Made by a program: the position numbers and the translations under genes. Below, piece by piece: positions 1 to 64,000 of a stretch of DNA of 64,000 nt. The stretch spans positions 1,674,001-1,738,000 of the forward strand of contig NZ_CP082249.1 of assembly GCF_019879105.1 (NCBI RefSeq), given 5' to 3'. The stretch comes from Natrinema sp. SYSU A 869 (GTDB lineage: Archaea; Halobacteriota; Halobacteria; Halobacteriales; Natrialbaceae). A model generated the notes under the pieces. The model saw only the letters and a program-made list of their open reading frames with translations, did no database searches and was not told where the DNA came from. The number at the start of each line of letters is the position of its first letter. Within the stretch, counting starts at the first letter, position 1.

Positions 1-75
1 TGAAACTATTCACACGACGATCGCACAGCTATCGTGCGATCGGGTATGCAGTGACTTCCAGTGACTACTATCGGA
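1..75. repeat. dispersed palindromic intergenic repeat, copy 1
   Basis: A 75-base element containing the inverted repeat CGATCGCAC / GTGCGATCG (about 18-42), followed by a segment reading TGCAGTGACTTCCAGTGACT. A clearly related copy lies at 60024-60140, where the centre of the palindrome carries about 40 extra bases but both flanks (TGAAAC..ATT.ACACG and GTGCGATCGGGT.TGCAGTGAC) are kept. Two copies 60 kb apart suggest a dispersed intergenic family; what it does is not evident. The left edge is cut by the window start. Confidence 0.6.
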
Positions 76-141
76 GTCGGGCCCGTCTCCGCGACTATAC
101 CGGGGATTCGATTTTTGCCACTGGAGCGCAACGAGAGGTGC

Positions 142-1125
142 ATGGACGTTGGACTCATGGTAACAGCCTTCGGCGACGTGGCTCTCGCGGACGTCGCGGT
201 TCGCGCCGAAGGGAAGGGATACGACACCGTCTGGGTCGGTGAACTCTGGGGGGCCAGCGGCGTCGTCCAGGCGACCGAGATGGCCTGTCGGACCGACGAG
301 ATCGGAATCGGGACCGCGATTTTGAACGTCTACTCTCGGTCACCGGCCGTCCTCGCGATGACGGCGGCGTCACTCGAGGACGCATCCGACGGCCGGTTCA
401 CGCTTGGCCTCGGCACGAGCACGGCCACGGCGGTCGAGGGCCTCCACGGGATGACGTTCGACCGGCCGGTGCGACGCGCACACGAGACGATCGAACTGAT
501 CCGCGAGTTCACCGCAGGGACCGGCGAGCCGGTCGACTACGACGGCGAACTGCTCGAGGCGGCGAACTTCCCGTCGATCGAGACGTCGGTGCCGATCTAC
601 CACGCCGGGCTCGGGCCGGCGAATCGCCGCGTCGTCGGTCGACTTTGCGACGGCTGGATCCCGCACAACATCCCGTTCTCGCGGCTCGAGGACGCCTTCG
701 AAGAAGTCGCAACGGCCGCGCGGGAACGCGATCGCGATCCAAGCGAAATTACGATCGCGCCCTACGTGCCCGCGGCAGTCAGCGAGGACCCGACCGAGGC
801 CCGCGAGACGCTGCGGCGACACATCGCTTACTACGTCGGGAGCGGCGAGGGCTACCGTCGGGCGGTCGCGACCGAGTTCCCGGACGAAGCCGAACGGATC
901 GCCGCGGCGTGGTGCGATGGCGAGAAGGGCGCGGCCGCGAGTGCCGTCACCGACGAGATGATCGCCGACCTCGGCGTCGCCGGAACGCCTGACGATGCGT
1001 GCGACCAACTACGGACACTCGTCGCCGAAACGGGGATCGACCACCCCATCGTCGTCGTTCCGGAACCGGCCTCGAGCGAGGTCACGGAGACGACGATCGA
1101 CGCGCTCGCACCGGACCAGTTGTAG
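142..1125 (+). CDS. LLM-class (F420-dependent type) oxidoreductase, Mer-like
   Basis: A 327-residue TIM-barrel protein of the bacterial-luciferase-like superfamily that contains F420-dependent methylenetetrahydromethanopterin reductase (Mer). Visible family features are the N-terminal DVGLMVTAF strand, GYDTVWVGE after the first helix, RFTLGLGTST near residue 105 and the C-terminal GTPDDACDQL segment. Family members transfer hydride between F420 or FMN and a substrate; the substrate here is unknown. The start was placed at ATG 142, behind the purine-rich GAGAGGTG, rather than at 61, because the extra 27 residues lie in the upstream repeat and look non-coding. A true Mer candidate also lies at 19771, so this copy is probably a paralogue of different function. 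Confidence 0.85.
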   Translation: MDVGLMVTAFGDVALADVAVRAEGKGYDTVWVGELWGASGVVQATEMACRTDEIGIGTAILNVYSRSPAVLAMTAASLEDASDGRFTLGLGTSTATAVEGLHGMTFDRPVRRAHETIELIREFTAGTGEPVDYDGELLEAANFPSIETSVPIYHAGLGPANRRVVGRLCDGWIPHNIPFSRLEDAFEEVATAARERDRDPSEITIAPYVPAAVSEDPTEARETLRRHIAYYVGSGEGYRRAVATEFPDEAERIAAAWCDGEKGAAASAVTDEMIADLGVAGTPDDACDQLRTLVAETGIDHPIVVVPEPASSEVTETTIDALAPDQL

Positions 1126-1233
1126 CGTTTGCGTCGGGGACCCGGTCGAAGCACCGCAACTGTCGGCGGCCCTTGCGAATCCGCGGACAGTGTTTTTGAG
1201 GTCACGCCCGACAGTCTCGACAGTGGAACGATC

Positions 1234-1689
1234 ATGAGTGCGAGTTACACCGATTTCGTCGGCGAGGTACAGCACCGGATCGAAGCCGGGACACAGGCCG
1301 AAGCCGTCCGAACGACGCGTGCGGTCCTCGAGACCCTCGGCGAGCGCGTCGGAGAAGGTGGGGCGACGGATATTGCGAGCCCGCTCCCGATGGAGATCGA
1401 TCGATACCTGCTGGCCGCCGACCACGGCCAGACGTACGACTACGACGCGTTCGTCGACCGGGTCCTCGAGCGGCTGAACTACGACGATCTCGACCTCGAT
1501 GCGTCGTACGGCCGGCCGTCGAATATCGACCGGTCCGAGGCCGTCTACCGGATCAAGGCCGCCGTCGAACTCCTCAGCGAACGAGTTCCCGGCGGGGAAC
1601 TGGCTCACGCCGAGGAGCAGTTACCCGGCGAGTTCGGAGACATGTTCGAGTTCGTCGACGCCGAGACCAAGCCTTGGGAGGAGGCCTGA
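1234..1689 (+). CDS. DUF2267 family protein
   Basis: A 151-residue acidic soluble protein with the DUF2267 pattern: Y-T-D-F-V-G-E-V near the start, a helix ending AVLETLGERV, then a second half-repeat beginning FVDRVLERL and ending with AEEQLPGEF (residues about 130-140). Members are small helical proteins of unknown function, common in haloarchaea, often near stress genes. No catalytic motif is seen. ATG 1234 follows a T-rich stretch at 1192-1197 that may hold the promoter. A broken multi-repeat member of the same family lies at 33204-33855. Confidence 0.85.
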   Translation: MSASYTDFVGEVQHRIEAGTQAEAVRTTRAVLETLGERVGEGGATDIASPLPMEIDRYLLAADHGQTYDYDAFVDRVLERLNYDDLDLDASYGRPSNIDRSEAVYRIKAAVELLSERVPGGELAHAEEQLPGEFGDMFEFVDAETKPWEEA

Positions 1690-1836
1690 CGACGACCGCG
1701 AGCAGGACCTCGATAGGCGAATAGCGCGGGACCCTCGGTCTCGTGGACCGTGCGAACGGACAGGGCACAACGCGACTCGAGGAGAGAGATTCAGTGCCGC
1801 GGCGGGTGAGAAATCGAACGCCGAGTCAACAGCGAG

Positions 1837-2736
1837 TCAGCGCCGGTCGTAGATCCGGACCGCGCGGTCGTGGCGCTCCGAGAGCCCGTGTGGGTTGCGC
1901 TGGCTCGAGCGATCGGTATACCGGGCACGAACGCCATCCCACAGCCCGCGCGTAATGTTCGTAATGACGTCAGTGCCGTCCGAGACCCAGCCCGTCGGCG
2001 TTGCCTTGCCGGACGCCAGCCGGCGAACGCCACTGATACCGTCCCGCAGCGCGCTCCCGGCGGTCCGAGCGAGAACGGTCGGTCGCAGCCCGTAATTCTT
2101 CGCGAGCCGGTAGGATAGCGACCGGTAGGTCGCCCCCCAGTCAGGGTCGGCCCGACCGCCGTCCGTCCCGACCTCACACCGGGCGGCCATCGTCGCCGAC
2201 CATGAGACGTCGTGTCCGAGTCCGGCCACGCGATGGGCGCAATCCCGTTCGCTCGCCTCCTCGAGGTACTCGTCGAAGCCATCCAAGGTCTCGAGGACGG
2301 ACCGCTCGAACGCGACGTTGTCACCGTGAAAGAGGGAGACCGTCTGTCCGGCGACCCGTCGGGGCGACCGCAGATCCGGCCCGACAGGGCCGCCGGTGAC
2401 TGGCCCGGTAACGACGGCCGTTTCGTCGGCCATCGACTCGTCGATAGCCGAATACCAGCTGTGATCGATCGCGTACTCGCCGTCGAGGAAGGCGACGACA
2501 TCCCCCGTCGCGAGTTCGAAACCGGCATTTCGGGAGACACCAAGGTTCCGTTCGGAGATTTCGACGAGGACATCGACATCGTCGCGCTCACGGACGACGC
2601 CGGTCGTCCCGTCCGAGGAGGGGCCGTTGACGACGATGACTTCCGTCGAGGACGGCGTTCGCTCCGCGAGAGCGTCGAGACACGATAGCAACCGCTCCCG
2701 GTCGTTGAGCGTCGACACGACTACCGAGAGCTCCAT
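1837..2736 (-). CDS. family 2 glycosyltransferase
   Basis: A 299-residue GT-A fold glycosyltransferase. It starts with the nucleotide-sugar binding strand MELSVVVSTLNDRERLLSCL, has EVIVVNGPSSDGT (residues about 32-44), the helix NLGVSRNAGFELATG and the metal-site strand VVAFLDGEYAID, where DGE stands in for the usual DxD. Acceptor-site residues such as the GFDEYLEEASERD segment (about 175) follow. Such enzymes add sugars to lipid carriers or to S-layer glycoproteins. There is no C-terminal membrane span. The upstream minus-strand methyltransferase ends 53 bases before it, so the two may be co-transcribed. Confidence 0.85.
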   Translation of the reverse strand: MELSVVVSTLNDRERLLSCLDALAERTPSSTEVIVVNGPSSDGTTGVVRERDDVDVLVEISERNLGVSRNAGFELATGDVVAFLDGEYAIDHSWYSAIDESMADETAVVTGPVTGGPVGPDLRSPRRVAGQTVSLFHGDNVAFERSVLETLDGFDEYLEEASERDCAHRVAGLGHDVSWSATMAARCEVGTDGGRADPDWGATYRSLSYRLAKNYGLRPTVLARTAGSALRDGISGVRRLASGKATPTGWVSDGTDVITNITRGLWDGVRARYTDRSSQRNPHGLSERHDRAVRIYDRR

Positions 2737-2789
2737 ACCGCCCGATAGGGGCTCCTGATAGTAAATAGATGGGATTCCAGTCGGTTCGA

Positions 2790-3497
2790 TCAGCGAACGT
2801 TTGCGTTCCAGTACGACACTGACGCGAAGTGGTCGGAGACCGGGAGTTCGCCGACCGCCTTGTCGAGCGCGCGAAGCGGTGATGCGAGCCCGTTAGGGAT
2901 CGACCGGTAGAGCCCGTAGGGCAGAAGGAAGTCGTCCTCAACGTCGACGAGGGTGAGATTCGTCTTCGCGAGGAGGACTGCGACCTCGCTCTTCGAATAG
3001 AGCCGCGAACCCATCGGGAGCGCCCAGTTGTAGACGCTTCGCGTCGAAAACCGGTTGAACGTATCGAAGACGATTTGATCGCGAGAGACCCGCCGCATCT
3101 CCGCCAAGAACGCCTCGGGATCGTCTGCGAGATGGAAGAAGCGCATCGCGACCACGGTATCGAAGTGATCGTCCGGAAACGGTAGTCGACCTGCATCACC
3201 GCGGAGGAACTCGAGCGTTCCCGTGAGGTCGGCGTCTTTGGCCTTCCGGCGTCCCTGCTGTAACATCGCTGCCGAGATATCGAGTCCGACGACGTCGGCC
3301 CCCTGATGGGCCAGCATGACAGTAAATCGCCCGGTACCACAGGCGATCTCGAGGACCTTTCGGTCCTCGACGGGCATGATGGCCTCGAGGACGGCCTCCT
3401 TCTCCCGGCGGTCGATTAACTGGCCACCCCGGGAGAACCGCTTGTCGTCGTATTCCTCGGCGATGTCGTCGGCTTGGTACCACTCCTGTCCTTTCAC
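2790..3497 (-). CDS. class I SAM-dependent methyltransferase
   Basis: About 235 residues, Rossmann-fold methyltransferase: motif I VLEIACGTGRF, acidic loop after strand 2 (VVGLDIS), motif II LRGDAGRLPFPDDHFD and motif III MRFFHLADDPEAFLAEM. The pattern is that of the ubiquinone or small-molecule methyltransferase group; the substrate is not predictable. An ATG at 3575 is in frame, but the GTG at 3497 was chosen because a TTTTAT TATA-like element lies about 30 bases upstream of it inside the longer reading frame, and the conserved sequence starts with KGQEWYQADDIA. This implies a leaderless mRNA. Confidence 0.8.
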   Translation of the reverse strand: MKGQEWYQADDIAEEYDDKRFSRGGQLIDRREKEAVLEAIMPVEDRKVLEIACGTGRFTVMLAHQGADVVGLDISAAMLQQGRRKAKDADLTGTLEFLRGDAGRLPFPDDHFDTVVAMRFFHLADDPEAFLAEMRRVSRDQIVFDTFNRFSTRSVYNWALPMGSRLYSKSEVAVLLAKTNLTLVDVEDDFLLPYGLYRSIPNGLASPLRALDKAVGELPVSDHFASVSYWNANVR

Positions 3498-3720
3498 ACT
3501 GGGCGAATCTACTGTTGCGATAGGATAAAACGATACTGGAGTCCGCTGACGACGGTGGGTCGAATTCCGACTCACCGCTGTCCATCTTACGGGAAGACCG
3601 GCTCAGAAAATATATATGGTCTAATCGTGTTAATACCCCATTCATATGCCTTATACAAACTGCATTATTCGTATCCACATATAGGGAAGCTTTACCATCG
3701 GCGCTTCCGCTGACGTAGGT

Positions 3721-4002
3721 ATGAGCATGAGTACAGCCGAGGACCGCGCCGCTGCCGCCGAGGAAACCCTCTCGGAGGACGAATACCGCGACCGGCTCCG
3801 CGATCTGCCACCGAGTGCCAAACTCGTCGCAAAAGTGCTCGAGAGTGACTCGCCGCTCTCGCAGGGCCAACTCGCCGAAGAATCGCTGCTTCCCGACCGC
3901 ACCGTTCGCTACGCGCTCAACCGACTCGAGGACGTCGGTCTCGTTGGCTCCCGGTACAGCTTCCGGGACGCCCGCAAACAGGTCTACTTCCTCAAACACT
4001 GA
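3721..4002 (+). CDS. winged-helix (MarR/TrmB-like) DNA-binding protein
   Basis: A 93-residue protein that is essentially one winged helix-turn-helix: LPPSAKLVAKVLE, SPLSQGQLAEESLL, PDRTVRYALNRLEDVGLV (recognition helix) and a beta wing ending RKQVYFLKH. It has no ligand domain, as in several small conserved haloarchaeal regulators. It is divergent from the methyltransferase at 3497, and the AT-rich spacer holds TATA-like runs near 3611 and 3651. ATG 3727 is an alternative start six bases downstream. Confidence 0.85.
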   Translation: MSMSTAEDRAAAAEETLSEDEYRDRLRDLPPSAKLVAKVLESDSPLSQGQLAEESLLPDRTVRYALNRLEDVGLVGSRYSFRDARKQVYFLKH

Positions 4003-4108
4003 CCCTCTCGCTGCCGGTCTCGTCTCCACTGTTCGGGGGTACAGGGGTGGACTCGCACACTGGCCATCCGTCGATACGCCTTTTTTCGTTCGGTCGCACT
4101 GTCAGGAC

Positions 4109-4951
4109 ATGGATATCACTCGGTGGTCCGTCCCGGTCGCGACGCGCGCGCCGACCGGCGAGACCAACGCCTACCTAATCCAGGAGAAGACTCCGTCGTC
4201 TCCGAACAATACGCGGCAACGCCGAGAGTCCGGGACTGAACCGGCAATCCTCGTCGACCCTGCAGCCCGAACCGACGCCCTCGACCGCGCGGTCCGTGAG
4301 CGATCCGTCGAGCACATCCTCGTCACCCACACCCACCCCGATCACGTCGGCGCGGTCGACGCCTACGCCGTCGAGACCGGTGCGACGGTCTGGGCCCGGT
4401 ACGGCCGCGTCGACAGGTTCCGCGACGCGACGGGTCGCGAGCCCGATCGGACGTTCGCGCCCGGGACGACGATCCCGCTCGGCGACGATCGCGTTCGGAT
4501 CCTCGACGCACCAGGCCACGCGCCGGATCACGTCGCGATCGCGGCTGGCCACGGCGGGCCGATCCTGTGTGGCGACTGTGCCGTCCGCGAGGGCAGCGTC
4601 GTCGTCGGCGCGCCCGAGGGCGACATGCGCGCGTACGTGACGACATTACGCCGCCTCTGGGCGATGAACCCGCCCGCACTGCATCCGGGCCACGGTCCCG
4701 AAATCGATGAGCCTCGAGCGGCCCTCGAGCGACTGCTCACTCACCGGGCCGAGCGCGAACGGCGGGTACTCGAGGCCGTCACTGGGGGTGCCGAAACGCT
4801 CGAGGAAATCCTCGAGTCAGCCTATAAGAAGGATCTTTCGGGCGTGCGCGACCTCGCTCGGGCGACGGTCCGCGCCCATCTCGAGAAACTCGCCGTCGAG
4901 GGACACGTCGCCTGGGACGGCGAACGGGCGACGCCGCTCGAGGGCGACTGA
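4109..4951 (+). CDS. MBL-fold metallo-hydrolase (LACTB2-like) with C-terminal winged helix
   Basis: A 280-residue metallo-beta-lactamase fold hydrolase. The zinc-site motif THTHPDHVG is at about residue 73, a second metal histidine in LDAPGHAPDH at about 135, an aspartate in LCGDCAVRE at about 155 and a final histidine in ALHPGHGPEI at about 190. The C-terminal 80 residues (TLEEILESAYKK...LARATVRAHLEKLAVEGHV) form the winged-helix domain typical of LACTB2-type members. Substrate unknown; relatives cleave RNA or thioesters. The reading frame is open back to 3815, but ATG 4109 begins the conserved core. Confidence 0.85.
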   Translation: MDITRWSVPVATRAPTGETNAYLIQEKTPSSPNNTRQRRESGTEPAILVDPAARTDALDRAVRERSVEHILVTHTHPDHVGAVDAYAVETGATVWARYGRVDRFRDATGREPDRTFAPGTTIPLGDDRVRILDAPGHAPDHVAIAAGHGGPILCGDCAVREGSVVVGAPEGDMRAYVTTLRRLWAMNPPALHPGHGPEIDEPRAALERLLTHRAERERRVLEAVTGGAETLEEILESAYKKDLSGVRDLARATVRAHLEKLAVEGHVAWDGERATPLEGD

Positions 4952-4981
4952 CTTTTCCGCATCGACTGCCTCCCCTCCGGT

Positions 4982-5701
4982 GTGCAATCGCTCGAAGCTG
5001 AAATCGAAGACGCACGCCAACTCGCGGTCAACGACCTCGCGGACGCAATCGAATCGATCGGCTTCGAGTGTACTCGCTGTGGAGCCTGTTGCAAGGGCGA
5101 GGCCGAGGACGACCACACGGCGACCGTGTTTCCCGACGAGGTGCGCGATATCGAGGAGGGCGACAGTTACGATGGCGACTACGACTGGCGCGACGTCGCC
5201 CGGCCGATGCCCTACGGGCTCTCAGAGACGGGAGACGGCGGCCTCGAGGGCGAGACCTTCGAGTGGGCGCTCCAGACCGACAGCTGTGGCGACTGTACCT
5301 TCTACGAGGAAGACGAGTCGGGAACAGGAGCCTGCACCGCTCATGACGACCGCCCGCTGATCTGTCAGACCTACCCATTCAGCGTCGCGCTCGCGGGGAC
5401 TAGCCAGCCGATGGGCGAGGCCGTCGACAGCGTTGCGCTGGAAGCGCAACGGGAAACCGGCGAAGCCGGCGACGAGGCGGGCGTGCTTCAGGCCCATGAG
5501 TGCGAAGGACTCGGGCGTGACATCTCCCGCGCGGACGCCGAGGAGTTAGCTCGAGCACTGAAGGAGCGCGCCGTCCGGGAACTCGAGGAGGCTATCGCGG
5601 TCCGGGACGAGTATGAACCCGCCAATCCCGACCCCAGCGAGGTCGTCGTCCATGACTCCGAGGGCGCGAAACGGGTCGACGGGACGCCGCTCGAGGAGTG
5701 A
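4982..5701 (+). CDS. YkgJ-family cysteine cluster protein
   Basis: A 239-residue protein with the YkgJ/Fe-S-type cysteine cluster CTRCGACCKG (residues about 29-37), followed by SCGDCTFYEE (about 100), GACTAH and RPLICQTYPFSV (about 125). The eight-cysteine pattern probably binds zinc or an Fe-S cluster. Function in the family is unsettled. Translation starts at GTG 4982, 30 bases after the MBL gene, so the two are likely in one operon. Confidence 0.85.
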   Translation: MQSLEAEIEDARQLAVNDLADAIESIGFECTRCGACCKGEAEDDHTATVFPDEVRDIEEGDSYDGDYDWRDVARPMPYGLSETGDGGLEGETFEWALQTDSCGDCTFYEEDESGTGACTAHDDRPLICQTYPFSVALAGTSQPMGEAVDSVALEAQRETGEAGDEAGVLQAHECEGLGRDISRADAEELARALKERAVRELEEAIAVRDEYEPANPDPSEVVVHDSEGAKRVDGTPLEE

Positions 5702-5846
5702 TACGGAGCCGCGACTGGTCGGTCGATTCTTGTTTTCCACAAGGCGGGTCCGAATCGTCGCGACTCAAGTGACGAAACCGGACGATAGCTAACGGCTTGG
5801 CCGAGAAAGCAGTCACTGTACGGCGTGCTTGCCTTTTTGGTCAAGG

Positions 5847-5888
5847 TTTTTGCGTGAGGGATCGGCGAAGCCGACCCGAACGCAAAAA
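5847..5888. terminator. composite palindrome, probable bidirectional terminator
   Basis: Perfect 9-bp outer arms TTTTTGCGT (5847-5855) and ACGCAAAAA (5880-5888) enclose a second stem, GGG.TCGGC / GCCGA.CCC, with a GAA loop. It lies 8 bases beyond the stop of the minus-strand TRAM gene and faces the plus-strand YkgJ gene, so T-runs are present for both directions. A structure of the same design follows tRNA-Arg at 50333-50392. Confidence 0.6.
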
Positions 5889-5896
5889 GGTCGTTC

Positions 5897-6316
5897 TTAG
5901 AACGTGTCTTCGATGATCTCGCCGACGGCGAAGTTCGACTTGACCTCGGTGACCTCGATTTTGACGCGTTCGCCGACGTCCGCCCCGGGAACGATGATGA
6001 CGTAGCCGCGTTCAACGCGGGCGATACCGTCGCCCTGTTTGCCGATGTCTTCGATTTCAACGTAGCGGGTTTCCCCGACATCGACCGGCGGCTGCGGTTC
6101 GGACGGCGCACTCTGGGGTTTGGTGGTCGCCGAGACGTCCTCGCCGTCCTCGCCGTCCTCCTCGTCCTCCCGCGAAATGAGCGCGACGCGATAGACCTCG
6201 CCGGGGTCGATGTCGCCGGTCTCGACCTCTTGACGAGGTACCTCGATAACGTATCGATCCTCCTCTTCCGAAACGTCCGTACTGAACAGACACAGCAGTT
6301 TGTCAGATATTTCCAC
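5897..6316 (-). CDS. TRAM domain protein
   Basis: A 139-residue protein whose C-terminal 60 residues (VGETRYVEIEDIGKQGDGIA, then VPGADVGERVKIEVTEVK) are a TRAM domain, a beta-barrel RNA-binding module found in tRNA-modifying enzymes and as stand-alone archaeal RNA chaperone-like proteins. The first 30 residues (MEISDKLLCLFSTDV...) are a conserved haloarchaeal N-terminus, and an acidic linker separates the two. The start is GTG 6316. A TATA-like TTCTATTATGG lies on the minus strand near 6350. Confidence 0.85.
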   Translation of the reverse strand: MEISDKLLCLFSTDVSEEEDRYVIEVPRQEVETGDIDPGEVYRVALISREDEEDGEDGEDVSATTKPQSAPSEPQPPVDVGETRYVEIEDIGKQGDGIARVERGYVIIVPGADVGERVKIEVTEVKSNFAVGEIIEDTF

Positions 6317-6460
6317 AGGCAGACCCTCAGTTTCACCTCAGATTCGCCTCCATAATAGAACTACCGACACCGAGCCGACAATTGACGGGGAAATCGTCTT
6401 TTCTACGGATCGGCTGTGGCCGGGGAACGACGGAGTCGTCGTCCACGAGCGACTGTGACG

Positions 6461-8188
6461 TCAGTCTGCGGGCTCGAGCGGCTGCGTCGTGACGAACTGG
6501 GAGAGGTCGAACTCCGTCCCGAGGTCGGCGTCGGCGATCGACCCATAGGGGCGGTTGACGACGATGTCGCCGGCGGTGCTATCGCCGATCCCGGGGATGG
6601 CGGTGAGTTCGTTCATCGAGGCCGCATTGAGATCGAGCGGGTAGGGGACGCCGGTCACCGAGCGGTAGCCGTGATCGACGACCGCGATGTCGGTCGTCTG
6701 GCCTAGTTCGCGTTCGCCCGGAATCCCGACGAGCAGGGGGTAGGTTCCGAGTTGGCGGCCGAAGGTCTTGCCGTCCTGGTGGTACTCGAGGTGGATGTCC
6801 GGCAGGACGGTCCCCGGCGGCGCGACGCGCTTGAGCATCGGGTTGTCGATCTCCTCGCGGATCTGCTTCTTGTATTGTTTGAACAGCTGTTTGTGCTCGT
6901 TTGCGATCTCAGCCCCAGTATCGCTCATGTCGGTGCCGTCGAAGGCCATCACCTGCCGGATGTTGATCCGGCGGAGCATATAGCCCTCGTCGTAGACCCG
7001 CTGGAGGAACTCGCGATTGCGCTCGTAGGTCTCCTCGCGCTCGCCCTTGAGCCCGTGCAGGAGGTTGATCCCGGGAAGGAGCTTGGGGAGCCGTCGCGGC
7101 GCGTCGTCGCCGAAGGTGGGTGCATCCGCGGGGTCCTCACCGGGCCGCCAGCCGGCCTCCTCGTTGACGATCCGCACTGCTTCGAAACATTCCTCGGCAG
7201 TGACGTTCAGGTTGTTTTCCTCCTGGACGACGGGGTCTGCCGACTCGAGGCCGAACGCGGCTGTGTCCCCGGGCGTGTTGTGCTCGGCGATGATCCGGAT
7301 CCCCTCCCGACTCTGTTCGGGCCACTCCACGATCGTGATGGGGTTCATGTTGTCCAGGTGGAGCGTCTCGAGGTCAGGCGCGACCTCTCGAATCCCGCTG
7401 TAGAGCTGGCGCAGGGCGGCCGGGTTCGGCGCTTCGCCGTCGCCGCCGTAGGCGAGAATGTCGGCCTGCCGGCCGATCCGGAAGTGTTTGACGCCGTAGT
7501 CCGAGAGGGTGTCGACCTCGCCGACGACCGTCGGCGGCGGCCGAAACTCGGGGTTGCCGTACAGCGGCTCCGTACAGAACGAACAGCGATACGCACAGCC
7601 CCGCGAGGTCTCGAGTTCGCAAATGAGATGCTCCGGATGGTTCGGGTGTTGCTCGACGATGAACGCGCCCTCCTGGGCCCACCGCGACACCTCGTCGATA
7701 TCGCGCATTCGGTTGTTGAACCCCTCGAGGCCGCTTTCGACGAGGTCGAAGACGGCGGCCTCGACGTCGCCCTTGGCGACGAAATCGAAGTCCAGGTCCT
7801 GGCGCTCGGTCTCGGTCGCGCCGGCGTTCTCGTCGCCGACGCCGAACTTGACGGGGCCGCCCATCAGGCTCGTCCCGTTGGCGGTCCAAGCGAGTTTGCG
7901 GACTTCGTCGGGTTCGGCCGGCGTGCCGCCGACGTACTTGCCGGGAACGGTCATCCCGCCCAGATAGACTACGAGGTCGGCCTCGTCGACGTCCCGCCAG
8001 TAGTCGGGTTCGTCGCGAAGCCTGTCGATCGTGTGGTAGGTGATCTGGTCGCGCGGAACGCCCGCGTCGACGAGCGCGCCGGCCGCGTACCGGGGGTACG
8101 TTGAGATGTACGGCGGCACCCCGAAGTGTGCGGGCTCGTCGACGTAGCCGTCGACGATCGTCACCGACAGCGTCTCGGGGTCAGTCAT
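6461..8188 (-). CDS. radical SAM protein with C-terminal helix-hairpin-helix
   Basis: A 575-residue radical SAM enzyme. The 4Fe-4S site is CAYRCSFC at about residue 205, after a B12-binding-like or UPF0313-type N-terminal region (DGYVDEPAHFGVPPYIS). TIM-barrel segments LHLDNMNP and FGLESADPVVQEENN follow. The last 70 residues hold a ComEA-type helix-hairpin-helix, LDLNAASMNELTAIPGIGD, usually a DNA-binding module. The exact reaction is unknown. ATG 8188 was chosen; the open frame to 8398 is upstream read-through. High GC and codon use match the neighbours. Confidence 0.85.
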   Translation of the reverse strand: MTDPETLSVTIVDGYVDEPAHFGVPPYISTYPRYAAGALVDAGVPRDQITYHTIDRLRDEPDYWRDVDEADLVVYLGGMTVPGKYVGGTPAEPDEVRKLAWTANGTSLMGGPVKFGVGDENAGATETERQDLDFDFVAKGDVEAAVFDLVESGLEGFNNRMRDIDEVSRWAQEGAFIVEQHPNHPEHLICELETSRGCAYRCSFCTEPLYGNPEFRPPPTVVGEVDTLSDYGVKHFRIGRQADILAYGGDGEAPNPAALRQLYSGIREVAPDLETLHLDNMNPITIVEWPEQSREGIRIIAEHNTPGDTAAFGLESADPVVQEENNLNVTAEECFEAVRIVNEEAGWRPGEDPADAPTFGDDAPRRLPKLLPGINLLHGLKGEREETYERNREFLQRVYDEGYMLRRINIRQVMAFDGTDMSDTGAEIANEHKQLFKQYKKQIREEIDNPMLKRVAPPGTVLPDIHLEYHQDGKTFGRQLGTYPLLVGIPGERELGQTTDIAVVDHGYRSVTGVPYPLDLNAASMNELTAIPGIGDSTAGDIVVNRPYGSIADADLGTEFDLSQFVTTQPLEPAD

Positions 8189-8309
8189 GGCTCCGGATAG
8201 CGCCTCGAGCGATAAAACGGTGACTACACGCTGTCGGCCACGCCTCGGGTCGCGATCAGGAGCCGTCACAAACAGCCAGTCGCGGGTCGATCTCGAGTCG
8301 AACTCACCG

Positions 8310-9239
8310 TCAGATAACTCGGTTGTGGAATTCCTCATCGGCCGCGAGTCGGTCGACGTTCTCGCGGACGATCTCGCCCACGTCACGGAAGTAATCACGG
8401 GTGTACGCGGCGCAGTGGGGCGAAATGATTACCTCGTCCATCCCCCACAGCGGCGAGTCCTTGGGCAGGGGTTCCTCCTCGAAGACATCCAGTGCTGCCC
8501 CCGCGAGAGCGTCGCCCTCGAGTGCGTCGATCAACGCCGGTTCGTCGACGACTGGCCCGCGGGCGACGTTCACGAAATAGGCGTCGTCGCGCATCGCATC
8601 GAACGCCTCGGCGTCGAAGAGGTGGCGCGTCTCGTCGGTCAGCGGCACGGTAACGATAACGAATTCGGCGTCGGCGATCGCCTCGAACAGCCGGTCGTTC
8701 GCGTAAATTTCGTCGAACCCGGGGACGGGATCGCCGGAGCGCCGGACCCCAGTCACGCGAACGCCGAGCCCGCCGAGGGTCTCCGCGACGCCGCGCCCGA
8801 GAGTCCCAGTGCCGACGACGCAGGCCGACGATCCCGGGAGCGTAAACGCCTCGTCCCACTCGGGGCGGTCCCACCGGCGCTCCTGCTGGTTCGCGACGTA
8901 GTCGTGGAGTCGCCGGGCGAATAGCAGCAGGTAGCCAGCGACCGTCTCACCGACGGTTCGGTCGTGGATCCCCGTGCTGTTCGTGAGGATCACGTCTGCG
9001 GCCTCGAACGCGTCGAAGGGAAACCGGTCGACCCCCGCCTGGATCGAGTGGACCCAGTCCACCTCGAGGAAGGCCTCCCGGTGCTCCAAGGTGACGACTG
9101 CGTCGCAGGACGGAATCCCGTCGTCGTCGATCACCGCGACCTCGATCGGCAGGTCGGCGAGAGACGCTGCCAGCTCCCCCGGCGGAAATACTGCATCAAC
9201 TGACTCGTGGACGCCGAGTCGCTCGAGTTCGAATTCCAT
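8310..9239 (-). CDS. D-2-hydroxyacid dehydrogenase
   Basis: About 309 residues of the NAD(P)-dependent D-isomer 2-hydroxyacid dehydrogenase family, which reduces 2-oxoacids. The catalytic arginine lies in VNVARGPVVDEPAL, the glutamate in LDVFEEEPLPKDSPLW and the histidine in ISPHCAAYTRDY. The nucleotide site CVVGTGTLGRGVAETL (about 135-150) fits GxGxxG. ATG 9239 gives the conserved start MEFELERLGVHESVDAVFPP; an in-frame start at 9305 adds 22 residues with no family similarity. The substrate is not inferable. Confidence 0.85.
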   Translation of the reverse strand: MEFELERLGVHESVDAVFPPGELAASLADLPIEVAVIDDDGIPSCDAVVTLEHREAFLEVDWVHSIQAGVDRFPFDAFEAADVILTNSTGIHDRTVGETVAGYLLLFARRLHDYVANQQERRWDRPEWDEAFTLPGSSACVVGTGTLGRGVAETLGGLGVRVTGVRRSGDPVPGFDEIYANDRLFEAIADAEFVIVTVPLTDETRHLFDAEAFDAMRDDAYFVNVARGPVVDEPALIDALEGDALAGAALDVFEEEPLPKDSPLWGMDEVIISPHCAAYTRDYFRDVGEIVRENVDRLAADEEFHNRVI

Positions 9240-9779
9240 GAGCGTCGCTACGCACGAATCAAGGTTGAAGGTTTGCACGGTCAAATCGAACTCGAAACGC
9301 ACCACCCGTTCGCTCCCCGATCCCAGTCCGATTTCGGGCGGCCGTGGACAATGTCTGCATCGTTCGTCTCACCCGAAGAACAGCTAGTAGCGAGTATTTC
9401 CGCATCGCTCGTCCGTGTTCCGGTGAGTATCAAGAGCAGTAACGTCCACCTCGACGATCTCGACCGAACGCTCGCACCGCTTTGAGTCACGGGTCCATGC
9501 GACGGTTGCCGAGCGGCGCGGCTACGGATAGTAGAACGATGGTGGCTCAGTGAAAGGTATCATCACACGGGCTAAGCGGGGGTAACTCTCGTCATCGCCA
9601 CCGTGTCAGCGTATGCGGGTCCCACGCAAAAACCCAACGACCCGGCCGACTCCCTCGCCGTCCGCGACCGAATACGCGGGGTATAGGTACCTTTTTAGCA
9701 TCATTGACACGAATGTGTTCGTACGAATGGTATCGGTGATTAGCCTCGAGTCCCACTCGAACGGCGGACTGGGCGAACG
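9240..9779. other. 540-bp intergenic region
   Basis: No convincing gene. A 44-codon ORF (ATG 9351 to 9485) exists on the plus strand but has no recognisable motif. The last 100 bases hold a T-rich element, CTTTTTAG near 9691, which may be the promoter of the signal peptidase gene. The divergent dehydrogenase promoter should also lie here. Confidence 0.4.
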
Positions 9780-10538
9780 ATGACGGACGCCAGCGGTGAT
9801 GGCTCGTCGGACGGTCCCGAACACACTGAGACCGCCGCTCGCGCGGACGCGGACGACGAGAACGGGTTCGTTCGCGGATTTTTGAACAGTGACGACGAGA
9901 CTGTCGTCTTCGTCCGGGATGTCGTGACCGTCGTCGCGATCGGCGCACTCGTCATCCTCAGTCTCTTCGCGACCAGCGGCGTCTTGCCGCCGCTCGTCGC
10001 CGTCGAAAGTGGGAGTATGGAGCCGAACATGCACAAAGGAGACATGATTTTCCTCGTCCAGGAGGACCGGTTCGTCGGCGATGACCCGGTCGCGGGGACG
10101 GGAATTGTGACTGCCGAACGCGGTCGAGCGACCGGTCATGAGCAATTCGGGCAAGCCGGTGACGTGATCGTATACGCGCCGAACGGGAATCCGGCGGAGA
10201 CACCGATCATCCATCGCGTCCACTTCTGGGTCGAAGCGGGCGAAAACTGGGTCAAGAACGATGCCGATCCGGCGTACACGGGTGGTCGCTCCTGTGTGGA
10301 GATCCAGTCTTGTCCGGCATCTCACGACGGGTTCATCACAAAGGGTGACGCGAACGGCAACTACGATCAGATCGACGGCGAGCCGGAAACGACCGTCGTT
10401 CGCCCCGACTGGATCGCGGGCAAAGCAATGGTCCGGATCCCTTGGCTCGGCGAGATCCGTCTCCTGTTCGATTCGCTACTCGGTGTCAGCACCCTCGGCC
10501 TCTTCGCGATCACGGGTCGAAGTGAGCGGACCGGATGA
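9780..10538 (+). CDS. signal peptidase I (archaeal Sec11 type)
   Basis: A 252-residue membrane protease that removes signal peptides from Sec-exported proteins. After an acidic cytoplasmic N-terminus (1-45) there is one transmembrane helix (VVTVVAIGALVILSLFA), then the catalytic serine in ESGSMEPNMHKGD, the family histidine in IIHRVHFW and the conserved aspartate in ITKGDANGNYD. A hydrophobic C-terminal segment, LLGVSTLGLFAI, may re-enter the membrane. Serine plus histidine rather than lysine fits the S26B archaeal/eukaryotic type. Confidence 0.9.
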   Translation: MTDASGDGSSDGPEHTETAARADADDENGFVRGFLNSDDETVVFVRDVVTVVAIGALVILSLFATSGVLPPLVAVESGSMEPNMHKGDMIFLVQEDRFVGDDPVAGTGIVTAERGRATGHEQFGQAGDVIVYAPNGNPAETPIIHRVHFWVEAGENWVKNDADPAYTGGRSCVEIQSCPASHDGFITKGDANGNYDQIDGEPETTVVRPDWIAGKAMVRIPWLGEIRLLFDSLLGVSTLGLFAITGRSERTG

Positions 10539-10566
10539 GTACAGCGCGACCACCGTATCCTGAAGG

Positions 10567-11958
10567 TCACGGCGCTCGCCAGGTCTCGAGTCCGCGCAAC
10601 TCCTCGGCGACGGCCGCGACATCGTCAGGTGCGAGTGCCCCGCGCTCGGTCACGATTTCAGTCACGCAGTCGGCGGGCGTCACGTCGAACGTCGGATTCA
10701 TTACGTCGATCGGTGCGTCGCCGTCATACACCGCGGACCGCTCGCCGGACTCGAGGTTCACGTCCTCGCGGGTCGAGACTTTGTCCGTCGCCGCGACGAC
10801 GGACACCGGAATCCCCTCTCGATCGGCGGCGACAGCCAGTGCGCGTGTTCCCGTCTTGTTCACGACGGAGTCGTCGGGGAGGACGGTATCTGCACCGACC
10901 ATTACTCGACTGATATCCTCGCGTGCGAGCACGTGCGCGACCGCCGCGTCGGTGTGAACCGTCACGGTGCTGGCAGTCGTTTCGGCCAGTCGTTCCGCGA
11001 CGCCGATTCCCTCGCGGGCCGGCCGAGATTCGGCGACGAACACGCGCGATGGATCGGCCGTCTCGAGCGCCTCGAGCACAGTCCCCGATCGCGAGAGGGT
11101 CGCGACGTTGCCCTCGAGGCGTTCGCTCGCGGTCGCTGCGGCGTCCGCGTCGGCGGACAGCGCACGGTCGATATTCGACAGCGCCGACTCGAGGACGGCC
11201 GGTGCACCGTCGTCTACCCCACCCGCGCCGGCCATCACCCGATTGACCCGATTCCGGAGGACGGCCATCGACGGCCGGGCCTTGAGCAACCGACTGGCGA
11301 GTTCGGTGAGTTCATCCCATTCTGCTGCCGGATCGACACCGGTCTCACGGGTAGCCCGTTCGCCGTTCTGAGGCGACGATGTCGCCTCGCTCTCCTCTCG
11401 CTCAGCCACGAGTAGTCCCGCTCGATCGCGCAACACCTCGAGTGCGTGCACGGACAGGTATGCGGCCCCGTGTTCGTTGTCGGCCGCGATCGACCGGACC
11501 GTCGGCGCGACGCGCTCGTAGGCAGTCCACAGTTCGGGCACCGTCTCGCGGTCGTCCCCGACCGACTCGAGCAACTCGGTTGGGGCGACCCACTCAAACT
11601 CGTCGTGTTCCTCGCTCAGTTCGATTTCGCGGATCTCGCAGTCGAACAGATATGGATGGACGACCCACTCGCGCTCGAGGGCTGGGTCCGTGAACTCGAC
11701 CGGTCGCCCGGAGCGGACGAGGGAGACGGCATCGGCTTCGAGGCCGGTTTCCTCGCGAATCTCGGCGCGGACCTGTTCGTCCGGTCGCCCTTCTGCAAAG
11801 CCGGAGACGCCGCCCCACTGGCCCACGTAGGTGCCGACCGCGTCGCTGCGGCGCAACAGCAACACCTCGCCGCGATTGCGGAGGAAGGCGGTGACGACGT
11901 GGCTCGCGCTCGCGTCATCGTCCCCGGTTTCGTCACGACCTGTCGGTGCATCGCTCAT
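10567..11958 (-). CDS. NUDIX hydrolase fused to an eIF2B/ribose-1,5-bisphosphate isomerase-like domain
   Basis: A 463-residue two-domain protein. Residues about 20-150 are a NUDIX domain with the box GFAEGRPDEQVRAEIREETG. Residues about 200-460 resemble the eIF2B alpha/beta/delta and ribose-1,5-bisphosphate isomerase family, with VFVAESRPAREGIGVAERLA, VMVGADTVLPDDSVVNKTGT and a NPTFDVTPADCVTEIVTERG ending. In archaea the latter fold isomerises ribose 1,5-bisphosphate in the AMP phosphorylase pathway, so a NUDIX partner might act on a related sugar or nucleoside phosphate; that link is inference. The start is ATG 11958; the longer frame to 12378 overlaps the divergent phosphodiesterase. Confidence 0.85.
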   Translation of the reverse strand: MSDAPTGRDETGDDDASASHVVTAFLRNRGEVLLLRRSDAVGTYVGQWGGVSGFAEGRPDEQVRAEIREETGLEADAVSLVRSGRPVEFTDPALEREWVVHPYLFDCEIREIELSEEHDEFEWVAPTELLESVGDDRETVPELWTAYERVAPTVRSIAADNEHGAAYLSVHALEVLRDRAGLLVAEREESEATSSPQNGERATRETGVDPAAEWDELTELASRLLKARPSMAVLRNRVNRVMAGAGGVDDGAPAVLESALSNIDRALSADADAAATASERLEGNVATLSRSGTVLEALETADPSRVFVAESRPAREGIGVAERLAETTASTVTVHTDAAVAHVLAREDISRVMVGADTVLPDDSVVNKTGTRALAVAADREGIPVSVVAATDKVSTREDVNLESGERSAVYDGDAPIDVMNPTFDVTPADCVTEIVTERGALAPDDVAAVAEELRGLETWRAP

Positions 11959-12018
11959 ACAGGGAGAACACTCGCCCGCAGGGAATCGCTTTCGGGACTG
12001 GACGCCGTATCCCCGGCC

Positions 12019-12519
12019 ATGCAACGGATCGCGATTATCTCTGATACGCACGTTCCATCCCGCGAGAACGCCGTCCCTGAGTGGGTTGTCGAGGAACTTC
12101 AGGCGGCCGACCGGACGATCCACGCGGGTGATTTCGACTCGAGGAAAGCCCACGGTCGGATCGACGCGCTGGCGAACGGCTCCCTGATCGCCGTCCGCGG
12201 AAACACGGACCCGCCGACGATCAACGTCCCCCACGCCGCGACGCTCGAGGCCGACGGTGTGACGTTCGTCGTGACCCACGGAGCTGGTTCGCCGACGGGG
12301 TGGCACCGGCGGGTCGCGGAGATCGCCCGGTCCGAAGTGCCCGACAGCGATCCGGTCGCCGTCGGGGGCCATATCCACGACGTCGTCGATACAACCGTCG
12401 AGGGTATTCGGGTTCTCAACCCGGGAAGCGCGACCGGTGCGGCTCCGGCCGACCGCGCGACGATGTACGTTGCGACCGTCGAGGACGGGGAGCTGACGGT
12501 CGAACTGCGAACCGAGTGA
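12019..12519 (+). CDS. YfcE/MJ0936-family metallophosphoesterase
   Basis: A 166-residue calcineurin-like phosphodiesterase with all metal-site motifs: DTH in IAIISDTHVP, GDF in TIHAGDFDS, the RGNTD motif, VTHGAG and GHIHD (GHTH variant). The size equals single-domain YfcE proteins, which hydrolyse phosphodiesters in vitro; the natural substrate is unknown. It is divergent from the NUDIX-eIF2B gene with 60 bases between the starts. Confidence 0.9.
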   Translation: MQRIAIISDTHVPSRENAVPEWVVEELQAADRTIHAGDFDSRKAHGRIDALANGSLIAVRGNTDPPTINVPHAATLEADGVTFVVTHGAGSPTGWHRRVAEIARSEVPDSDPVAVGGHIHDVVDTTVEGIRVLNPGSATGAAPADRATMYVATVEDGELTVELRTE

Positions 12520-12595
12520 ATTCCCGTCGGAGATTGGCCACCTGACTTGCCCCGAGTGCGTGAACTATACCCGTCTCGGGAACCCCCGTGAAACT

Positions 12596-13141
12596 ATGAC
12601 ACAGCGTGTGACTGTATCGCTCGACGACGACTCGGCCGCGGCCCTCGAGACGCTAGTCGCCGAGACGGATAACGGACAGAGCGCGGTCGTCCGCCGCGCA
12701 CTCACCTTCTACGCGGCGAACTTCGAAGCGGCCAACGAACGGCCGAGCGAGAACCTCGAGCGGTACTATCGGATGCTCTCTTCGGGGGAGCACGTCCTGC
12801 TCGATATCGACTTCCTGCACGCCTTCCTCGAGTCCTGTTACGCGGGCGGCGATCCCGATCCGGAGTTCGTCGAAGCAGCCGACCGCGTCGCCGACTACCA
12901 CGCTCGCGAGTACGGAGCCCGGTTCGACGAGGTCGGCGACCTCCTCGAGTGGCTTGCCTTCTGTGGCTTCCTCGACGTCCGCGAGGAGGACGAGGGCGTC
13001 TATCACCTCGTCTTTCCCTCGGAGGCCGTCCGCTGGTTCATGACCCGGTTCATCGAGCGCAGCACCGTCGAGTTGCCGATGGAGATCGAACTCGACGGGG
13101 GCGTCTCGAAGGTGATCGTCACCGAGCGGGCGGTCGACTGA
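12596..13141 (+). CDS. CopG-type ribbon-helix-helix protein with conserved C-terminal domain
   Basis: A 181-residue protein. Residues 1-50 (QRVTVSLDDDSAAALETLV, then GQSAVVRRALTFY) are a ribbon-helix-helix DNA-binding fold. The remaining 130 residues (LSSGEHVLLDIDFLHAFLES through SKVIVTERAVD) form a haloarchaeal domain of unknown function, perhaps an effector-binding part. ATG 12596 follows CTATAC (about 12565-12570) by roughly 25 bases, suggesting a leaderless transcript. It stands directly upstream of the Nramp-hydantoinase operon and could regulate it. Confidence 0.8.
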   Translation: MTQRVTVSLDDDSAAALETLVAETDNGQSAVVRRALTFYAANFEAANERPSENLERYYRMLSSGEHVLLDIDFLHAFLESCYAGGDPDPEFVEAADRVADYHAREYGARFDEVGDLLEWLAFCGFLDVREEDEGVYHLVFPSEAVRWFMTRFIERSTVELPMEIELDGGVSKVIVTERAVD

Positions 13142-13250
13142 TGATCACACGAGTTCCGACGAATTCATACACTGAACACAGTATCTGGAATGATCAGAGT
13201 ATCAGTATGTTCGACTCTTAACAACCCTTTTGGGGATCTCGGCGAGTGGT

Positions 13251-13268
13251 ATGTGTGTGAATACACAT
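13251..13268. promoter_or_regulatory. 18-bp palindrome at the start of the transporter operon
   Basis: ATGTGT (13251-13256) and ACACAT (13263-13268) are perfect inverted arms around GTGAAT, ending one base before the ATG at 13270. The position over the leader is where a repressor could block transcription or translation. A possible binder is the RHH protein encoded just upstream; this is inference. Confidence 0.4.
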
Positions 13269-13269
13269 C

Positions 13270-14475
13270 ATGGGGATCATTGACCGAGTAAAGGCGATCG
13301 GACCAGGTGCGCTCGTCGCGGCGGCGTTCGTCGGTCCAGGGACGGTAACGACCGCGAGCGTCATCGGGGCGGAGTACGCCTATCTGCTGGTGTGGACGAT
13401 CGCGTTCTCGATTCTCGCGACGATTGTTCTTCAGGAGATGAGCGCGCGGTTGGGGTTGATCACGCAGGAAGGACTGGGGGAAGCGTTCCGAAACGAGTTC
13501 GACAACCCGATTCCGCGGGCGATCACCGTCGTGCTCGTCGTGAGCGCGATTGGCATCGGAACCGCGGCGTTCCAGACGGGCAACATCGTCGGCGGCGCTG
13601 CCGGCCTGTCAACGATCACCGGCGTCAGCGAGAACGTCTGGGGGCCGATTATGGGCCTCGTCGCCGCCGGGTTGCTGTGGACGGGGAACTATAAGCTGAT
13701 TGAGCGGGTCTTCATCGGCCTCGTCACCGTCATGGGACTGGCGTTCGTTCTTAACGCGATCATGGTCCGGCCTGATCTCGGCTCCCTGGCGGACGGGCTC
13801 GTCCCGACCGTCCCCGAGGGATCTGCCTATCTCATCGCTGGCCTCGTCGGGACCACCGTCGTCGGCTACAACCTGTTCCTGCACGCGAGCACCGTCCAGG
13901 AGCGCTGGGACGGCCCTGAGGACCTCGCCGAGTGTCGCGCGGACACGATCGGGATGGTCATCGTCGGCGGGATAATCACAACGGCGATCGTCGTCACGGC
14001 CGCCGCAGTGTTCCCCGCGGGGACCGAGATCGACAACGTCGGTGAGATGGCCGACCAGCTCGAGCCGGTCTTCGGCGGCTATGCGCTCACGTTCTTCGCG
14101 ATCGGCCTCTTCGCGGCCGGCTTCACGAGTGCGATGAGCGCACCACTGGCCGGGGCCTACGCCACCGCCGGCGTGCTGGGCTGGGAGCGGGACCTGACCT
14201 CGACCCGGTTCCGGGCGATTTGGATGACGATCCTCGGCGTCGGCATCGTCTTCTCGGCACTCGACTACAACCCCGTACAGGTGATCGTCTTCGCCCAGGT
14301 CGCCAACGGTCTCCTGTTGCCGATCCTGGCCGTCTTCCTCATCTACGCAATGAACAACCGCGACCTGCTGGGCGAGTACACGAACAGCACCCTCCAAAAC
14401 GTTCTCGGCGGGATCGTCACGCTCGTCGTGATCGGCATCGGCCTGCAAACGCTCTACGACGTGTTGCTCCTCTAA
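13270..14475 (+). CDS. Nramp-family transporter with non-canonical substrate site
   Basis: A 401-residue integral membrane protein with about eleven helices and Nramp-superfamily layout: IGPGALVAAAFVGPGTVTTA in TM1 and VVGYNLFLHASTVQERW in TM6. Canonical metal carriers have DPGN in TM1 and MPH in TM6; here the positions read GPGT and GYN, so the metal-coordinating Asp, Asn and Met are absent. It is the first gene of a hydantoinase operon (13 bases before hyuA), so it may carry the organic substrate of that pathway. Family membership is clear; loss of metal transport is inference. Confidence 0.85.
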   Translation: MGIIDRVKAIGPGALVAAAFVGPGTVTTASVIGAEYAYLLVWTIAFSILATIVLQEMSARLGLITQEGLGEAFRNEFDNPIPRAITVVLVVSAIGIGTAAFQTGNIVGGAAGLSTITGVSENVWGPIMGLVAAGLLWTGNYKLIERVFIGLVTVMGLAFVLNAIMVRPDLGSLADGLVPTVPEGSAYLIAGLVGTTVVGYNLFLHASTVQERWDGPEDLAECRADTIGMVIVGGIITTAIVVTAAAVFPAGTEIDNVGEMADQLEPVFGGYALTFFAIGLFAAGFTSAMSAPLAGAYATAGVLGWERDLTSTRFRAIWMTILGVGIVFSALDYNPVQVIVFAQVANGLLLPILAVFLIYAMNNRDLLGEYTNSTLQNVLGGIVTLVVIGIGLQTLYDVLLL

Positions 14476-14487
14476 CTGAGTTCTTGA

Positions 14488-16563
14488 ATGACAGATTCAA
14501 ACGCATACGACGCGAATTCGGACGCAATGAATACGGACGACCGAACAGACGAGAGCGGTGACACGCGCATCGGCGTCGATGTCGGCGGCACCTTCACCGA
14601 CGTAGCGCTGTCCGTCGACGACCGGCTCGTCACCGCGAAGGTCCCGACGACCGACGACCAGCATGTCGGCGTCCTCGAGGGAATCGACAAGGCCTGCGAC
14701 CGCGCCGGCATCGATCCCGCAGATATCGACGGCTTCGCCCACGCCATGACCGTCTCGGTCAACGCCCTCCTCGAGCGCGGCGGTGCGAAGACCGCGCTCG
14801 TGACGACCGAGGGGTTCCGGGACGTCCTCGAGATTGGCCGCCAAGACCGGCCGGCCCTGTACGACTTAGAGGCCGAAAAGCCCGAGCCGTTGGTTCCTCG
14901 AGACCGACGGTTCGAGGTCGCCGAGCGGACGACCGCGGCGGGAATCGAGCGACCGGTCGACGCCGACGAGGTCCGCGACCTCGCGGCGACGCTACGCGAG
15001 CGTGACGTTGAGGCCGTCGCGATCTCTCTGCTGCACGCCTACGCCGACCCCGAGAACGAGCGCGTCGTCGCCGAGACGCTGCGCGAGGAACTCGAGGTGC
15101 CGGTTTCGGCTTCCCACGAGGTACTCGCGGAGTTCCGCGAGTTCGAGCGCACGTCGACGACGGCGGTCGACGCCTACGTCCGACCGGCGATCGACAGTTA
15201 CGTCGGCCAGTTGGTCGACGAAGCCAGCGATGCCGGGATTCCGGCACCGCGAATCATGCAGGCCAACGGCGGTATCGCGGACCCGGAAACGGTACGCGAG
15301 CACGCTGTGACGACGACGCTGTCCGGCCCGGCCGCCGGCGTCGTCGGCGCTGCGGCGACCGTCGACGACGACGATGTCGAGGGGCTCGTGACCTTCGACA
15401 TGGGCGGTACCTCGAGCGACGTGAGCCTCGTCCGGGATGGACAGGCCGAGCGGACCACCGACGCCGAAATCGACGGGATACCGATCCGAACGCCGATGGT
15501 TGACGTGAACACCGTCGGCGCGGGCGGCGGCTCTATCGCGTGGGTCGACGCCGGCGGCGCGCTCCGGGTCGGTCCCGAGTCCTCGGGTGCCCAACCCGGC
15601 CCCGCCTGCTACGGACGTGGCGGGACGCGGCCGACCGTCACCGACGCCAACGTCGTGCTGGGCTACATCGGCCCCGAGACCGCACTCGGCGGCGAGATGA
15701 CGCTCGACGTCGATGCGGCCCGCGACGCGCTCGAACGACTAGCCGGCGAGGCCGGACTGGACGGCGCACTCGAGGCGGCCCGCGGGGTCTACCGCGTTGC
15801 GAACGCGACGATGACGCGGACGATCCGATCCGTTACCGTCGAGCGGGGCCACGACCCCCGCGAGTTCGCGCTCGTCGCCTTCGGCGGCGCGGGCCCGATG
15901 CACGCCGCGGCGCTGGCCGACTCGCTGTCGGTTGATCGGGTCGTCGTCCCGCGACCGGGTGGCGTCCTCTCCGCGTTCGGCCTGCTCGCGGCCGACGAGA
16001 GCTACGACGCCGTTCGGACGGTCGGCGTGGCTCTCGAGGGGGCCGATCCCGCCGAACTCGAGGACGTCTACGACGACCTCGTGGCTGACGTGCTCGCGGA
16101 CGCATCCGAACCGGACGCGGCGCGGGTCGAGCGTGCGGCCGACTGCCGGTACGCGGGCCAGAGCTTCGAGTTGACCGTGCCCGTCGATGACGAGTTCGAC
16201 GCGGCGGCGGTCGCGGACCGCTTCCACGACGCTCACGAGCGGACCTACGGCTACGCGATGGACGAATCGATCGAAGTCGTCAATCTCCGCGCGACGGCGA
16301 CCATACCCGGATCGGAGCCGGCCATCCGCCACGAGGGAGCCGGGAACGCCCGAATCGGGACCCGCGAGGCCCACTTCCCCGGCACTGGCGCGCGGGAGGC
16401 GGCCGTCTACGATCGGGATCGACTCGCAGCGGGCGCGTCGATTATGGGTCCGGCGGTCCTCGAACAGGCCGAGAGCACGACCGTCGTGCCGCCGACCTGG
16501 GATGGCGAAATTCTCGCGGACGGAACGCTGGTCATGACGCGAACGGAGGAGGACAAACAATGA
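14488..16563 (+). CDS. hyuA: hydantoinase/oxoprolinase A subunit
   Basis: A 691-residue protein matching the HyuA family of ATP-dependent cyclic-amide hydrolases (N-methylhydantoinase, 5-oxoprolinase, acetone-carboxylase beta-like). It shows the actin-fold phosphate motif IGVDVGGTFTDVALS (about 28), VTFDMGGTSSDVSLV (about 302), GAGGGSIAWVD (about 345) and VAFGGAGPMHA (about 465). Together with HyuB it would open a five-membered cyclic amide using ATP. The stop overlaps the hyuB start by four bases (ATGA), implying translational coupling. The true substrate cannot be told from sequence. Confidence 0.9.
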   Translation: MTDSNAYDANSDAMNTDDRTDESGDTRIGVDVGGTFTDVALSVDDRLVTAKVPTTDDQHVGVLEGIDKACDRAGIDPADIDGFAHAMTVSVNALLERGGAKTALVTTEGFRDVLEIGRQDRPALYDLEAEKPEPLVPRDRRFEVAERTTAAGIERPVDADEVRDLAATLRERDVEAVAISLLHAYADPENERVVAETLREELEVPVSASHEVLAEFREFERTSTTAVDAYVRPAIDSYVGQLVDEASDAGIPAPRIMQANGGIADPETVREHAVTTTLSGPAAGVVGAAATVDDDDVEGLVTFDMGGTSSDVSLVRDGQAERTTDAEIDGIPIRTPMVDVNTVGAGGGSIAWVDAGGALRVGPESSGAQPGPACYGRGGTRPTVTDANVVLGYIGPETALGGEMTLDVDAARDALERLAGEAGLDGALEAARGVYRVANATMTRTIRSVTVERGHDPREFALVAFGGAGPMHAAALADSLSVDRVVVPRPGGVLSAFGLLAADESYDAVRTVGVALEGADPAELEDVYDDLVADVLADASEPDAARVERAADCRYAGQSFELTVPVDDEFDAAAVADRFHDAHERTYGYAMDESIEVVNLRATATIPGSEPAIRHEGAGNARIGTREAHFPGTGAREAAVYDRDRLAAGASIMGPAVLEQAESTTVVPPTWDGEILADGTLVMTRTEEDKQ

Positions 16564-18154
16564 CGCCAGATTCGACGAACAACACGGATGACAGCATCGA
16601 CCCGGTGACCCTCGAGGTACTACGCAACCAACTCGAGAGCGTCGCCGAAGAGATGGGCCAGACCCTAATCCGCGGGGCCTACTCGCCGAACATCAAGGAG
16701 CGCCGGGACTGCTCGACGGCGCTGTTCGACGCCGAGGGGCGGATGATCGCCCAGGCCGAGCACATCCCGGTCCATCTCGGCGCGATGCCCGCCGCGGTCG
16801 ACGCCGTGCGCGAGCACGATCCGAAGCCGGGCGACGTGTTCCTGCTCAACGACCCCTTTACCGGCGGCACGCACCTGCCGGACGTGACGATGGTCTCGCC
16901 GATCGCGCCCGACGAAGAGATCGTCGGCTACGCTGTCTCTCGCGCCCACCACGCCGATGTTGGCGGGATGACCCCTGGAAGCATGCCGGCCGGCGCACAG
17001 GAGATCTACCAGGAGGGACTGCGGCTCCCGCCGACCAGACTCGTCGCTGGCGGTGAGCTCAGGGAGGACGTCCGTTCGCTCGTGCTCGCCAACGTTCGTA
17101 ACCCCGGCGAGCGCCGGGCCGACCTCCGCGCACAGCAGGCGGCGAACGAACGCGCCGAAGAACGGCTCGCCGACCTGTTCGACGAACACGGCCGAGACAC
17201 CGTCCTCGAGGGGTTCGACGCCGTGATCGACTACTCCCGCGAGCGGATCACTGAGGAGATTGCGGCCTTGCCCGACGGCACCTACGAGGCGACCGACGTC
17301 CTCGAGGGCGACGGCGTGACCGACGAGGACATCGAAATCGCGGTGACCGTGACCGTCGACGGCGAGACGATCGACGTCGACTTCTCGGGGACCGACGGTC
17401 AACTCGCGGGGAATCTCAACGCACCGCTGGCGGTCGCGACGAGCGCCGTCTATTTCGTCGTGCGCTGTATCACCGATCCCGAGATACCGCCGAACCACGG
17501 CTGCTACGAACCGGTGAGCGTCAGTGCACCCGAGGGGTCGCTGCTCAATCCGAACCCCCCGCGGCGGTCGTCGGCGGCAACGTCGAGACCAGCCAGCGGG
17601 TCACCGATGTCGTCTTCACCGCGCTCGCGGGGGCCGCACCCGACCGCGTGCCTGCACAGGGTCAGGGTACGATGAACAACCTGACCATCGGCGCTCGCGA
17701 TGGGTCGTTCACCTACTACGAGACGATCGGCGGCGGCTTCGGCGCACGCGCCGACCGCGACGGCATGGACGGCGTGCAGGTCGGCATGACCAACACGCTC
17801 AACACGCCCATCGAATCGCTCGAGACCGAGTATCCACTACAGGTCGAACGCTACGCGCTCCGGGACGGAAGCGGCGGTCGCGGGCGATTTCGCGGCGGGC
17901 TCGGCCTCGAGCGCACAGTGACAGTCGAGGAACCGGCGACGGTGTCGCTGCTGACTGAACGTCGGCGGCACGCACCCAAGGGCGTCGCTGGCGGCGGGAA
18001 CGGCGCGACCGGCGAGAACCTAATCGACGGCGAGGGAGTTCCCGCGAAGACGACCGTCGACGTCGATGCCGGAACGACGGTGGCTGTCAAAACGCCCGGT
18101 GGTGGCGGCCATGGCGATCCGGACGAACGCGACGAGGACGGGGACGATGGCTGA
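16560..18154 (+). pseudogene. hyuB: hydantoinase B subunit, interrupted by a single-base frameshift
   Basis: Family features run through two frames. Residues 1 to about 335 ([64 protein letters not shown]) are in the frame starting at 16560. The frame ends early at 17675, whereas the expected continuation (AAVVGGNVETSQRVTDVVF, TIGGGFGARADRDG, VKTPGGGGHGDP) is in the frame ending 18154. The shift is at the C6 run 17555-17560; one extra C restores a 531-residue protein of normal length. It is either a true lesion, a slippage site or a sequence error. The end overlaps the next gene. Confidence 0.85.
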
Positions 18155-18872
18155 TCCCAACAGTCAACAAGGGCGAGTGGGGCTGATCGTCCCCTCCTCG
18201 AACACGGCGGCCGAACCGGAGTTCCGGGAGTGTCTCCCCGACGAGATTACTGTCCACGGTGCACGGATGGCCCTCGAGTCGGTCACCGTCGACGAACTCG
18301 ACACGATGAGCGACGACGCAGCACGGGCGGCGACGCTACTCGGCCATGCCGACGTCGATGCGGTCGCCTACGCCTGTACGACCGGCAGCCTGATCCACGG
18401 CCCGGGGTTTGACGCCGAGCTCGAGGACCGGTTGGCGGACGCGGCTGGCGTCCCCGCGGTCGCGACCGCCCGCTCGGTCGTCCGCGCGCTTGAGGCGCTC
18501 AATGCCGAGCGGGTCGCGGTCGTAACGCCGTATACCGACGAACTCGACGAGAAAGAACGGGACTTCCTCGAAGAAGCGGGCTTCGACGTCGCGTCGATCG
18601 ATGGCCGGGGACTCGAGGCGAACACGGACATCGGCGCGCTGACTCCCGACGACGCGTCCCGACAGGTGCTCGAGTACGTCGGCAGCGACGACGACCTCGA
18701 CGCCGTCTTCGTCTCCTGTACAAACTACCGGTCACTCGCCGCTGTTGACGGGCTCGAGGCGAAACTGGGGGTGCCAGTGATCACGAGCAACGGCGCGACG
18801 CTGTGGGATGTCTGTGGCACGGCCGGCTTCGTGGTCGACGGCCCAGGAACGCTGTTCGATCGCGACCGGTAG
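18147..18872 (+). CDS. Asp/Glu racemase-superfamily enzyme (maleate isomerase/arylmalonate decarboxylase-like)
   Basis: A 241-residue protein with the twin-cysteine pattern of the superfamily: first cysteine in AVAYACTTGSLIHGPG (about 75) and second in AVFVSCTNYRSL (about 190), with VGLIVPSSNTAAEPEF at the N-terminus. Members are maleate cis-trans isomerases, hydantoin racemases or arylmalonate decarboxylases. Next to HyuA/HyuB a hydantoin- or acid-racemising role is attractive but unproven. It overlaps the hyuB end by eight bases. Confidence 0.85.
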   Translation: MADPNSQQGRVGLIVPSSNTAAEPEFRECLPDEITVHGARMALESVTVDELDTMSDDAARAATLLGHADVDAVAYACTTGSLIHGPGFDAELEDRLADAAGVPAVATARSVVRALEALNAERVAVVTPYTDELDEKERDFLEEAGFDVASIDGRGLEANTDIGALTPDDASRQVLEYVGSDDDLDAVFVSCTNYRSLAAVDGLEAKLGVPVITSNGATLWDVCGTAGFVVDGPGTLFDRDR

Positions 18873-19003
18873 CCCGCTACCGGATTCGGTTGCGGGCCAG
18901 GTCGCTGATTCGTCGCGTCCGTCTTCCGTCGGTAGCCGTCGTCATCGCTGGCCGAAGTCTCCGGTGACGGTGCGTTTTTGACGCCGCTTCCCCACCCTCC
19001 GGT

Positions 19004-19774
19004 ATGGAACTTAACGGCGTGGCGGAGCTGCCCGAAATCCGCCCGGGCGACGACATCGCCGCCCTCATCACGGATCGGGCCGACCTCGAGCCGGGCGACG
19101 TGCTCACGGTCGCGAGCACCATCGTCTCGAAGGCCGAGGGCCGGATGGCTGACCTCGAGGACTACCCCGTCAGCGGACGGGCGCAAGAGATCGCCAACCA
19201 GATCGAGGAGATAGCGGGCGAGGAGAAAGATCCCCGATTCGCACAGGCGGTCATCGAGGAGAGTTCGGAACTGCTGATCGACTGTCCGTTCTTGCTGACG
19301 GAGACTCGCTTCGGTCACATCTGTCCAAACGCGGGGATCGACCGCTCGAACGTGCCCGATCACGACCTGTTGCTCCTGCCGAGGAAACCGAGCGAGAGCG
19401 CCGAGCGGATCCGTTCGGGACTCGCCGAGCGCGGGATCGAAGACGTCGCAGTGGTCGTGACCGATACCTGCGGACGGCCGTTCCGTCACGGACAGACCGG
19501 AGTCGCGATCGGCTGGGCAGGCACACCCGCGAGCCGGGACTGGCGCGGCGAGGCGGACCGTGACGGTCACGAACTCGGCGTCACCGTTCAGTCGGTGATC
19601 GACGAACTCGCCGCCGCCGCGAACCTCGTGACTGGCGAAGGTGCCGGCGGGACACCCGCCGTGGTCGTCCGGGACTGGGAATTTGGGAACCACGAGGGAA
19701 GCGACGAACTGTTCCGCTCGGTCGACAACGATATGATTCGACAGGCGCTGCGAGAGTGGAGGTTCGACGGATGA
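19004..19774 (+). CDS. cofE: coenzyme F420-0:L-glutamate ligase
   Basis: A 256-residue CofE, which adds glutamates to F420-0 using GTP. Conserved parts are LPEIRPGDDIAALI, VASTIVSKAEGR, ETRFGHICPNAGIDRSN, LLPRKPSESAERIR and VTDTCGRPFRHGQTGVAIG. The length is normal. It is followed by mer with a four-base overlap (ATGA), making an F420 synthesis/use pair. The distance of 131 bases from the upstream enzyme suggests a separate promoter. Confidence 0.93.
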   Translation: MELNGVAELPEIRPGDDIAALITDRADLEPGDVLTVASTIVSKAEGRMADLEDYPVSGRAQEIANQIEEIAGEEKDPRFAQAVIEESSELLIDCPFLLTETRFGHICPNAGIDRSNVPDHDLLLLPRKPSESAERIRSGLAERGIEDVAVVVTDTCGRPFRHGQTGVAIGWAGTPASRDWRGEADRDGHELGVTVQSVIDELAAAANLVTGEGAGGTPAVVVRDWEFGNHEGSDELFRSVDNDMIRQALREWRFDG

Positions 19775-20859
19775 CGAGTGAGAATCGAGGGAACCGAGAT
19801 TCTCGAGGAAGCGAGCGGGGAGCACAGCGACCCGAGAGCCACGAGAACCGAGCGGAGAAAGACACTGACACTACGTGGGGCATCGAGCTCACGCCCGAGC
19901 ATCCGCCAGATCGAGTGGCCGGTCTGGCCGCGCTCGCCGAAGACGAGGGGTTCGACGTCGCGTTTACGAGCAGCCACTACTTCAATCGCGACCCGTTCGT
20001 GGTACTGTCGCGGATGGCCGATGCCACCGACGAGATTCGGCTGGGACCGGGCGTCGTCAATCCCTACGAAACGCATCCCGTGAAACTCGCCGCACAGACG
20101 GCAACGATCGACGAGATCAGCGACGGCCGCGGCGTCTTCGGCGTCGGCGCGGGCGACCGCTCCTCGCTGTCGAATCTAGGGATCGAGCGCGACAGCCCGC
20201 TCCGGCGCATCCTCGAGACGTTCGACCTCGCCCGGGACCTCTGGGCCGGTGAGACGGTCACCCACGAGGGTACCTTTACCGCACGGGACGCGGCGCTCAA
20301 CCTCGAGCCGCCGTCCGAGCGGATCCCGGTCTACGTCGGGGCACAGGGCCCACACATGCTCCGGATGAGCGCGAAACACGCCGATGGCGTGCTGATAAAC
20401 GCTGCGCATCCGACGGATCTCGAGTGGGCGGCGGGCCAGATAGAGCAGGGACTCGCGGAGCGACCTGCGGAATCCGCCCCCTTCGAGTCGCTCGCCTTTG
20501 CGAGCGTCAGCGTCGCCGGCGACGAAAGCGAGGCGCGCGAGTCCGCTCGACCACCCGTCGCGTTCATCGTCGGCGGAGCCGCGGAGCCAGTCCTCGAGCG
20601 CCACGACATCGACCGTGAGGCGGCGAGTGCAGTCAGCGAGGCGCTCGAGCGGGGCGATCTCCCCGAAGCCTTCGGTCGCGTCACGCCCGACATGATCGAC
20701 GCCTTCTGTATCGCCGGGACGACGGAGACCGTCGCGGATCGATTCGAGGCAGTGCTCTCCTACGTCGATGGGATCGTCGTGGGCTCGCCACTGGGGCCGG
20801 ATCTCGAGGACGCGGTAGAACGAGCGAGCGAGGCGCTCGCTCGTGCGACCGAGACGTAA
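19771..20859 (+). CDS. mer: 5,10-methylenetetrahydromethanopterin reductase-type F420 enzyme
   Basis: A 362-residue LLM-class protein with Mer features: WGIELTPEHPPDRVAGLAAL, SSHYFNRDPFVVLSRMA, RLGPGVVNPYETHPVKLA, GRGVFGVGAGDRSSL and PVYVGAQGPHMLRM. It would use reduced F420 for the methylene-to-methyl step on the C1 carrier; haloarchaea are thought to use a folate-like carrier. The first 35 residues are a charged extension absent from typical members, so a downstream start is possible, but ATG 19771 couples to cofE. Confidence 0.88.
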   Translation: MTSENRGNRDSRGSERGAQRPESHENRAEKDTDTTWGIELTPEHPPDRVAGLAALAEDEGFDVAFTSSHYFNRDPFVVLSRMADATDEIRLGPGVVNPYETHPVKLAAQTATIDEISDGRGVFGVGAGDRSSLSNLGIERDSPLRRILETFDLARDLWAGETVTHEGTFTARDAALNLEPPSERIPVYVGAQGPHMLRMSAKHADGVLINAAHPTDLEWAAGQIEQGLAERPAESAPFESLAFASVSVAGDESEARESARPPVAFIVGGAAEPVLERHDIDREAASAVSEALERGDLPEAFGRVTPDMIDAFCIAGTTETVADRFEAVLSYVDGIVVGSPLGPDLEDAVERASEALARATET

Positions 20860-20881
20860 CAGGCCGAAAACAGATCGAAGA

Positions 20882-21076
20882 TCAGTTCGAGGTAAAGAGG
20901 TCACCGACGGCGCCGAGGGTGAGGATGCCGAAGACACCCATCGAGAAGACAACGAGGAGCGTACCGATCAGGATCAGTAGCGGTGCAGCTCCCGCGCCCA
21001 TCGCGACGTCGGTGAAGAGGCCGATCATTTCCGAGATGTTGTCTACGATGATGTTCGCCGGTGTGATGGTATCCAT
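20882..21076 (-). CDS. small hydrophobic membrane protein
   Basis: 64 residues: a short polar N-terminus (MDTITPANIIVDNISEMI), then a hydrophobic stretch of about 35 residues (APLLILIGTLLVVFSMGVFG onwards) that could form one or two membrane helices. No family recognised. It is convergent with mer and divergent from the zinc-ribbon gene. Its AT-richer start region and good composition support it being real. Confidence 0.6.
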   Translation of the reverse strand: MDTITPANIIVDNISEMIGLFTDVAMGAGAAPLLILIGTLLVVFSMGVFGILTLGAVGDLFTSN

Positions 21077-21160
21077 ATGCGGGGGTTGTTACCGGTGCTA
21101 CTTGGCCGTGCCGGTCCCGAATGAGGGGGGATTAAGCAGTTACCGGTCGTACCCCAGCCC

Positions 21161-21463
21161 GTGACCGACGACGCGATACTTTCGGATTTTGCTTCGGAGA
21201 CTTCCGACGAGGACAGCGCGATGGAGGCGTCTCGGGCAGACAGCGACGCGTCGTCAACGGACGGTGAAGCGGCATCCGGAGACAGTGAAACCGTCGCACA
21301 AACGGCCGATACCGACGACGCTCCGGAGGCGACGCCGTCCGACGAGACCGGGCTTTCGACGTATGCGTGGGGCGAGTACACCTGCAGTCAGTGCGCGGCG
21401 ACGACTGATCGCGTCTGGCGTGCCGACGGCTCGCTAGTCTGTCCCGACTGCAAGGAGTGGTGA
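21161..21463 (+). CDS. acidic protein with C-terminal zinc ribbon
   Basis: 100 residues. An acidic low-complexity N-terminus (1-65) is followed by STYAWGEYTCSQCAATTDRV and VCPDCKEW: two CxxC knuckles that should bind one zinc. It resembles a conserved haloarchaeal family (DUF7573, named from memory). The start is GTG 21161. It lies just before cspA; no function is known. Confidence 0.8.
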   Translation: MTDDAILSDFASETSDEDSAMEASRADSDASSTDGEAASGDSETVAQTADTDDAPEATPSDETGLSTYAWGEYTCSQCAATTDRVWRADGSLVCPDCKEW

Positions 21464-21526
21464 TTTCCTATTGGTGTGTGCAACAGCATGCGTCTCGCGG
21501 GATGCTTGCGAGCGTACTCCCGAAGC

Positions 21527-21536
21527 TTTATATTTT
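21527..21536 (+). promoter_or_regulatory. TATA box of cspA
   Basis: TTTATATTTT, 24-33 bases before the cspA ATG at 21560, so the transcript would be nearly leaderless or have a leader of a few bases. Confidence 0.65.
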
Positions 21537-21559
21537 CGTCGTGGCTTTGTTGAGTTGCA

Positions 21560-21754
21560 ATGGCGAAAGGTACGGTCGACTTCTTCAACGACACTGGCGG
21601 CTATGGATTCATCGAGACTGACGACGCAGACGAGGACGTGTTCTTCCACATGGAGGACATCGGCGGTCCTGACCTAGAAGAGGGTCAGGAAGTCGAGTTC
21701 GACATCGAGGAGGCCGAGAAGGGCCCACGCGCGACAAATCTCGAGCGAGTCTAA
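21560..21754 (+). CDS. cspA: cold-shock domain protein
   Basis: 64 residues, a single cold-shock OB fold with RNP1 GGYGFIETDD and RNP2 DVFFHMEDI. It binds single-stranded RNA/DNA as a chaperone. Length and motifs are typical of haloarchaeal CspA. It is monocistronic with its own TATA box. Confidence 0.95.
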   Translation: MAKGTVDFFNDTGGYGFIETDDADEDVFFHMEDIGGPDLEEGQEVEFDIEEAEKGPRATNLERV

Positions 21755-22011
21755 GCTGTTCCCGAGAGTGGTATCGTTTTCTGATTACTTCGCTGCTAGC
21801 GACAGCGCCGTCGTGATGGAGACGTATTCCTTGGTACGTGAAGCTGGTCACTCACTGGACTGAATCGTCTCGAGCGCCACGCATCGCCATCTCGGCGGCG
21901 CTGACCGATACGTCTCAGGGTACGAATATTTCATGTGACACAAACCTATGTTCCGGAACCCCTCATGACGTAGTAACGAATGGTTCGCCCGGGTCCCCAC
22001 TACTCGAGACT

Positions 22012-22989
22012 ATGACTGATACCAACCCGATACCGGAACGGAGTACCGAATCGACGGCCGACGATGCCCTCCAAATTTCGACGGTCGAACGGTTGTGCGA
22101 CGAGATCGAGACGAACGTCTCGCGCGTGATCGTCGGCCACGACGAGGTGATCGAACACGTCATCACCGCCGTCCTCGGGCGCGGCCACGTCCTCCTCGAC
22201 GACGTGCCCGGCGTCGGCAAGACGATGTTGGCGCGCTCGATCGCCAAGTCCGTCGACTGTACGTTCAGCCGCGTCCAGTTCACCCCCGATCTCCTCCCGA
22301 GCGACGTCACCGGCGTGAACGTCTTCAACCAGAAGACCCGCGAGTTTGATTTTCAGTCCGGTCCCGTCTTCGGCAACATCGTCCTCGGCGACGAAATCAA
22401 CCGCGCACCGCCGAAGACCCAGGCGGCGCTGCTCGAGGCCATGGAGGAAGAACAGGTCACCACCGATGGCACGACGCGCGACCTCCCGACGCCCTTTACC
22501 GTAATTGCAACCCAGAACGCCGTCGAGCCTAACCGTACCTACGACCTCCCCTTCGCGGAGGTCGACCGCTTCATGAAGAAACTCCATCTGGGCTACCCCT
22601 CACCCGACGAAGAGGCCGAACTGCTCGGCCGGACGGTCGGCGACCACCCCATCGAATCACTCGAGGCGGTCACCGACCGCGAGACGCTCGTCGCCGCCCG
22701 CGAAACCGTCTCGACGGTACAGGTCGCGGAACCGGTTCGAACGTATGCCACGCGGCTCGCAGCCTATACTCGCGAGAACGCCCACATCGGCGTCAGCCCC
22801 CGCGGGACGATTTCGCTGCTCCGAGCAGCCCAGGCACGCGCCGTCACGAACGGCCGAGACTACGCGATTCCGGACGATATTCAGACCGAGGCACCGGTCG
22901 TGGTGAGCCACCGGATCAAAACGGACGGTCACGACCGGGACGGTACCGCGGTCGTCGAGGACGCACTCGAGCGCGTTCCCGTCGAATGA
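22012..22989 (+). CDS. MoxR-family AAA+ ATPase
   Basis: 325 residues. Walker A is DDVPGVGKTMLARS (about 65), Walker B is IVLGDEINRAPPKTQAALLE, and sensor 1 is FTVIATQNAVEPNRTY, the MoxR signature. MoxR ATPases act as chaperones that mature partner proteins. The next two genes (DUF58 and transglutaminase) overlap by four bases each, the classic MoxR operon. ATG 22012 was chosen over the open frame to 21838. Confidence 0.92.
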   Translation: MTDTNPIPERSTESTADDALQISTVERLCDEIETNVSRVIVGHDEVIEHVITAVLGRGHVLLDDVPGVGKTMLARSIAKSVDCTFSRVQFTPDLLPSDVTGVNVFNQKTREFDFQSGPVFGNIVLGDEINRAPPKTQAALLEAMEEEQVTTDGTTRDLPTPFTVIATQNAVEPNRTYDLPFAEVDRFMKKLHLGYPSPDEEAELLGRTVGDHPIESLEAVTDRETLVAARETVSTVQVAEPVRTYATRLAAYTRENAHIGVSPRGTISLLRAAQARAVTNGRDYAIPDDIQTEAPVVVSHRIKTDGHDRDGTAVVEDALERVPVE

Positions 22990-24062
22990 GACTCACGCAC
23001 CGCGGCTGGACCGTCGTCGCCGTCGTGTTCGTGGCCGTCGTTCTGGGCTGGCAGTTCGGCCCGCGAGCATTGAACGCCGTCGTCGTCCCGCTCGTCGTCG
23101 TGTTGCTCGCCGGCCTGATCACGGTCGGTCGCGCCGACCGACCCCGCATCACCCGTCGGCCCGTCGAAGAGGGATTCATCGGCGAAGAGCGAGCGGTCGC
23201 GGTCGCAATCGAGACCGACGGAACCGCCGCGGCGACCGTCCGCGATACCGTCGGCGACGGCCTTTCTTCGACTACGGATCCGCTCGCGGAAACGACCCTC
23301 GCGGGCGAAGACACCGTTACGTACGACGTGCGACTCGAGGCACGGGGCGAACGCCGGGCCGGTCCGCTATCGATCACCGTCAGCGATCTCATCGGCCTTG
23401 TCGAGCGACGGTTCGAGTACGAAGAGACGACGCCGGTCGTCGTCTACCCGCGTGTCCGGGAACTGGGCGGCGGACCCGCAACCGATATCCAGACGCTCGC
23501 CAGCGTCGCGGACCGCCACGTCGACGAGGAGTTCGACCACCTCCGGGAATACCACCGAGGAGACCCACTGCGCGACGTCCACTGGAAGACCGCGGCCAAG
23601 CGACCCGACGACGAGTTGGTCGTCACGGAGTACGCGGACGACAAGGACGTCGGGGCCGTCACCGTCGCCGCCGAGTGTCTCACCGACGGCGACGACGAGA
23701 TGGCGTCGGCCGTTGCGACCGTCGCGACCTACCTCCTCGAGCAGGGCGCGACGGTCGCGGTCACCATCCCGGACGGAACGCGACCGCCGGGATCGGGCCG
23801 AGCACACCATCGCGATATACTACAGCTACTGGCCGTCGCCGGTCCCGGCGAACTCCCGGACCGAACCCGACGGGACGCGGATGTCCTGGTCCGAACCGAC
23901 GGAGACGGGACGACAGTCGTCGTCGACGACCGCGAGATTCCGTTCGACCGACTCCGCGGCCGCGGCCGAGAGAGCGAAGAGAGACGGGGCGATCGGGATC
24001 GAACCGCAAGCGACGGTCGACGTGACCGCGACACCGGCGGACGGCCGGGGATGAGCGCATGA
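22986..24062 (+). CDS. DUF58 domain membrane protein
   Basis: 358 residues. Two short N-terminal membrane helices (TVVAVVFVAVVLGW and VVVPLVVVLLAGLITV) are followed by the DUF58 signature, DHLREYHRGDPLRDVHWKTA, at about residue 180, and a disordered charged C-terminus. DUF58 proteins often have a vWA-like fold and are presumed MoxR clients. Both ends overlap the neighbouring genes by ATGA. Confidence 0.9.
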   Translation: MRLTHRGWTVVAVVFVAVVLGWQFGPRALNAVVVPLVVVLLAGLITVGRADRPRITRRPVEEGFIGEERAVAVAIETDGTAAATVRDTVGDGLSSTTDPLAETTLAGEDTVTYDVRLEARGERRAGPLSITVSDLIGLVERRFEYEETTPVVVYPRVRELGGGPATDIQTLASVADRHVDEEFDHLREYHRGDPLRDVHWKTAAKRPDDELVVTEYADDKDVGAVTVAAECLTDGDDEMASAVATVATYLLEQGATVAVTIPDGTRPPGSGRAHHRDILQLLAVAGPGELPDRTRRDADVLVRTDGDGTTVVVDDREIPFDRLRGRGRESEERRGDRDRTASDGRRDRDTGGRPGMSA

Positions 24063-26371
24063 GCACGAAATCGTCCAGTCACACTGGGAATCGAACGGTA
24101 TCGTTGGGTACGGACGGAACCGTCGGTACCGATGGCATCCGTCTGCTCGCTCTCGGCTGCATACTCGCCCTGACCGGGTCGTACGTGTCCGTGCTGTACG
24201 ACATCACACAGGTCGTCGGCGGCAGTCGATCGTTGTTCGCACTCGTCGGACTCATGCTGCTCGCCGCGACGGTACTCGCGCGAGTGATCCGGCCCCGAAC
24301 CGCGGGAGTACTCGCGCTGTTGGCGGCCTGGTTTGGGTTCGCCTACTACCTCACGTCGGCGGGCGTCGAACTCAGTGCCGTCCTCACGGGAACGAACGCC
24401 ATCCTCTCCGATACCGTTGCGCTCGCGACCGGCCTCCCGCTGCTCCGGATGGTCCAGGCCGGCATCTGGACGCTCGGATTCGCACCTGCCCCTGTCTTCC
24501 TCTCGTGGTATCTCGCCGTCCGCGGGCGGTACGGACTCAGTATCATCCCCGGTGGCATCGCGTTAGGGTTTCTCGTCCTGACCAGCGACGCGGGGACGCT
24601 CGTCACGCTGACCGGCACCCTCGCCGCCATCGGCGCTATCGCCTTCGGCGAACTCGAGCGGCGAGGCGGTTCGATCGCGCAGGCGGACCTGCTCGCCGTC
24701 CTGTTCGCGGTGATCGTCGCACTCTCGCTGTCAGTGACGATCGTTCCCGGCGAGCCGACGGGGCCGACCCACCTCGTCCAGGGCGAACCTGGCTCGCTCG
24801 AGGCGACGATCGACTCCGCGCCCCAACGGTCGGGGATCTCGGGCCAGGTAGATCTCTCACCGGAGGTCCGGTTTACCGTTGAGTCCGATCAGCGATCCTA
24901 CTGGCGCACGGGGGTCTACGACCGGTTCACCGGCAACGAGTGGATTCGAACCGGCCAGAGCAACCGGTACGACGGTCGGCTCGCAAACCCGCCCGGGAAC
25001 TATGACACTGTCGAGCAGACCGTCACCGCCGAGACGAGACTCGGCATCATGCCCGTCGCACCGCAGCCGCTGTCCATCGACGGCGACGTAACCCGGGAAA
25101 CGACTGTCTCCAGGCACGAGCAGCCGCGGCCCCAAACGCCACTCGAGGAGGGCGAAAGCTACACCGTCGAGAGCGCGGTCATCGACGCGAGCCGGTCTGA
25201 ACTCCAGTCCGCGGGGACAGACTATCCCGACGAGGTCACCGAACACTACCTCCAGACGCCGGAAGACACCTCGAGCGAGTTCGCTACCCGTACCGCTGAG
25301 ATCACGGCTGACGCCGACAATCCGTACGAGACGGCGACCGAGATCGAGAACCACCTCCGCACCTCGAAGGGATACTCGCTCGAGGTCACCCAACCCGCCG
25401 GCAACGTCGCCGAGGAATTCCTCCTCGAGATGGACGAGGGCTACTGCGTCTACTTCGCAACGACGATGACGCAGATGCTCCGCGAGGAAGGGGTCCCGGC
25501 CCGCTACGTCACCGGCTACACGACCGGCCAGCAGGTCGATGACGACGAGTACGTCGTTCGCGGACTCGACGCCCACTCCTGGGTCGAGGTCTACTTCCCC
25601 GACCACGGCTGGGTCCGGTTCGACCCGACGCCCGGTGGCAGCCGCGCCGACGTTCACACCGACCGCCTCGAGGAAGCCCGTGCGAACGGTAACGAGGCGG
25701 CAGACACTGAGGACAGCGCGGACGTTCCGATCAACGACGAGGACGACACCGTCGAACCGCCCGAGTCCGATTCCACCGATCCGAACAACTCGCCGTCGGT
25801 TCCGAACACGCCCAACGAAACTGATCCGAGTAACGAGCCGGCCGACAACCCGGACCCCAATGACACGGACAACGAGACGGACCCGAACGATACCGGTGAC
25901 CGCACGGCCGGCGAGACAACCGATACCGGCGAGACACTGAGCGAACGCCTCGTCACCGTCGTCCGCGAGACGGGCGCAATCGGGCTCGTCCTCCTCGTCG
26001 GTCTCGCCGCGGGCGCACACCGGACCGGCGCGGCGACACGCTTCCGTCGCGGGATCGGGATCTACTGGCACGGTTTCCGGACCGATCCCGACCGGGACGC
26101 CGAACGCGCCTTCGACCGACTCGAGCGGCTCTTTGCACACCAGTACCGGCCGCGCCGTCCCGCGGAGTCAGCTCGAGCGTATCTGACGGCGCTTTCGGCA
26201 ACCGAGACGGACGGCGAGGACACGCTCGATCCATGGGCCGAGCAGGTCCTCGAGTACTACGAACGGGCAACCTACGGCGACGGCGTCAGCCGAGCGGAGG
26301 CCGACGAGGCAATCGCGATTGTCGACGAGCTCGCCCGCAATCAGTTGCCGATCGTCGGTCGACTTCGATGA
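24059..26371 (+). CDS. TgpA-like transmembrane transglutaminase-domain protein
   Basis: 770 residues. The first 230 residues have about six membrane helices. An extracellular part follows with a transglutaminase core: catalytic cysteine in EGYCVYFATTMTQMLR (about 462), histidine in GLDAHSWVEVYF (about 502) and aspartate in GWVRFDPTPG. A long Asp/Asn/Pro/Thr-rich linker (about 540-620) leads to a last helix (GAIGLVLLVGLAAG) and a DUF4129-like tail. In bacteria TgpA acts at the cell surface; the haloarchaeal substrate is unknown. Third gene of the MoxR operon. Confidence 0.9.
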   Translation: MSTKSSSHTGNRTVSLGTDGTVGTDGIRLLALGCILALTGSYVSVLYDITQVVGGSRSLFALVGLMLLAATVLARVIRPRTAGVLALLAAWFGFAYYLTSAGVELSAVLTGTNAILSDTVALATGLPLLRMVQAGIWTLGFAPAPVFLSWYLAVRGRYGLSIIPGGIALGFLVLTSDAGTLVTLTGTLAAIGAIAFGELERRGGSIAQADLLAVLFAVIVALSLSVTIVPGEPTGPTHLVQGEPGSLEATIDSAPQRSGISGQVDLSPEVRFTVESDQRSYWRTGVYDRFTGNEWIRTGQSNRYDGRLANPPGNYDTVEQTVTAETRLGIMPVAPQPLSIDGDVTRETTVSRHEQPRPQTPLEEGESYTVESAVIDASRSELQSAGTDYPDEVTEHYLQTPEDTSSEFATRTAEITADADNPYETATEIENHLRTSKGYSLEVTQPAGNVAEEFLLEMDEGYCVYFATTMTQMLREEGVPARYVTGYTTGQQVDDDEYVVRGLDAHSWVEVYFPDHGWVRFDPTPGGSRADVHTDRLEEARANGNEAADTEDSADVPINDEDDTVEPPESDSTDPNNSPSVPNTPNETDPSNEPADNPDPNDTDNETDPNDTGDRTAGETTDTGETLSERLVTVVRETGAIGLVLLVGLAAGAHRTGAATRFRRGIGIYWHGFRTDPDRDAERAFDRLERLFAHQYRPRRPAESARAYLTALSATETDGEDTLDPWAEQVLEYYERATYGDGVSRAEADEAIAIVDELARNQLPIVGRLR

Positions 26372-26535
26372 CGCTGTCGACCGTCCCGAACGAAGCGGAT
26401 TCGACCATCGGGCGTCCACATTCGTTCAACGGCGACGTTCCGACGATCTATCACACCAGCCACTCAAAAAGAACCACGCAAGGGCATGCGGGTCCCGATA
26501 GTGTTTAATATGCCCGTTTCATAGCTACGAACGTA

Positions 26536-26829
26536 ATGTCGGAAGTCTGCTCGACGTGCGGGCTGCCCCAAGAACTCTGCGTCTGCGAAGACGTGGCAAA
26601 GGGCCAACAGCAACTCAACATCCGCATTGACGAGCGCAGATACGGGAAAGAGGTAACGATCGTCGAAGGATTCGACCCGAAGGACGTCGATCTGGACAGT
26701 CTCTCGTCGGATCTCAAGTCCAAATTCGCCTGTGGTGGGACCGTCGAGGACGGCCAGATCGAACTCCAGGGTAACCACACCGGCCGCATCGAAGAGTTCC
26801 TTCGAGACCGCGGCTTCAATGTCGCCTAA
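26536..26829 (+). CDS. translation initiation factor aIF1 (SUI1)
   Basis: 97 residues with an N-terminal zinc-binding [15 protein letters not shown] and the SUI1 core [38 protein letters not shown]. It monitors start-codon selection on the 30S subunit. TTTAATATG about 25-30 bases upstream (26505-26513) is a plausible TATA box, giving a leaderless or very short-leader mRNA. The T-run CGTTTTTTCG at about 26887 may terminate it. Confidence 0.93.
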
Positions 26830-27066
26830 TGCCCGCGATGCTCTGAGACGACTTCCGAACCCACGACCGCGTTGCGTTCTTCAATTCGTTTTTTCGCCCG
26901 GCTATCGCCTAGTCTCGTCACTGTCTTCTTCTCGACGCCGACTCGAGCGACTGTGATCCGTCGAGAGTCGAGTCACCGCGGGAACCGAATAACGGGGTAC
27001 TGTGCGGCGACGGAAACACACCGCTGCCGTTCAAAAGCAGATAACGCACCGCAAATCGACGGACGG

Positions 27067-27432
27067 TCAGAACGGTGACTCGCGTTCGGCCGATTCATCC
27101 TCATCTTTCGCCTCGCGGATGAGTCCGAACTTCATGCCGTACTTGTCGAGGCCACCCTCCATACTCTCGACGCGCGCGTCGGCAGTCCCCTCGTAGGAAC
27201 CGATGAGCTGTGCGGCCTGCACGCTCGCCTTGCCGTGGGGACAGACGGTGACGATGTGATCTTCACCATCGAGCTCGTCGATGCGGTCCATCAGCTTGTT
27301 GAAGGGGATATTCTCGCTGTCTGGAATGTGGCTGTGCTCGAAGCTCCGCTCATCGCGGATGTCGACGATGCGAACGTCGGCATCCTCCTCGAGGAGTTCC
27401 TTGACCTCGTCGGTAGAGATTTCACCGTCCAT
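27067..27432 (-). CDS. rhodanese-like protein
   Basis: 121 residues, one rhodanese domain: VRIVDIRDERSFEHSHIPDS and the active-site loop VCPHGKASVQAAQ with the catalytic cysteine. Such proteins carry persulfide sulfur; the acceptor is unknown. The C-terminus has an acidic tail after residue 105. The gene stands alone between convergent neighbours. Confidence 0.9.
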   Translation of the reverse strand: MDGEISTDEVKELLEEDADVRIVDIRDERSFEHSHIPDSENIPFNKLMDRIDELDGEDHIVTVCPHGKASVQAAQLIGSYEGTADARVESMEGGLDKYGMKFGLIREAKDEDESAERESPF

Positions 27433-27588
27433 TACCGTGATATTGCGTATCGACGCGAATAAGAACAGGGGTTTGGACCGGTAGCGGGACCCGTTGGCGA
27501 TTCAGCCACGAACCGGTTCTGATCGGTAGATCAGGGCCGGATGATAAGAACAGAAGACATATGCGTATATTGTCGTATATTTCCGGTA

Positions 27589-27840
27589 ATGGTCCCACTG
27601 ACTGCCCTCTTCCCGATGCAAGCCGCCGCCGGCGGAATACTGCTCATCGGCCTGCTGCTGTTCATCCTCCAGATCGTTGCGTTGGTGTGGGTGTACGGCG
27701 ATGCACAGACGAACAGCCCCCACAGCGCGGTGCTCTGGACGCTCGTCGTGTTCTTCGGTGGGTTTCTGGGTCTGCTGCTCTATGTCCTCATTGGCAGAGG
27801 GGAGCAAAGAGGGCGTTCCAGTCACCAGACGCAGTTCTAG
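27589..27840 (+). CDS. small two-helix membrane protein (PLD-nuclease N-terminal-like)
   Basis: 83 residues with two membrane helices (GGILLIGLLLFILQIVALVW and VLWTLVVFFGGFLGLLLYVL) separated by VYGDAQTNSPHS, the pattern of the PLDc_N domain. TATA-like GTATAT repeats at 27565-27580 lie directly upstream. ATG 27616 is an alternative start and would remove nine residues. Confidence 0.75.
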   Translation: MVPLTALFPMQAAAGGILLIGLLLFILQIVALVWVYGDAQTNSPHSAVLWTLVVFFGGFLGLLLYVLIGRGEQRGRSSHQTQF

Positions 27841-27887
27841 GACGTCCAGTCACTGCATCCGCGAAACCGCGTTCTCGTGCTCGCTGC

Positions 27888-28472
27888 TCAGAGCAGGCCG
27901 TCTTCCTTCGCCAGCAACAGCCCCGACAGTGTCGCATCGTTCGTCGGCTGCTCGCGAGCAAGCTCGAGCGCCTCGCTCACCGGCACCGTCGTCACCTCGA
28001 GGAACTCGTTGCTGTCGAGTTCTCGGTCGCCCGGCTCGAGCCCCTCGGCGTAGACGATGGCGCGGTCGTGCCGGAGGACGCCGGTCGCGACCGCGTACTC
28101 CTGTAGCAGCGCCGTACTCGACGGTCGAAACCCGGTCTCCTCCTCGAGTTCGCGCGTCGCTGCCTGTGTATAGGACTCGCCGTCCTCGACGATTCCCGCG
28201 GGGAGCTCGAGGTGGGTCTCGCGGATCGTGGGCCGGTACTGTTCGACGAACAGGATTCGGTCTCCGTTGTCGGCGTTATCATCGCTGTCCGCATCCTCGA
28301 GGACGCTCCCGTCGATCTGCGCGACCACGACGACCGCGGCCGGCAGATCCGCCCAGTAGTATCGCTTTTCCGTCCCGTCGGGCTGTTCGAGCAGGTCGTA
28401 GCCGCCGTCGTACCAGCCCGTCTCGTACTCGGTCCGCTCCTCGAGTAAGTCCCACTCATCGGGTACAGTCAT
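27888..28472 (-). CDS. NUDIX hydrolase (ADP-ribose pyrophosphatase-like)
   Basis: About 194 residues. The NUDIX box is GIVEDGESYTQAATRELEEE (about 105-124), preceded by LELPA as in ADP-ribose/nucleoside-sugar pyrophosphatases. The N-terminal ERTEYETGWYDGGYDLLEQP is a typical strand-swap region. ATG 28472 is used; the reading frame extends to a TTG at 28493 but needs no such start. Confidence 0.88.
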   Translation of the reverse strand: MTVPDEWDLLEERTEYETGWYDGGYDLLEQPDGTEKRYYWADLPAAVVVVAQIDGSVLEDADSDDNADNGDRILFVEQYRPTIRETHLELPAGIVEDGESYTQAATRELEEETGFRPSSTALLQEYAVATGVLRHDRAIVYAEGLEPGDRELDSNEFLEVTTVPVSEALELAREQPTNDATLSGLLLAKEDGLL

Positions 28473-28562
28473 CGCGTCCCACTGCGAGCTCAAGGCGGTA
28501 ATAGGTGGCCGTTTTTCCGAACCGATGGATCGGCACTGACCGCTCGAGCGGATCGATTGGTG

Positions 28563-28982
28563 TTACGATCGATCGACGAGGTCCCGATACAACCGTCCAA
28601 ACGCCTGCCGACGAAGCGTCGCCACCGCCGCGTCCTCCTCGTTCTGGAAGGTCGCCGCGACGGCCTCACCCTCCGGGCCCGCGTGCCAGACGACGCGGTC
28701 GACATCCTCGTGACCAACTTTCGTCATCTCGCCGTCGTAGGTCTCACGCCAGTCTTCGAACTCCTCGTGGTTCCCGACCTGTACCTCGAGTAGGTTCGCG
28801 AACAGCGCGTCCCGGGCCGTCTCGATGACATCGCCAGTGACGCGCTCGTCGTACTCCTCGCGGTCGAACTCCATGGCCTTCGCGACCTCTCGGACAACCG
28901 TCTGGGCCGCTGGGCCGACCGACTCGTACTGTGTGCGTGCGTCTTCAGCCGACTCGAAGGTGAACGTCCCCACCGTGTGCAT
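28563..28982 (-). CDS. conserved haloarchaeal protein (DUF5809-like)
   Basis: 139 residues, soluble and acidic, MHTVGTFTFESAEDARTQYE with QTVVREVAKAMEFDREEYDE after it. It matches, from memory, DUF5809, usually found beside DUF5810 as here (next gene upstream on the same strand, 25 bases away). Function unknown; no catalytic motif seen. Confidence 0.8.
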   Translation of the reverse strand: MHTVGTFTFESAEDARTQYESVGPAAQTVVREVAKAMEFDREEYDERVTGDVIETARDALFANLLEVQVGNHEEFEDWRETYDGEMTKVGHEDVDRVVWHAGPEGEAVAATFQNEEDAAVATLRRQAFGRLYRDLVDRS

Positions 28983-29007
28983 ACTCGGCTAGTTGGCGGA
29001 CTGGCAG

Positions 29008-29463
29008 TTACGCGTTTTCGTTCCCATCGGGGTCGCTGTCCGTCTCCTCGGCGTCGGCGTTCGACGCCGGTTCGACATCCCCGTTGTCCTCACTTCCTCC
29101 GCTCGATGACTGCATCTCCTGCGTTAGCTCCGCGGCTTCCTGGAGAACGTTCTCGGCTTCGGTAGTCATCGACCCGCGGCCGGGCTGGCGACTCTGACGG
29201 GAAATTCCCTCTTCAAGCGAGTCGGGGCGGCCGCGTTCGTGCCCGTGGCCGGACTCCTCGAACTCGGGCGTCTCAATCTCCGTCGCGTGCGGGCTGACGA
29301 TCTCCCCGAGTTCCTCCGGGCTGCACTCCCCCCAGTCGGGTGCGTGTTCCTCGAGCCACTCGCGGTGGTCCTCGCGACCGAGCGATGCAGTGATCGCGAG
29401 GTGGTTCGCGAGATGAACCGCGTCGGCCTCCTCGACATCACAGACCGGACAGGCATATCCCAT
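29008..29463 (-). CDS. zinc-finger protein (DUF5810-like)
   Basis: 151 residues. An N-terminal C2H2-like finger (YACPVCDVEEADAVHLANH) is followed by HREWLEEHAPDW and a disordered acidic C-terminus with a serine/glutamate-rich end. It matches, from memory, DUF5810, the usual partner of DUF5809. The finger suggests nucleic-acid or protein binding. Likely co-transcribed with the downstream DUF5809-like gene. Confidence 0.8.
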   Translation of the reverse strand: MGYACPVCDVEEADAVHLANHLAITASLGREDHREWLEEHAPDWGECSPEELGEIVSPHATEIETPEFEESGHGHERGRPDSLEEGISRQSRQPGRGSMTTEAENVLQEAAELTQEMQSSSGGSEDNGDVEPASNADAEETDSDPDGNENA

Positions 29464-29507
29464 AGGGGACGATACCGGCTGCGAACGGTAAAACGTCCCG
29501 CACCCGG

Positions 29508-29981
29508 CTATCCGAGTTTCCGGATCATCACGATCGCGTCCTCGCCGTTGGCGTAGTACTCCGGTACTCGCCGGAGTGGATCGAAATCGAACTCCCCATA
29601 GAGCCGTTTCGCCCCGTCGTTCGACCGCCGAACCTCGAGTTTGACCGTCCCCGCACCGTGGGCCGCAAGCACGCCGAGCGATCGGGAGAGAAGCGTCGAT
29701 CCGATCCCCTCACTGCGGTGGTCCGGGTGGACGGCAATGTCCTTGACGTGACCGAGCGCACGGCCGATCTGTTGGGTCACATCGGCGACGACGTAGCCGG
29801 CGATCTCGCCGTCAGTCGTGGCGACGAGAAAGCCCGGTTCACCGAGAAACCGCTCGAACGCGTCGTAGGGCCAGGGCTGAGAAAACGACACGTTCTCGAT
29901 GCGGACGACCGCGAGCAGATCCGCACGCTCCGCGGGTCGGACCGTCACTTCCTCGCCGTCCTCTGGCACGGGCGTTGTCAC
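29508..29981 (-). CDS. rimI: ribosomal-protein N-acetyltransferase (RimI type)
   Basis: 157-residue GNAT acetyltransferase. RIENVSFSQPWPYDAFERFL is the RimI-type N-terminus, motif A is VKDIAVHPDHRSEGIGSTLL (acetyl-CoA loop R/Q-x-x-G-x-G/A) and motif B is LEVRRSNDGAKRLYGEFDF. In archaea such enzymes acetylate protein N-termini broadly. The start is GTG 29981. It precedes the DUF5810/5809-like genes on the same strand. Confidence 0.88.
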   Translation of the reverse strand: MTTPVPEDGEEVTVRPAERADLLAVVRIENVSFSQPWPYDAFERFLGEPGFLVATTDGEIAGYVVADVTQQIGRALGHVKDIAVHPDHRSEGIGSTLLSRSLGVLAAHGAGTVKLEVRRSNDGAKRLYGEFDFDPLRRVPEYYANGEDAIVMIRKLG

Positions 29982-30075
29982 ACGCGGAGGTAATACACCG
30001 AACAGTAAAAGCCGTACGCGTCTCGGCAGATCTACTCGCGTTCGAATCCGATCGCCGGCTCGAGTAGATTAGAGG

Positions 30076-30396
30076 TTAGACCTGCTCGAGGCGGTCGATC
30101 TCGCCATCCGACCAGTCGTAGAAGTGGTTGTCAGTTTGCGTGAGGACCGTCACACACTCGTTGTACTGGCGGCGAGCCTCGTCGACCAGCGGATCGTCGG
30201 GGTTATTCTCGATCCACTCGCGCAGTTCCGCGAGGGCCTCGGGTGAATAGGTGTCCATTCGATCCTGCTGTTTGAGGATCTCGACCTTTCGACGTTCCTG
30301 GCGCAGCGTTCGAACCAAGGCCCAGCCAGCGACACCGTAGAAGGCGACCAGCGTAAAGGCGAGCATTCCGAGCACCTCGCCCGTCAGCGCCGCCAT
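30076..30396 (-). CDS. small membrane-anchored protein downstream of the NSS transporter
   Basis: 106 residues with one N-terminal membrane helix (MLAFTLVAFYGVAGWALV) and a charged cytosolic domain (RQERRKVEILKQQDRMDTYS to the end). Its ATG overlaps the stop of the NSS transporter (ATGA), so it is translationally coupled and probably works with it. No known family. Confidence 0.75.
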   Translation of the reverse strand: MAALTGEVLGMLAFTLVAFYGVAGWALVRTLRQERRKVEILKQQDRMDTYSPEALAELREWIENNPDDPLVDEARRQYNECVTVLTQTDNHFYDWSDGEIDRLEQV

Positions 30397-31858
30397 CAGT
30401 CGTCACCCCTGGAGATTTCGGCCCCACCCGGTTGACCGCCTCGCCTCTCGAGAACGCTCATGAGCGCGTAGCCGACTATAGGGAAGACCACGAGAACGAA
30501 CATACCGCCGATCATTTCGGGACTTCCGAAGTTCTCGTAGGCGAAGTAGGCTACGATGAACAGCATCACGGCGGGGATGACGAACTTGATCACTGGATTC
30601 CACCAGCGACCGATATGGATTCCGGCGTTGCGGTTGACCGCGAGCAGCCGGAGACGTTCCGGTTCCATGACCCAGCCGATGACGCCGATGATGGCGAGCG
30701 TCGCGAGGGGAAGCCCCCAGTTCCCGAAGACGAAGTCGAGATAATCGAGGATATCGACGGAGTAGGCGCTCGGGATCCCAAGCAACCAGATCACGCCACA
30801 GACACCGAGCGTGGTCTGAGTGCGATCGAACCGCGTCTCCTCGCTGAGCGTCGTAACGCTTACTTCAGTGATTAGCAGCCCCGAGGTGAACGTCGCGAGA
30901 AAGAAGCCGACGAAAAAGAGTATCGCGACTAGCCCGCCCAGTGGGATTTCGGGGAAGACCTGCACGAGCGAGACGAAAGCGAGTCCGGCACCGGCATCGG
31001 GTTCGACACCTTCGACCGCGAAGACGATCGGGAAAATCGCGAGCGCTGCGAGGATACCGACGCTTGACTCGCCGATCGCAGTAAAGAGGCCACCACCCAG
31101 CGGCACGTCGTCGTACTCTCGAAGGTAGCTGCCGACGGTCAACGCGATTCCCCAGCCGAGGCCAGTCGAGAACAGCGCCTGTCCGAGTGCAGTAATCCAT
31201 GTGTCGCTGTCCATCAGGAACTCCCACTGAATCCCGAATGCGAAGGCAAGTCCCTCGCTCGCACCGGGTAAGGTGAGCCCCCTGATCGCCATGACGACGA
31301 GCGAGAGCACAAGCGCCGGTACCGCGTAGACGACGATCCGTTCGACGCCCCGGCGGATGCCGAGCACTAGGATCGCCGCGATCGACCCCATCACGATGGT
31401 GTGGAGGGCGATCATGAGCAGGGAGTTCGCGAAGAACTCGTTCATGAACGGCTCCGCCTCGAACCCGCTCGCGGTGAACGTAAACAACAATGAGTGGACG
31501 GCGTAGTACAGCGTCCAGCCGACCACCGGCGAATAGTACGACATGAGCGCGATATTCACCAGTAATACGACCACGCCGAGACCAACCAGTCCACCGGAAC
31601 CGATAACCTCCCGGAAGGCACCGATGACCCCCTGTTCGCGTACCGACCCAACGCAACCTCCGCCATTAGTCCCGGCACCGCGAGGACGATCAACAACGTG
31701 AGGAACGCGAGGACGAATGCGCCACCGCCGTTGCTCCCCATCACATACGGGAACCGCCAGATGTTCCCGGCACCCACCATCGCGCCGATCATTGCCATTA
31801 GGAACCCGAATCGAGTTCCCCACTCCGCTCGAGCCGTTTTCGTCGGAACGTCTCCCAT
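30396..31858 (-). pseudogene. sodium-dependent NSS-family transporter with a frameshift
   Basis: The N-terminal part (ATG 31858: MGDVPTKTARAEWGTRFGF, then VGAGNIWRFPYVMGSNGGGA, the sodium site of NSS carriers) is in one frame and stops at 31556. The remaining ten or so helices (VIGAFREVIGSGGLVGLGVV onwards) are in another frame. The break falls at the C5 run 31628-31632 (G5 on the coding strand): one extra base would join GRYANRG to VIGAFREV seamlessly. The repaired protein is about 487 residues, normal for an NSS symporter. NSS carriers take up amino acids with Na+. Confidence 0.85.
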
Positions 31859-32001
31859 CGCCGGATCACTACTGACTCCACGGTTCGCAACGCTGTATAA
31901 GTACGATATACGCCGTCGAGAAACATTCGCGTCGTAACTGATTTCCGCTTCTATTGACCGCACCTCGTCGAAACGGAGGAGAGAAAAACGGTCGACTGCG
32001 G

Positions 32002-32148
32002 TTACTCAGTGGCCCCGTCCGCGCCGTCGTCCGCGTCATCGTCTGCATCCTCGTCCTCATCCTCGTCGATGGTGGTCGTCGGCTCTGTATCCTCGGTGCC
32101 ACCGTACTGTTCGTCCTCCGTTTCGTTCCCGTCACTCTCGTCAGTCAC
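32002..32148 (-). CDS. very acidic small protein
   Basis: 48 residues from GTG 32148 (MTDESDGNETEDEQYGG, then Asp/Glu-rich to the end, GADGATE). It starts five bases after the stop of the DUF892 gene, so it would be the second gene of that operon. Low complexity makes it hard to tell from a chance ORF. Confidence 0.45.
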   Translation of the reverse strand: MTDESDGNETEDEQYGGTEDTEPTTTIDEDEDEDADDDADDGADGATE

Positions 32149-32153
32149 GGTAA

Positions 32154-32648
32154 TCACTCGGCCGGGATCGCGTCCATCTCGAAGCCTTCGGTCAGTTCCG
32201 TCAGCTCGTCGAGGGCGTCTTGCTCCTCCCGAAGGTTCTCCTCGAGGAGATCGGCTGCCTCGCCCATCCCGAGCTGGTCCGCGAGCGGGATCAGGTTCCC
32301 GTAGGCGGCGATCTCGTAGTGTTCAGTCTTCTCGGCGGCCGCCATGTTGTGGTAATCCATCACGTCCTGTGCAGGGTCCATCGACGTGAACTCCTCGTAC
32401 TCCTCGAGAAGCCCTTCGATTCCCTCACATTCCTCTTTCTCCGGTGGTTCACCGAACATGTCAAAGACCTCCTCGAGCCGGTCGATCTGCTCCTGTGTCT
32501 CCTCGCGGTGTTCCGAAAACGCCTGCGAGATTTCGTCGCGTTCGGTGTTTCCCTCGAGTTCCTCGAGCGCATCGAGGAGCTGATGCTCCGCGCGATAGAT
32601 ATCTTCGAGGCCGTGCTCGAACAGATCCTGAATGGTGTCCATACTCAT
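32154..32648 (-). CDS. ferritin-like DUF892 (YciF-type) protein
   Basis: 164 residues, four-helix ferritin-like fold: DLFEHGLEDIYRAEHQLLDA at the start, EEVFDMFGEPPEKEECEGIE in the middle and KTEHYEIAAYGNLIPLAD (metal-ligand-like E-x-x-H-Y-E-I-A-A-Y) later. DUF892 proteins are stress-induced and may bind a di-iron centre. ATG 32648 or ATG 32642 could be the start. Confidence 0.88.
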   Translation of the reverse strand: MSMDTIQDLFEHGLEDIYRAEHQLLDALEELEGNTERDEISQAFSEHREETQEQIDRLEEVFDMFGEPPEKEECEGIEGLLEEYEEFTSMDPAQDVMDYHNMAAAEKTEHYEIAAYGNLIPLADQLGMGEAADLLEENLREEQDALDELTELTEGFEMDAIPAE

Positions 32649-32749
32649 CGTATACCCACTCGATCGTTCACCAGCCGGGTGAAAAAGACGGGAGCCTGCG
32701 ACGGCAGGTGCCAGCGGGCGAGCCATCTCCGCTTTCTCGAGATCCGCAG

Positions 32750-33031
32750 CTACTCCGTCGCGCCTTCGACGCGCTCGGCGTGTTTCTCGAGATCCGCGGC
32801 GAGCGCGCGGGCCTGCGTCGGCGTCAACTCGAGTTCTTCCATGTGTTTAGGCAACTGTTCCTCGGAGAGATTGTCGAGTTCGAACTGGAGACGAACCGCA
32901 TCTGGATCCTTGCGGTCGGCTGTCGCGTTCATGACGGCGACGGATTCCCACTCGAAGGTCTCACCCACTGCTTTTCCCTCGACGTAATCCAGTGTCGTGT
33001 CCGCGTTGACCGTCATCAGTCGATCAGACAT
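32750..33031 (-). CDS. conserved haloarchaeal protein (DUF6360-like)
   Basis: 93 residues, MSDRLMTVNADTTLDYVEG, then EWESVAVMNATADRKDPDAV and LTPTQARALAADLEKHAERV. It resembles, from memory, the haloarchaeal DUF6360 family. Soluble, no motif of known function. ATG 33031 fits the conserved start. Confidence 0.75.
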   Translation of the reverse strand: MSDRLMTVNADTTLDYVEGKAVGETFEWESVAVMNATADRKDPDAVRLQFELDNLSEEQLPKHMEELELTPTQARALAADLEKHAERVEGATE

Positions 33032-33203
33032 GTCAGTTCGATCCTCACGCTCCGACCACTTATACAGATAGCCGTCGATCGAGCGTCTCGATCGGTACGA
33101 AACACCCTGGCCATGCACGCAATGTACTCACTCGAGCCCCGCTGCCAGTTCCGGATGGCGCGAACGTCCGCAAGGTCGCACCGCCACCGCGCCGGTGATC
33201 CAC

Positions 33204-33855
33204 ATGGCCACGGACACGAGCCTAATTAAATCGCTCCCCGACGTTGCAGCCGACCCACTCGAAAACGCCACCCCCGATGAGGCCGAGCAGTTCTCGCTGG
33301 CCGAGTTCGCCGAGCGCATTGACGTGCGAACGGATACCACTATCGACGATGCAATCGGACCGATCGAACTCGCACGTTCCGCGGTGACCAGCGTCGGAGA
33401 TATCGTCGAGACCGAACTCAAGCACACTCGCGAACAGCTTCCAGCAAGTTCATCCTCATCTTCGAATCTGGCCAGCCGATGACTGGAAACGAATTCCTCG
33501 AGACTGGCGTGGACAATTTCGACGGGATCGACGTCGCACCGCGCAAGACGATCGATGCCATGCTCGAAACAATCCAATCGCCGACCGCGTGGCCGGCGAG
33601 CAAGCCGGCACCCTCGCGATTGACCTCCCACGGGACCTTCGATCGCCGCTAACCGATATCGACGAGATGGCACTCAAGTTTGACCGAGACGAGGTCCTCG
33701 GTCGAATTGCAGCCCGTGCCGACGTCGAAAAGGACGATGCGACGGCTATGATGCGCGCAATCGTCGACGTGCTCCATGAAACCAGTGCCAATCTCGAGCT
33801 GCAGAACGGAACCCAACCCCCGGGCAAGTTCGATCAGGCATTTGATCGGCAGTAA
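33204..33855 (+). pseudogene. broken multi-repeat DUF2267 gene
   Basis: Three frames carry consecutive pieces of one protein. 33204 to about 33445 encodes MATDTSLIKSLPDVAADPLE through ETELKHTREQLPA. Then a second frame encodes KFILIFESGQPMTGNEFLE and DGIDVAPRKTIDAMLETI up to about 33570. The third frame gives IADRVAGEQAGTLAIDLPRD and DEVLGRIAARADVEKDDATA to 33855. QLPA-KF-LIFE and AIDLPRDLR are DUF2267 half-repeat signatures. Two frameshifts are needed, so decay or error; an intact DUF2267 gene lies at 1234. Confidence 0.75.
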
Positions 33856-33900
33856 TAACGAGGACCCGACGTTCGAACGGATGCATCACTGTCACCGATC

Positions 33901-34116
33901 GTGAGTCGCGCAACGGAGGACTGGAACGATCGCCACACTTACCAGCAGTTCTTGCCACAACTAGATCGAAGTACAACGGCGGTTGGTCCGCCCAATCGAC
34001 ACGAATATCGGTTTGAAAACGGACACCACCTAACCGCATATCTACCGCCGATAAACGACGGTCGGTACCCGATGGTCCGTCTCACTCGTGAGTACTGTCG
34101 TCCTTCGACCCACTGA
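33901..34116 (+). CDS. possible small hypothetical protein
   Basis: 71 codons from GTG 33901 (MSRATEDWNDRHTYQQFLPQ...). Composition is fairly protein-like but AT-richer than neighbours; no family is recognised. The following 300 bases to 34380 hold no gene that can be supported. Confidence 0.3.
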   Translation: MSRATEDWNDRHTYQQFLPQLDRSTTAVGPPNRHEYRFENGHHLTAYLPPINDGRYPMVRLTREYCRPSTH

Positions 34117-34386
34117 ATACGCTGATTCGAACGCTGATGCCCCACAGAGACGAAACCCGTCGCTTTCGTAGCTCGACTTATCTGACAATTATTCGGTAGC
34201 TTCGACTCGAGTAACAGCTGTTATCTTCTCGACCAGTCAGCTAGTACCAGTCGGTTCTGCATTCATCCCGACAGCTTCTATCGTTTTACGCCGTCTGTTT
34301 CGACGCGGTCCGTCCGACAATCGGACGTATCAAACTACATTCTCGTCAGAGATAGCGGCATAATCAACCCATAAGACAGAGCACGG

Positions 34387-34418
34387 GTATCGTTTGCAGC
34401 CGAAGCGATACTTATACC
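34387..34418 (+). promoter_or_regulatory. inverted repeat overlapping a TATA box
   Basis: GTATCG (34387-34392) and CGATAC (34406-34411) form a 6-bp inverted repeat whose right arm runs into ACTTATACCC (34410-34418), the probable TATA box of the small gene at 34441. A regulator bound here could block TBP/TFB. Confidence 0.35.
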
Positions 34419-34440
34419 CACGGAGTTCGAATAGCCGCCA

Positions 34441-34581
34441 ATGACTGATACAGCCGAATGCAAACCAGAGCCGATCGAGCAGGAAGCGGAGGAGCGCGAT
34501 GACGCCCACCTCGACGATATCGAAGAAGGTGCCGGCTGTACGGAAATCTGGGAGCACCTCGCCGAGCAACGCGAGGAGTGA
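34441..34581 (+). CDS. small acidic conserved protein
   Basis: 46 residues, MTDTAECKPEPIEQEAEERD and a C-terminal GAGCTEIWEHLAEQREE that is recalled as a recurrent haloarchaeal small-protein motif. The TATA-like CTTATACCC 23-31 bases upstream suggests a leaderless transcript. Two cysteines, no metal motif. Confidence 0.7.
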   Translation: MTDTAECKPEPIEQEAEERDDAHLDDIEEGAGCTEIWEHLAEQREE

Positions 34582-34638
34582 AGCGAGAATTTCGCCCCGG
34601 CAACGACCTTTTTGACGCCGAAACCCGTACCAAGGTGC

Positions 34639-35334
34639 ATGTCCGACAACCGGCCCGATGATCGTTCGCATCGCCGCGGCGAGAATGGCCGCTCGATTCC
34701 GACGGACCGCGAATCACCCGTCGGTGCACCAGTTATCCGGGGCGACGAATCGGTCGCCGGGACCCGTGCCCGCGAAGCCGTTCAATTTGATCCCGACGAT
34801 CCCGAGAGCCTCGCGGACGCCGCCGAAACCGTCCGCCAGTTCGCCGCCGGAAATACTAACGATGATCATCTCTACATGCTCCGCGGTGCAGCCGCCTGCG
34901 CTGCCCTCGTCCGCGGCGAGGGCTCCTACAAGGCCGCCGCCAAACGTGCCGGCGGCGACGCCACCGTCTCGTTCATCCGCAAGTGGGCCCGCGTCCACGA
35001 CCTCCCGCGCTCGGTCCGCAAACAGGTCGCAATCGGCCAGATCGCCCCGACCGCCGCCAAACACATCGCTCGCGTCGGCGGCGAAGCACGGCTCCTCCTC
35101 GCGTGGGCTACCCTCGACGGAAATCTCACCGTCCGCGACGTCCGTAGCGTCGCCAGTGCTATCAACGACGGCACCTCCATCGACCAGGCTCTCGCCAAGC
35201 ATGACGTCATTCTCGGCCAACTCGAACTCTCCCTCTCATCGACCACCTACCGCGACCTCCGGCGACGTGCCTCAACAGAGGGCGTTGAGCCCGGTGAAAT
35301 CGTTACCGATGCGCTCAAACAGTACTTCGAGTGA
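34639..35334 (+). CDS. conserved haloarchaeal protein (DUF7119-like), possible DNA-binding
   Basis: 231 residues. A central helical region, SYKAAAKRAGGDATVSFIRK, then WARVHDLPRSVRKQVAIGQI and APTAAKHIARVGGEARLLLA, resembles ParB/KorB-type helix-turn-helix linkers, and the end (STTYRDLRRRASTEGVEPGE, IVTDALKQYFE) looks like a ribbon-helix-helix. Family named from memory as DUF7119. A sequence-specific DNA-binding role is likely but not shown. It lies directly upstream of tRNA-Lys. Confidence 0.75.
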   Translation: MSDNRPDDRSHRRGENGRSIPTDRESPVGAPVIRGDESVAGTRAREAVQFDPDDPESLADAAETVRQFAAGNTNDDHLYMLRGAAACAALVRGEGSYKAAAKRAGGDATVSFIRKWARVHDLPRSVRKQVAIGQIAPTAAKHIARVGGEARLLLAWATLDGNLTVRDVRSVASAINDGTSIDQALAKHDVILGQLELSLSSTTYRDLRRRASTEGVEPGEIVTDALKQYFE

Positions 35335-35398
35335 GGTCGCCCAGTCGGCGACGCAGAAAGAAACGTTTAACCGCCACTCACCGAAAAGGGAAACCATG

Positions 35399-35472
<74 letters not shown>

Positions 35473-35634
35473 CTTTCTGTCACCGACTACCGTCGTGAGT
35501 CGACAGTAACGGATCCGAAACAATTTGGAGTAGACGAGTCACAGTCCGCGAAGCGTGCGAAGTGAAGGACCGGTAACGTCTCAACGTCGTTCATATTAAG
35601 CCCGATCCACTTCTACCGGCGAACGAAACCGTGA

Positions 35635-36001
35635 TTGACCTCCTCCACGCCCTGAAGGACGTGGAATCCGACCATCGGATTTCCGCCGAGTGCGACGTTC
35701 GAGGTTCCAACCCGCACTCAAGGGGAACCGGCGACACACCGGGGGAACTCTCGTTTCCTCCCCTGTATAGGGCTGTGGCCCGGTCAAATAGGCCCCATCG
35801 AATACCATGTCATCGCCGTGTGAGGAACAGACCGCGCTCCTCACCATCCCTTGTCTGTTCGGGAACGGCCTCTCACGGTATTCGTAGCACCCTATGTTAC
35901 GTGCTATCACACTAAAACGATTACGATGGAAATCCGTCCCGATCACCGGCTGCGGGTGACACGCTGCGCCTACCGCTCGACCTGCGCCTGAAGACGCAGG
36001 T
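35635..36001 (-). mobile_element. IS200/IS605-like relic with end hairpins (possible MITE)
   Basis: On the minus strand the segment ends in GGATTCCACGTCCTTCAGGG CGTGGAGGAGGTCAA, recalled as the typical right end of haloarchaeal IS1341/IS605 elements. The hairpin is TCCACG..CGTGGA (35644-35665). A second hairpin with almost the same loop, ACCTGCG-CCTGAAGA-CGCAGGT, is at 35980-36001, as at a left end. No transposase or TnpB frame remains. Inside, CGAATACC/GGTATTCG with CCGTG.GAGG/CCTC.CACGG (35808-35886) forms another large hairpin. Confidence 0.5.
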
Positions 36002-36049
36002 ATGCGCTCGAAATTCGTATCAGTAGCCTTGGAACCAACGTGATCTGAA

Positions 36050-36193
36050 TCAGGACCACAGTGCGAGCAGCGGAAATAACTGCGTGTTTCGGTCTTCTTC
36101 TATCGGAATCTCCAGCAGACCGAGCTCTATGAGCGACGAGAACCAGTTCTCAAGACTTCCTGATTCGTAACTGGTCGTATGATCCTTACTCAT
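36050..36193 (-). CDS. possible 47-residue small protein
   Basis: ATG 36193 opens MSKDHTTSYESGSLENWFSS, followed by LIELGLLEIPIEEDRNTQLF and a hydrophobic end. Codon use is plausible, but the stretch is AT-richer than average and sits between the IS relic and the rRNA operon end. No family. Confidence 0.3.
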   Translation of the reverse strand: MSKDHTTSYESGSLENWFSSLIELGLLEIPIEEDRNTQLFPLLALWS

Positions 36194-36274
36194 CGCGGGA
36201 GTGATTAGTTAAAGAAAAATGAACGGTCTGTCTCTCAAGCAGAGCTGGTAGTTCTCACGAATCGTGAAAGAGAA

Positions 36275-36350
36275 AGCCAAGGGCCGGATTTGAACCGGCG
36301 GTAGGCGGCTCTGCAGGCCGCTGCGTTCGGCCGGACTCTGCCACCTTGGC
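36275..36350 (-). tRNA. tRNA-Cys(GCA)
   Basis: Acceptor GCCAAGG/CCTTGGC, anticodon stem GCGGC/GCCGC with loop CTGCAGA (anticodon GCA). It is the last gene of the rRNA operon, its usual haloarchaeal place. The T-rich stretch on the minus strand at about 36207-36222 is the probable operon terminator. Confidence 0.95.
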
Positions 36351-36437
36351 GCATCCTATCGTTGATGCTGCGTTCGTTTAAGCATAGCGGTACGGCACAA
36401 CCATTGTTGGAGCCACTATGCTGTCCATATACGCAGA

Positions 36438-36467
36438 AACCCCACACAGCACCGGCTGTGTGGGGTT
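36438..36467. repeat. perfect 13-bp hairpin between 5S and tRNA-Cys
   Basis: Arms AACCCCACACAGC (36438-36450) and GCTGTGTGGGGTT (36455-36467) with a four-base loop. In the rRNA precursor this would be a very stable stem, perhaps a processing signal or an internal terminator. Confidence 0.6.
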
Positions 36468-36482
36468 GAAAGTAGTATGAGT

Positions 36483-36604
36483 GGAGGCGGCGAAACGAAT
36501 TTCCCAGAGGCTCGCGCACTCCAGTACTCACCGTAACGCTGGCGAGCTTATCTTCCGTGTTCGGGATGGGTACGGGAGGCACCTCGCCGCTGTGGCCGCC
36601 CTAA
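36483..36604 (-). rRNA. 5S ribosomal RNA
   Basis: Transcribed leftwards. The 5' part TTAGGGCGGCCACAGCGG, the universal CCCGTACCCATCCCGAACAC and the closing GCCGCC are all present. About 122 nt, ends set by helix I pairing and known archaeal length. Confidence 0.93.
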
Positions 36605-36734
36605 TGCCGATCAACGGGATCGAACCGTTGTCATACCAATATCGGTGGCGTGTCTAACCGTGTGTACGTGTAGTCCAGTTTACGTCCGGACCCGTTCTCG
36701 CGTCACGGATCCAATGCGATGTAATGTATGAATG

Positions 36735-39650
<2,916 letters not shown>

Positions 39651-39869
39651 ATCGGATCGGCGGTTGCAAAGCAACCACGTAGTGACCCGGGAACGGGTCC
39701 AGTGGACGCCTGGACTACACGTACACACGGTCTCATCTGCACGCCGTAGACGCGGCATGCATTAACCCTTCCCACCCGCGTTTACACGGGGTGGTGCATC
39801 GGTTTCTTCGGATTAGACCAGAATCGTCTGCCCCACTTAAGGGGCACGATTCGGTCGTCTTCCGAGACA

Positions 39870-39941
39870 TGGACCCACAGGGATTCGAACCCTGGGCATC
39901 CTCCTTGCAAAGGAGGCACTCTACCACTGAGCTATGGGCCC
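39870..39941 (-). tRNA. tRNA-Ala(TGC)
   Basis: In the 16S-23S spacer, as in other haloarchaea. Acceptor GGGCCCA/TGGGTCC, anticodon stem CCTCC/GGAGG with loop TTTGCAA (anticodon TGC), discriminator A. Confidence 0.95.
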
Positions 39942-40083
39942 ACGTCCGCCCACGAAGGGCGGACAAAGCGTATCACGTTAGCCTCGGTAGTTCAAAGGTG
40001 CCCGATCGGCCATACGGTGGTCGATCGAACGTGGAACCGCAATCCGCTAAGGTGGGTCGGGGCGACGCCCCGATCCCGATCTG

Positions 40084-41557
<1,474 letters not shown>

Positions 41558-41599
41558 GCTATATATGTACTCCCCATAGTGGGGAGGGTCTGTTGGCGG

Positions 41600-41860
41600 T
41601 GAATGTTGCAAACACACTCACACATAAATGGTCCACGTTCGATGACGCTGGTCGGATGACCAAGCGGGCGTCACCGAACTACCAAGGCTAACATCAGATC
41701 CCATCTGTACGGCGGACCGCAGGGGTAGGATCCTCATTTCCGTCGGATGTATTCGTACTCCCTCCGGGGTACATAACCCCTTCGGACTCGAACCATCCGA
41801 GGTGGCGGAGTGCATCACACACGCCGCCTCCTTCTTCGTATATATACAGAATCGCCGATC
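41600..41860 (-). promoter_or_regulatory. rRNA operon promoter region
   Basis: Several box-A-like elements read leftwards: TTATGTACCCC (41766-41776, inside the palindrome GGGGTACATAACCCC), TTTATGTG (about 41621-41629) and TATATATAC (41838-41846). TTATGTACCCC is close to the known haloarchaeal rRNA promoter core. Multiple tandem promoters are usual. CTCCCC/GGGGAG at 41572-41588 is a leader hairpin just before 16S. Confidence 0.6.
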
Positions 41861-41869
41861 ACTACTTAA

Positions 41870-43480
41870 GGCCTACGAACCATAGGTCCGAAGGTAGTTA
41901 GTGACACACAGTAATAGAATGATATCACCATCTCGATCGTGAGAGCTTCGAAATTATAGTGAATGACTATTATCGGTCAGACAATCGTTTAATGAGTCCT
42001 ATTGAGAGAACTCTCGATCGATTACTTCTCGCTGCGTATTTGAACTGCATCATATTACTGGGGATTGTGTGAGATGTCCTCAATCATGGTTCTGGAAGTA
42101 AAATGATAGTAACTGGTGTGCTTACCCGGTCAAATGGGGGATGGAAAGGTCGTTGTGACGCAGATAGGAATTAGAGTATTACGAACTTGCTATTGCATCG
42201 ATAAAGGAATAGTTAGCAACCCATCAGCGACCTGCACCGAACACTCCCTCCGCCAGCGAATACATCGTTCGGAGTAACTATCGATTTCCTAGGGCCAATA
42301 GCAGTATTTTCGGGACCCTGTCTATCGCCCGCTTATGCTCTCGTGCGACGTCGGCGAAGAGATGCTCGTCGAACCGATTTCTCCCTCGAAGATCGTCGTC
42401 GATTTTTTGATATCCGATCGAAGTTGATCAGCGACGAACACCGGATGATGGGGCGCGAGCGCGACCAGTGGATCGACCGTGTGATCGTCCTCTTGAACGG
42501 GGGTTGCGAGGACCCCAACCGTTTGTTGGCCGCTGAACCTGTGCGTATAGTCGGTTCGTTCGGCTGTGACCCCTTCGAAGCTCGCCTAAACGGTGTCGGC
42601 AGCTGCCAGTACGCAAGCGCACCGTCAACGGCGAACGTTCGCGTGTGTATCTCCGGTGCGGGAATCGACCTGCTTCGAATGCCCCGGTTACGTCCGAAGC
42701 GGCTGTCTCAAGGTCGATAGTATCGTCTTCAAATAGCAAAGTCACCAGTCTGACCGCCACCGATCTGACGCGCCTGTTCTCGTCGTCGAGGGATCACTGA
42801 TCGCTTCGATCTGGTCGACACCTGGTTACTGATCGTCGTCTGCGAAGGCAAAATATACGGAGAGCGCCATACCGTAGGATCATCGCGTCACGGTTCGGTA
42901 CAAATGCAATCAGTTCGTCATCGAAGGTGACGACGAGAGTCACCACTGTAGCCGACGTCTCCGGATGAGCCGGCGGCAACTCAACGCCATTCGAATTGAC
43001 GTGGGATGCGACGCGCTTGGACGATGGGTTCAGGGTCTCGCAGATGCTCGGTGAGGTTCCCTACGAGCCACGAACGCGGTTTCGGCGTGAACGAGCCGTC
43101 GCCCAGCGCTTCCTCGATCACGTTCCCGAGAGTGCTGGTCGACACCGCTACCTGGCGAACGCGACAGTGGCCGTCATCGATCAGTTCCAGAATGCGAGCG
43201 CCTATCGCAGTCAAGTCGGTGGCCACGTCATCAAGGTCGGAAGAGACAACGTACTCGAATAGCAATGCAGCCCCGCTTCTGAGCGGATGGTCGTCGTGGC
43301 CGAGGTGTCTCGATACTCTCCTCGGTCGACTCCGACCATCCAAGAGGATCCCCCAAGATCGTCTGCTGGCTCTCACCCACGATCTCAACTCGAGGCTCAA
43401 TCACCACCGAAATCTCGAAAATAAGGGGTATAGACGGGGAATCATACGGTTCCGTTGCTCAGAACCGTGTAGTTTCTGGA
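41870..43480. other. 1.6-kb gene-poor region, partly AT-rich
   Basis: 41870-42300 is clearly AT-richer than the rest of the window and has no coding signal. From 42300 to 43400 short frames exist on both strands, e.g. minus 42981-43400 with DLDDVATDLTAIGARILELI and STLGNVIEEALGDGS, which look like the remains of a protein, but the frame breaks and no family can be named. Probably decayed genes. Confidence 0.4.
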
Positions 43481-43555
43481 TGGGCCCTGACGGATTCGAA
43501 CCATCGACCACTCGGTTATGAGCCGAGCGCTCTAACCAGACTGAGCTAAGGGCCC
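43481..43555 (-). tRNA. tRNA with CAT anticodon (Met, or Ile2)
   Basis: Acceptor GGGCCCT/AGGGCCC, anticodon stem CTCGG/CCGAG with loop CTCATAA (anticodon CAT), T arm GATGG-TTCGAAT-CCGTC, discriminator A. It lacks initiator-type features; whether it is elongator Met or lysidine/agmatidine-modified Ile cannot be told by eye. Confidence 0.9.
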
Positions 43556-43628
43556 TTCAATCGGGAAAAATCGTGCGTGCTAATTAACGTTTGCTGTCCA
43601 GTCTGCTCGAGAAAAATATGGGTGACGC

Positions 43629-43757
43629 CTACGCGGTCAACGCCTCGAGTTCGTCCTCGCTTAGTTCGGCTTTGAGTTCGTCCTCGCTATGAGATTCGAG
43701 GACGTCCTCGCGCTCCTCGGCCTCGAGGTCGGAGACGGATTCGAAGTGGTGGCACAT
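43629..43757 (-). CDS. 42-residue acidic small protein
   Basis: ATG 43757 encodes MCHHFESVSDLEAEEREDVL, then ESHSEDELKAELSEDELEAL. The MCHH start followed by glutamate-rich helices recurs in haloarchaeal small proteins, from memory. Good codon bias. The N-terminal Cys-His-His could bind a metal. Confidence 0.6.
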   Translation of the reverse strand: MCHHFESVSDLEAEEREDVLESHSEDELKAELSEDELEALTA

Positions 43758-43874
43758 AGCATTCGGTAGGACGTACCCGCGTTCAATAAAGGCTGGTTCA
43801 GGCGATCTGACTGCTCACGTCGTTATCTCGAGCGGACGCGAGGTGTGAATCTGACTAGGGAATCGTATCGATGA

Positions 43875-44459
43875 CTACTCGTCTTGATACTCCGCGAGCG
43901 TTTGGTCGGTCGTCCCGGTGCGATGACGCGTCGCCAGTCCAGCGAGGTGTGGCGTCTCGGGGACGATCAGTTCCTCGCAGGCGGTTTCGCAGGCGCTCTT
44001 GCTCCCGGGCAGACAGAAAACCGGCGTGTCGACGGCGATCCCTGCCGTCGCGCGCGAAGCCATGGCTCGCGTTCCGACTTCGTCCCACGACAGCGAGCGG
44101 AACAATTCGCCGAATCCCGGCAGCTCCCGCTCGAATAGGGACGATGTCGCCTCGGGGGAGACGTCGTCAACGGTGACGCCGGTGCCGCCGGTAGTACAGA
44201 CGACGTCGATATCCTGACGCGCGACGAGGCCTCTGACGGCGGTCCGGATTGCCGAGTAGTCGTCCCGGACCAGCAATCGCTTTCGAACCTCGTGACCTGC
44301 GTCCTTGAAACAGTCCTGAATGGTATCCCCGCCCGGATCATCCGGGTCGTCTTCGCCCGCGCGCGAACTTGAGACGGTGACGATTCCGACATAGAGCGGG
44401 TCAATGATGTCGTGACCGTGATCGTCGGTACTCCGTCGCTCGTCGCTATCGTTGGTCAT
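43875..44459 (-). CDS. moaB: molybdopterin adenylyltransferase-like MoaB
   Basis: 194 residues of the MoaB/MogA family: YVGIVTVSSSRAGEDDPDDP, GDTIQDCFKDAGHEV and the substrate loop VCTTGGTGVTVDDVSPEATS with the family TGGTG. FCLPGSKSACETACEELIVP follows. It activates molybdopterin by adenylation in Moco synthesis. An acidic N-terminal extension is typical of halophiles. Confidence 0.92.
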   Translation of the reverse strand: MTNDSDERRSTDDHGHDIIDPLYVGIVTVSSSRAGEDDPDDPGGDTIQDCFKDAGHEVRKRLLVRDDYSAIRTAVRGLVARQDIDVVCTTGGTGVTVDDVSPEATSSLFERELPGFGELFRSLSWDEVGTRAMASRATAGIAVDTPVFCLPGSKSACETACEELIVPETPHLAGLATRHRTGTTDQTLAEYQDE

Positions 44460-44654
44460 GTACTCACGTCACTGGCGGAGCACGATAATCCCTCCCCCGA
44501 ATGGCGAAGAAGGACGCGACGATTCCGCCTGGCCGTCGTCGGTTGCGGACCGAGCGCAACTACGGCTGCCGGATGCCCTCGGATTGTCACGTGTTCGGAC
44601 TGCAAAAGTGACTACGAGCAGTATATTACTCTCGAGACGTAAATCAGGAAGAAG

Positions 44655-44727
44655 CGCCGAAGCCAGGACTCGAACCTGGGACAACCTCGTTAACAGCGAG
44701 GTGCTCTACCATCTGAGCTACTTCGGC
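44655..44727 (-). tRNA. tRNA-Asn(GTT)
   Basis: Acceptor GCCGAAG/CTTCGGC, anticodon stem CCTCG/CGAGG with loop CTGTTAA (anticodon GTT), T loop TTCGAGT, discriminator G. Confidence 0.95.
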
Positions 44728-44822
44728 TTATCATCTGGTAGTCGGGTGTATTTAATAGGACTTTCGTTTTTCCTGCATTGGGTTCGATACTCTTTCACGC
44801 ACTGCTCGAGTACGGGTGCCCA

Positions 44823-46325
44823 ATGAGCGAGGAGGACGGCGACGGCGTTGACTGCGGTTCCACGAGCAATCAGCGCGGGACACATACTGATGATGGCGAC
44901 AAGTCCGACGATCGAGACGGTGATAGCGATCTCGAGCGGGTCGTCGCCGAGATTCGGGAACAGGTCACGCCGGATGAGGACGAACGCGCACGGCTCCGCG
45001 AGGTGGCCGATCGGCTCATGGACCGTGCCGAAGCAGCGGCGACGGAGCTGTGTGCCGACACCGACGTCTTACAGGTCGGCTCGACCGCCCGAAACACGTG
45101 GATCAGCGGCGACCGCGATATCGATATCTTCGTTCGCTTTCCGTCGGCGCTTGACCGCGAAACGCTCGAGGAGTACGGCCTCGAGGTCGGTCACGCGACC
45201 CTCCCCAACGGACACGAAGAGTACGCTGAACATCCCTATGTCAAGGGCGAAATAGATGGGTTCGACATCGATGTTGTCCCCTGCTTTCGGCTCGAGTCGG
45301 CCACCGAGATTCGCTCGGCGGTCGATCGCACGCCATTTCATACCCAGTACCTCAAACAGCGACTGGATGACGACCTCGCCGGGGAGGTTCGCGTCACCAA
45401 ACAGTTTCTCAAGGGAATCGGCGTCTACGGGAGCGACCTCCGGACGCGAGGATTCAGCGGGTATCTCACGGAACTGCTCGTCTGCGAGTATGGCGGCTTT
45501 CGGCCGCTGCTCGAGGCCGCGGCCGACTGGCGTCCACCGGTCGAAATCGATCCCGAGGATCACGCCAGTGCGCGCGAGATGGCACTGCCATCTCGAGATG
45601 AAGAGGGCGACGACGCTGGCCTCCAGTTCGACGATCCGCTGGTCGTCATCGATCCGACGGACCCCGAGCGCAACGTCGCCGCCGTCTGTTCGCGGGCGAA
45701 CGTCGCTCGCTTCCAGCACTACGCCCGGGAACTCCTCGACTCTCCCCGGCTCGGCCCCTTCGAATACGACGAGTCGGAGCCGCTGTCCGAATCAGAGCTA
45801 CGCGAGCATCTCGAGCGCCGTGCCACTACTCCCGTGGCCATCCGATTCGAGGCACCCGATCTCGTCGAAGATCAGCTCTACCCGCAACTACAGAAATCTC
45901 TCGAGGGAATCACCCGGGGGCTGAACGATCGTAGCTTCGACGTCTTTCGGGCGACGGCGATCGCCGGCGAGACCGCCGTCATCTTCGTCGAGCTCGCTAT
46001 CAGCGAGCGCCCCGCAGTCGAGCGCCACGAGGGGCCGCCGATCCACGTTCGTGACCACGCGAACGGGTTCTACGACGCATATGCGGACGACCCGGACGCC
46101 TACGGTCCCTTCATTGAGGATGACCGATACGTCACCGAACGCGACCGAGAGTTCACCACTGCACGCGAGTTCCTCGAAAGCGACCGGCTCTTCGACGTGG
46201 GACTGGGCGCGCATGTCGAAACGACACTCGAGGACGGCTACGAGGTACTGGTCGATGACGAGATCACTGTCCTGCTCGCGGAGTTCGGGACGGAACTCGC
46301 GGACTACTTCACACCGCGTCCCTGA
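44823..46325 (+). CDS. cca: archaeal (class I) CCA-adding tRNA nucleotidyltransferase
   Basis: 500 residues. The polymerase-beta-like catalytic site is VLQVGSTARNTWISGDRDID, with DRDIDIFV holding the two aspartates and a third in DGFDIDVVPCFR. The archaeal Cca middle and tail domains follow (TKQFLKGIGVYGSDLRTRGF). It completes tRNA 3' CCA, consistent with tRNA genes here lacking CCA. The acidic N-terminus of about 35 residues is not part of the family. ATG 44823 was chosen over an upstream in-frame start. Confidence 0.93.
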   Translation: MSEEDGDGVDCGSTSNQRGTHTDDGDKSDDRDGDSDLERVVAEIREQVTPDEDERARLREVADRLMDRAEAAATELCADTDVLQVGSTARNTWISGDRDIDIFVRFPSALDRETLEEYGLEVGHATLPNGHEEYAEHPYVKGEIDGFDIDVVPCFRLESATEIRSAVDRTPFHTQYLKQRLDDDLAGEVRVTKQFLKGIGVYGSDLRTRGFSGYLTELLVCEYGGFRPLLEAAADWRPPVEIDPEDHASAREMALPSRDEEGDDAGLQFDDPLVVIDPTDPERNVAAVCSRANVARFQHYARELLDSPRLGPFEYDESEPLSESELREHLERRATTPVAIRFEAPDLVEDQLYPQLQKSLEGITRGLNDRSFDVFRATAIAGETAVIFVELAISERPAVERHEGPPIHVRDHANGFYDAYADDPDAYGPFIEDDRYVTERDREFTTAREFLESDRLFDVGLGAHVETTLEDGYEVLVDDEITVLLAEFGTELADYFTPRP

Positions 46326-46343
46326 GGCCAGCGACGGTGGCGT

Positions 46344-47375
46344 CTAGAAATCGTCCGGAGTAATGTCGAGGCTGTGCGCGTCGATAACGTCCTCGAGCGC
46401 CGACTCTGCTTTCTCGCCGGGTTCGTCGTCGGGTTCGATCGGTTCACGGCCGTCGAAGGTCTCGTGAACGAGCGCGACGCTGTCGGCGAGGACGTCCAGC
46501 CCGTAGCCGCCCTCGAGGACGAACGCCAGTGCCGCGTCGGTGTCTTCGGCGAGGGATCGAACGCGGTCGCTCATCAGGGCGTAGGCCTCCGTCGAGAGGC
46601 GGATTCGCGAGATCGGATCGTGGCGGTGGGCGTCGAAGCCAGCGCTGATCAACAGCAGATCCGGATCGAAGTCGGTGAGCGCGGCGGTGATCGGCCCCTC
46701 GAGCGCGGCCAGATACTCGCAGTCGTCCGTCCCGGCCGGCATCGGAATGTTCATCGTCGTTCCGTCGCCGTCGCCCTCGCCGATTTCGTTGACGTCGCCG
46801 GTGCCTGGATAGAGCCCCTGTTCGTGAAGCGAGACGAAGAAGACATCGCCGCGGTCGTAGAAGATGTCCTGCGTCCCGTTGCCGTGGTGGACATCCCAGT
46901 CGAGGATCGCGACCCGATCGACGTCAGACGCGTCGCGATCGAGGGCATGCTGGGCCGCGACGGCCACGTTGTTGATGAAGCAAAACCCCATTGCGTTGTC
47001 GTAGATGGCGTGATGCCCCGGGGGGCGACCGATCGAGAACGGCGTGTCGCGACCGGTCGCACCGTCGAGGGCTTCCTCGGCGGCCCAGCAAGCGAGCCCC
47101 GCGCTCCGACGGGCCGCGTCCCACGTTTCCTCGACGGCGGTCGTGTCGGGGTCCCAGCTGCCGCCGCCGTCGGCACAGAACTCCCGGACCGACTCGAGGT
47201 ACTCGCGTTCGTGGACGGCCGCCATTCGGTCGAGTTCGCAGGGGTCAGCCTCGACGTACTCGACGCCGTGTTTCTTCTTCAGTCGTTCCCGGATCGCCCG
47301 TAGCCGGTCCGGCGACTCTGGGTGGCGCGAACCGGGATCGTGTGCGAGACAGAGCTCGCTGTAGCCGAACTGCAT
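46344..47375 (-). CDS. histone deacetylase family protein
   Basis: 343 residues of the class I/II HDAC-like (acetoin utilisation) family. Charge-relay and zinc motifs are present: RPPGHHAIYDNAMGFCFINN, LDWDVHHGNGTQDIFYDRGD and LISAGFDAHRHDP (zinc Asp), then LEGGYGLDVLADSV. It would deacetylate lysine or small amides. The histone gene ends five bases before this ATG, so the two are co-transcribed. Confidence 0.92.
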   Translation of the reverse strand: MQFGYSELCLAHDPGSRHPESPDRLRAIRERLKKKHGVEYVEADPCELDRMAAVHEREYLESVREFCADGGGSWDPDTTAVEETWDAARRSAGLACWAAEEALDGATGRDTPFSIGRPPGHHAIYDNAMGFCFINNVAVAAQHALDRDASDVDRVAILDWDVHHGNGTQDIFYDRGDVFFVSLHEQGLYPGTGDVNEIGEGDGDGTTMNIPMPAGTDDCEYLAALEGPITAALTDFDPDLLLISAGFDAHRHDPISRIRLSTEAYALMSDRVRSLAEDTDAALAFVLEGGYGLDVLADSVALVHETFDGREPIEPDDEPGEKAESALEDVIDAHSLDITPDDF

Positions 47376-47379
47376 CTGC

Positions 47380-47811
47380 TCACTCAAACAACGAGAAGTA
47401 CGTCTCGATGTCGTCGTCGGTGATCGTTCGTCGGTCGGCGTGGTGTGCGAGGATCGCGGCCGCCTGCGCGACGTTGTCCGCGTAGTCCTCGAGGATGTCG
47501 GCCAACGCGACGCGGGCGTCCATCGAGACCCGATAGCGATTGTCGATCTCCAGCCTGGCGATGCGATCGACCGGGGCGACGGGTAACTCGAGGTCATCCT
47601 TGTCGACGACCGTCTCGACGCCGAAATCCTGGGCCATGAGCGTCTTTCGGCCGTCTGCCGTGGCCTCCTCGGCGGCGTCGATCGCGAGTTCGCTCCCGTG
47701 TTCCTGAATCTGCGTTGCGAGTTCCTTCGACGCGTCGGCACTCACCCGAAGATCGCCCGCGTTTCGCCGGATGATCGTATCCACCGGGGCGAACGGGAGT
47801 TCGACGTTCAT
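47380..47811 (-). CDS. archaeal histone, fused doublet
   Basis: 143 residues made of two tandem histone folds: LPFAPVDTIIRRNAGDLRVS with QDFGVETVVDKDDL, and LPVAPVDRIARLEIDNRYRV with RRTITDDDIETYFSLFE. Fused doublets are the haloarchaeal form. It is very acidic. It lies between RPA (upstream, 66 bases) and the HDAC gene (downstream, 4 bases). In Haloferax, from memory, histone and deacetylase genes are also neighbours. Confidence 0.95.
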   Translation of the reverse strand: MNVELPFAPVDTIIRRNAGDLRVSADASKELATQIQEHGSELAIDAAEEATADGRKTLMAQDFGVETVVDKDDLELPVAPVDRIARLEIDNRYRVSMDARVALADILEDYADNVAQAAAILAHHADRRTITDDDIETYFSLFE

Positions 47812-47877
47812 ATAATGATAGGCGAAGCTAACTCCCTTAACGCTTTTCCTAGACGGACGATGAGGTTGCTCGCGACC

Positions 47878-49377
47878 TCAGAATACGTCGTTTGCCTCGA
47901 GGCGGCCGTCACGGACGACCCCTCGGGCGGTTACCTCCTCACCGAGGCCGACGTCGACGTCGGTCGCGATGCTCATCGTTGTCTCACCGTCGTCGAGAAC
48001 GATCGGGTCGCCCGCCTGGACGACGACGCCCGTGAACTCGAGTTCCTCGCCGTCGGACGGGTCGTCAGCGCCGGTATCGGCGCTAGCAGTGTCGTCCGCC
48101 TCGGTCGTGGCCCCACCAGTTCCATCGGCTGAATCCGGCGAGTCGGTCGAACCGGTGCCGTCCGCAGTCGTCCCCTCGTCCGATCCGTCTTCGTCGCCGG
48201 CAAAGGCCGACAGACCGGCGTTCTCGTCGCTCGAGACATCCGCATCGTCCGTGCCAGCGCCGGACCCAGACGAGTCGGACTCCAGGACCGTGATCGTCGA
48301 CTGCCAGCCCGCGGAGGCCTCGAGGTCGTCCTGCCAGCCGTCCTGAATCTCGACATCGCCCAGTGCGACCTCGTCGCCCGGCCCGACGTTGAGGTCGGCC
48401 TTGTCGCCCCAGAGGGCGACACGGATGTCGTCGGTCGCGTCCTGGACGCGGATGTTGCGGACTTGTCCCTCCGAGCCGTCGTCGCGGTCGAACGTCCGCT
48501 TCGGATCGGCCGAGCGGACGACGCCCGCAATGTCGACCACTTGGTCGATTTCGACGTCCTCGATCGGTGTGCTCTCGGGGACGTACTCGACCTCCTCGTC
48601 GACTTCTTCGACGGCACCGCGATTACCGACGTGGAGTTCGAGGTTGCCATCGCGTTCCTTGACGTAGCCGTCGATCACCTCGACGGTCGTTCCGGCCTCG
48701 AGTTCCGTTGCGAGATCGGCTTGCTCGTCCCACAGCGTGACGCGGATGCGACTGGTCGAATCACCGAGTACGAGGTTCGAGACCTTCCCCTCGGAGCCGT
48801 CGTCGCGGTCGAACGTGCGCACGCTGTCAGTGTCTAGAAGTAGGCCGACGAGGTTGACGTTCGAGAGGCCAAGAGAGAGGTCCTCTACGGTGTACGTATC
48901 GGAGACCTGCACGTCGACCTCGGTATCCGGGTCGGGTTCGACGTTGTCGACGCTGATCTCGACGCCGCTAAAGCCCTCCTTGGGTCGGCCCTTGATCCGC
49001 AGGACCTGCCCTTCCTCGAGTTCCTCGATGGCGGCTTCGGCGTGGTCGTCCCAGAAGGCCGCTCGAACGGAGCCGGTCTCGTCCGCGACCTCGACGTTGA
49101 CGACCTGTCCGTCCTCGTCTTCGTCGTCGCGCTCGAAGGTCCGTTTCTCGCCGATCGAGATCACCTTGGCGACGAACTTGGCCTCTTCCATTCCGGGTTC
49201 GATGTCGGCGATGCCGCCGACCTCGCTCTCGCCGACTTCGTGAGCGACGAGCATCGCCGCCGTCTCCTCGTCCGCGAGTCCCCCCATCTGCTCGACTTTC
49301 GCCTCGACGGCCTCGCGAAACTTCTCGAGAGAAACGTCGGCCTCGAGGTCTTCATATACGCCCTCGATGTCGCTCAT
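47878..49377 (-). CDS. multi-OB-fold single-stranded DNA-binding protein (RPA)
   Basis: About 499 residues with three consecutive RPA-type OB folds, each showing an RTFDRDDGSEG-type strand (RTFERDDEDEDGQVVNVEVA, RTFDRDDGSEGKVSNLVLGD, RTFDRDDGSEGQVRNIRVQD), and a last OB-like part (ELEFTGVVVQAGDPIVLDDG) after an acidic Ser/Thr/Asp linker of about 90 residues. It protects ssDNA in replication and repair. ATG 49377 (MSDIEGVYEDL) was chosen over upstream ATGs 49392 and 49407. Confidence 0.92.
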   Translation of the reverse strand: MSDIEGVYEDLEADVSLEKFREAVEAKVEQMGGLADEETAAMLVAHEVGESEVGGIADIEPGMEEAKFVAKVISIGEKRTFERDDEDEDGQVVNVEVADETGSVRAAFWDDHAEAAIEELEEGQVLRIKGRPKEGFSGVEISVDNVEPDPDTEVDVQVSDTYTVEDLSLGLSNVNLVGLLLDTDSVRTFDRDDGSEGKVSNLVLGDSTSRIRVTLWDEQADLATELEAGTTVEVIDGYVKERDGNLELHVGNRGAVEEVDEEVEYVPESTPIEDVEIDQVVDIAGVVRSADPKRTFDRDDGSEGQVRNIRVQDATDDIRVALWGDKADLNVGPGDEVALGDVEIQDGWQDDLEASAGWQSTITVLESDSSGSGAGTDDADVSSDENAGLSAFAGDEDGSDEGTTADGTGSTDSPDSADGTGGATTEADDTASADTGADDPSDGEELEFTGVVVQAGDPIVLDDGETTMSIATDVDVGLGEEVTARGVVRDGRLEANDVF

Positions 49378-49650
49378 TCTATGCTCGTGCATGGTCAGCC
49401 TGCGCATAAGCGTTATCCATTCGGTGTCTCAGAATCTCGTCGTGACCGTCGGAGATAGGCCTCGTCCGTGTCGTACTGGCCCGTTTCAGCCCTGCGAAAA
49501 CGGGTCGTCTCGGCCGCACTTCGACGGCGCTCAAGCGGGGACTCATACGCCACGCTGGCCGCCCCATGATATATAAACGTCAGGGGACCGCCACGCGCCG
49601 TCCGCCCGTCGGTCGCCGTGCGGAACGGTAGCCGTCTGAAACCGACACCC

Positions 49651-50079
49651 TCACCTCGTCGTCCCGACCACAGTCGTCTCAGTCCCGTTATCAGTCATCT
49701 CCTCGGTGATTTCTGTCTCGCCGGCGGCGTGATCGTGCGTCATCGCGAGCTCGGTCGAAGTCACAAACTCGACGGTCGACAGCACCGCATCGTAACATGG
49801 AGTCAGTACCGGGATCGAACTCACTGGTTCGATCCTGTTCGTTGCAAAGGCAACGCACGCCTCTTGATCGGCCTCGATCCCCTCGGCACAGACACCGGTG
49901 GACGTGATGGTCTTGGTCACGATCGTCCCCGACTCGTCGGGGTCCGGTTTCGATACCGATCCGGGGTTCGGTTCTGCTTCCGGTTCCGAACCCCGGTCGC
50001 CGTCCTAGAGAACCCCGCAACCGTCCCCACTGTTACTGCTCCGGCACTGGCACCTACCCGCTCGAGCAGCGTCCGTCAT
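49651..50079 (-). pseudogene. decayed Tat-signal secreted protein
   Basis: ATG 50079 is followed, across a shift, by RTLLERVGASAGAVTVGTVA GF, the shape of a twin-arginine signal peptide. A second shift leads into a Pro/Glu-rich linker (SEPEAEPNPGSVSKPDPDES) and TIVTKTITSTGVCAEGIEAD, CVAFATNRIEPVSSIPVLTP to 49651. At least two lesions separate pieces that read as one exported haloarchaeal protein. Function unknown. The flanking 49378-49650 and 50080-50259 hold nothing recognisable. Confidence 0.55.
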
Positions 50080-50259
50080 CGCAACCGCTCGTTCAGAGAC
50101 GACACATCGAATCCGTCCCCTCACTCAAACGGCGTATTACGGACCCGGGCGGGGACCGATACTCGAGGCCGTGGATTTGTCGGACGGCTGCATCGAATCC
50201 CTGTGCCGGCGGGCGTCTTTCGAAAGGGCTTTAATGTTCACCGGGGTATGAAGATATGA

Positions 50260-50332
50260 GTCCTGATAGGGTAGTGGACTATCCTCTTGGCTTGCGGAGC
50301 CAGGGACCGGAGTTCAAATCTCCGTCAGGACG
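50260..50332 (+). tRNA. tRNA-Arg(GCG)
   Basis: Acceptor GTCCTGA/TCAGGAC, anticodon stem TTGGC/GCCAG with loop TTGCGGA (anticodon GCG), T arm ending GTTCAAATCTCCG, discriminator G. It is followed at once by a T6 run. Its 3' end is repeated several times downstream. Confidence 0.93.
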
Positions 50333-50392
50333 TTTTTTGCGCGACAAACTCACGAGCACCGCGTAGCGGTGCGAGTACCCGTCGCGCGAAAA
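50333..50392. terminator. composite palindrome behind tRNA-Arg
   Basis: TTTTTTGCGCGAC (50333-50345) and GTCGCGCGAAAA (50381-50392) pair around an inner GCACCGC-GTA-GCGGTGC hairpin (50356-50372). Same design as 5847-5888. The T-run directly after the tRNA would end its transcript. Confidence 0.55.
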
Positions 50393-50397
50393 CGGAC

Positions 50398-50889
50398 ACG
50401 GAGATTTGAGCAGGGAAGTCGCAGCGGCCGAACGAAGTGAGGCCGACCGTCTTCACGAGTTCAAATCTCCGTCAGGACGCTCACTCCTTACGAGTGCTTC
50501 ACGTTGTTCAGCACTCGCTGCGTCGTTCGGTCCTGACGTGCCCAACGCTCACTTCGTTCGCGTTGGACTCCGTCAGGACGTGTTTCCAGACCAGCGACGA
50601 GCGGAGCATGGCACGAAGCGCCACAGAATAGCGGCCGGCGAAACCATGAGCGAAGCGAGTCATCTGTGTTTGGAAAACGGGCCCGGAAGAGTTGAGCAGA
50701 CGAGTCGCAGTCAGTGGGGGATCAAAGATCTCTCGAGCAATTGGTGCTTCGCGCCGATGACCGGGAGCGAACAAAGTGAGCGACCCGGACCATCTCGGCG
50801 TGTTCAAATAGCTGTTACCGGCGACTTCGCCGCCGGTTTCCAGCGGAACCTATGGTCTCGCCCGGTTCGCGTTGGACTCCGTCAGGACG
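50398..50889. repeat. array of partial tRNA-Arg 3'-end copies (att-like scars)
   Basis: A 23-bp exact copy of the tRNA 3' end (GAGTTCAAATCTCCGTCAGG ACG) is at 50457-50479. Copies of CTCCGTCAGGACG are at 50568-50580 and 50877-50889; these last two share a 25-bp direct repeat (50556-50580 and 50865-50889). Inverted fragments are at 50398-50409 (ACGGAGATTTGA) and 50530-50538. Tyrosine recombinases commonly target tRNA 3' ends, so these look like attachment-site remnants. Confidence 0.6.
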
Positions 50890-50922
50890 GTTCTGTCGGG
50901 ATGTTCCGTCCGGTGACGGAAT

Positions 50923-51486
50923 TCATCGTCGCATATGTTCCAAGATTTGTAGAAACCGAAACGCCGGTTCTCCGTAGCGTTTCGTCTCATTTCCGGCCTT
51001 CTCCCGTAGCTCATCTATCTCTGCCGTATACTCCTCGTTGATTTTGAGCTCTAACTGCTCATCTCGTTCCTCGTGGAATCGAGTGATCATTTGCTCCAGT
51101 CCGGCCGTTAGCTTCCCTTTCGCAACGTACGGGGCCCAGAGCTGAAACTGATACTCATCGGCGTCGTCGAAGACGCGGCTCACGTATTCGTGATCGACGA
51201 GAAATTTCTGATAAATCGTGTCTAACGTCCCTTGATACGACGTACTACCGAACTCGCTCCAGTAGTCATCCGACGGTTTTCCGCCGTAGTGTATCCCATC
51301 GAGGTGGGTAACCACTTCGCACACGTGTACAGACTGCTCCCCATCTACCGTCTTGATCGCGAGAACGTCGATTTCCATCTGGTCACCCACCTTCTCGGAA
51401 AATTCGTTGTAACTGACAACCTCGCACTGATTCACCAGTCTCTGATACGCACCGACCAGTTGTTCCCCGAGTTGAGCATTGCTCAT
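50923..51486 (-). CDS. unknown protein with PD-(D/E)XK-like core
   Basis: 187 residues, markedly AT-richer than the neighbours. FSEKVGDQMEIDVLAIKTVD followed by SVHVCEVVTHLDG is reminiscent of the nuclease core (acidic residue, beta strand D-V-L, then E-V instead of E-x-K). Helical C-terminus (QMITRFHEERDEQLELKINE). Located beside the tRNA-Arg repeat array, so probably acquired DNA; a defence or element-borne role is possible but not shown. Confidence 0.6.
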   Translation of the reverse strand: MSNAQLGEQLVGAYQRLVNQCEVVSYNEFSEKVGDQMEIDVLAIKTVDGEQSVHVCEVVTHLDGIHYGGKPSDDYWSEFGSTSYQGTLDTIYQKFLVDHEYVSRVFDDADEYQFQLWAPYVAKGKLTAGLEQMITRFHEERDEQLELKINEEYTAEIDELREKAGNETKRYGEPAFRFLQILEHMRR

Positions 51487-51577
51487 GACACCACCATCGA
51501 ATTACAACACGTTATAGTTCGGATATTTCGGCCTACGGGACCATTCATGTTGAATCGGGCGCGGCCCCATGTCTGGG

Positions 51578-51928
51578 TCAGCGAGCAGGTTCAGTCGATG
51601 ACTCGTCTGCAGTGACCGTCGAGAGCAGCGGTTCGACGGCCTCGAGATTGATGTCTTCGATCACGCCGCGGTCCGGATCGTAGTTGATCACGTTCGCGTC
51701 TGCGAGCAGGGGAAGGTGGACGTGGAGCAAAGAGAGGTACACCCGTTTCACGTCCGCGGACGGCACATCGGGGAGTGGAGCGGCGTATTCTCGAGCGACG
51801 ACCTCGTTGCTTACGTCTCGCACCGTCATGGTCGCCTCGGTATTTCCGAGCACGGTGAGGGCAGACCGGCGATAGGAATGACTCAGAACGCGACAGGCTC
51901 GATAGGTTGCGGCTGAACTGTAGGACAC
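51578..51928 (-). CDS. DUF7344-like haloarchaeal HTH protein
   Basis: 116 residues. YRACRVLSHSYRRSALTVLG, then MTVRDVSNEVVAREY and SADVKRVYLSLLHVHLPLLA with VINYDPDRG match the haloarchaeal winged-helix family recalled as DUF7344. The start is GTG 51928. It is the last of three minus-strand regulatory genes. Confidence 0.8.
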   Translation of the reverse strand: MSYSSAATYRACRVLSHSYRRSALTVLGNTEATMTVRDVSNEVVAREYAAPLPDVPSADVKRVYLSLLHVHLPLLADANVINYDPDRGVIEDINLEAVEPLLSTVTADESSTEPAR

Positions 51929-52186
51929 GAGTACTCTCTATAGGCTCCTCCCGCGGTTCACTCGAGTGTCTGTATATACACGGGTATAAGTACCCATTCG
52001 AGTCGATACGAACGTGTATGTGCCGAAATGAGGCGATAGGGGTCCTACAGCTGGCACGTACTCGCTTACTGCTGGCCGTTGTCGCTCACTCCGTGCGCGG
52101 CGTCATCAACGCCGATACGAGACGGATCGATTTCGGTATTCGAGTTCGCAGGTACCTGTGAGCAGTCCGTGATCGGGGGCCGCGAG

Positions 52187-52858
52187 TCAGTCCTCGAGTT
52201 GTGGTTCCTCGGTCGGCGGTGTGACGGCCAGTGCGTGCTGGATGAGGTTGTCGTAGCCGCGCTGCAGGCGGCGAGACAGCGACTGCTGACTGATTCCAAT
52301 ACTGTCGGCGACGTCCGTGAGCGAGACATCGGACGACCGATAGTAGTCCATTTCCCAGGCTGTAACGAGGGCATCGTGTTGTTTCTTCGTCAGTCCATAC
52401 TGGCCGCCCGCACGCGGGTGGGCGTGTTCGTACAACTTGTTGAGATGAAAGGGGACGTCGTGGTCGTCGCAGTACTCCCGAAACTGGTCGAGGCGATCCC
52501 GATTGTTGAACCGCATACTGAGTTCCCACTCCTTGTGCTGGGCGGCGGCTTCGAGGATCGTCGCGCCGATTGTCGTATAGGCGAACACGATGGACCCGAC
52601 GTTCGCCGTCCATTCGGCTCGGTACAGGGCTGCACGGTCGACGTCGTCGATGTGGCGAAGGTTCCGAATCGATGGATCGTCCGCAGCGACGTCTTCGAAT
52701 CGGACCCCGTCCTCCCCGGAGACCCAGAAGTACGGCGTGAGGACCTCGTCCGTCGCGACGACGCGCTCGGTTTCGATGACGAGTTCGGGGGCGGCCTCGA
52801 GCGTGTCGGCGAGGGCGAAGGCTTCGGCAGGAACGTGAAACTCGCCGAAGAGGCTCAT
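52187..52858 (-). CDS. bacterio-opsin-activator-type HTH regulator
   Basis: 223 residues. The C-terminal HTH-10 domain is YGLTKKQHDALVTAWEMDYY, then DVSLTDVADSIGISQQSLSR RLQRGYDNLI, as in Bat regulators. The N-terminal 140 residues form a BAT-GAF-like sensor region (TPYFWVSGEDGVRFEDVAAD). The target is unknown. It lies between HalOD1 and DUF7344-like genes on one strand. Confidence 0.9.
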   Translation of the reverse strand: MSLFGEFHVPAEAFALADTLEAAPELVIETERVVATDEVLTPYFWVSGEDGVRFEDVAADDPSIRNLRHIDDVDRAALYRAEWTANVGSIVFAYTTIGATILEAAAQHKEWELSMRFNNRDRLDQFREYCDDHDVPFHLNKLYEHAHPRAGGQYGLTKKQHDALVTAWEMDYYRSSDVSLTDVADSIGISQQSLSRRLQRGYDNLIQHALAVTPPTEEPQLED

Positions 52859-52901
52859 ACACTCAACTCATGATTGCGCGTGGAACGGTCGACGACCATA
52901 G

Positions 52902-53213
52902 TCAGTCCAGTAATTCCTGTCGGCCAAAACTGTTGTTGTGATCCTGTCCCGACGTGGTGGCGTCCCCGACGGTAATCGTTCGCTCCCCCGCAGCGGCGAG
53001 CGTGACCCGACAGCCGGCGTACGTAAACTCGATCCGCCCGTCCCGTTCGGTACCGGCCGATGTCGGTGCGAACAACGCCTCGAGGGCCTCCGGATCGACG
53101 ATTTCGTATAGCGGCTGCAGATCCAGTGGGTCGACCTCCTTCTGGGCCGCGACTGCCTCGACGATCTGGGCGGTCACCTGCTGGGAACCAGTGACGTCGT
53201 ACTGAGTAGACAC
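52902..53213 (-). CDS. HalOD1 output-domain protein
   Basis: 103 residues, stand-alone HalOD1: QIVEAVAAQKEVDPLDLQPL, YEIVDPEALEALFAPTSA and GRIEFTYAGCRVTLAAAGE. HalOD1 domains are output modules of haloarchaeal signalling proteins of unknown biochemical role. 43 bases upstream of the Bat-type gene. Confidence 0.9.
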   Translation of the reverse strand: MSTQYDVTGSQQVTAQIVEAVAAQKEVDPLDLQPLYEIVDPEALEALFAPTSAGTERDGRIEFTYAGCRVTLAAAGERTITVGDATTSGQDHNNSFGRQELLD

Positions 53214-53228
53214 GGGTAGGATAGCTTC

Positions 53229-53441
53229 TCAGTAGGTAAAAACATCACCCATCGTGTAAAAGCGCTGCATTTTTCGAAATTGACGGCGGGTAACTGACGG
53301 GGCCTTATCGACGAGCCGCTCCCACCCACTGACGCGGACTGAACAGACGAACACGGAGGAGTGTTGAATGCCTGCTCGATCGTACTCGACATCAATGTTG
53401 TTCCTCACTCGATCGATGGCGTCGAAGGCAGAACCGCCCAT
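53229..53441 (-). CDS. possible small hypothetical protein
   Basis: 70 codons from ATG 53441 (MGGSAFDAIDRVRNNIDVEY...). Partly protein-like composition; no family. It lies between RNase P RNA and HalOD1. Confidence 0.3.
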   Translation of the reverse strand: MGGSAFDAIDRVRNNIDVEYDRAGIQHSSVFVCSVRVSGWERLVDKAPSVTRRQFRKMQRFYTMGDVFTY

Positions 53442-53604
53442 ATCCGAGACACGCCGTTGGGTTTCTTCGTAGCGGGGGCGGCGAGCGAAGCCGAGAGGGG
53501 TCACCGAGAAACGGAATCACCGAGAGATCGAAGTGATCGCGTCGATCGTCCGTGAAAGCGGATCGAGCGATCGAAAGACGGCGTTGGGACTCGAGCACGA
53601 AAAA

Positions 53605-54197
53605 CTGGGTGAGAGGAGTAAGCCCCTTCTGTTCGGCCCGGCATTCGGCTGAGCGTCCGCGCCGTCCGCGGCGGAGCCGCGGGGCGTTCGGGCTACCACG
53701 GCACGGACTTGCACCGGTGAGGATTCGCCGTTCCATCGATCCTCGGCCGTCTCTGTGTGGCCGATCACGCCGTTTGCGGTTCTCGCACCGAACGCGCTCC
53801 GAACCGCGCTCGTGATCACACGGATTCGAACCGTGATCAGCCGACCACACGCCCTCAGCGGGTCAACTCCCCTTCCTCTCGGTCGGGTTCGCACGCATCA
53901 TCGGTCGGGCCGAGACGTGTCGTTTCTGTTCCAGCGCCAGCGGTCTCCCGCTCCGGACTTGCGTCCGGTCACCTGCCCGAACAGGTGGGGGGACTTTCCT
54001 CGCGGGCGTGGCGCATCTCGAAGAGATGGGCCACGTTATGAGCGTAGGGCGTCCTGAAGGGACGGCCCACGTTACGCGCGTTGTGCGTCCCGAGGGACGA
54101 ACAACGGTAGAGCATGATCGTCCCGAAGGACGGATCACGGTAGGTGGTCCCACCGTTGCCGGCGGGACCATCGCGGCAGCCGGGCTCTCTCTCCCAT
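53605..54197 (-). ncRNA. rnpB: RNase P RNA with expanded P3 region
   Basis: Catalytic RNA that matures tRNA 5' ends. Diagnostic motifs on the minus strand: CR-I GAGGAAAGTCC (54001-53991), ACAGAAACGACACG (53929-53916), CACCGGTGCAAGTCCG (53719-53704) and CR-V GAACAGAAGGGGCTTA (53634-53619). P1 pairs 54196-54187 (TGGGAGAGAG) with 53615-53606 (CTCTCACCCA), one mismatch; P2 pairs GCCCGGC (54185-54179) with GCCGGGC (53642-53636). Between P2 and CR-I, where P3 should be one short hairpin, are five hairpins. A stem with a TTCGAAT loop (53819-53835) mimics a tRNA T arm. About 593 nt, longer than usual. A T-run follows the 3' end. Confidence 0.88.
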
Positions 54198-54216
54198 TCG
54201 TCGTAGGTGCGTGGGT

Positions 54217-54224
54217 CGAATAAG
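54217..54224 (-). promoter_or_regulatory. TATA box of rnpB
   Basis: CTTATTCG on the minus strand, centred about 24 bases upstream of the predicted RNA 5' end at 54197, the correct spacing for an archaeal promoter. Confidence 0.6.
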
Positions 54225-54300
54225 TCCCCCGGTCGAAACGACAAAAAGAGCGCGTACCGAATAGAAGCGTTTTAGGACGACTATCCCCTTGTCCATCTGT

Positions 54301-54900
54301 ATGTCCCAGCGACAGGGCGCTGACCTCTCCTACGAAGACGGGGCTCGCGCAGTCGAACTCGCGCGTGAATCCGTCGAATCTTACGTACAACACGGGCAAC
54401 GAGAACAACCGGGCAGCATGCGCGAAGCCTTTTACGAGCGAACCGGGGCGTTTGTTCGTCTCGAGTCAACCCGCGGCCGGGGGAGCCTGCGGGGCTGTGC
54501 GGGCGGCTACCGCTCGGACGACCAGCTCGGCCACGTCATCGTCGACGCGGCGATCGAGGCCGCTAGCGAGGACTCCTGTGGCTCAGAAGTGAGCCCGTCG
54601 GAACTACCGAACCTCACGGTCTCGGTCTGTACCGTCAAGAACGTCATCCTGACGGACGATCCGCTAGCCGACCTCGAGCTCGGCACACACGGCGTCGCCA
54701 TCGACGGCGGCGAGGGCGGCTGGCTTTACCCGACGGTCCCGGTCCAGAACAATTGGAGCGCACGGGAGTACCTCGATCGAACCTGCCGGAAAGCGAAACT
54801 CGCACCGGGGGCCTGGCAGAACGACGACGTCGTCGTCACGCTGTTCGAAGGGCAGGTCTTCCGCGAGCGCGAAGCCGACGGGAGCATCGAGGAAGTCTAA
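54301..54900 (+). CDS. AMMECR1 domain protein
   Basis: 199 residues of the AMMECR1 family (AmmeMemoRadiSam system protein A): LSYEDGARAVELARESVESY, AFVRLESTRGRGSLRGCAGG (the conserved LRGCIG-type motif with invariant cysteine) and GWLYPTVPVQNNWSAREYLD. Function unresolved, possibly RNA or protein modification. ATG 54301 follows the TATA-like GTTTTAGG near 54267; divergent from rnpB. Confidence 0.92.
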   Translation: MSQRQGADLSYEDGARAVELARESVESYVQHGQREQPGSMREAFYERTGAFVRLESTRGRGSLRGCAGGYRSDDQLGHVIVDAAIEAASEDSCGSEVSPSELPNLTVSVCTVKNVILTDDPLADLELGTHGVAIDGGEGGWLYPTVPVQNNWSAREYLDRTCRKAKLAPGAWQNDDVVVTLFEGQVFREREADGSIEEV

Positions 54901-54971
54901 CCGACCACCAATTTCTGGCGATCGACAATCACTGAACGGCGAGCGGCGCAACTGCTGTCAGACTCACCGAA

Positions 54972-55259
54972 TCAGTCGTCCGATCGCGACGGTTGGTCGA
55001 ATTCGTCGAGTTTCACCTCGAGCAGGTCATTCAGGGCCGCGAACACGTAGTGGACGATCATCCAGAGGGCGCTCAGATCGACGACGAGGACGAGCGGCAC
55101 CGACAGGGCAGAGGACCACGGGAGCAGAATCCACGTACAGAGCCCGGCGAACGCGAAGACGAGAACGAGACGAATCGCCAACTGGGTGGCGATTTCGGAG
55201 TGGGGATCAGGGGCGGGACCGGTGTACTCATCAGTGAGACCGCTTCGTTCCGGCGACAA
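54972..55259 (-). CDS. small two-helix membrane protein
   Basis: 95 residues with two membrane spans (LAIRLVLVFAFAGLCTWILL and LSVPLVLVVDLSALWMIVHY) and an acidic tail. No in-frame ATG before the helices; TTG 55259 is the likely start, as an in-frame stop lies just upstream. Family unknown; convergent with AMMECR1. Confidence 0.65.
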   Translation of the reverse strand: MSPERSGLTDEYTGPAPDPHSEIATQLAIRLVLVFAFAGLCTWILLPWSSALSVPLVLVVDLSALWMIVHYVFAALNDLLEVKLDEFDQPSRSDD

Positions 55260-55305
55260 AAATGGTCAACGATTCTAGGCAATAGTCGGCCGGGCCGACC
55301 ACGAT

Positions 55306-56514
55306 TTACGCGGTCGATCCGTCGAAATCGACCGCGTCGGCGTCCTCGAGACAGCGCTCGGTCGCGTCCTCGAGATCGAACTCCCGAACGATCTCACCGT
55401 CGCAGACGAGGGGCTCGAGCAGGGAGTCACCCTCGTCGGGCCCGTCGCCGTCGGCGAGCGCGATGTGGTGGCCGCCCGCGGGTGTGCGATAGACATCCTT
55501 AACCCCCGACAATTTGCCTCGCTTGGAGATCGGCTCGCCCTCGTCGCCGGACTGTGTCCGGCTGCTCGAGAGATCTTCCGATCCCTCACTGATTTCGACG
55601 ATGTCGAGGCTGAAGTCCACCGAGTCAGCGCCGGTGATGTGGCTGCCGACGCCGAAGCCGTCGGCGACATCGCATAGATTCCGGATCGAGTCTGGCTCGA
55701 GCCCGCCGCTACAGAAGATGTCGACGTCCTCGTGGCCGCGGGCGTCGAGCTCCCAGCGGACCTCGCGGATGATGTGTCGGAAGTCGCCGCGGCGGGAACT
55801 CGTTGTATCGATGCGGACGCCGTCGAGGTCGTCACCGAGCGTCTCGGCGGCTAGCAGGCTCTCGCTCTTCTCGTCCCAGAAGGTATCGACCAGCGCAATT
55901 CGGGGTACGTCCTCGCCGACAGCCTCGTCGAACGCCGTCCAGGCCGCGGCTTGATTCCCCTCGCCGAAGCAGAACATGAGCGCGTGGGGCATCGTGCCGC
56001 CCGCCTCCCGGCCCAGAATTTCGCCCGCCGCGACGTGAGAGAAGCCGTCCAACCCGGCGAGCAGCGCGGCGCGTTCGACCGTCGACGCGATCGAGGGGTG
56101 GACGTGACGCGCGCCAAAGGAGAGCACGAGCGAGTCGGGCGCAGCCAGTCGGGCCTCGAGCGCGGCCGTCGCAAAGCCACTCGGCTGTGACAGAAAGCCC
56201 AGCAGCGAGGTCTCGAGTTCAGCGAACTCGAGGTACGACCCTTCGATCCGGAGAACGGGCCCGCCGTCGAACAGTTGGCCGTCTGGGAGCGCATCGACGG
56301 TGACGTCCCGTCCCTCGAACAGCGTCGCGATGTCTTTCACGCCGGTGAAGACGTCGAAGCTGCCGGTCGGGAACTGGTCGGCGGTCACTTCGGCGACGAC
56401 GTGGGGGTTCTTGCCCGCGTGCTCGAGCGTGGCCCGCGTGCGCTCGAAGTAGGCGTCCGTGGCTTCCCCCTCGAGAATCGCTGCCGGAGGAACGGTTCCG
56501 AACGGATTTGACAT
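55306..56514 (-). CDS. pncB: nicotinate phosphoribosyltransferase
   Basis: 402 residues, archaeal-type NAPRTase: ATDAYFERTRATLEHAGKNP, LETSLLGFLSQPSGFATAAL, SFGARHVHPSIASTVERAAL (phosphoribosyl site) and FCSGGLEPDSIRNLCDVADG, with SSSRTQSGDEGEPISKRGKL as an insertion. It makes nicotinate mononucleotide for NAD salvage. A nicotinamidase-like gene at 61099 could supply nicotinate. Confidence 0.92.
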   Translation of the reverse strand: MSNPFGTVPPAAILEGEATDAYFERTRATLEHAGKNPHVVAEVTADQFPTGSFDVFTGVKDIATLFEGRDVTVDALPDGQLFDGGPVLRIEGSYLEFAELETSLLGFLSQPSGFATAALEARLAAPDSLVLSFGARHVHPSIASTVERAALLAGLDGFSHVAAGEILGREAGGTMPHALMFCFGEGNQAAAWTAFDEAVGEDVPRIALVDTFWDEKSESLLAAETLGDDLDGVRIDTTSSRRGDFRHIIREVRWELDARGHEDVDIFCSGGLEPDSIRNLCDVADGFGVGSHITGADSVDFSLDIVEISEGSEDLSSSRTQSGDEGEPISKRGKLSGVKDVYRTPAGGHHIALADGDGPDEGDSLLEPLVCDGEIVREFDLEDATERCLEDADAVDFDGSTA

Positions 56515-56633
56515 ATCGCCGGTTTCCCGTGGGAGGCAAAAAAACTACCCGTCTACCGATGAGTGCGGCGGTTGCGGTACGCGCCCAGCGCCGGTGGGAC
56601 GATCGTCGCCGGCAACGCGGCAGTCGATACCGA

Positions 56634-58115
56634 TTACGGAGCGGCAGTCGCCGCCGAGTCAACAGTGCTCGCCGGCTCGAGAGCGGCCGCAGTCTCGGGC
56701 GATGGCGTCGATTCGGGTTCCGTAGCGTGAATCGCTGCAAGGTCGTCAACGGCCGGCGCGCCGACGATCTCGACCGTCGTTCCGGTTCCCGAGACGCGAT
56801 ATGCGCCGGCGAAGGGTTCGCCGTCCGGAATCCGGTAGACGCCGTCGCCGGCAGACTTGACCCGCTCGGCTCCGCGGGTCTCGAGGAGCCGGCGGTACGC
56901 GTCGGCGAACTCAGTCGCGTCCGCCGGGCGGTCCCACTCGAGTCGCCAGACGTGGCCGGTCCAAGTCGGCTCGTCTGCGTTCCGGTAGACCTGAATGCTG
57001 TCGCCGGCCCAGCCCTCAGTCGCGGGATGCGAGTAGTTGTACGAGTCGTCGGTCGCGCCCGCGGTGAGTGGGCGATCGATCACACCGTTGGCCCAGAGCG
57101 TCGCGAACAGCGTCGCCTCGCCGATCGTCTCCGTCCGGGGCTCGCCGTTACCGGTCCCGTCACTATCGTCTCCGCCGTCGCTGCCACTGCCTTCACCGTC
57201 CGTGATGGGACGCCAGTCGTCGCTCGAACGGTCAGAGATAGTGACGTCGGCCGGGCGGGTATCGGGATAGCGGTCGGGGTGGATCAGTTGTGCGGTGCTC
57301 CGGGGCGGCTCGTCGTGGGCGCGGTCGATAGCGTCCCAGCCGCCGCGTTCGTAGAGGTCGGTGACGAACGGCGGACCCTCGGCGTAGGGGGCGTAGATCG
57401 AGAGGAAGAGCCCGACGTTGAACGGGCGCTCGGTTAGCGCTTCGCCCGAAGACGTCGGCGGCTGGTAGTCGGGGAGACACTGCCACTCGTCCCCGCAACG
57501 GCGATCGTACTGCTGGGGGACGTACCCCGCTTCGCCCTCGAGAAGCCCGTTTTCGGCGCGGACGCCGTCGATTGTCTCGCTCTCGCGTCTGATGCCGAAG
57601 TGCTGGTCCTGTAGCGCGTGCGTCAGTTCGTGGACTAGGGTTTGGCGATTGATCCGAACGTCATCGGTGTCGTCTGCAACGATAACGATCCGGTTGTTCA
57701 CGTAGTAGCCTTGCACCGAATCGTCGTAGAGGTCGTCGAACGCCCGCTTGACGTCCGTCTCGCCGTCGACGACGAACGCACCCCGCCAGAGTTCGTTTCT
57801 AAACGTCGACGCGTTTCCGGTCCCACCCGCCTGCTGGTCGCGATACTCGGCTCGGCTCACGATTTCGAGGGAGACGTCGCGGTCGTACTTTAGCCCGCGG
57901 ACGACTTCGATCCGGGCCATCGAACGGTATTTCACCGCCTCGAGTTGTGTCTCGGAGAGTCCGTCGTCCGCATCGAACGCGAAGGTATCGTCGTGGGCGT
58001 AGTCGCCGACGTGCCCGAGATCGCGGTCAGTGTCGAACCCGCTCTGGCTCCCGGGGAGTGCACAGCCCGAGAGAACGACCAGCGCGAGCACCGCGAACAG
58101 CCGGAGCCGGCTCAT
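56634..58115 (-). CDS. Hvo_1808-type surface lipoprotein, metalloprotease-like
   Basis: 493 residues. A lipobox ends the signal peptide (LFAVLALVVLSGCALPG), so it should be lipid-anchored outside the cell. LVHELTHALQDQHFG (about residue 175) has the zinc-protease HExxH. EGEAGYVPQQYDRRCGDEWQ and APYAEGPPFVTDLYERGGW follow, as in the Hvo_1808 surface family. The long acidic Gly/Ser/Asp segment at about 310 is a linker. ATG 58115 is used. A paralogue is immediately upstream. Confidence 0.88.
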   Translation of the reverse strand: MSRLRLFAVLALVVLSGCALPGSQSGFDTDRDLGHVGDYAHDDTFAFDADDGLSETQLEAVKYRSMARIEVVRGLKYDRDVSLEIVSRAEYRDQQAGGTGNASTFRNELWRGAFVVDGETDVKRAFDDLYDDSVQGYYVNNRIVIVADDTDDVRINRQTLVHELTHALQDQHFGIRRESETIDGVRAENGLLEGEAGYVPQQYDRRCGDEWQCLPDYQPPTSSGEALTERPFNVGLFLSIYAPYAEGPPFVTDLYERGGWDAIDRAHDEPPRSTAQLIHPDRYPDTRPADVTISDRSSDDWRPITDGEGSGSDGGDDSDGTGNGEPRTETIGEATLFATLWANGVIDRPLTAGATDDSYNYSHPATEGWAGDSIQVYRNADEPTWTGHVWRLEWDRPADATEFADAYRRLLETRGAERVKSAGDGVYRIPDGEPFAGAYRVSGTGTTVEIVGAPAVDDLAAIHATEPESTPSPETAAALEPASTVDSAATAAP

Positions 58116-58171
58116 TGACTCATTGTTCGCCGAGACGGTGAAATGGGCGTCGATCGGTCGCATCGCTGCGG

Positions 58172-59878
58172 TCAGTCGCGATCACGGCGGCCGACGACGA
58201 TCCGGGCCCCCGTCCCGAGGAGGGCAATCGCGATTGCGCTCACCGCTGCAACCGGGCCGAAGCCGGGAACGGTATCGCTCTCGCCGAAGGTGACGATCTC
58301 GAGGGTGTCCTCGCCCTCGGGTGCGGCACCGGCCTCGACGTTCGACAGTTCGTCGACGGAGGGTGCGCGGACGATCGTCAGCGTCTGTCTAGACCGGTTG
58401 AGATAGTACGCGCCGGAATAGCCGCCGTCCTCGATCACGTAGGTGTCTTGCCGCCCGTCGACGGCGTCGGCACCGTGATTCTCGAGCAGTTGGAGATAGC
58501 CGTTGACGAACTGCTGGGTGTCCGTCCCGGACTGCCACTGGGTCCACCAGACGTAGCCAGCGTGGCCGGCCGCCTCAGCCGGGTCGCTCGCGGCGTCGGC
58601 CTCGTCGTTCGTGTAGACGACCAGTTCGTCGCCGGCCCAGCCGTTCGTGTACGAGTGGTTGTAGTTGTACTCCGTGCCCTCGAAGAGGTCTGCGGTCTCG
58701 ATCACCGAGGGAACGTCCCCCTCAATCCCGTCGGCGGCGAACATCGCGACCATGCCCGCCTCGCCGGCGGTATCGGTGGCGACCTCGCCGTCAGCCTGAA
58801 GCTGTCGCCAGTCCTCGTTCGAGCGATCGGGGACAGAGACGTTTGCGGGTTCGCGCTCCGACCCGGGATGGATCACTGCAGAGGTCGTCCGCGGCGGGTC
58901 GTCGTAGGCCGCGTTAACCGCTTCCCAGTCCTCGCCCTGCTGTCGTAGGTAGTTGACGTAGGCGGGCCCGTCGCTGTAGGGCTGGTAGACGCTGAAGTAG
59001 ATGCCCCAGTTGATGTCGAGGGGCTGGTCTCGGTCGCCGTCAGCGGGCGCGAGACAGTCCCACTCGCGATTACAGGTCCCCTCGTACTCGCGTTCGACGC
59101 GGCTCGCGTCGCCTTCGATCAGCCCGTTCATGGCGGTCTCCTCATCCTGGGTCGTTCCCTCGAATCGCGACAGGTTGAAGCGTTGATCCTGCAGTGCGTG
59201 GACGAGTTCGTGGCCGAGCGTGATCTCGTCTAACTCGGGATTGTCGGGGTTCTCGGAGACGATAACGATCTCGTCGGTTTCGGGGTCGTAGTAGCCGCCG
59301 ACGGCACCGCCGTAGACCGTCTCGGTGGCGTCGGTCGCCGCGGTCTCCCGGTCGACCATGAACAGCGCCTCGTAGCCGACGTTGGCCTCGAGGCGGTTCT
59401 CCGAGGTGATGTTCGCGAAGCGGTCGCCGTTGGTCTCCCGGTACTCCGCGCGGGAGATGACGTCGACCGCGACCTCGTCGTCGAACGTGAGGTTGCGGAT
59501 CTGCTCGACGCGAGCCATCGATCGGTAGACAACGGGGTCGAGTTCATTCTCGTCAACGACTGCGTCGGACTGGTTGTCAACGGACAAGTCGTCGTCGTAC
59601 CAGTAGCCCTCGACGTAGCCGATAGTGTCCTCGGTCGAGGGATTTTCAGGGCGGTCATCCTGTAGAGACGCGGCCGTACTCGACCCCATCGTACTCGAGG
59701 CTGTCATCGAGTCGAAGGGGGGCCCGGCGGTCGCGTTTGTGGTCTGAACGGCGGAATCGGTCTGGCCCGCGGCCGGGCTCGCCGCGAGCACCGGGCCAGT
59801 GAGCCCGCCGGTTACCAGGACCGCGGCGAGCACCACTGCGAGGAGGGCAACGGACGTGCGGGTGCACATTGGTCTCAT
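58172..59878 (-). CDS. Hvo_1808-type surface protein with PGF-CTERM anchor
   Basis: 568 residues. Sec signal peptide (VALLAVVLAAVLVTGGLTGP), HExxH in LGHELVHALQDQRFNL, EGDASRVEREYEGTCNREWD, and a C-terminal tripartite PGF-CTERM signal: VPGFG, hydrophobic helix (PVAAVSAIAIALLG) and the basic RRDRD. That signal directs cleavage and lipid attachment by archaeosortase A. It is a paralogue of the next gene, which uses a lipobox instead; 56 bases separate them. ATG 59866 is an alternative start. Confidence 0.9.
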   Translation of the reverse strand: MRPMCTRTSVALLAVVLAAVLVTGGLTGPVLAASPAAGQTDSAVQTTNATAGPPFDSMTASSTMGSSTAASLQDDRPENPSTEDTIGYVEGYWYDDDLSVDNQSDAVVDENELDPVVYRSMARVEQIRNLTFDDEVAVDVISRAEYRETNGDRFANITSENRLEANVGYEALFMVDRETAATDATETVYGGAVGGYYDPETDEIVIVSENPDNPELDEITLGHELVHALQDQRFNLSRFEGTTQDEETAMNGLIEGDASRVEREYEGTCNREWDCLAPADGDRDQPLDINWGIYFSVYQPYSDGPAYVNYLRQQGEDWEAVNAAYDDPPRTTSAVIHPGSEREPANVSVPDRSNEDWRQLQADGEVATDTAGEAGMVAMFAADGIEGDVPSVIETADLFEGTEYNYNHSYTNGWAGDELVVYTNDEADAASDPAEAAGHAGYVWWTQWQSGTDTQQFVNGYLQLLENHGADAVDGRQDTYVIEDGGYSGAYYLNRSRQTLTIVRAPSVDELSNVEAGAAPEGEDTLEIVTFGESDTVPGFGPVAAVSAIAIALLGTGARIVVGRRDRD

Positions 59879-60023
59879 CTGAATCGGATAACTATTCGTA
59901 AGGAGAGGGATGTAAAAAGGACGACGATTACGGGAACAACGGAACCGAAGCCCCGTACCGCGACTCCGGCCATTGGCGAACCGGCCCCCTCGAGCGCTCT
60001 GGCCGAGCCCCTATAGTACCAAC

Positions 60024-60140
60024 TGAAACGATTTACACGCCGATCGCATAGTCCGCGGTTCTCGCTCACGTCGCTCGCTCCGAACCGCGCTACCGTCGTG
60101 CGATCGGGTGTGCAGTGACGTTCAGTGGCTACTCTAGTCG
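60024..60140. repeat. dispersed palindromic intergenic repeat, copy 2
   Basis: Related to 1-75. TGAAACGATTTACACGCCGA TCGCATAG begins it, and CGTGCGATCGGGTGTGCAGT GACGTTCAGTGGCTACT ends it. The loop of the palindrome holds about 40 extra bases that form their own inverted repeat (GCGGTTC / GAACCGC). Its right edge overlaps the stop of the small gene at 60134. Confidence 0.6.
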
Positions 60141-60304
60141 TCGCGCTGGACCAGATTGGGCGGCACCGTACAGCCACAGGGGCTGGCCGAGGCCGTCATG
60201 GGGCCGGTAGCGGTGACGAATCCGACCGGGGCACCGCAACGCGGACAGTCGGGCCGCAGTGATGAGTCGTCGGGATCGTCGACCGCGTCGGCGTCGCTAC
60301 CCAT
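60134..60304 (-). CDS. small zinc-finger protein
   Basis: 56 residues from ATG 60304. Residues 20-45 hold CPRCGAPVGFVTATG and SPCGC: CxxC plus CxC, a single zinc knuckle as in many haloarchaeal mini zinc-finger proteins. Acidic N-terminus. Function unknown. Confidence 0.7.
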   Translation of the reverse strand: MGSDADAVDDPDDSSLRPDCPRCGAPVGFVTATGPMTASASPCGCTVPPNLVQRDD

Positions 60305-60385
60305 CGCGACCACATCTCGCTCGGCGGGACGGCAGTGACGCTACTCGAGTCGGGCGATTCCGCTGTCGTGCGGGATGTTTATATC

Positions 60386-60491
60386 CCGGTAGAATGAACG
60401 CAATCATTGCTTGCAAATCCCTGGTCGGGATTTGGAAGCACGTCTCGGGTGCGTGACCACCCGGGGCATTTCGATGTAGCCCCCTATTTTT
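60386..60491 (+). ncRNA. candidate short transcript or leader with terminator hairpin
   Basis: TTTATATC (60378-60385) is a good TATA box; about 75 bases downstream the hairpin GGGGC (60463-60467) / GCCCC (60479-60483) is followed by T5 (60487-60491). A 20-codon ORF (MNAIIACKSLVGIWKHVSGA, ATG 60394) ends just before the hairpin. It could be a small RNA or a peptide gene; no homologue is recognised. Confidence 0.35.
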
Positions 60492-61098
60492 GGAGAGCGG
60501 CTTCCATTCTGAATTCCAACTCGTTATGACTTATATCTACTGCTATAATTCTGAAAGTGACTCGGTCACAAGTACAAGGAGCGGACCTCCGGACGCGTTC
60601 GGAGCACCGAGGCTCGAGTGGGAGAGTTGTGTCCCGGGACGACGGACCGGTTGCCGAACTGGGGCTTCGAGAACGCCGCTGGGGAGGAGCGCCCTTTCGA
60701 CTGACCTGTGGCTGTCGCTCGGTATCGGCCATGGGCGGAACGCGAGGGCAAAGAAACCCGAAGCGATCTGCTCCGAAGTGATCCGCTCTCTTGGCAGCAG
60801 GGAATCGCCACGCCCTCCCAAACCGATTCACTTGTTTCGTTCACGGGCGCGGTGCACCCGTTCGCGCCACTCGCTCATCCCTCGCACGGCTTCCGACTGC
60901 GGTTCGTCAGTGACTCACCGCAGCCCAGCGCGCGCCACCACACGCCGAACGGGCGGCTCGGAGCGAGCAACACTACGCCGCCAACGTGACCACTCGATGC
61001 CAGCAGCCGAAGGCCGATCCGCTCGATGGAACACCCACGCACCGCGCTCGAGCGCGGCGCGAACGTTTTTACGATCGCGTTCGTACCATTGCATAGAC
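60492..61098. other. 600-bp intergenic region
   Basis: No gene recognised on either strand; frames present have unnatural composition. The last 40 bases hold CGTTTTTACG (near 61065) flanked by GAACG / CGTTC arms, the likely promoter of the next gene. Confidence 0.4.
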
Positions 61099-61671
61099 AT
61101 GCGCCTCGAGCCAGATAGCACGGCAGTGGTGGTCGTCGACATGCAAAACGGGTTCTGTCACCCGGACGGCTCGCTGTACGCGCCAGGCAGCGAGGACGTC
61201 ATCGAACCGATCGCGGCGCTCGTCGATCGCGCTCGCGAGGCGGGGGCACGACTGCTCTTCACCCGCGACGTCCATCCACCGGAACAGTTCGACGACACCC
61301 ACTACTACGACGAGTTCGACCAGTGGGGCGAGCACGTCCTCGAGGGGTCATGGGAGGCCGAAATCGTCGAGGAACTCCCCGTCGACGCGGCCGATAACGT
61401 CGTCGAGAAACACACCTACGACGCGTTCTACAACACAGAACTCGAGGGATGGCTCAACGCCCGCGGGATCGACGACCTGGTGATCTGTGGCACCCTTGCA
61501 AACGTCTGCGTGCTCCACACGGGTGGGAGCGCGGGGCTGCGTGACTTCCGGCCGATCATGGTCGAGGACTGCATCGGCGCGATCGAGGACGATCACCGCG
61601 AGTACGCCCTGGACCACGCCGCGTGGCTGTTCGGCGAGGTCGAACCCAGCGACGATATCGAGTTCGCCTGA
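61099..61671 (+). CDS. nicotinamidase/isochorismatase-family hydrolase
   Basis: 190 residues of the cysteine hydrolase family with all three catalytic residues: Asp in VVVVDMQNGFCHPDG, Lys in VVEKHTYDAFYNTEL and Cys in LVICGTLANVCVLHTGG. PncA-type enzymes convert nicotinamide to nicotinate; with pncB 5 kb away this is the preferred role, though other amidase activities are possible. A longer frame upstream is not coding. Confidence 0.88.
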   Translation: MRLEPDSTAVVVVDMQNGFCHPDGSLYAPGSEDVIEPIAALVDRAREAGARLLFTRDVHPPEQFDDTHYYDEFDQWGEHVLEGSWEAEIVEELPVDAADNVVEKHTYDAFYNTELEGWLNARGIDDLVICGTLANVCVLHTGGSAGLRDFRPIMVEDCIGAIEDDHREYALDHAAWLFGEVEPSDDIEFA

Positions 61672-61731
61672 GTAGGTGATCGGGGCGAGTTTCCCCGTTC
61701 CGGTCCGGCGAATCCCTTGCATCTCGAAACG

Positions 61732-61746
61732 TTTTTATTTATATTG
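61732..61746 (+). promoter_or_regulatory. TATA region of the TraB/RDD gene
   Basis: TTTTTATTTATATTG, ending 20 bases before ATG 61766; implies a nearly leaderless transcript. Confidence 0.55.
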
Positions 61747-61765
61747 CTTTGTTATTGAACAATCA

Positions 61766-63667
61766 ATGAACGGACCGGAACGGATCGGGCTGTTCGGCGT
61801 GATCCACGCGGATCAGCCGGACAAGGTGACCGACGAACTCGACGAGTTCGCCGGCCACGTCGACGCGATTTTCCTCGAGGCAGACGCCCTGACGCTGCGG
61901 GAACTCTGCAGGATCGGTTGTAGAGCCCCGCTGCTGTTGGTGGGTCTCTACTCGCTGTTTTTCCTGTCGCAACTGCCACTGTTCGTTCTGTTCAACCGCG
62001 ACATCATCCCGACCGAACGGATCGCGGTCGAGCGCGTCGCCGGCGACGAGATCGCCGTCCACACCGTCGACGACACACCGTTGCGACGGCTGCTCGACGC
62101 GGGACCGGCGATGATCGCGGCGAACTGGCTCCTCGTCGGGTACATCGCATGGCAGTCGCCGGTCGCGACGGTTGCGACCGCTGCCGTCGTCCTCGGCGGG
62201 ATGCTCGGAGCGCTGGTTCTCCATCGGCGCGGCCGACGCTATTCGGCCGTCTGTCTGGGTCTGACGGGTCTCGCTGCCGCGGCCGTGCTGTTCATTATCG
62301 GGCTGTTCTCCCTGTGGCTCGTTTTGACCGGCTTGTTCGGTGCCTACGCCCTGATCTACTGGACGATCGGCCATCGAAACCGCGTCATGCTCGATCGCCT
62401 CGCGGCGGTGTCCGCCGACCGCGAGTACGGGGACGTCGCCCTCGTCACCGGGAAGGCCCACCTCGGCGGCCTGGCCCGACTGGCGGACGAGCGAGGGCTG
62501 ACGGTCGCGGCGGTCCACACCTCCATGTGGCGCAAACCCGGAGAGATGCTCACCGAGTTCGATCCGTCCGATCTCCGTGAGTTCGGGCGGACGACCGATG
62601 GGGGACGGCGCTATCCCGAAGTGGTCGCCGGCAGCGAGCGGGGAGTGACGCGTCGGCGGATCGGTGCGGCCTGTCTCGATCTGGCCCTTCTTCCGCTTTT
62701 GGCACTCGTCGCGTACGCTCCCGTAGCGATCGCGTACGAGGGAATCAACGGGATCGGAACGGGCAACACCTCCCTCCCTATCTTTGCCGGTTCCGCCCTT
62801 CTGGCACTCGTCTGCTACCCGACGATCGCGGAATCGCGATACGGAACGACCGTCGGCAAACACGTGGCCGGTCTGGCGGTCGCGACCGCGGACGGCGAGC
62901 GCCCGTCGACTCGCCAGGTACTCGTTCGGAATCTATGTCGGCCGGTCGATGCGCTCGGCCTGTACGCACTTGGCAGCGCCGTGATGGCCGGCACCGATCG
63001 CCACCAGCGCATCGGTGATCTCGCCGCCGATACCGTCGTCGCCTCGATCGATCCGAGAGACCGTGCCGACTGGCGTCTGTCGCGTGCGATCTATCCGGAA
63101 AGCGAACGAGAGGGACTGCAATCCCGAGCGATAGCCGCGTTCATCGACGCATGTCTGATCTCGATCCTCACCAGCGGTCTCCTGATCGCCGTCGTGTTCG
63201 GAGTCGGTGTCCAGCAGTGGCTCACCAGCGCCGACGGCTTCGCGTATCCCGAGGAGATAAGGATAGCGCTGTTCCTTCTCGTCTCCGTGGCCTACTACGC
63301 GATACTCGAGTACCGATACGGAACGACGCCCGGGAAACACATCTGTGGGAATCGGGTCGTGGTCGACGCCGACGGCGGCCGACTCTCGAGACGCCAGGCG
63401 CTCGTTCGGAACCTTCTCCGGCCGATCGACGCGCTCGGTCTGTACGCCATCGGGGCACTGGCGATGGTCTGGACGGATCGCACCCAGCGCCTCGGCGACG
63501 TCGTCGCCGGGACGGTCGTCGGCAGGCGCGCCGCCCCGAACGGCACCACGACCGATTCGGATCGGGTCGAGGATCCCCGACCGGCCGACAAGGAGCGGCC
63601 ACCGATCGTCGCTCCGGGCACCGAGGGCGCGATCGGCAAACGGGTCCTCGCGGCGATCGTCGACTAG
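61766..63667 (+). CDS. TraB-like/RDD membrane protein, interrupted by an in-frame stop
   Basis: 633 codons to TAG 63665-63667. Residues 1-50 (LFGVIHADQPDKVTDELDEF, DAIFLEAD) and about 225-265 (GDVALVTGKAHLGGLARLAD) resemble the split TraB/PrgY-type core, with membrane helices between. Two RDD domains follow: RRRIGAACLDLALLPLLALV with YGTTVGKHVAGLAVATADG, and QSRAIAAFIDACLISILTSG with YGTTPGKHICGNRVVVDADG. The third begins GKRVLAAIVD just before the TAG. RDD domains are membrane transport-like modules. See the next entry for the continuation. Confidence 0.75.
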   Translation: MNGPERIGLFGVIHADQPDKVTDELDEFAGHVDAIFLEADALTLRELCRIGCRAPLLLVGLYSLFFLSQLPLFVLFNRDIIPTERIAVERVAGDEIAVHTVDDTPLRRLLDAGPAMIAANWLLVGYIAWQSPVATVATAAVVLGGMLGALVLHRRGRRYSAVCLGLTGLAAAAVLFIIGLFSLWLVLTGLFGAYALIYWTIGHRNRVMLDRLAAVSADREYGDVALVTGKAHLGGLARLADERGLTVAAVHTSMWRKPGEMLTEFDPSDLREFGRTTDGGRRYPEVVAGSERGVTRRRIGAACLDLALLPLLALVAYAPVAIAYEGINGIGTGNTSLPIFAGSALLALVCYPTIAESRYGTTVGKHVAGLAVATADGERPSTRQVLVRNLCRPVDALGLYALGSAVMAGTDRHQRIGDLAADTVVASIDPRDRADWRLSRAIYPESEREGLQSRAIAAFIDACLISILTSGLLIAVVFGVGVQQWLTSADGFAYPEEIRIALFLLVSVAYYAILEYRYGTTPGKHICGNRVVVDADGGRLSRRQALVRNLLRPIDALGLYAIGALAMVWTDRTQRLGDVVAGTVVGRRAAPNGTTTDSDRVEDPRPADKERPPIVAPGTEGAIGKRVLAAIVD

Positions 63668-64000
63668 ATAGCCGCGATCGCGGCGTCCCTGGCCGTCCTG
63701 TTCGTCGTCGGAATGGGCTACGAGATCGCCTGGGGGTCCTTCGAGGAGGCAACCAACGTGATCTGGGTCGGCGCACCGGTCGTCGGCTGGATCGGCTACT
63801 TCGTCGTCTGCGAGGGGGCCACCGGGACGGCGGTCGGTAAGCGCCTCCTCGGACTCGCCGTCGCGGACGCCGACGGCGGCCCCGCCCGCGGCCGGCAAGT
63901 ACTCGTCCGTAACCTCGTCCGCCTGCTCGAGGCCTCGCTGTTGTATCTCCCGAGCGTTCTCGCGATCGCCATCACCGAGCGCGGGCAACGCCTCGGCGAT
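63668..64000 (+). pseudogene. continuation of the third RDD domain after the TAG
   Basis: In the same frame, immediately past the TAG, IAAIAASLAVLFVVGMGYEI, VGKRLLGLAVADADGGPARG and RQVLVRNLVRLLEASLLYLP continue the RDD pattern to the window edge without another stop. So the natural protein has at least three RDD domains and the TAG replaces one residue after the conserved aspartate. Cut by the end of the window. Confidence 0.7.

What the first reader, a model, noticed from the sequence alone, without database searches (positions are those of the whole stretch)
53605..54197. RNase P RNA whose P3 region is a tandem array of hairpins
CR-I, CR-V, P1 and P2 are all identifiable, so the boundaries are firm. 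Between the P2 5' strand (54179-54185) and CR-I (ends 54001), where archaeal RNase P RNA normally has one short P3 stem, there are five hairpins: 54145-54170, 54113-54139, 54079-54106, 54043-54071 and 54007-54035. The last four are spaced 34-36 bases apart and each is a CGTNNN..CGTCC-loop-GGACG..ACG stem. They look like duplicated units with compensating changes, which argues that structure is selected. I know of no described P3 of this form.
Basis: partly seen in the sequence, partly recalled or inferred. Interest (0 to 1): 0.75.

Follow-up and report, generated by a model that had tools for sequence, protein, structure and literature searches.

The report
RNase P RNA with variable hairpin array
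In one family of salt-loving archaea, one arm (P3) of the RNA enzyme that trims tRNAs has grown into a row of 2 to 8 hairpins, whose number goes up and down in whole units from species to species, so an essential RNA enzyme carries a fast-changing modular repeat of unknown role.

Summary
The minus-strand gene at 53606-54196 is a single-copy archaeal RNase P RNA (Rfam RF00373). Between the 5' strand of P2 and CR-I, P3 is a branched domain: a 4-bp base, one hairpin A with a GNRA loop, then four tandem B hairpins. Comparison with 113 Natrialbaceae genomes shows this is not a peculiarity of one genome. P3 has A plus 1-5 B units in nearly all of them (up to 8 mixed hairpins in one genus; 6 genomes have a short P3). 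Length falls into classes of 73/108/144/180/215 nt, so units come and go whole, about 36 nt each. B stems covary strongly (8 of 12 pairs change on both sides; 97.8% of cells paired against 78% shuffled). Copy number needs about 44 changes on the rnpB-core tree, and sister species differ by exact unit indels or re-ordered units. High-scoring copies of the unit occur only in rnpB, so it is not a dispersed element. Most other haloarchaeal families sampled have one short P3 hairpin. Most likely this is a lineage-specific expansion segment, kept foldable by selection and resized by recombination. A protein-binding role is possible and untested. New variant of a known kind.

The parts
54218..54225 (-). 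TATA-like box ACTTATTC
   Evidence: ACTTATT or ACTTAAC lies 30-31 nt upstream of the P1 5' motif in 98 of 113 Natrialbaceae loci, whatever the hairpin number
54187..54196 (-). P1, 5' strand UGGGAGAGAG
   Evidence: pairs with 53606-53615 in the MFE fold; located
54179..54185 (-). P2, 5' strand GCCCGGC
   Evidence: complement of 53636-53642
54172..54175 (-). P3 basal helix, 5' strand CGCG
   Evidence: RNAalifold consensus of 38 two-hairpin relatives pairs it with CGCG at the start of CR-I in all 38
54145..54170 (-). hairpin A of P3 (11 bp, GCAA tetraloop)
   Evidence: GNRA loop in 104 of 107
54113..54139 (-). B unit 1 (27 nt, shortened)
54079..54106 (-). B unit 2 (28 nt)
   Evidence: CM R1 34.6 bits
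54043..54071 (-). B unit 3 (29 nt)
   Evidence: CM R1 35.5 bits
54007..54035 (-). B unit 4 (29 nt); identical unit found in genera g1, g19 and g28
   Evidence: CM R1 44.6 bits (this sequence is in the model); identical copies
54001..54004 (-). P3 basal helix, 3' strand CGCG (54001 is the first G of CR-I)
53991..54001 (-). CR-I GAGGAAAGUCC
53918..53929 (-). conserved ACAGAAACGACA (CR-IV region by family knowledge)
53636..53642 (-). P2, 3' strand GCCGGGC
53619..53634 (-). CR-V region GAACAGAAGGGGCUUA
53606..53615 (-). P1, 3' strand CUCUCACCCA

Best explanation
This is a functional archaeal (type A) RNase P RNA whose P3 stem has become a multibranch domain: a 4-bp base, one GNRA-capped hairpin A, and a tandem series of about 36-nt units. 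Each B unit is a 29-nt hairpin (6 bp, usually a C.C mismatch, 6 bp, C-NYC-G triloop) plus a linker of about 7 nt. It works as a lineage-specific expansion segment at the tip of P3. Whole units are gained, lost and re-ordered, presumably by recombination between arrays. Selection keeps each unit as an autonomous hairpin so that the array stays out of the way of the catalytic fold; the exact copy number is not critical. Shown: location, branched fold, covariation, whole-unit copy-number change, absence of high-scoring copies elsewhere in the genus. Inferred: that the array stays in the mature RNA, the recombination mechanism, and that copy number is dispensable.
For: RF00373 hit, single copy. 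Array flanked by P2 5' and CR-I, both core parts. P3 length classes 73/108/144/180.5/215 nt for 2-6 hairpins. 107 of 113 Natrialbaceae genomes have 2-8 P3 hairpins; 12 of 27 genera hold more than one state. About 44-45 changes on the rnpB-core tree against 73 for shuffled labels. Sister genomes differ by exact unit indels or re-ordered units. Covariation: 8 of 12 pairs changed on both sides, covariation score 0.61 against 0.21 +/- 0.02 shuffled; fold-independent windows anchored on CR-I 85.6% paired against 69.4% shuffled and 36-46% slid; RNAalifold finds base, A and B with 17 of 27 pairs doubly changed. Units over 35 bits only in rnpB across the genus. Conserved TATA box at fixed distance from P1.
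Against: B units keep sequence features that free hairpins would not need: in arrays 79 of 107 29-nt units have the C.C mismatch, 80 the C-NYC-G loop, 96 the CGU..ACG ends. Identical 29-mers recur between genera about 96 times more often than if pairs varied independently, while hairpin A beside them is never identical between genera. Both hint at a recognised or exchanged module rather than passive spacer. No RNA data were available.
Confidence: 0.6

Rival explanations
1. The B hairpins are binding sites: a protein, or Rpp30/Pop5 surfaces of a neighbouring enzyme, recognises the C.C mismatch, CGU/ACG ends or NYC loop, and copy number tunes occupancy or higher-order assembly.
For: Unit length, mismatch, loop and ends are kept while stems covary. 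In the M. jannaschii holoenzyme Pop5 sits at the P2-P3 junction and Rpp30 on the short P3 stem of the partner RNA (PMC6565675), so P3 is at a protein surface.
Against: Copy number swings from 1 to 5 between related species, and single-B genomes keep the features less well (C.C in 10 of 25). No partner protein was identified.
Confidence: 0.22
2. The array is excised, giving a two-piece RNase P RNA held together by P1/P2 and the core, like intervening sequences in fragmented rRNA.
For: Long hairpins at a peripheral loop are typical excision targets (general knowledge).
Against: No conserved processing motif was noticed, though none was searched for systematically; B4 lies 2 nt from the P3 base, and the base helix is conserved in all 38 aligned relatives.
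Confidence: 0.07
3. The units are a mobile palindromic element that invaded rnpB.
For: Palindromic units, variable copy number, identical units in different genera.
Against: In the window's genome and 28 others of the genus every hit over 35 bits is in rnpB; other hits are scattered and weak.
Confidence: 0.04
4. Units move horizontally between species as short recombination tracts, so the arrays draw on a shared pool. (A statement about origin; it can be true together with the best explanation or the binding-platform rival.)
For: 63 identical between-genus unit pairs, 1 in 120 against 1 in 11,573 expected; mean hairpin A identity in those pairs only 0.68. Re-ordered units between sisters. Within-array identity equals between-array identity.
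Against: Strong sequence constraint on a few unit types would look the same; exchange tracts of about 36 nt with no flanking trace are very short.
Confidence: 0.3

Closest known systems
Archaeal RNase P RNA, type A (Rfam RF00373)
   Same: CR-I, CR-IV, CR-V, P1, P2 and core fold; single copy per genome
   Different: Rfam consensus has one short P3 hairpin; here P3 is a branched array that makes up 177 of 591 nt
STRR repeats in rnpB of heterocyst-forming cyanobacteria (Vioque 1997, seen only as a reference in PMC2858038)
   Same: tandem repeats inside an RNase P RNA gene, variable between species
   Different: there short repeats (heptamers, P12 region, from memory); here 36-nt units, each a covarying hairpin, in P3
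Eukaryotic P3 domain of RNase P/MRP (binds Rpp20/Rpp25, Pop6/Pop7)
   Same: enlarged P3
   Different: there a helix-internal loop-helix; here a multibranch junction of many hairpins and no known partner
rRNA and RNase P expansion segments (PMC12974513)
   Same: lineage-specific helices added at peripheral sites without remodelling the core
   Different: repeated equal units with rapid copy-number change within one family

Membership tests
Archaeal RNase P RNA (RF00373) | score above the curated cut-off | tested here: met
   108.8 bits against 84
Archaeal RNase P RNA (RF00373) | conserved regions CR-I, CR-IV, CR-V and P1/P2 pairing | tested here: met
Archaeal RNase P RNA (RF00373) | single gene per genome | tested here: met
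   one match in the window's genome and one in each of 28 genus mates
Archaeal RNase P RNA (RF00373) | one short P3 hairpin (usual form, not a required core part) | tested here: not met
   five hairpins here; length variation at a peripheral site, not loss of a core part, so membership stands
Archaeal RNase P RNA (RF00373) | transcribed and catalytically active with its proteins | not testable with these tools
   promoter conservation only
Dispersed palindromic element (REP-like) | many copies at unrelated sites in the genome | tested here: not met
Eukaryotic-type P3 domain | helix-internal loop-helix, unbranched | tested here: not met
   consensus is a branched P3
Cyanobacterial STRR insertion | short sequence repeats without individual hairpin covariation, outside P3 | tested here: not met
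   units are 36 nt, covarying, in P3; definition from memory

The most novel reading that the evidence does not exclude
An essential ribozyme carries a cassette-like hairpin array: unit types are a shared pool exchanged between species and re-ordered, and the B motif is a recognised module (protein or RNA partner) whose number tunes RNase P.
Probability: 0.18. Interest if true: 0.85.

Novelty: new variant of a known kind. Interest (0 to 1): 0.6.

Why it matters
RNase P RNA is one of the oldest ribozymes and its helices are usually treated as fixed characters. Here one helix behaves like a variable-number repeat within one family, with each unit under structural selection. That makes a natural series for testing how much structure an essential ribozyme tolerates, whether P3 is a protein or dimer interface in archaea, and how structured repeats grow and shrink. 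It also shows that the standard model truncates the 5' end of such RNAs.

Tried and rejected
Dispersed element: unit model against the own genome and 28 genus mates, strong hits only in rnpB. A mismatch-tolerant pattern against the own genome was uninformative, because pairing is not required and the window's own units were not listed. Selection for dissimilar units within an array (to avoid cross-pairing): no signal, identity 0.615 against 0.622 +/- 0.010 and cross-pairs 8.12 against 8.12. The repeat finder at defaults found nothing, probably because arms are under 12 nt and units too diverged. The first parser took P2 from pairing alone and misplaced it in some loci; replaced by a motif-anchored one. 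The classic papers on archaeal RNase P RNA structure were not held, and full-text searches found no description of a P3 hairpin array.

Full report
What it is. The minus strand of 53606-54196 encodes an archaeal RNase P RNA. Rfam RF00373 scores 108.8 bits (cut-off 84) and the gene is single copy in the 5.67-Mb genome. The genome belongs to the Natrinema group of Natrialbaceae: P3 regions identical to those of named Natrinema records occur among its genus mates.

Anatomy. Between P2 and CR-I lie a 4-bp base (CGCG 54172-54175 with CGCG 54001-54004, 54001 being the first G of CR-I), hairpin A (54145-54170, GCAA loop) and four B units (54113-54139, 54079-54106, 54043-54071, 54007-54035). RNAalifold on 38 two-hairpin relatives, with no structure supplied, returns this base, A and B; the base is paired in all 38, and 17 of 27 pairs have changes on both sides. 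Hairpin A has a GNRA loop in 104 of 107 relatives; B units are mostly C-NYC-G triloops. So A and B are different elements, and only B is multiplied.

Comparison. Of 113 Natrialbaceae genomes parsed, 6 have a short P3, 42 have 2 hairpins, 36 have 3, 18 have 4, 6 have 5, and five have 6-8. Hairpins of at least 7 bp were counted from a multiloop-penalised local fold, so counts in irregular arrays (notably genus g11, 7-8) are approximate. For 2 to 6 hairpins the median P3 length is 73, 108, 144, 180.5 and 215 nt, steps of 34.5-36.5 nt. 12 of 27 genera hold more than one state. On a tree of the rnpB core (P3 left out, many weak branches) copy number needs 44-45 changes against 73 for shuffled labels. 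Well-supported sisters differ by whole units: L003/L016, L044/L155, L152/L156, L017/L012. In L012/L014 and L013/L021 similar units stand in a different order.

Outside Natrialbaceae, most sampled haloarchaeal families have one P3 hairpin, commonly 15-60 nt. Genus g35 of family f7 has the two-hairpin form, and some f6 and f14 genomes carry short CGUGCC..GGCACG repeats in P3 that could be separate expansions (not tested further).

Structure is selected. On 27 diverse 29-nt units, 97.8% of cells pair (78.2% shuffled; 30-44% when slid by 1-3), 8 of 12 pairs change on both sides and 74 cells are doubly changed (24.5 shuffled). These units were chosen by folding, so the fairer test takes the 29 nt upstream of CR-I in every locus without folding: 86 distinct windows, 85.6% paired against 69.4% shuffled (maximum 72.2) and 36-46% slid. 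Shuffles do not remove relatedness; slides do keep it.

Origin of units. A covariance model of the B unit gives hits over 35 bits only in rnpB in the own genome and 28 genus mates; other hits are single, weak and scattered. Within an array, units are no more alike than units of different arrays (0.615 against 0.622), so most are not recent local copies. Yet identical 29-mers recur between genera: 63 of 7569 unit pairs, against 1 in 11,573 if pairs varied independently, while no between-genus pair of 5002 shares an identical hairpin A. Unit types therefore seem to have a shared history of their own. Exchange by recombination or strong constraint on a few types could both explain this; I could not separate them.

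Is it in the RNA? A TATA-like ACTTATT or ACTTAAC lies 30-31 nt upstream of the P1 motif in 98 of 113 loci, whatever the array length, and the array is enclosed by core elements of the ribozyme. This argues that it is transcribed. Retention in the mature RNA is inferred, not shown.

Function. In the M. jannaschii structure Pop5 sits at the P2-P3 junction and Rpp30 on the short P3 stem of the partner RNA (PMC6565675). A large branched P3 would sit at that surface. The fast change in number argues against a copy-number-critical role; the kept C.C mismatch, loop and ends in arrays (79, 80 and 96 of 107 units) argue for some constraint beyond folding. I favour a structured expansion segment (0.6) over a binding platform (0.22). 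The 0.3 for horizontal exchange of units is a statement about origin and is not exclusive of either.

Novelty. I found no description of such a P3 in the held library, which lacks the main comparative papers, so 'undescribed' is provisional. It is a new variant of a known RNA, not a new kind of RNA.

Noticed in passing
window 53814-53838 (-), in the P12 domain of rnpB: A hairpin with a perfect tRNA T-arm form (CACGG-TTCGAAT-CCGTG). Such T-arm-like hairpins, with varying but complementary stems, occur in 46 of 113 Natrialbaceae rnpB genes and 0 of 55 from other families; 0.3 expected in all by shuffling. It might dock into the T-loop recognition site of RNase P; untested.
   Followed up: partly
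L204, L167, L168, L172 (genus g11): P3 regions of about 250-290 nt with 7-8 hairpins of mixed, irregular form, the largest seen.
   Followed up: partly
L201, L207, L231, L212 (families f6 and f14): Short CGUGCC-NNNN-GGCACG repeats in P3 that could fold as two or three tandem hairpins or as one long one; possibly independent P3 expansions.
   Followed up: partly
window 54019 (-): Rfam RF00373 misplaces the 5' end of this RNA by about 177 nt (54019 instead of 54196), so automatic annotation of such genomes will be truncated.
   Followed up: yes
G015 C1:1780384, C3:156422, C3:285088: Three equal-scoring weak hits of the B-unit model outside rnpB in one genome, possibly a terminator or insertion-element hairpin.
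   Followed up: no
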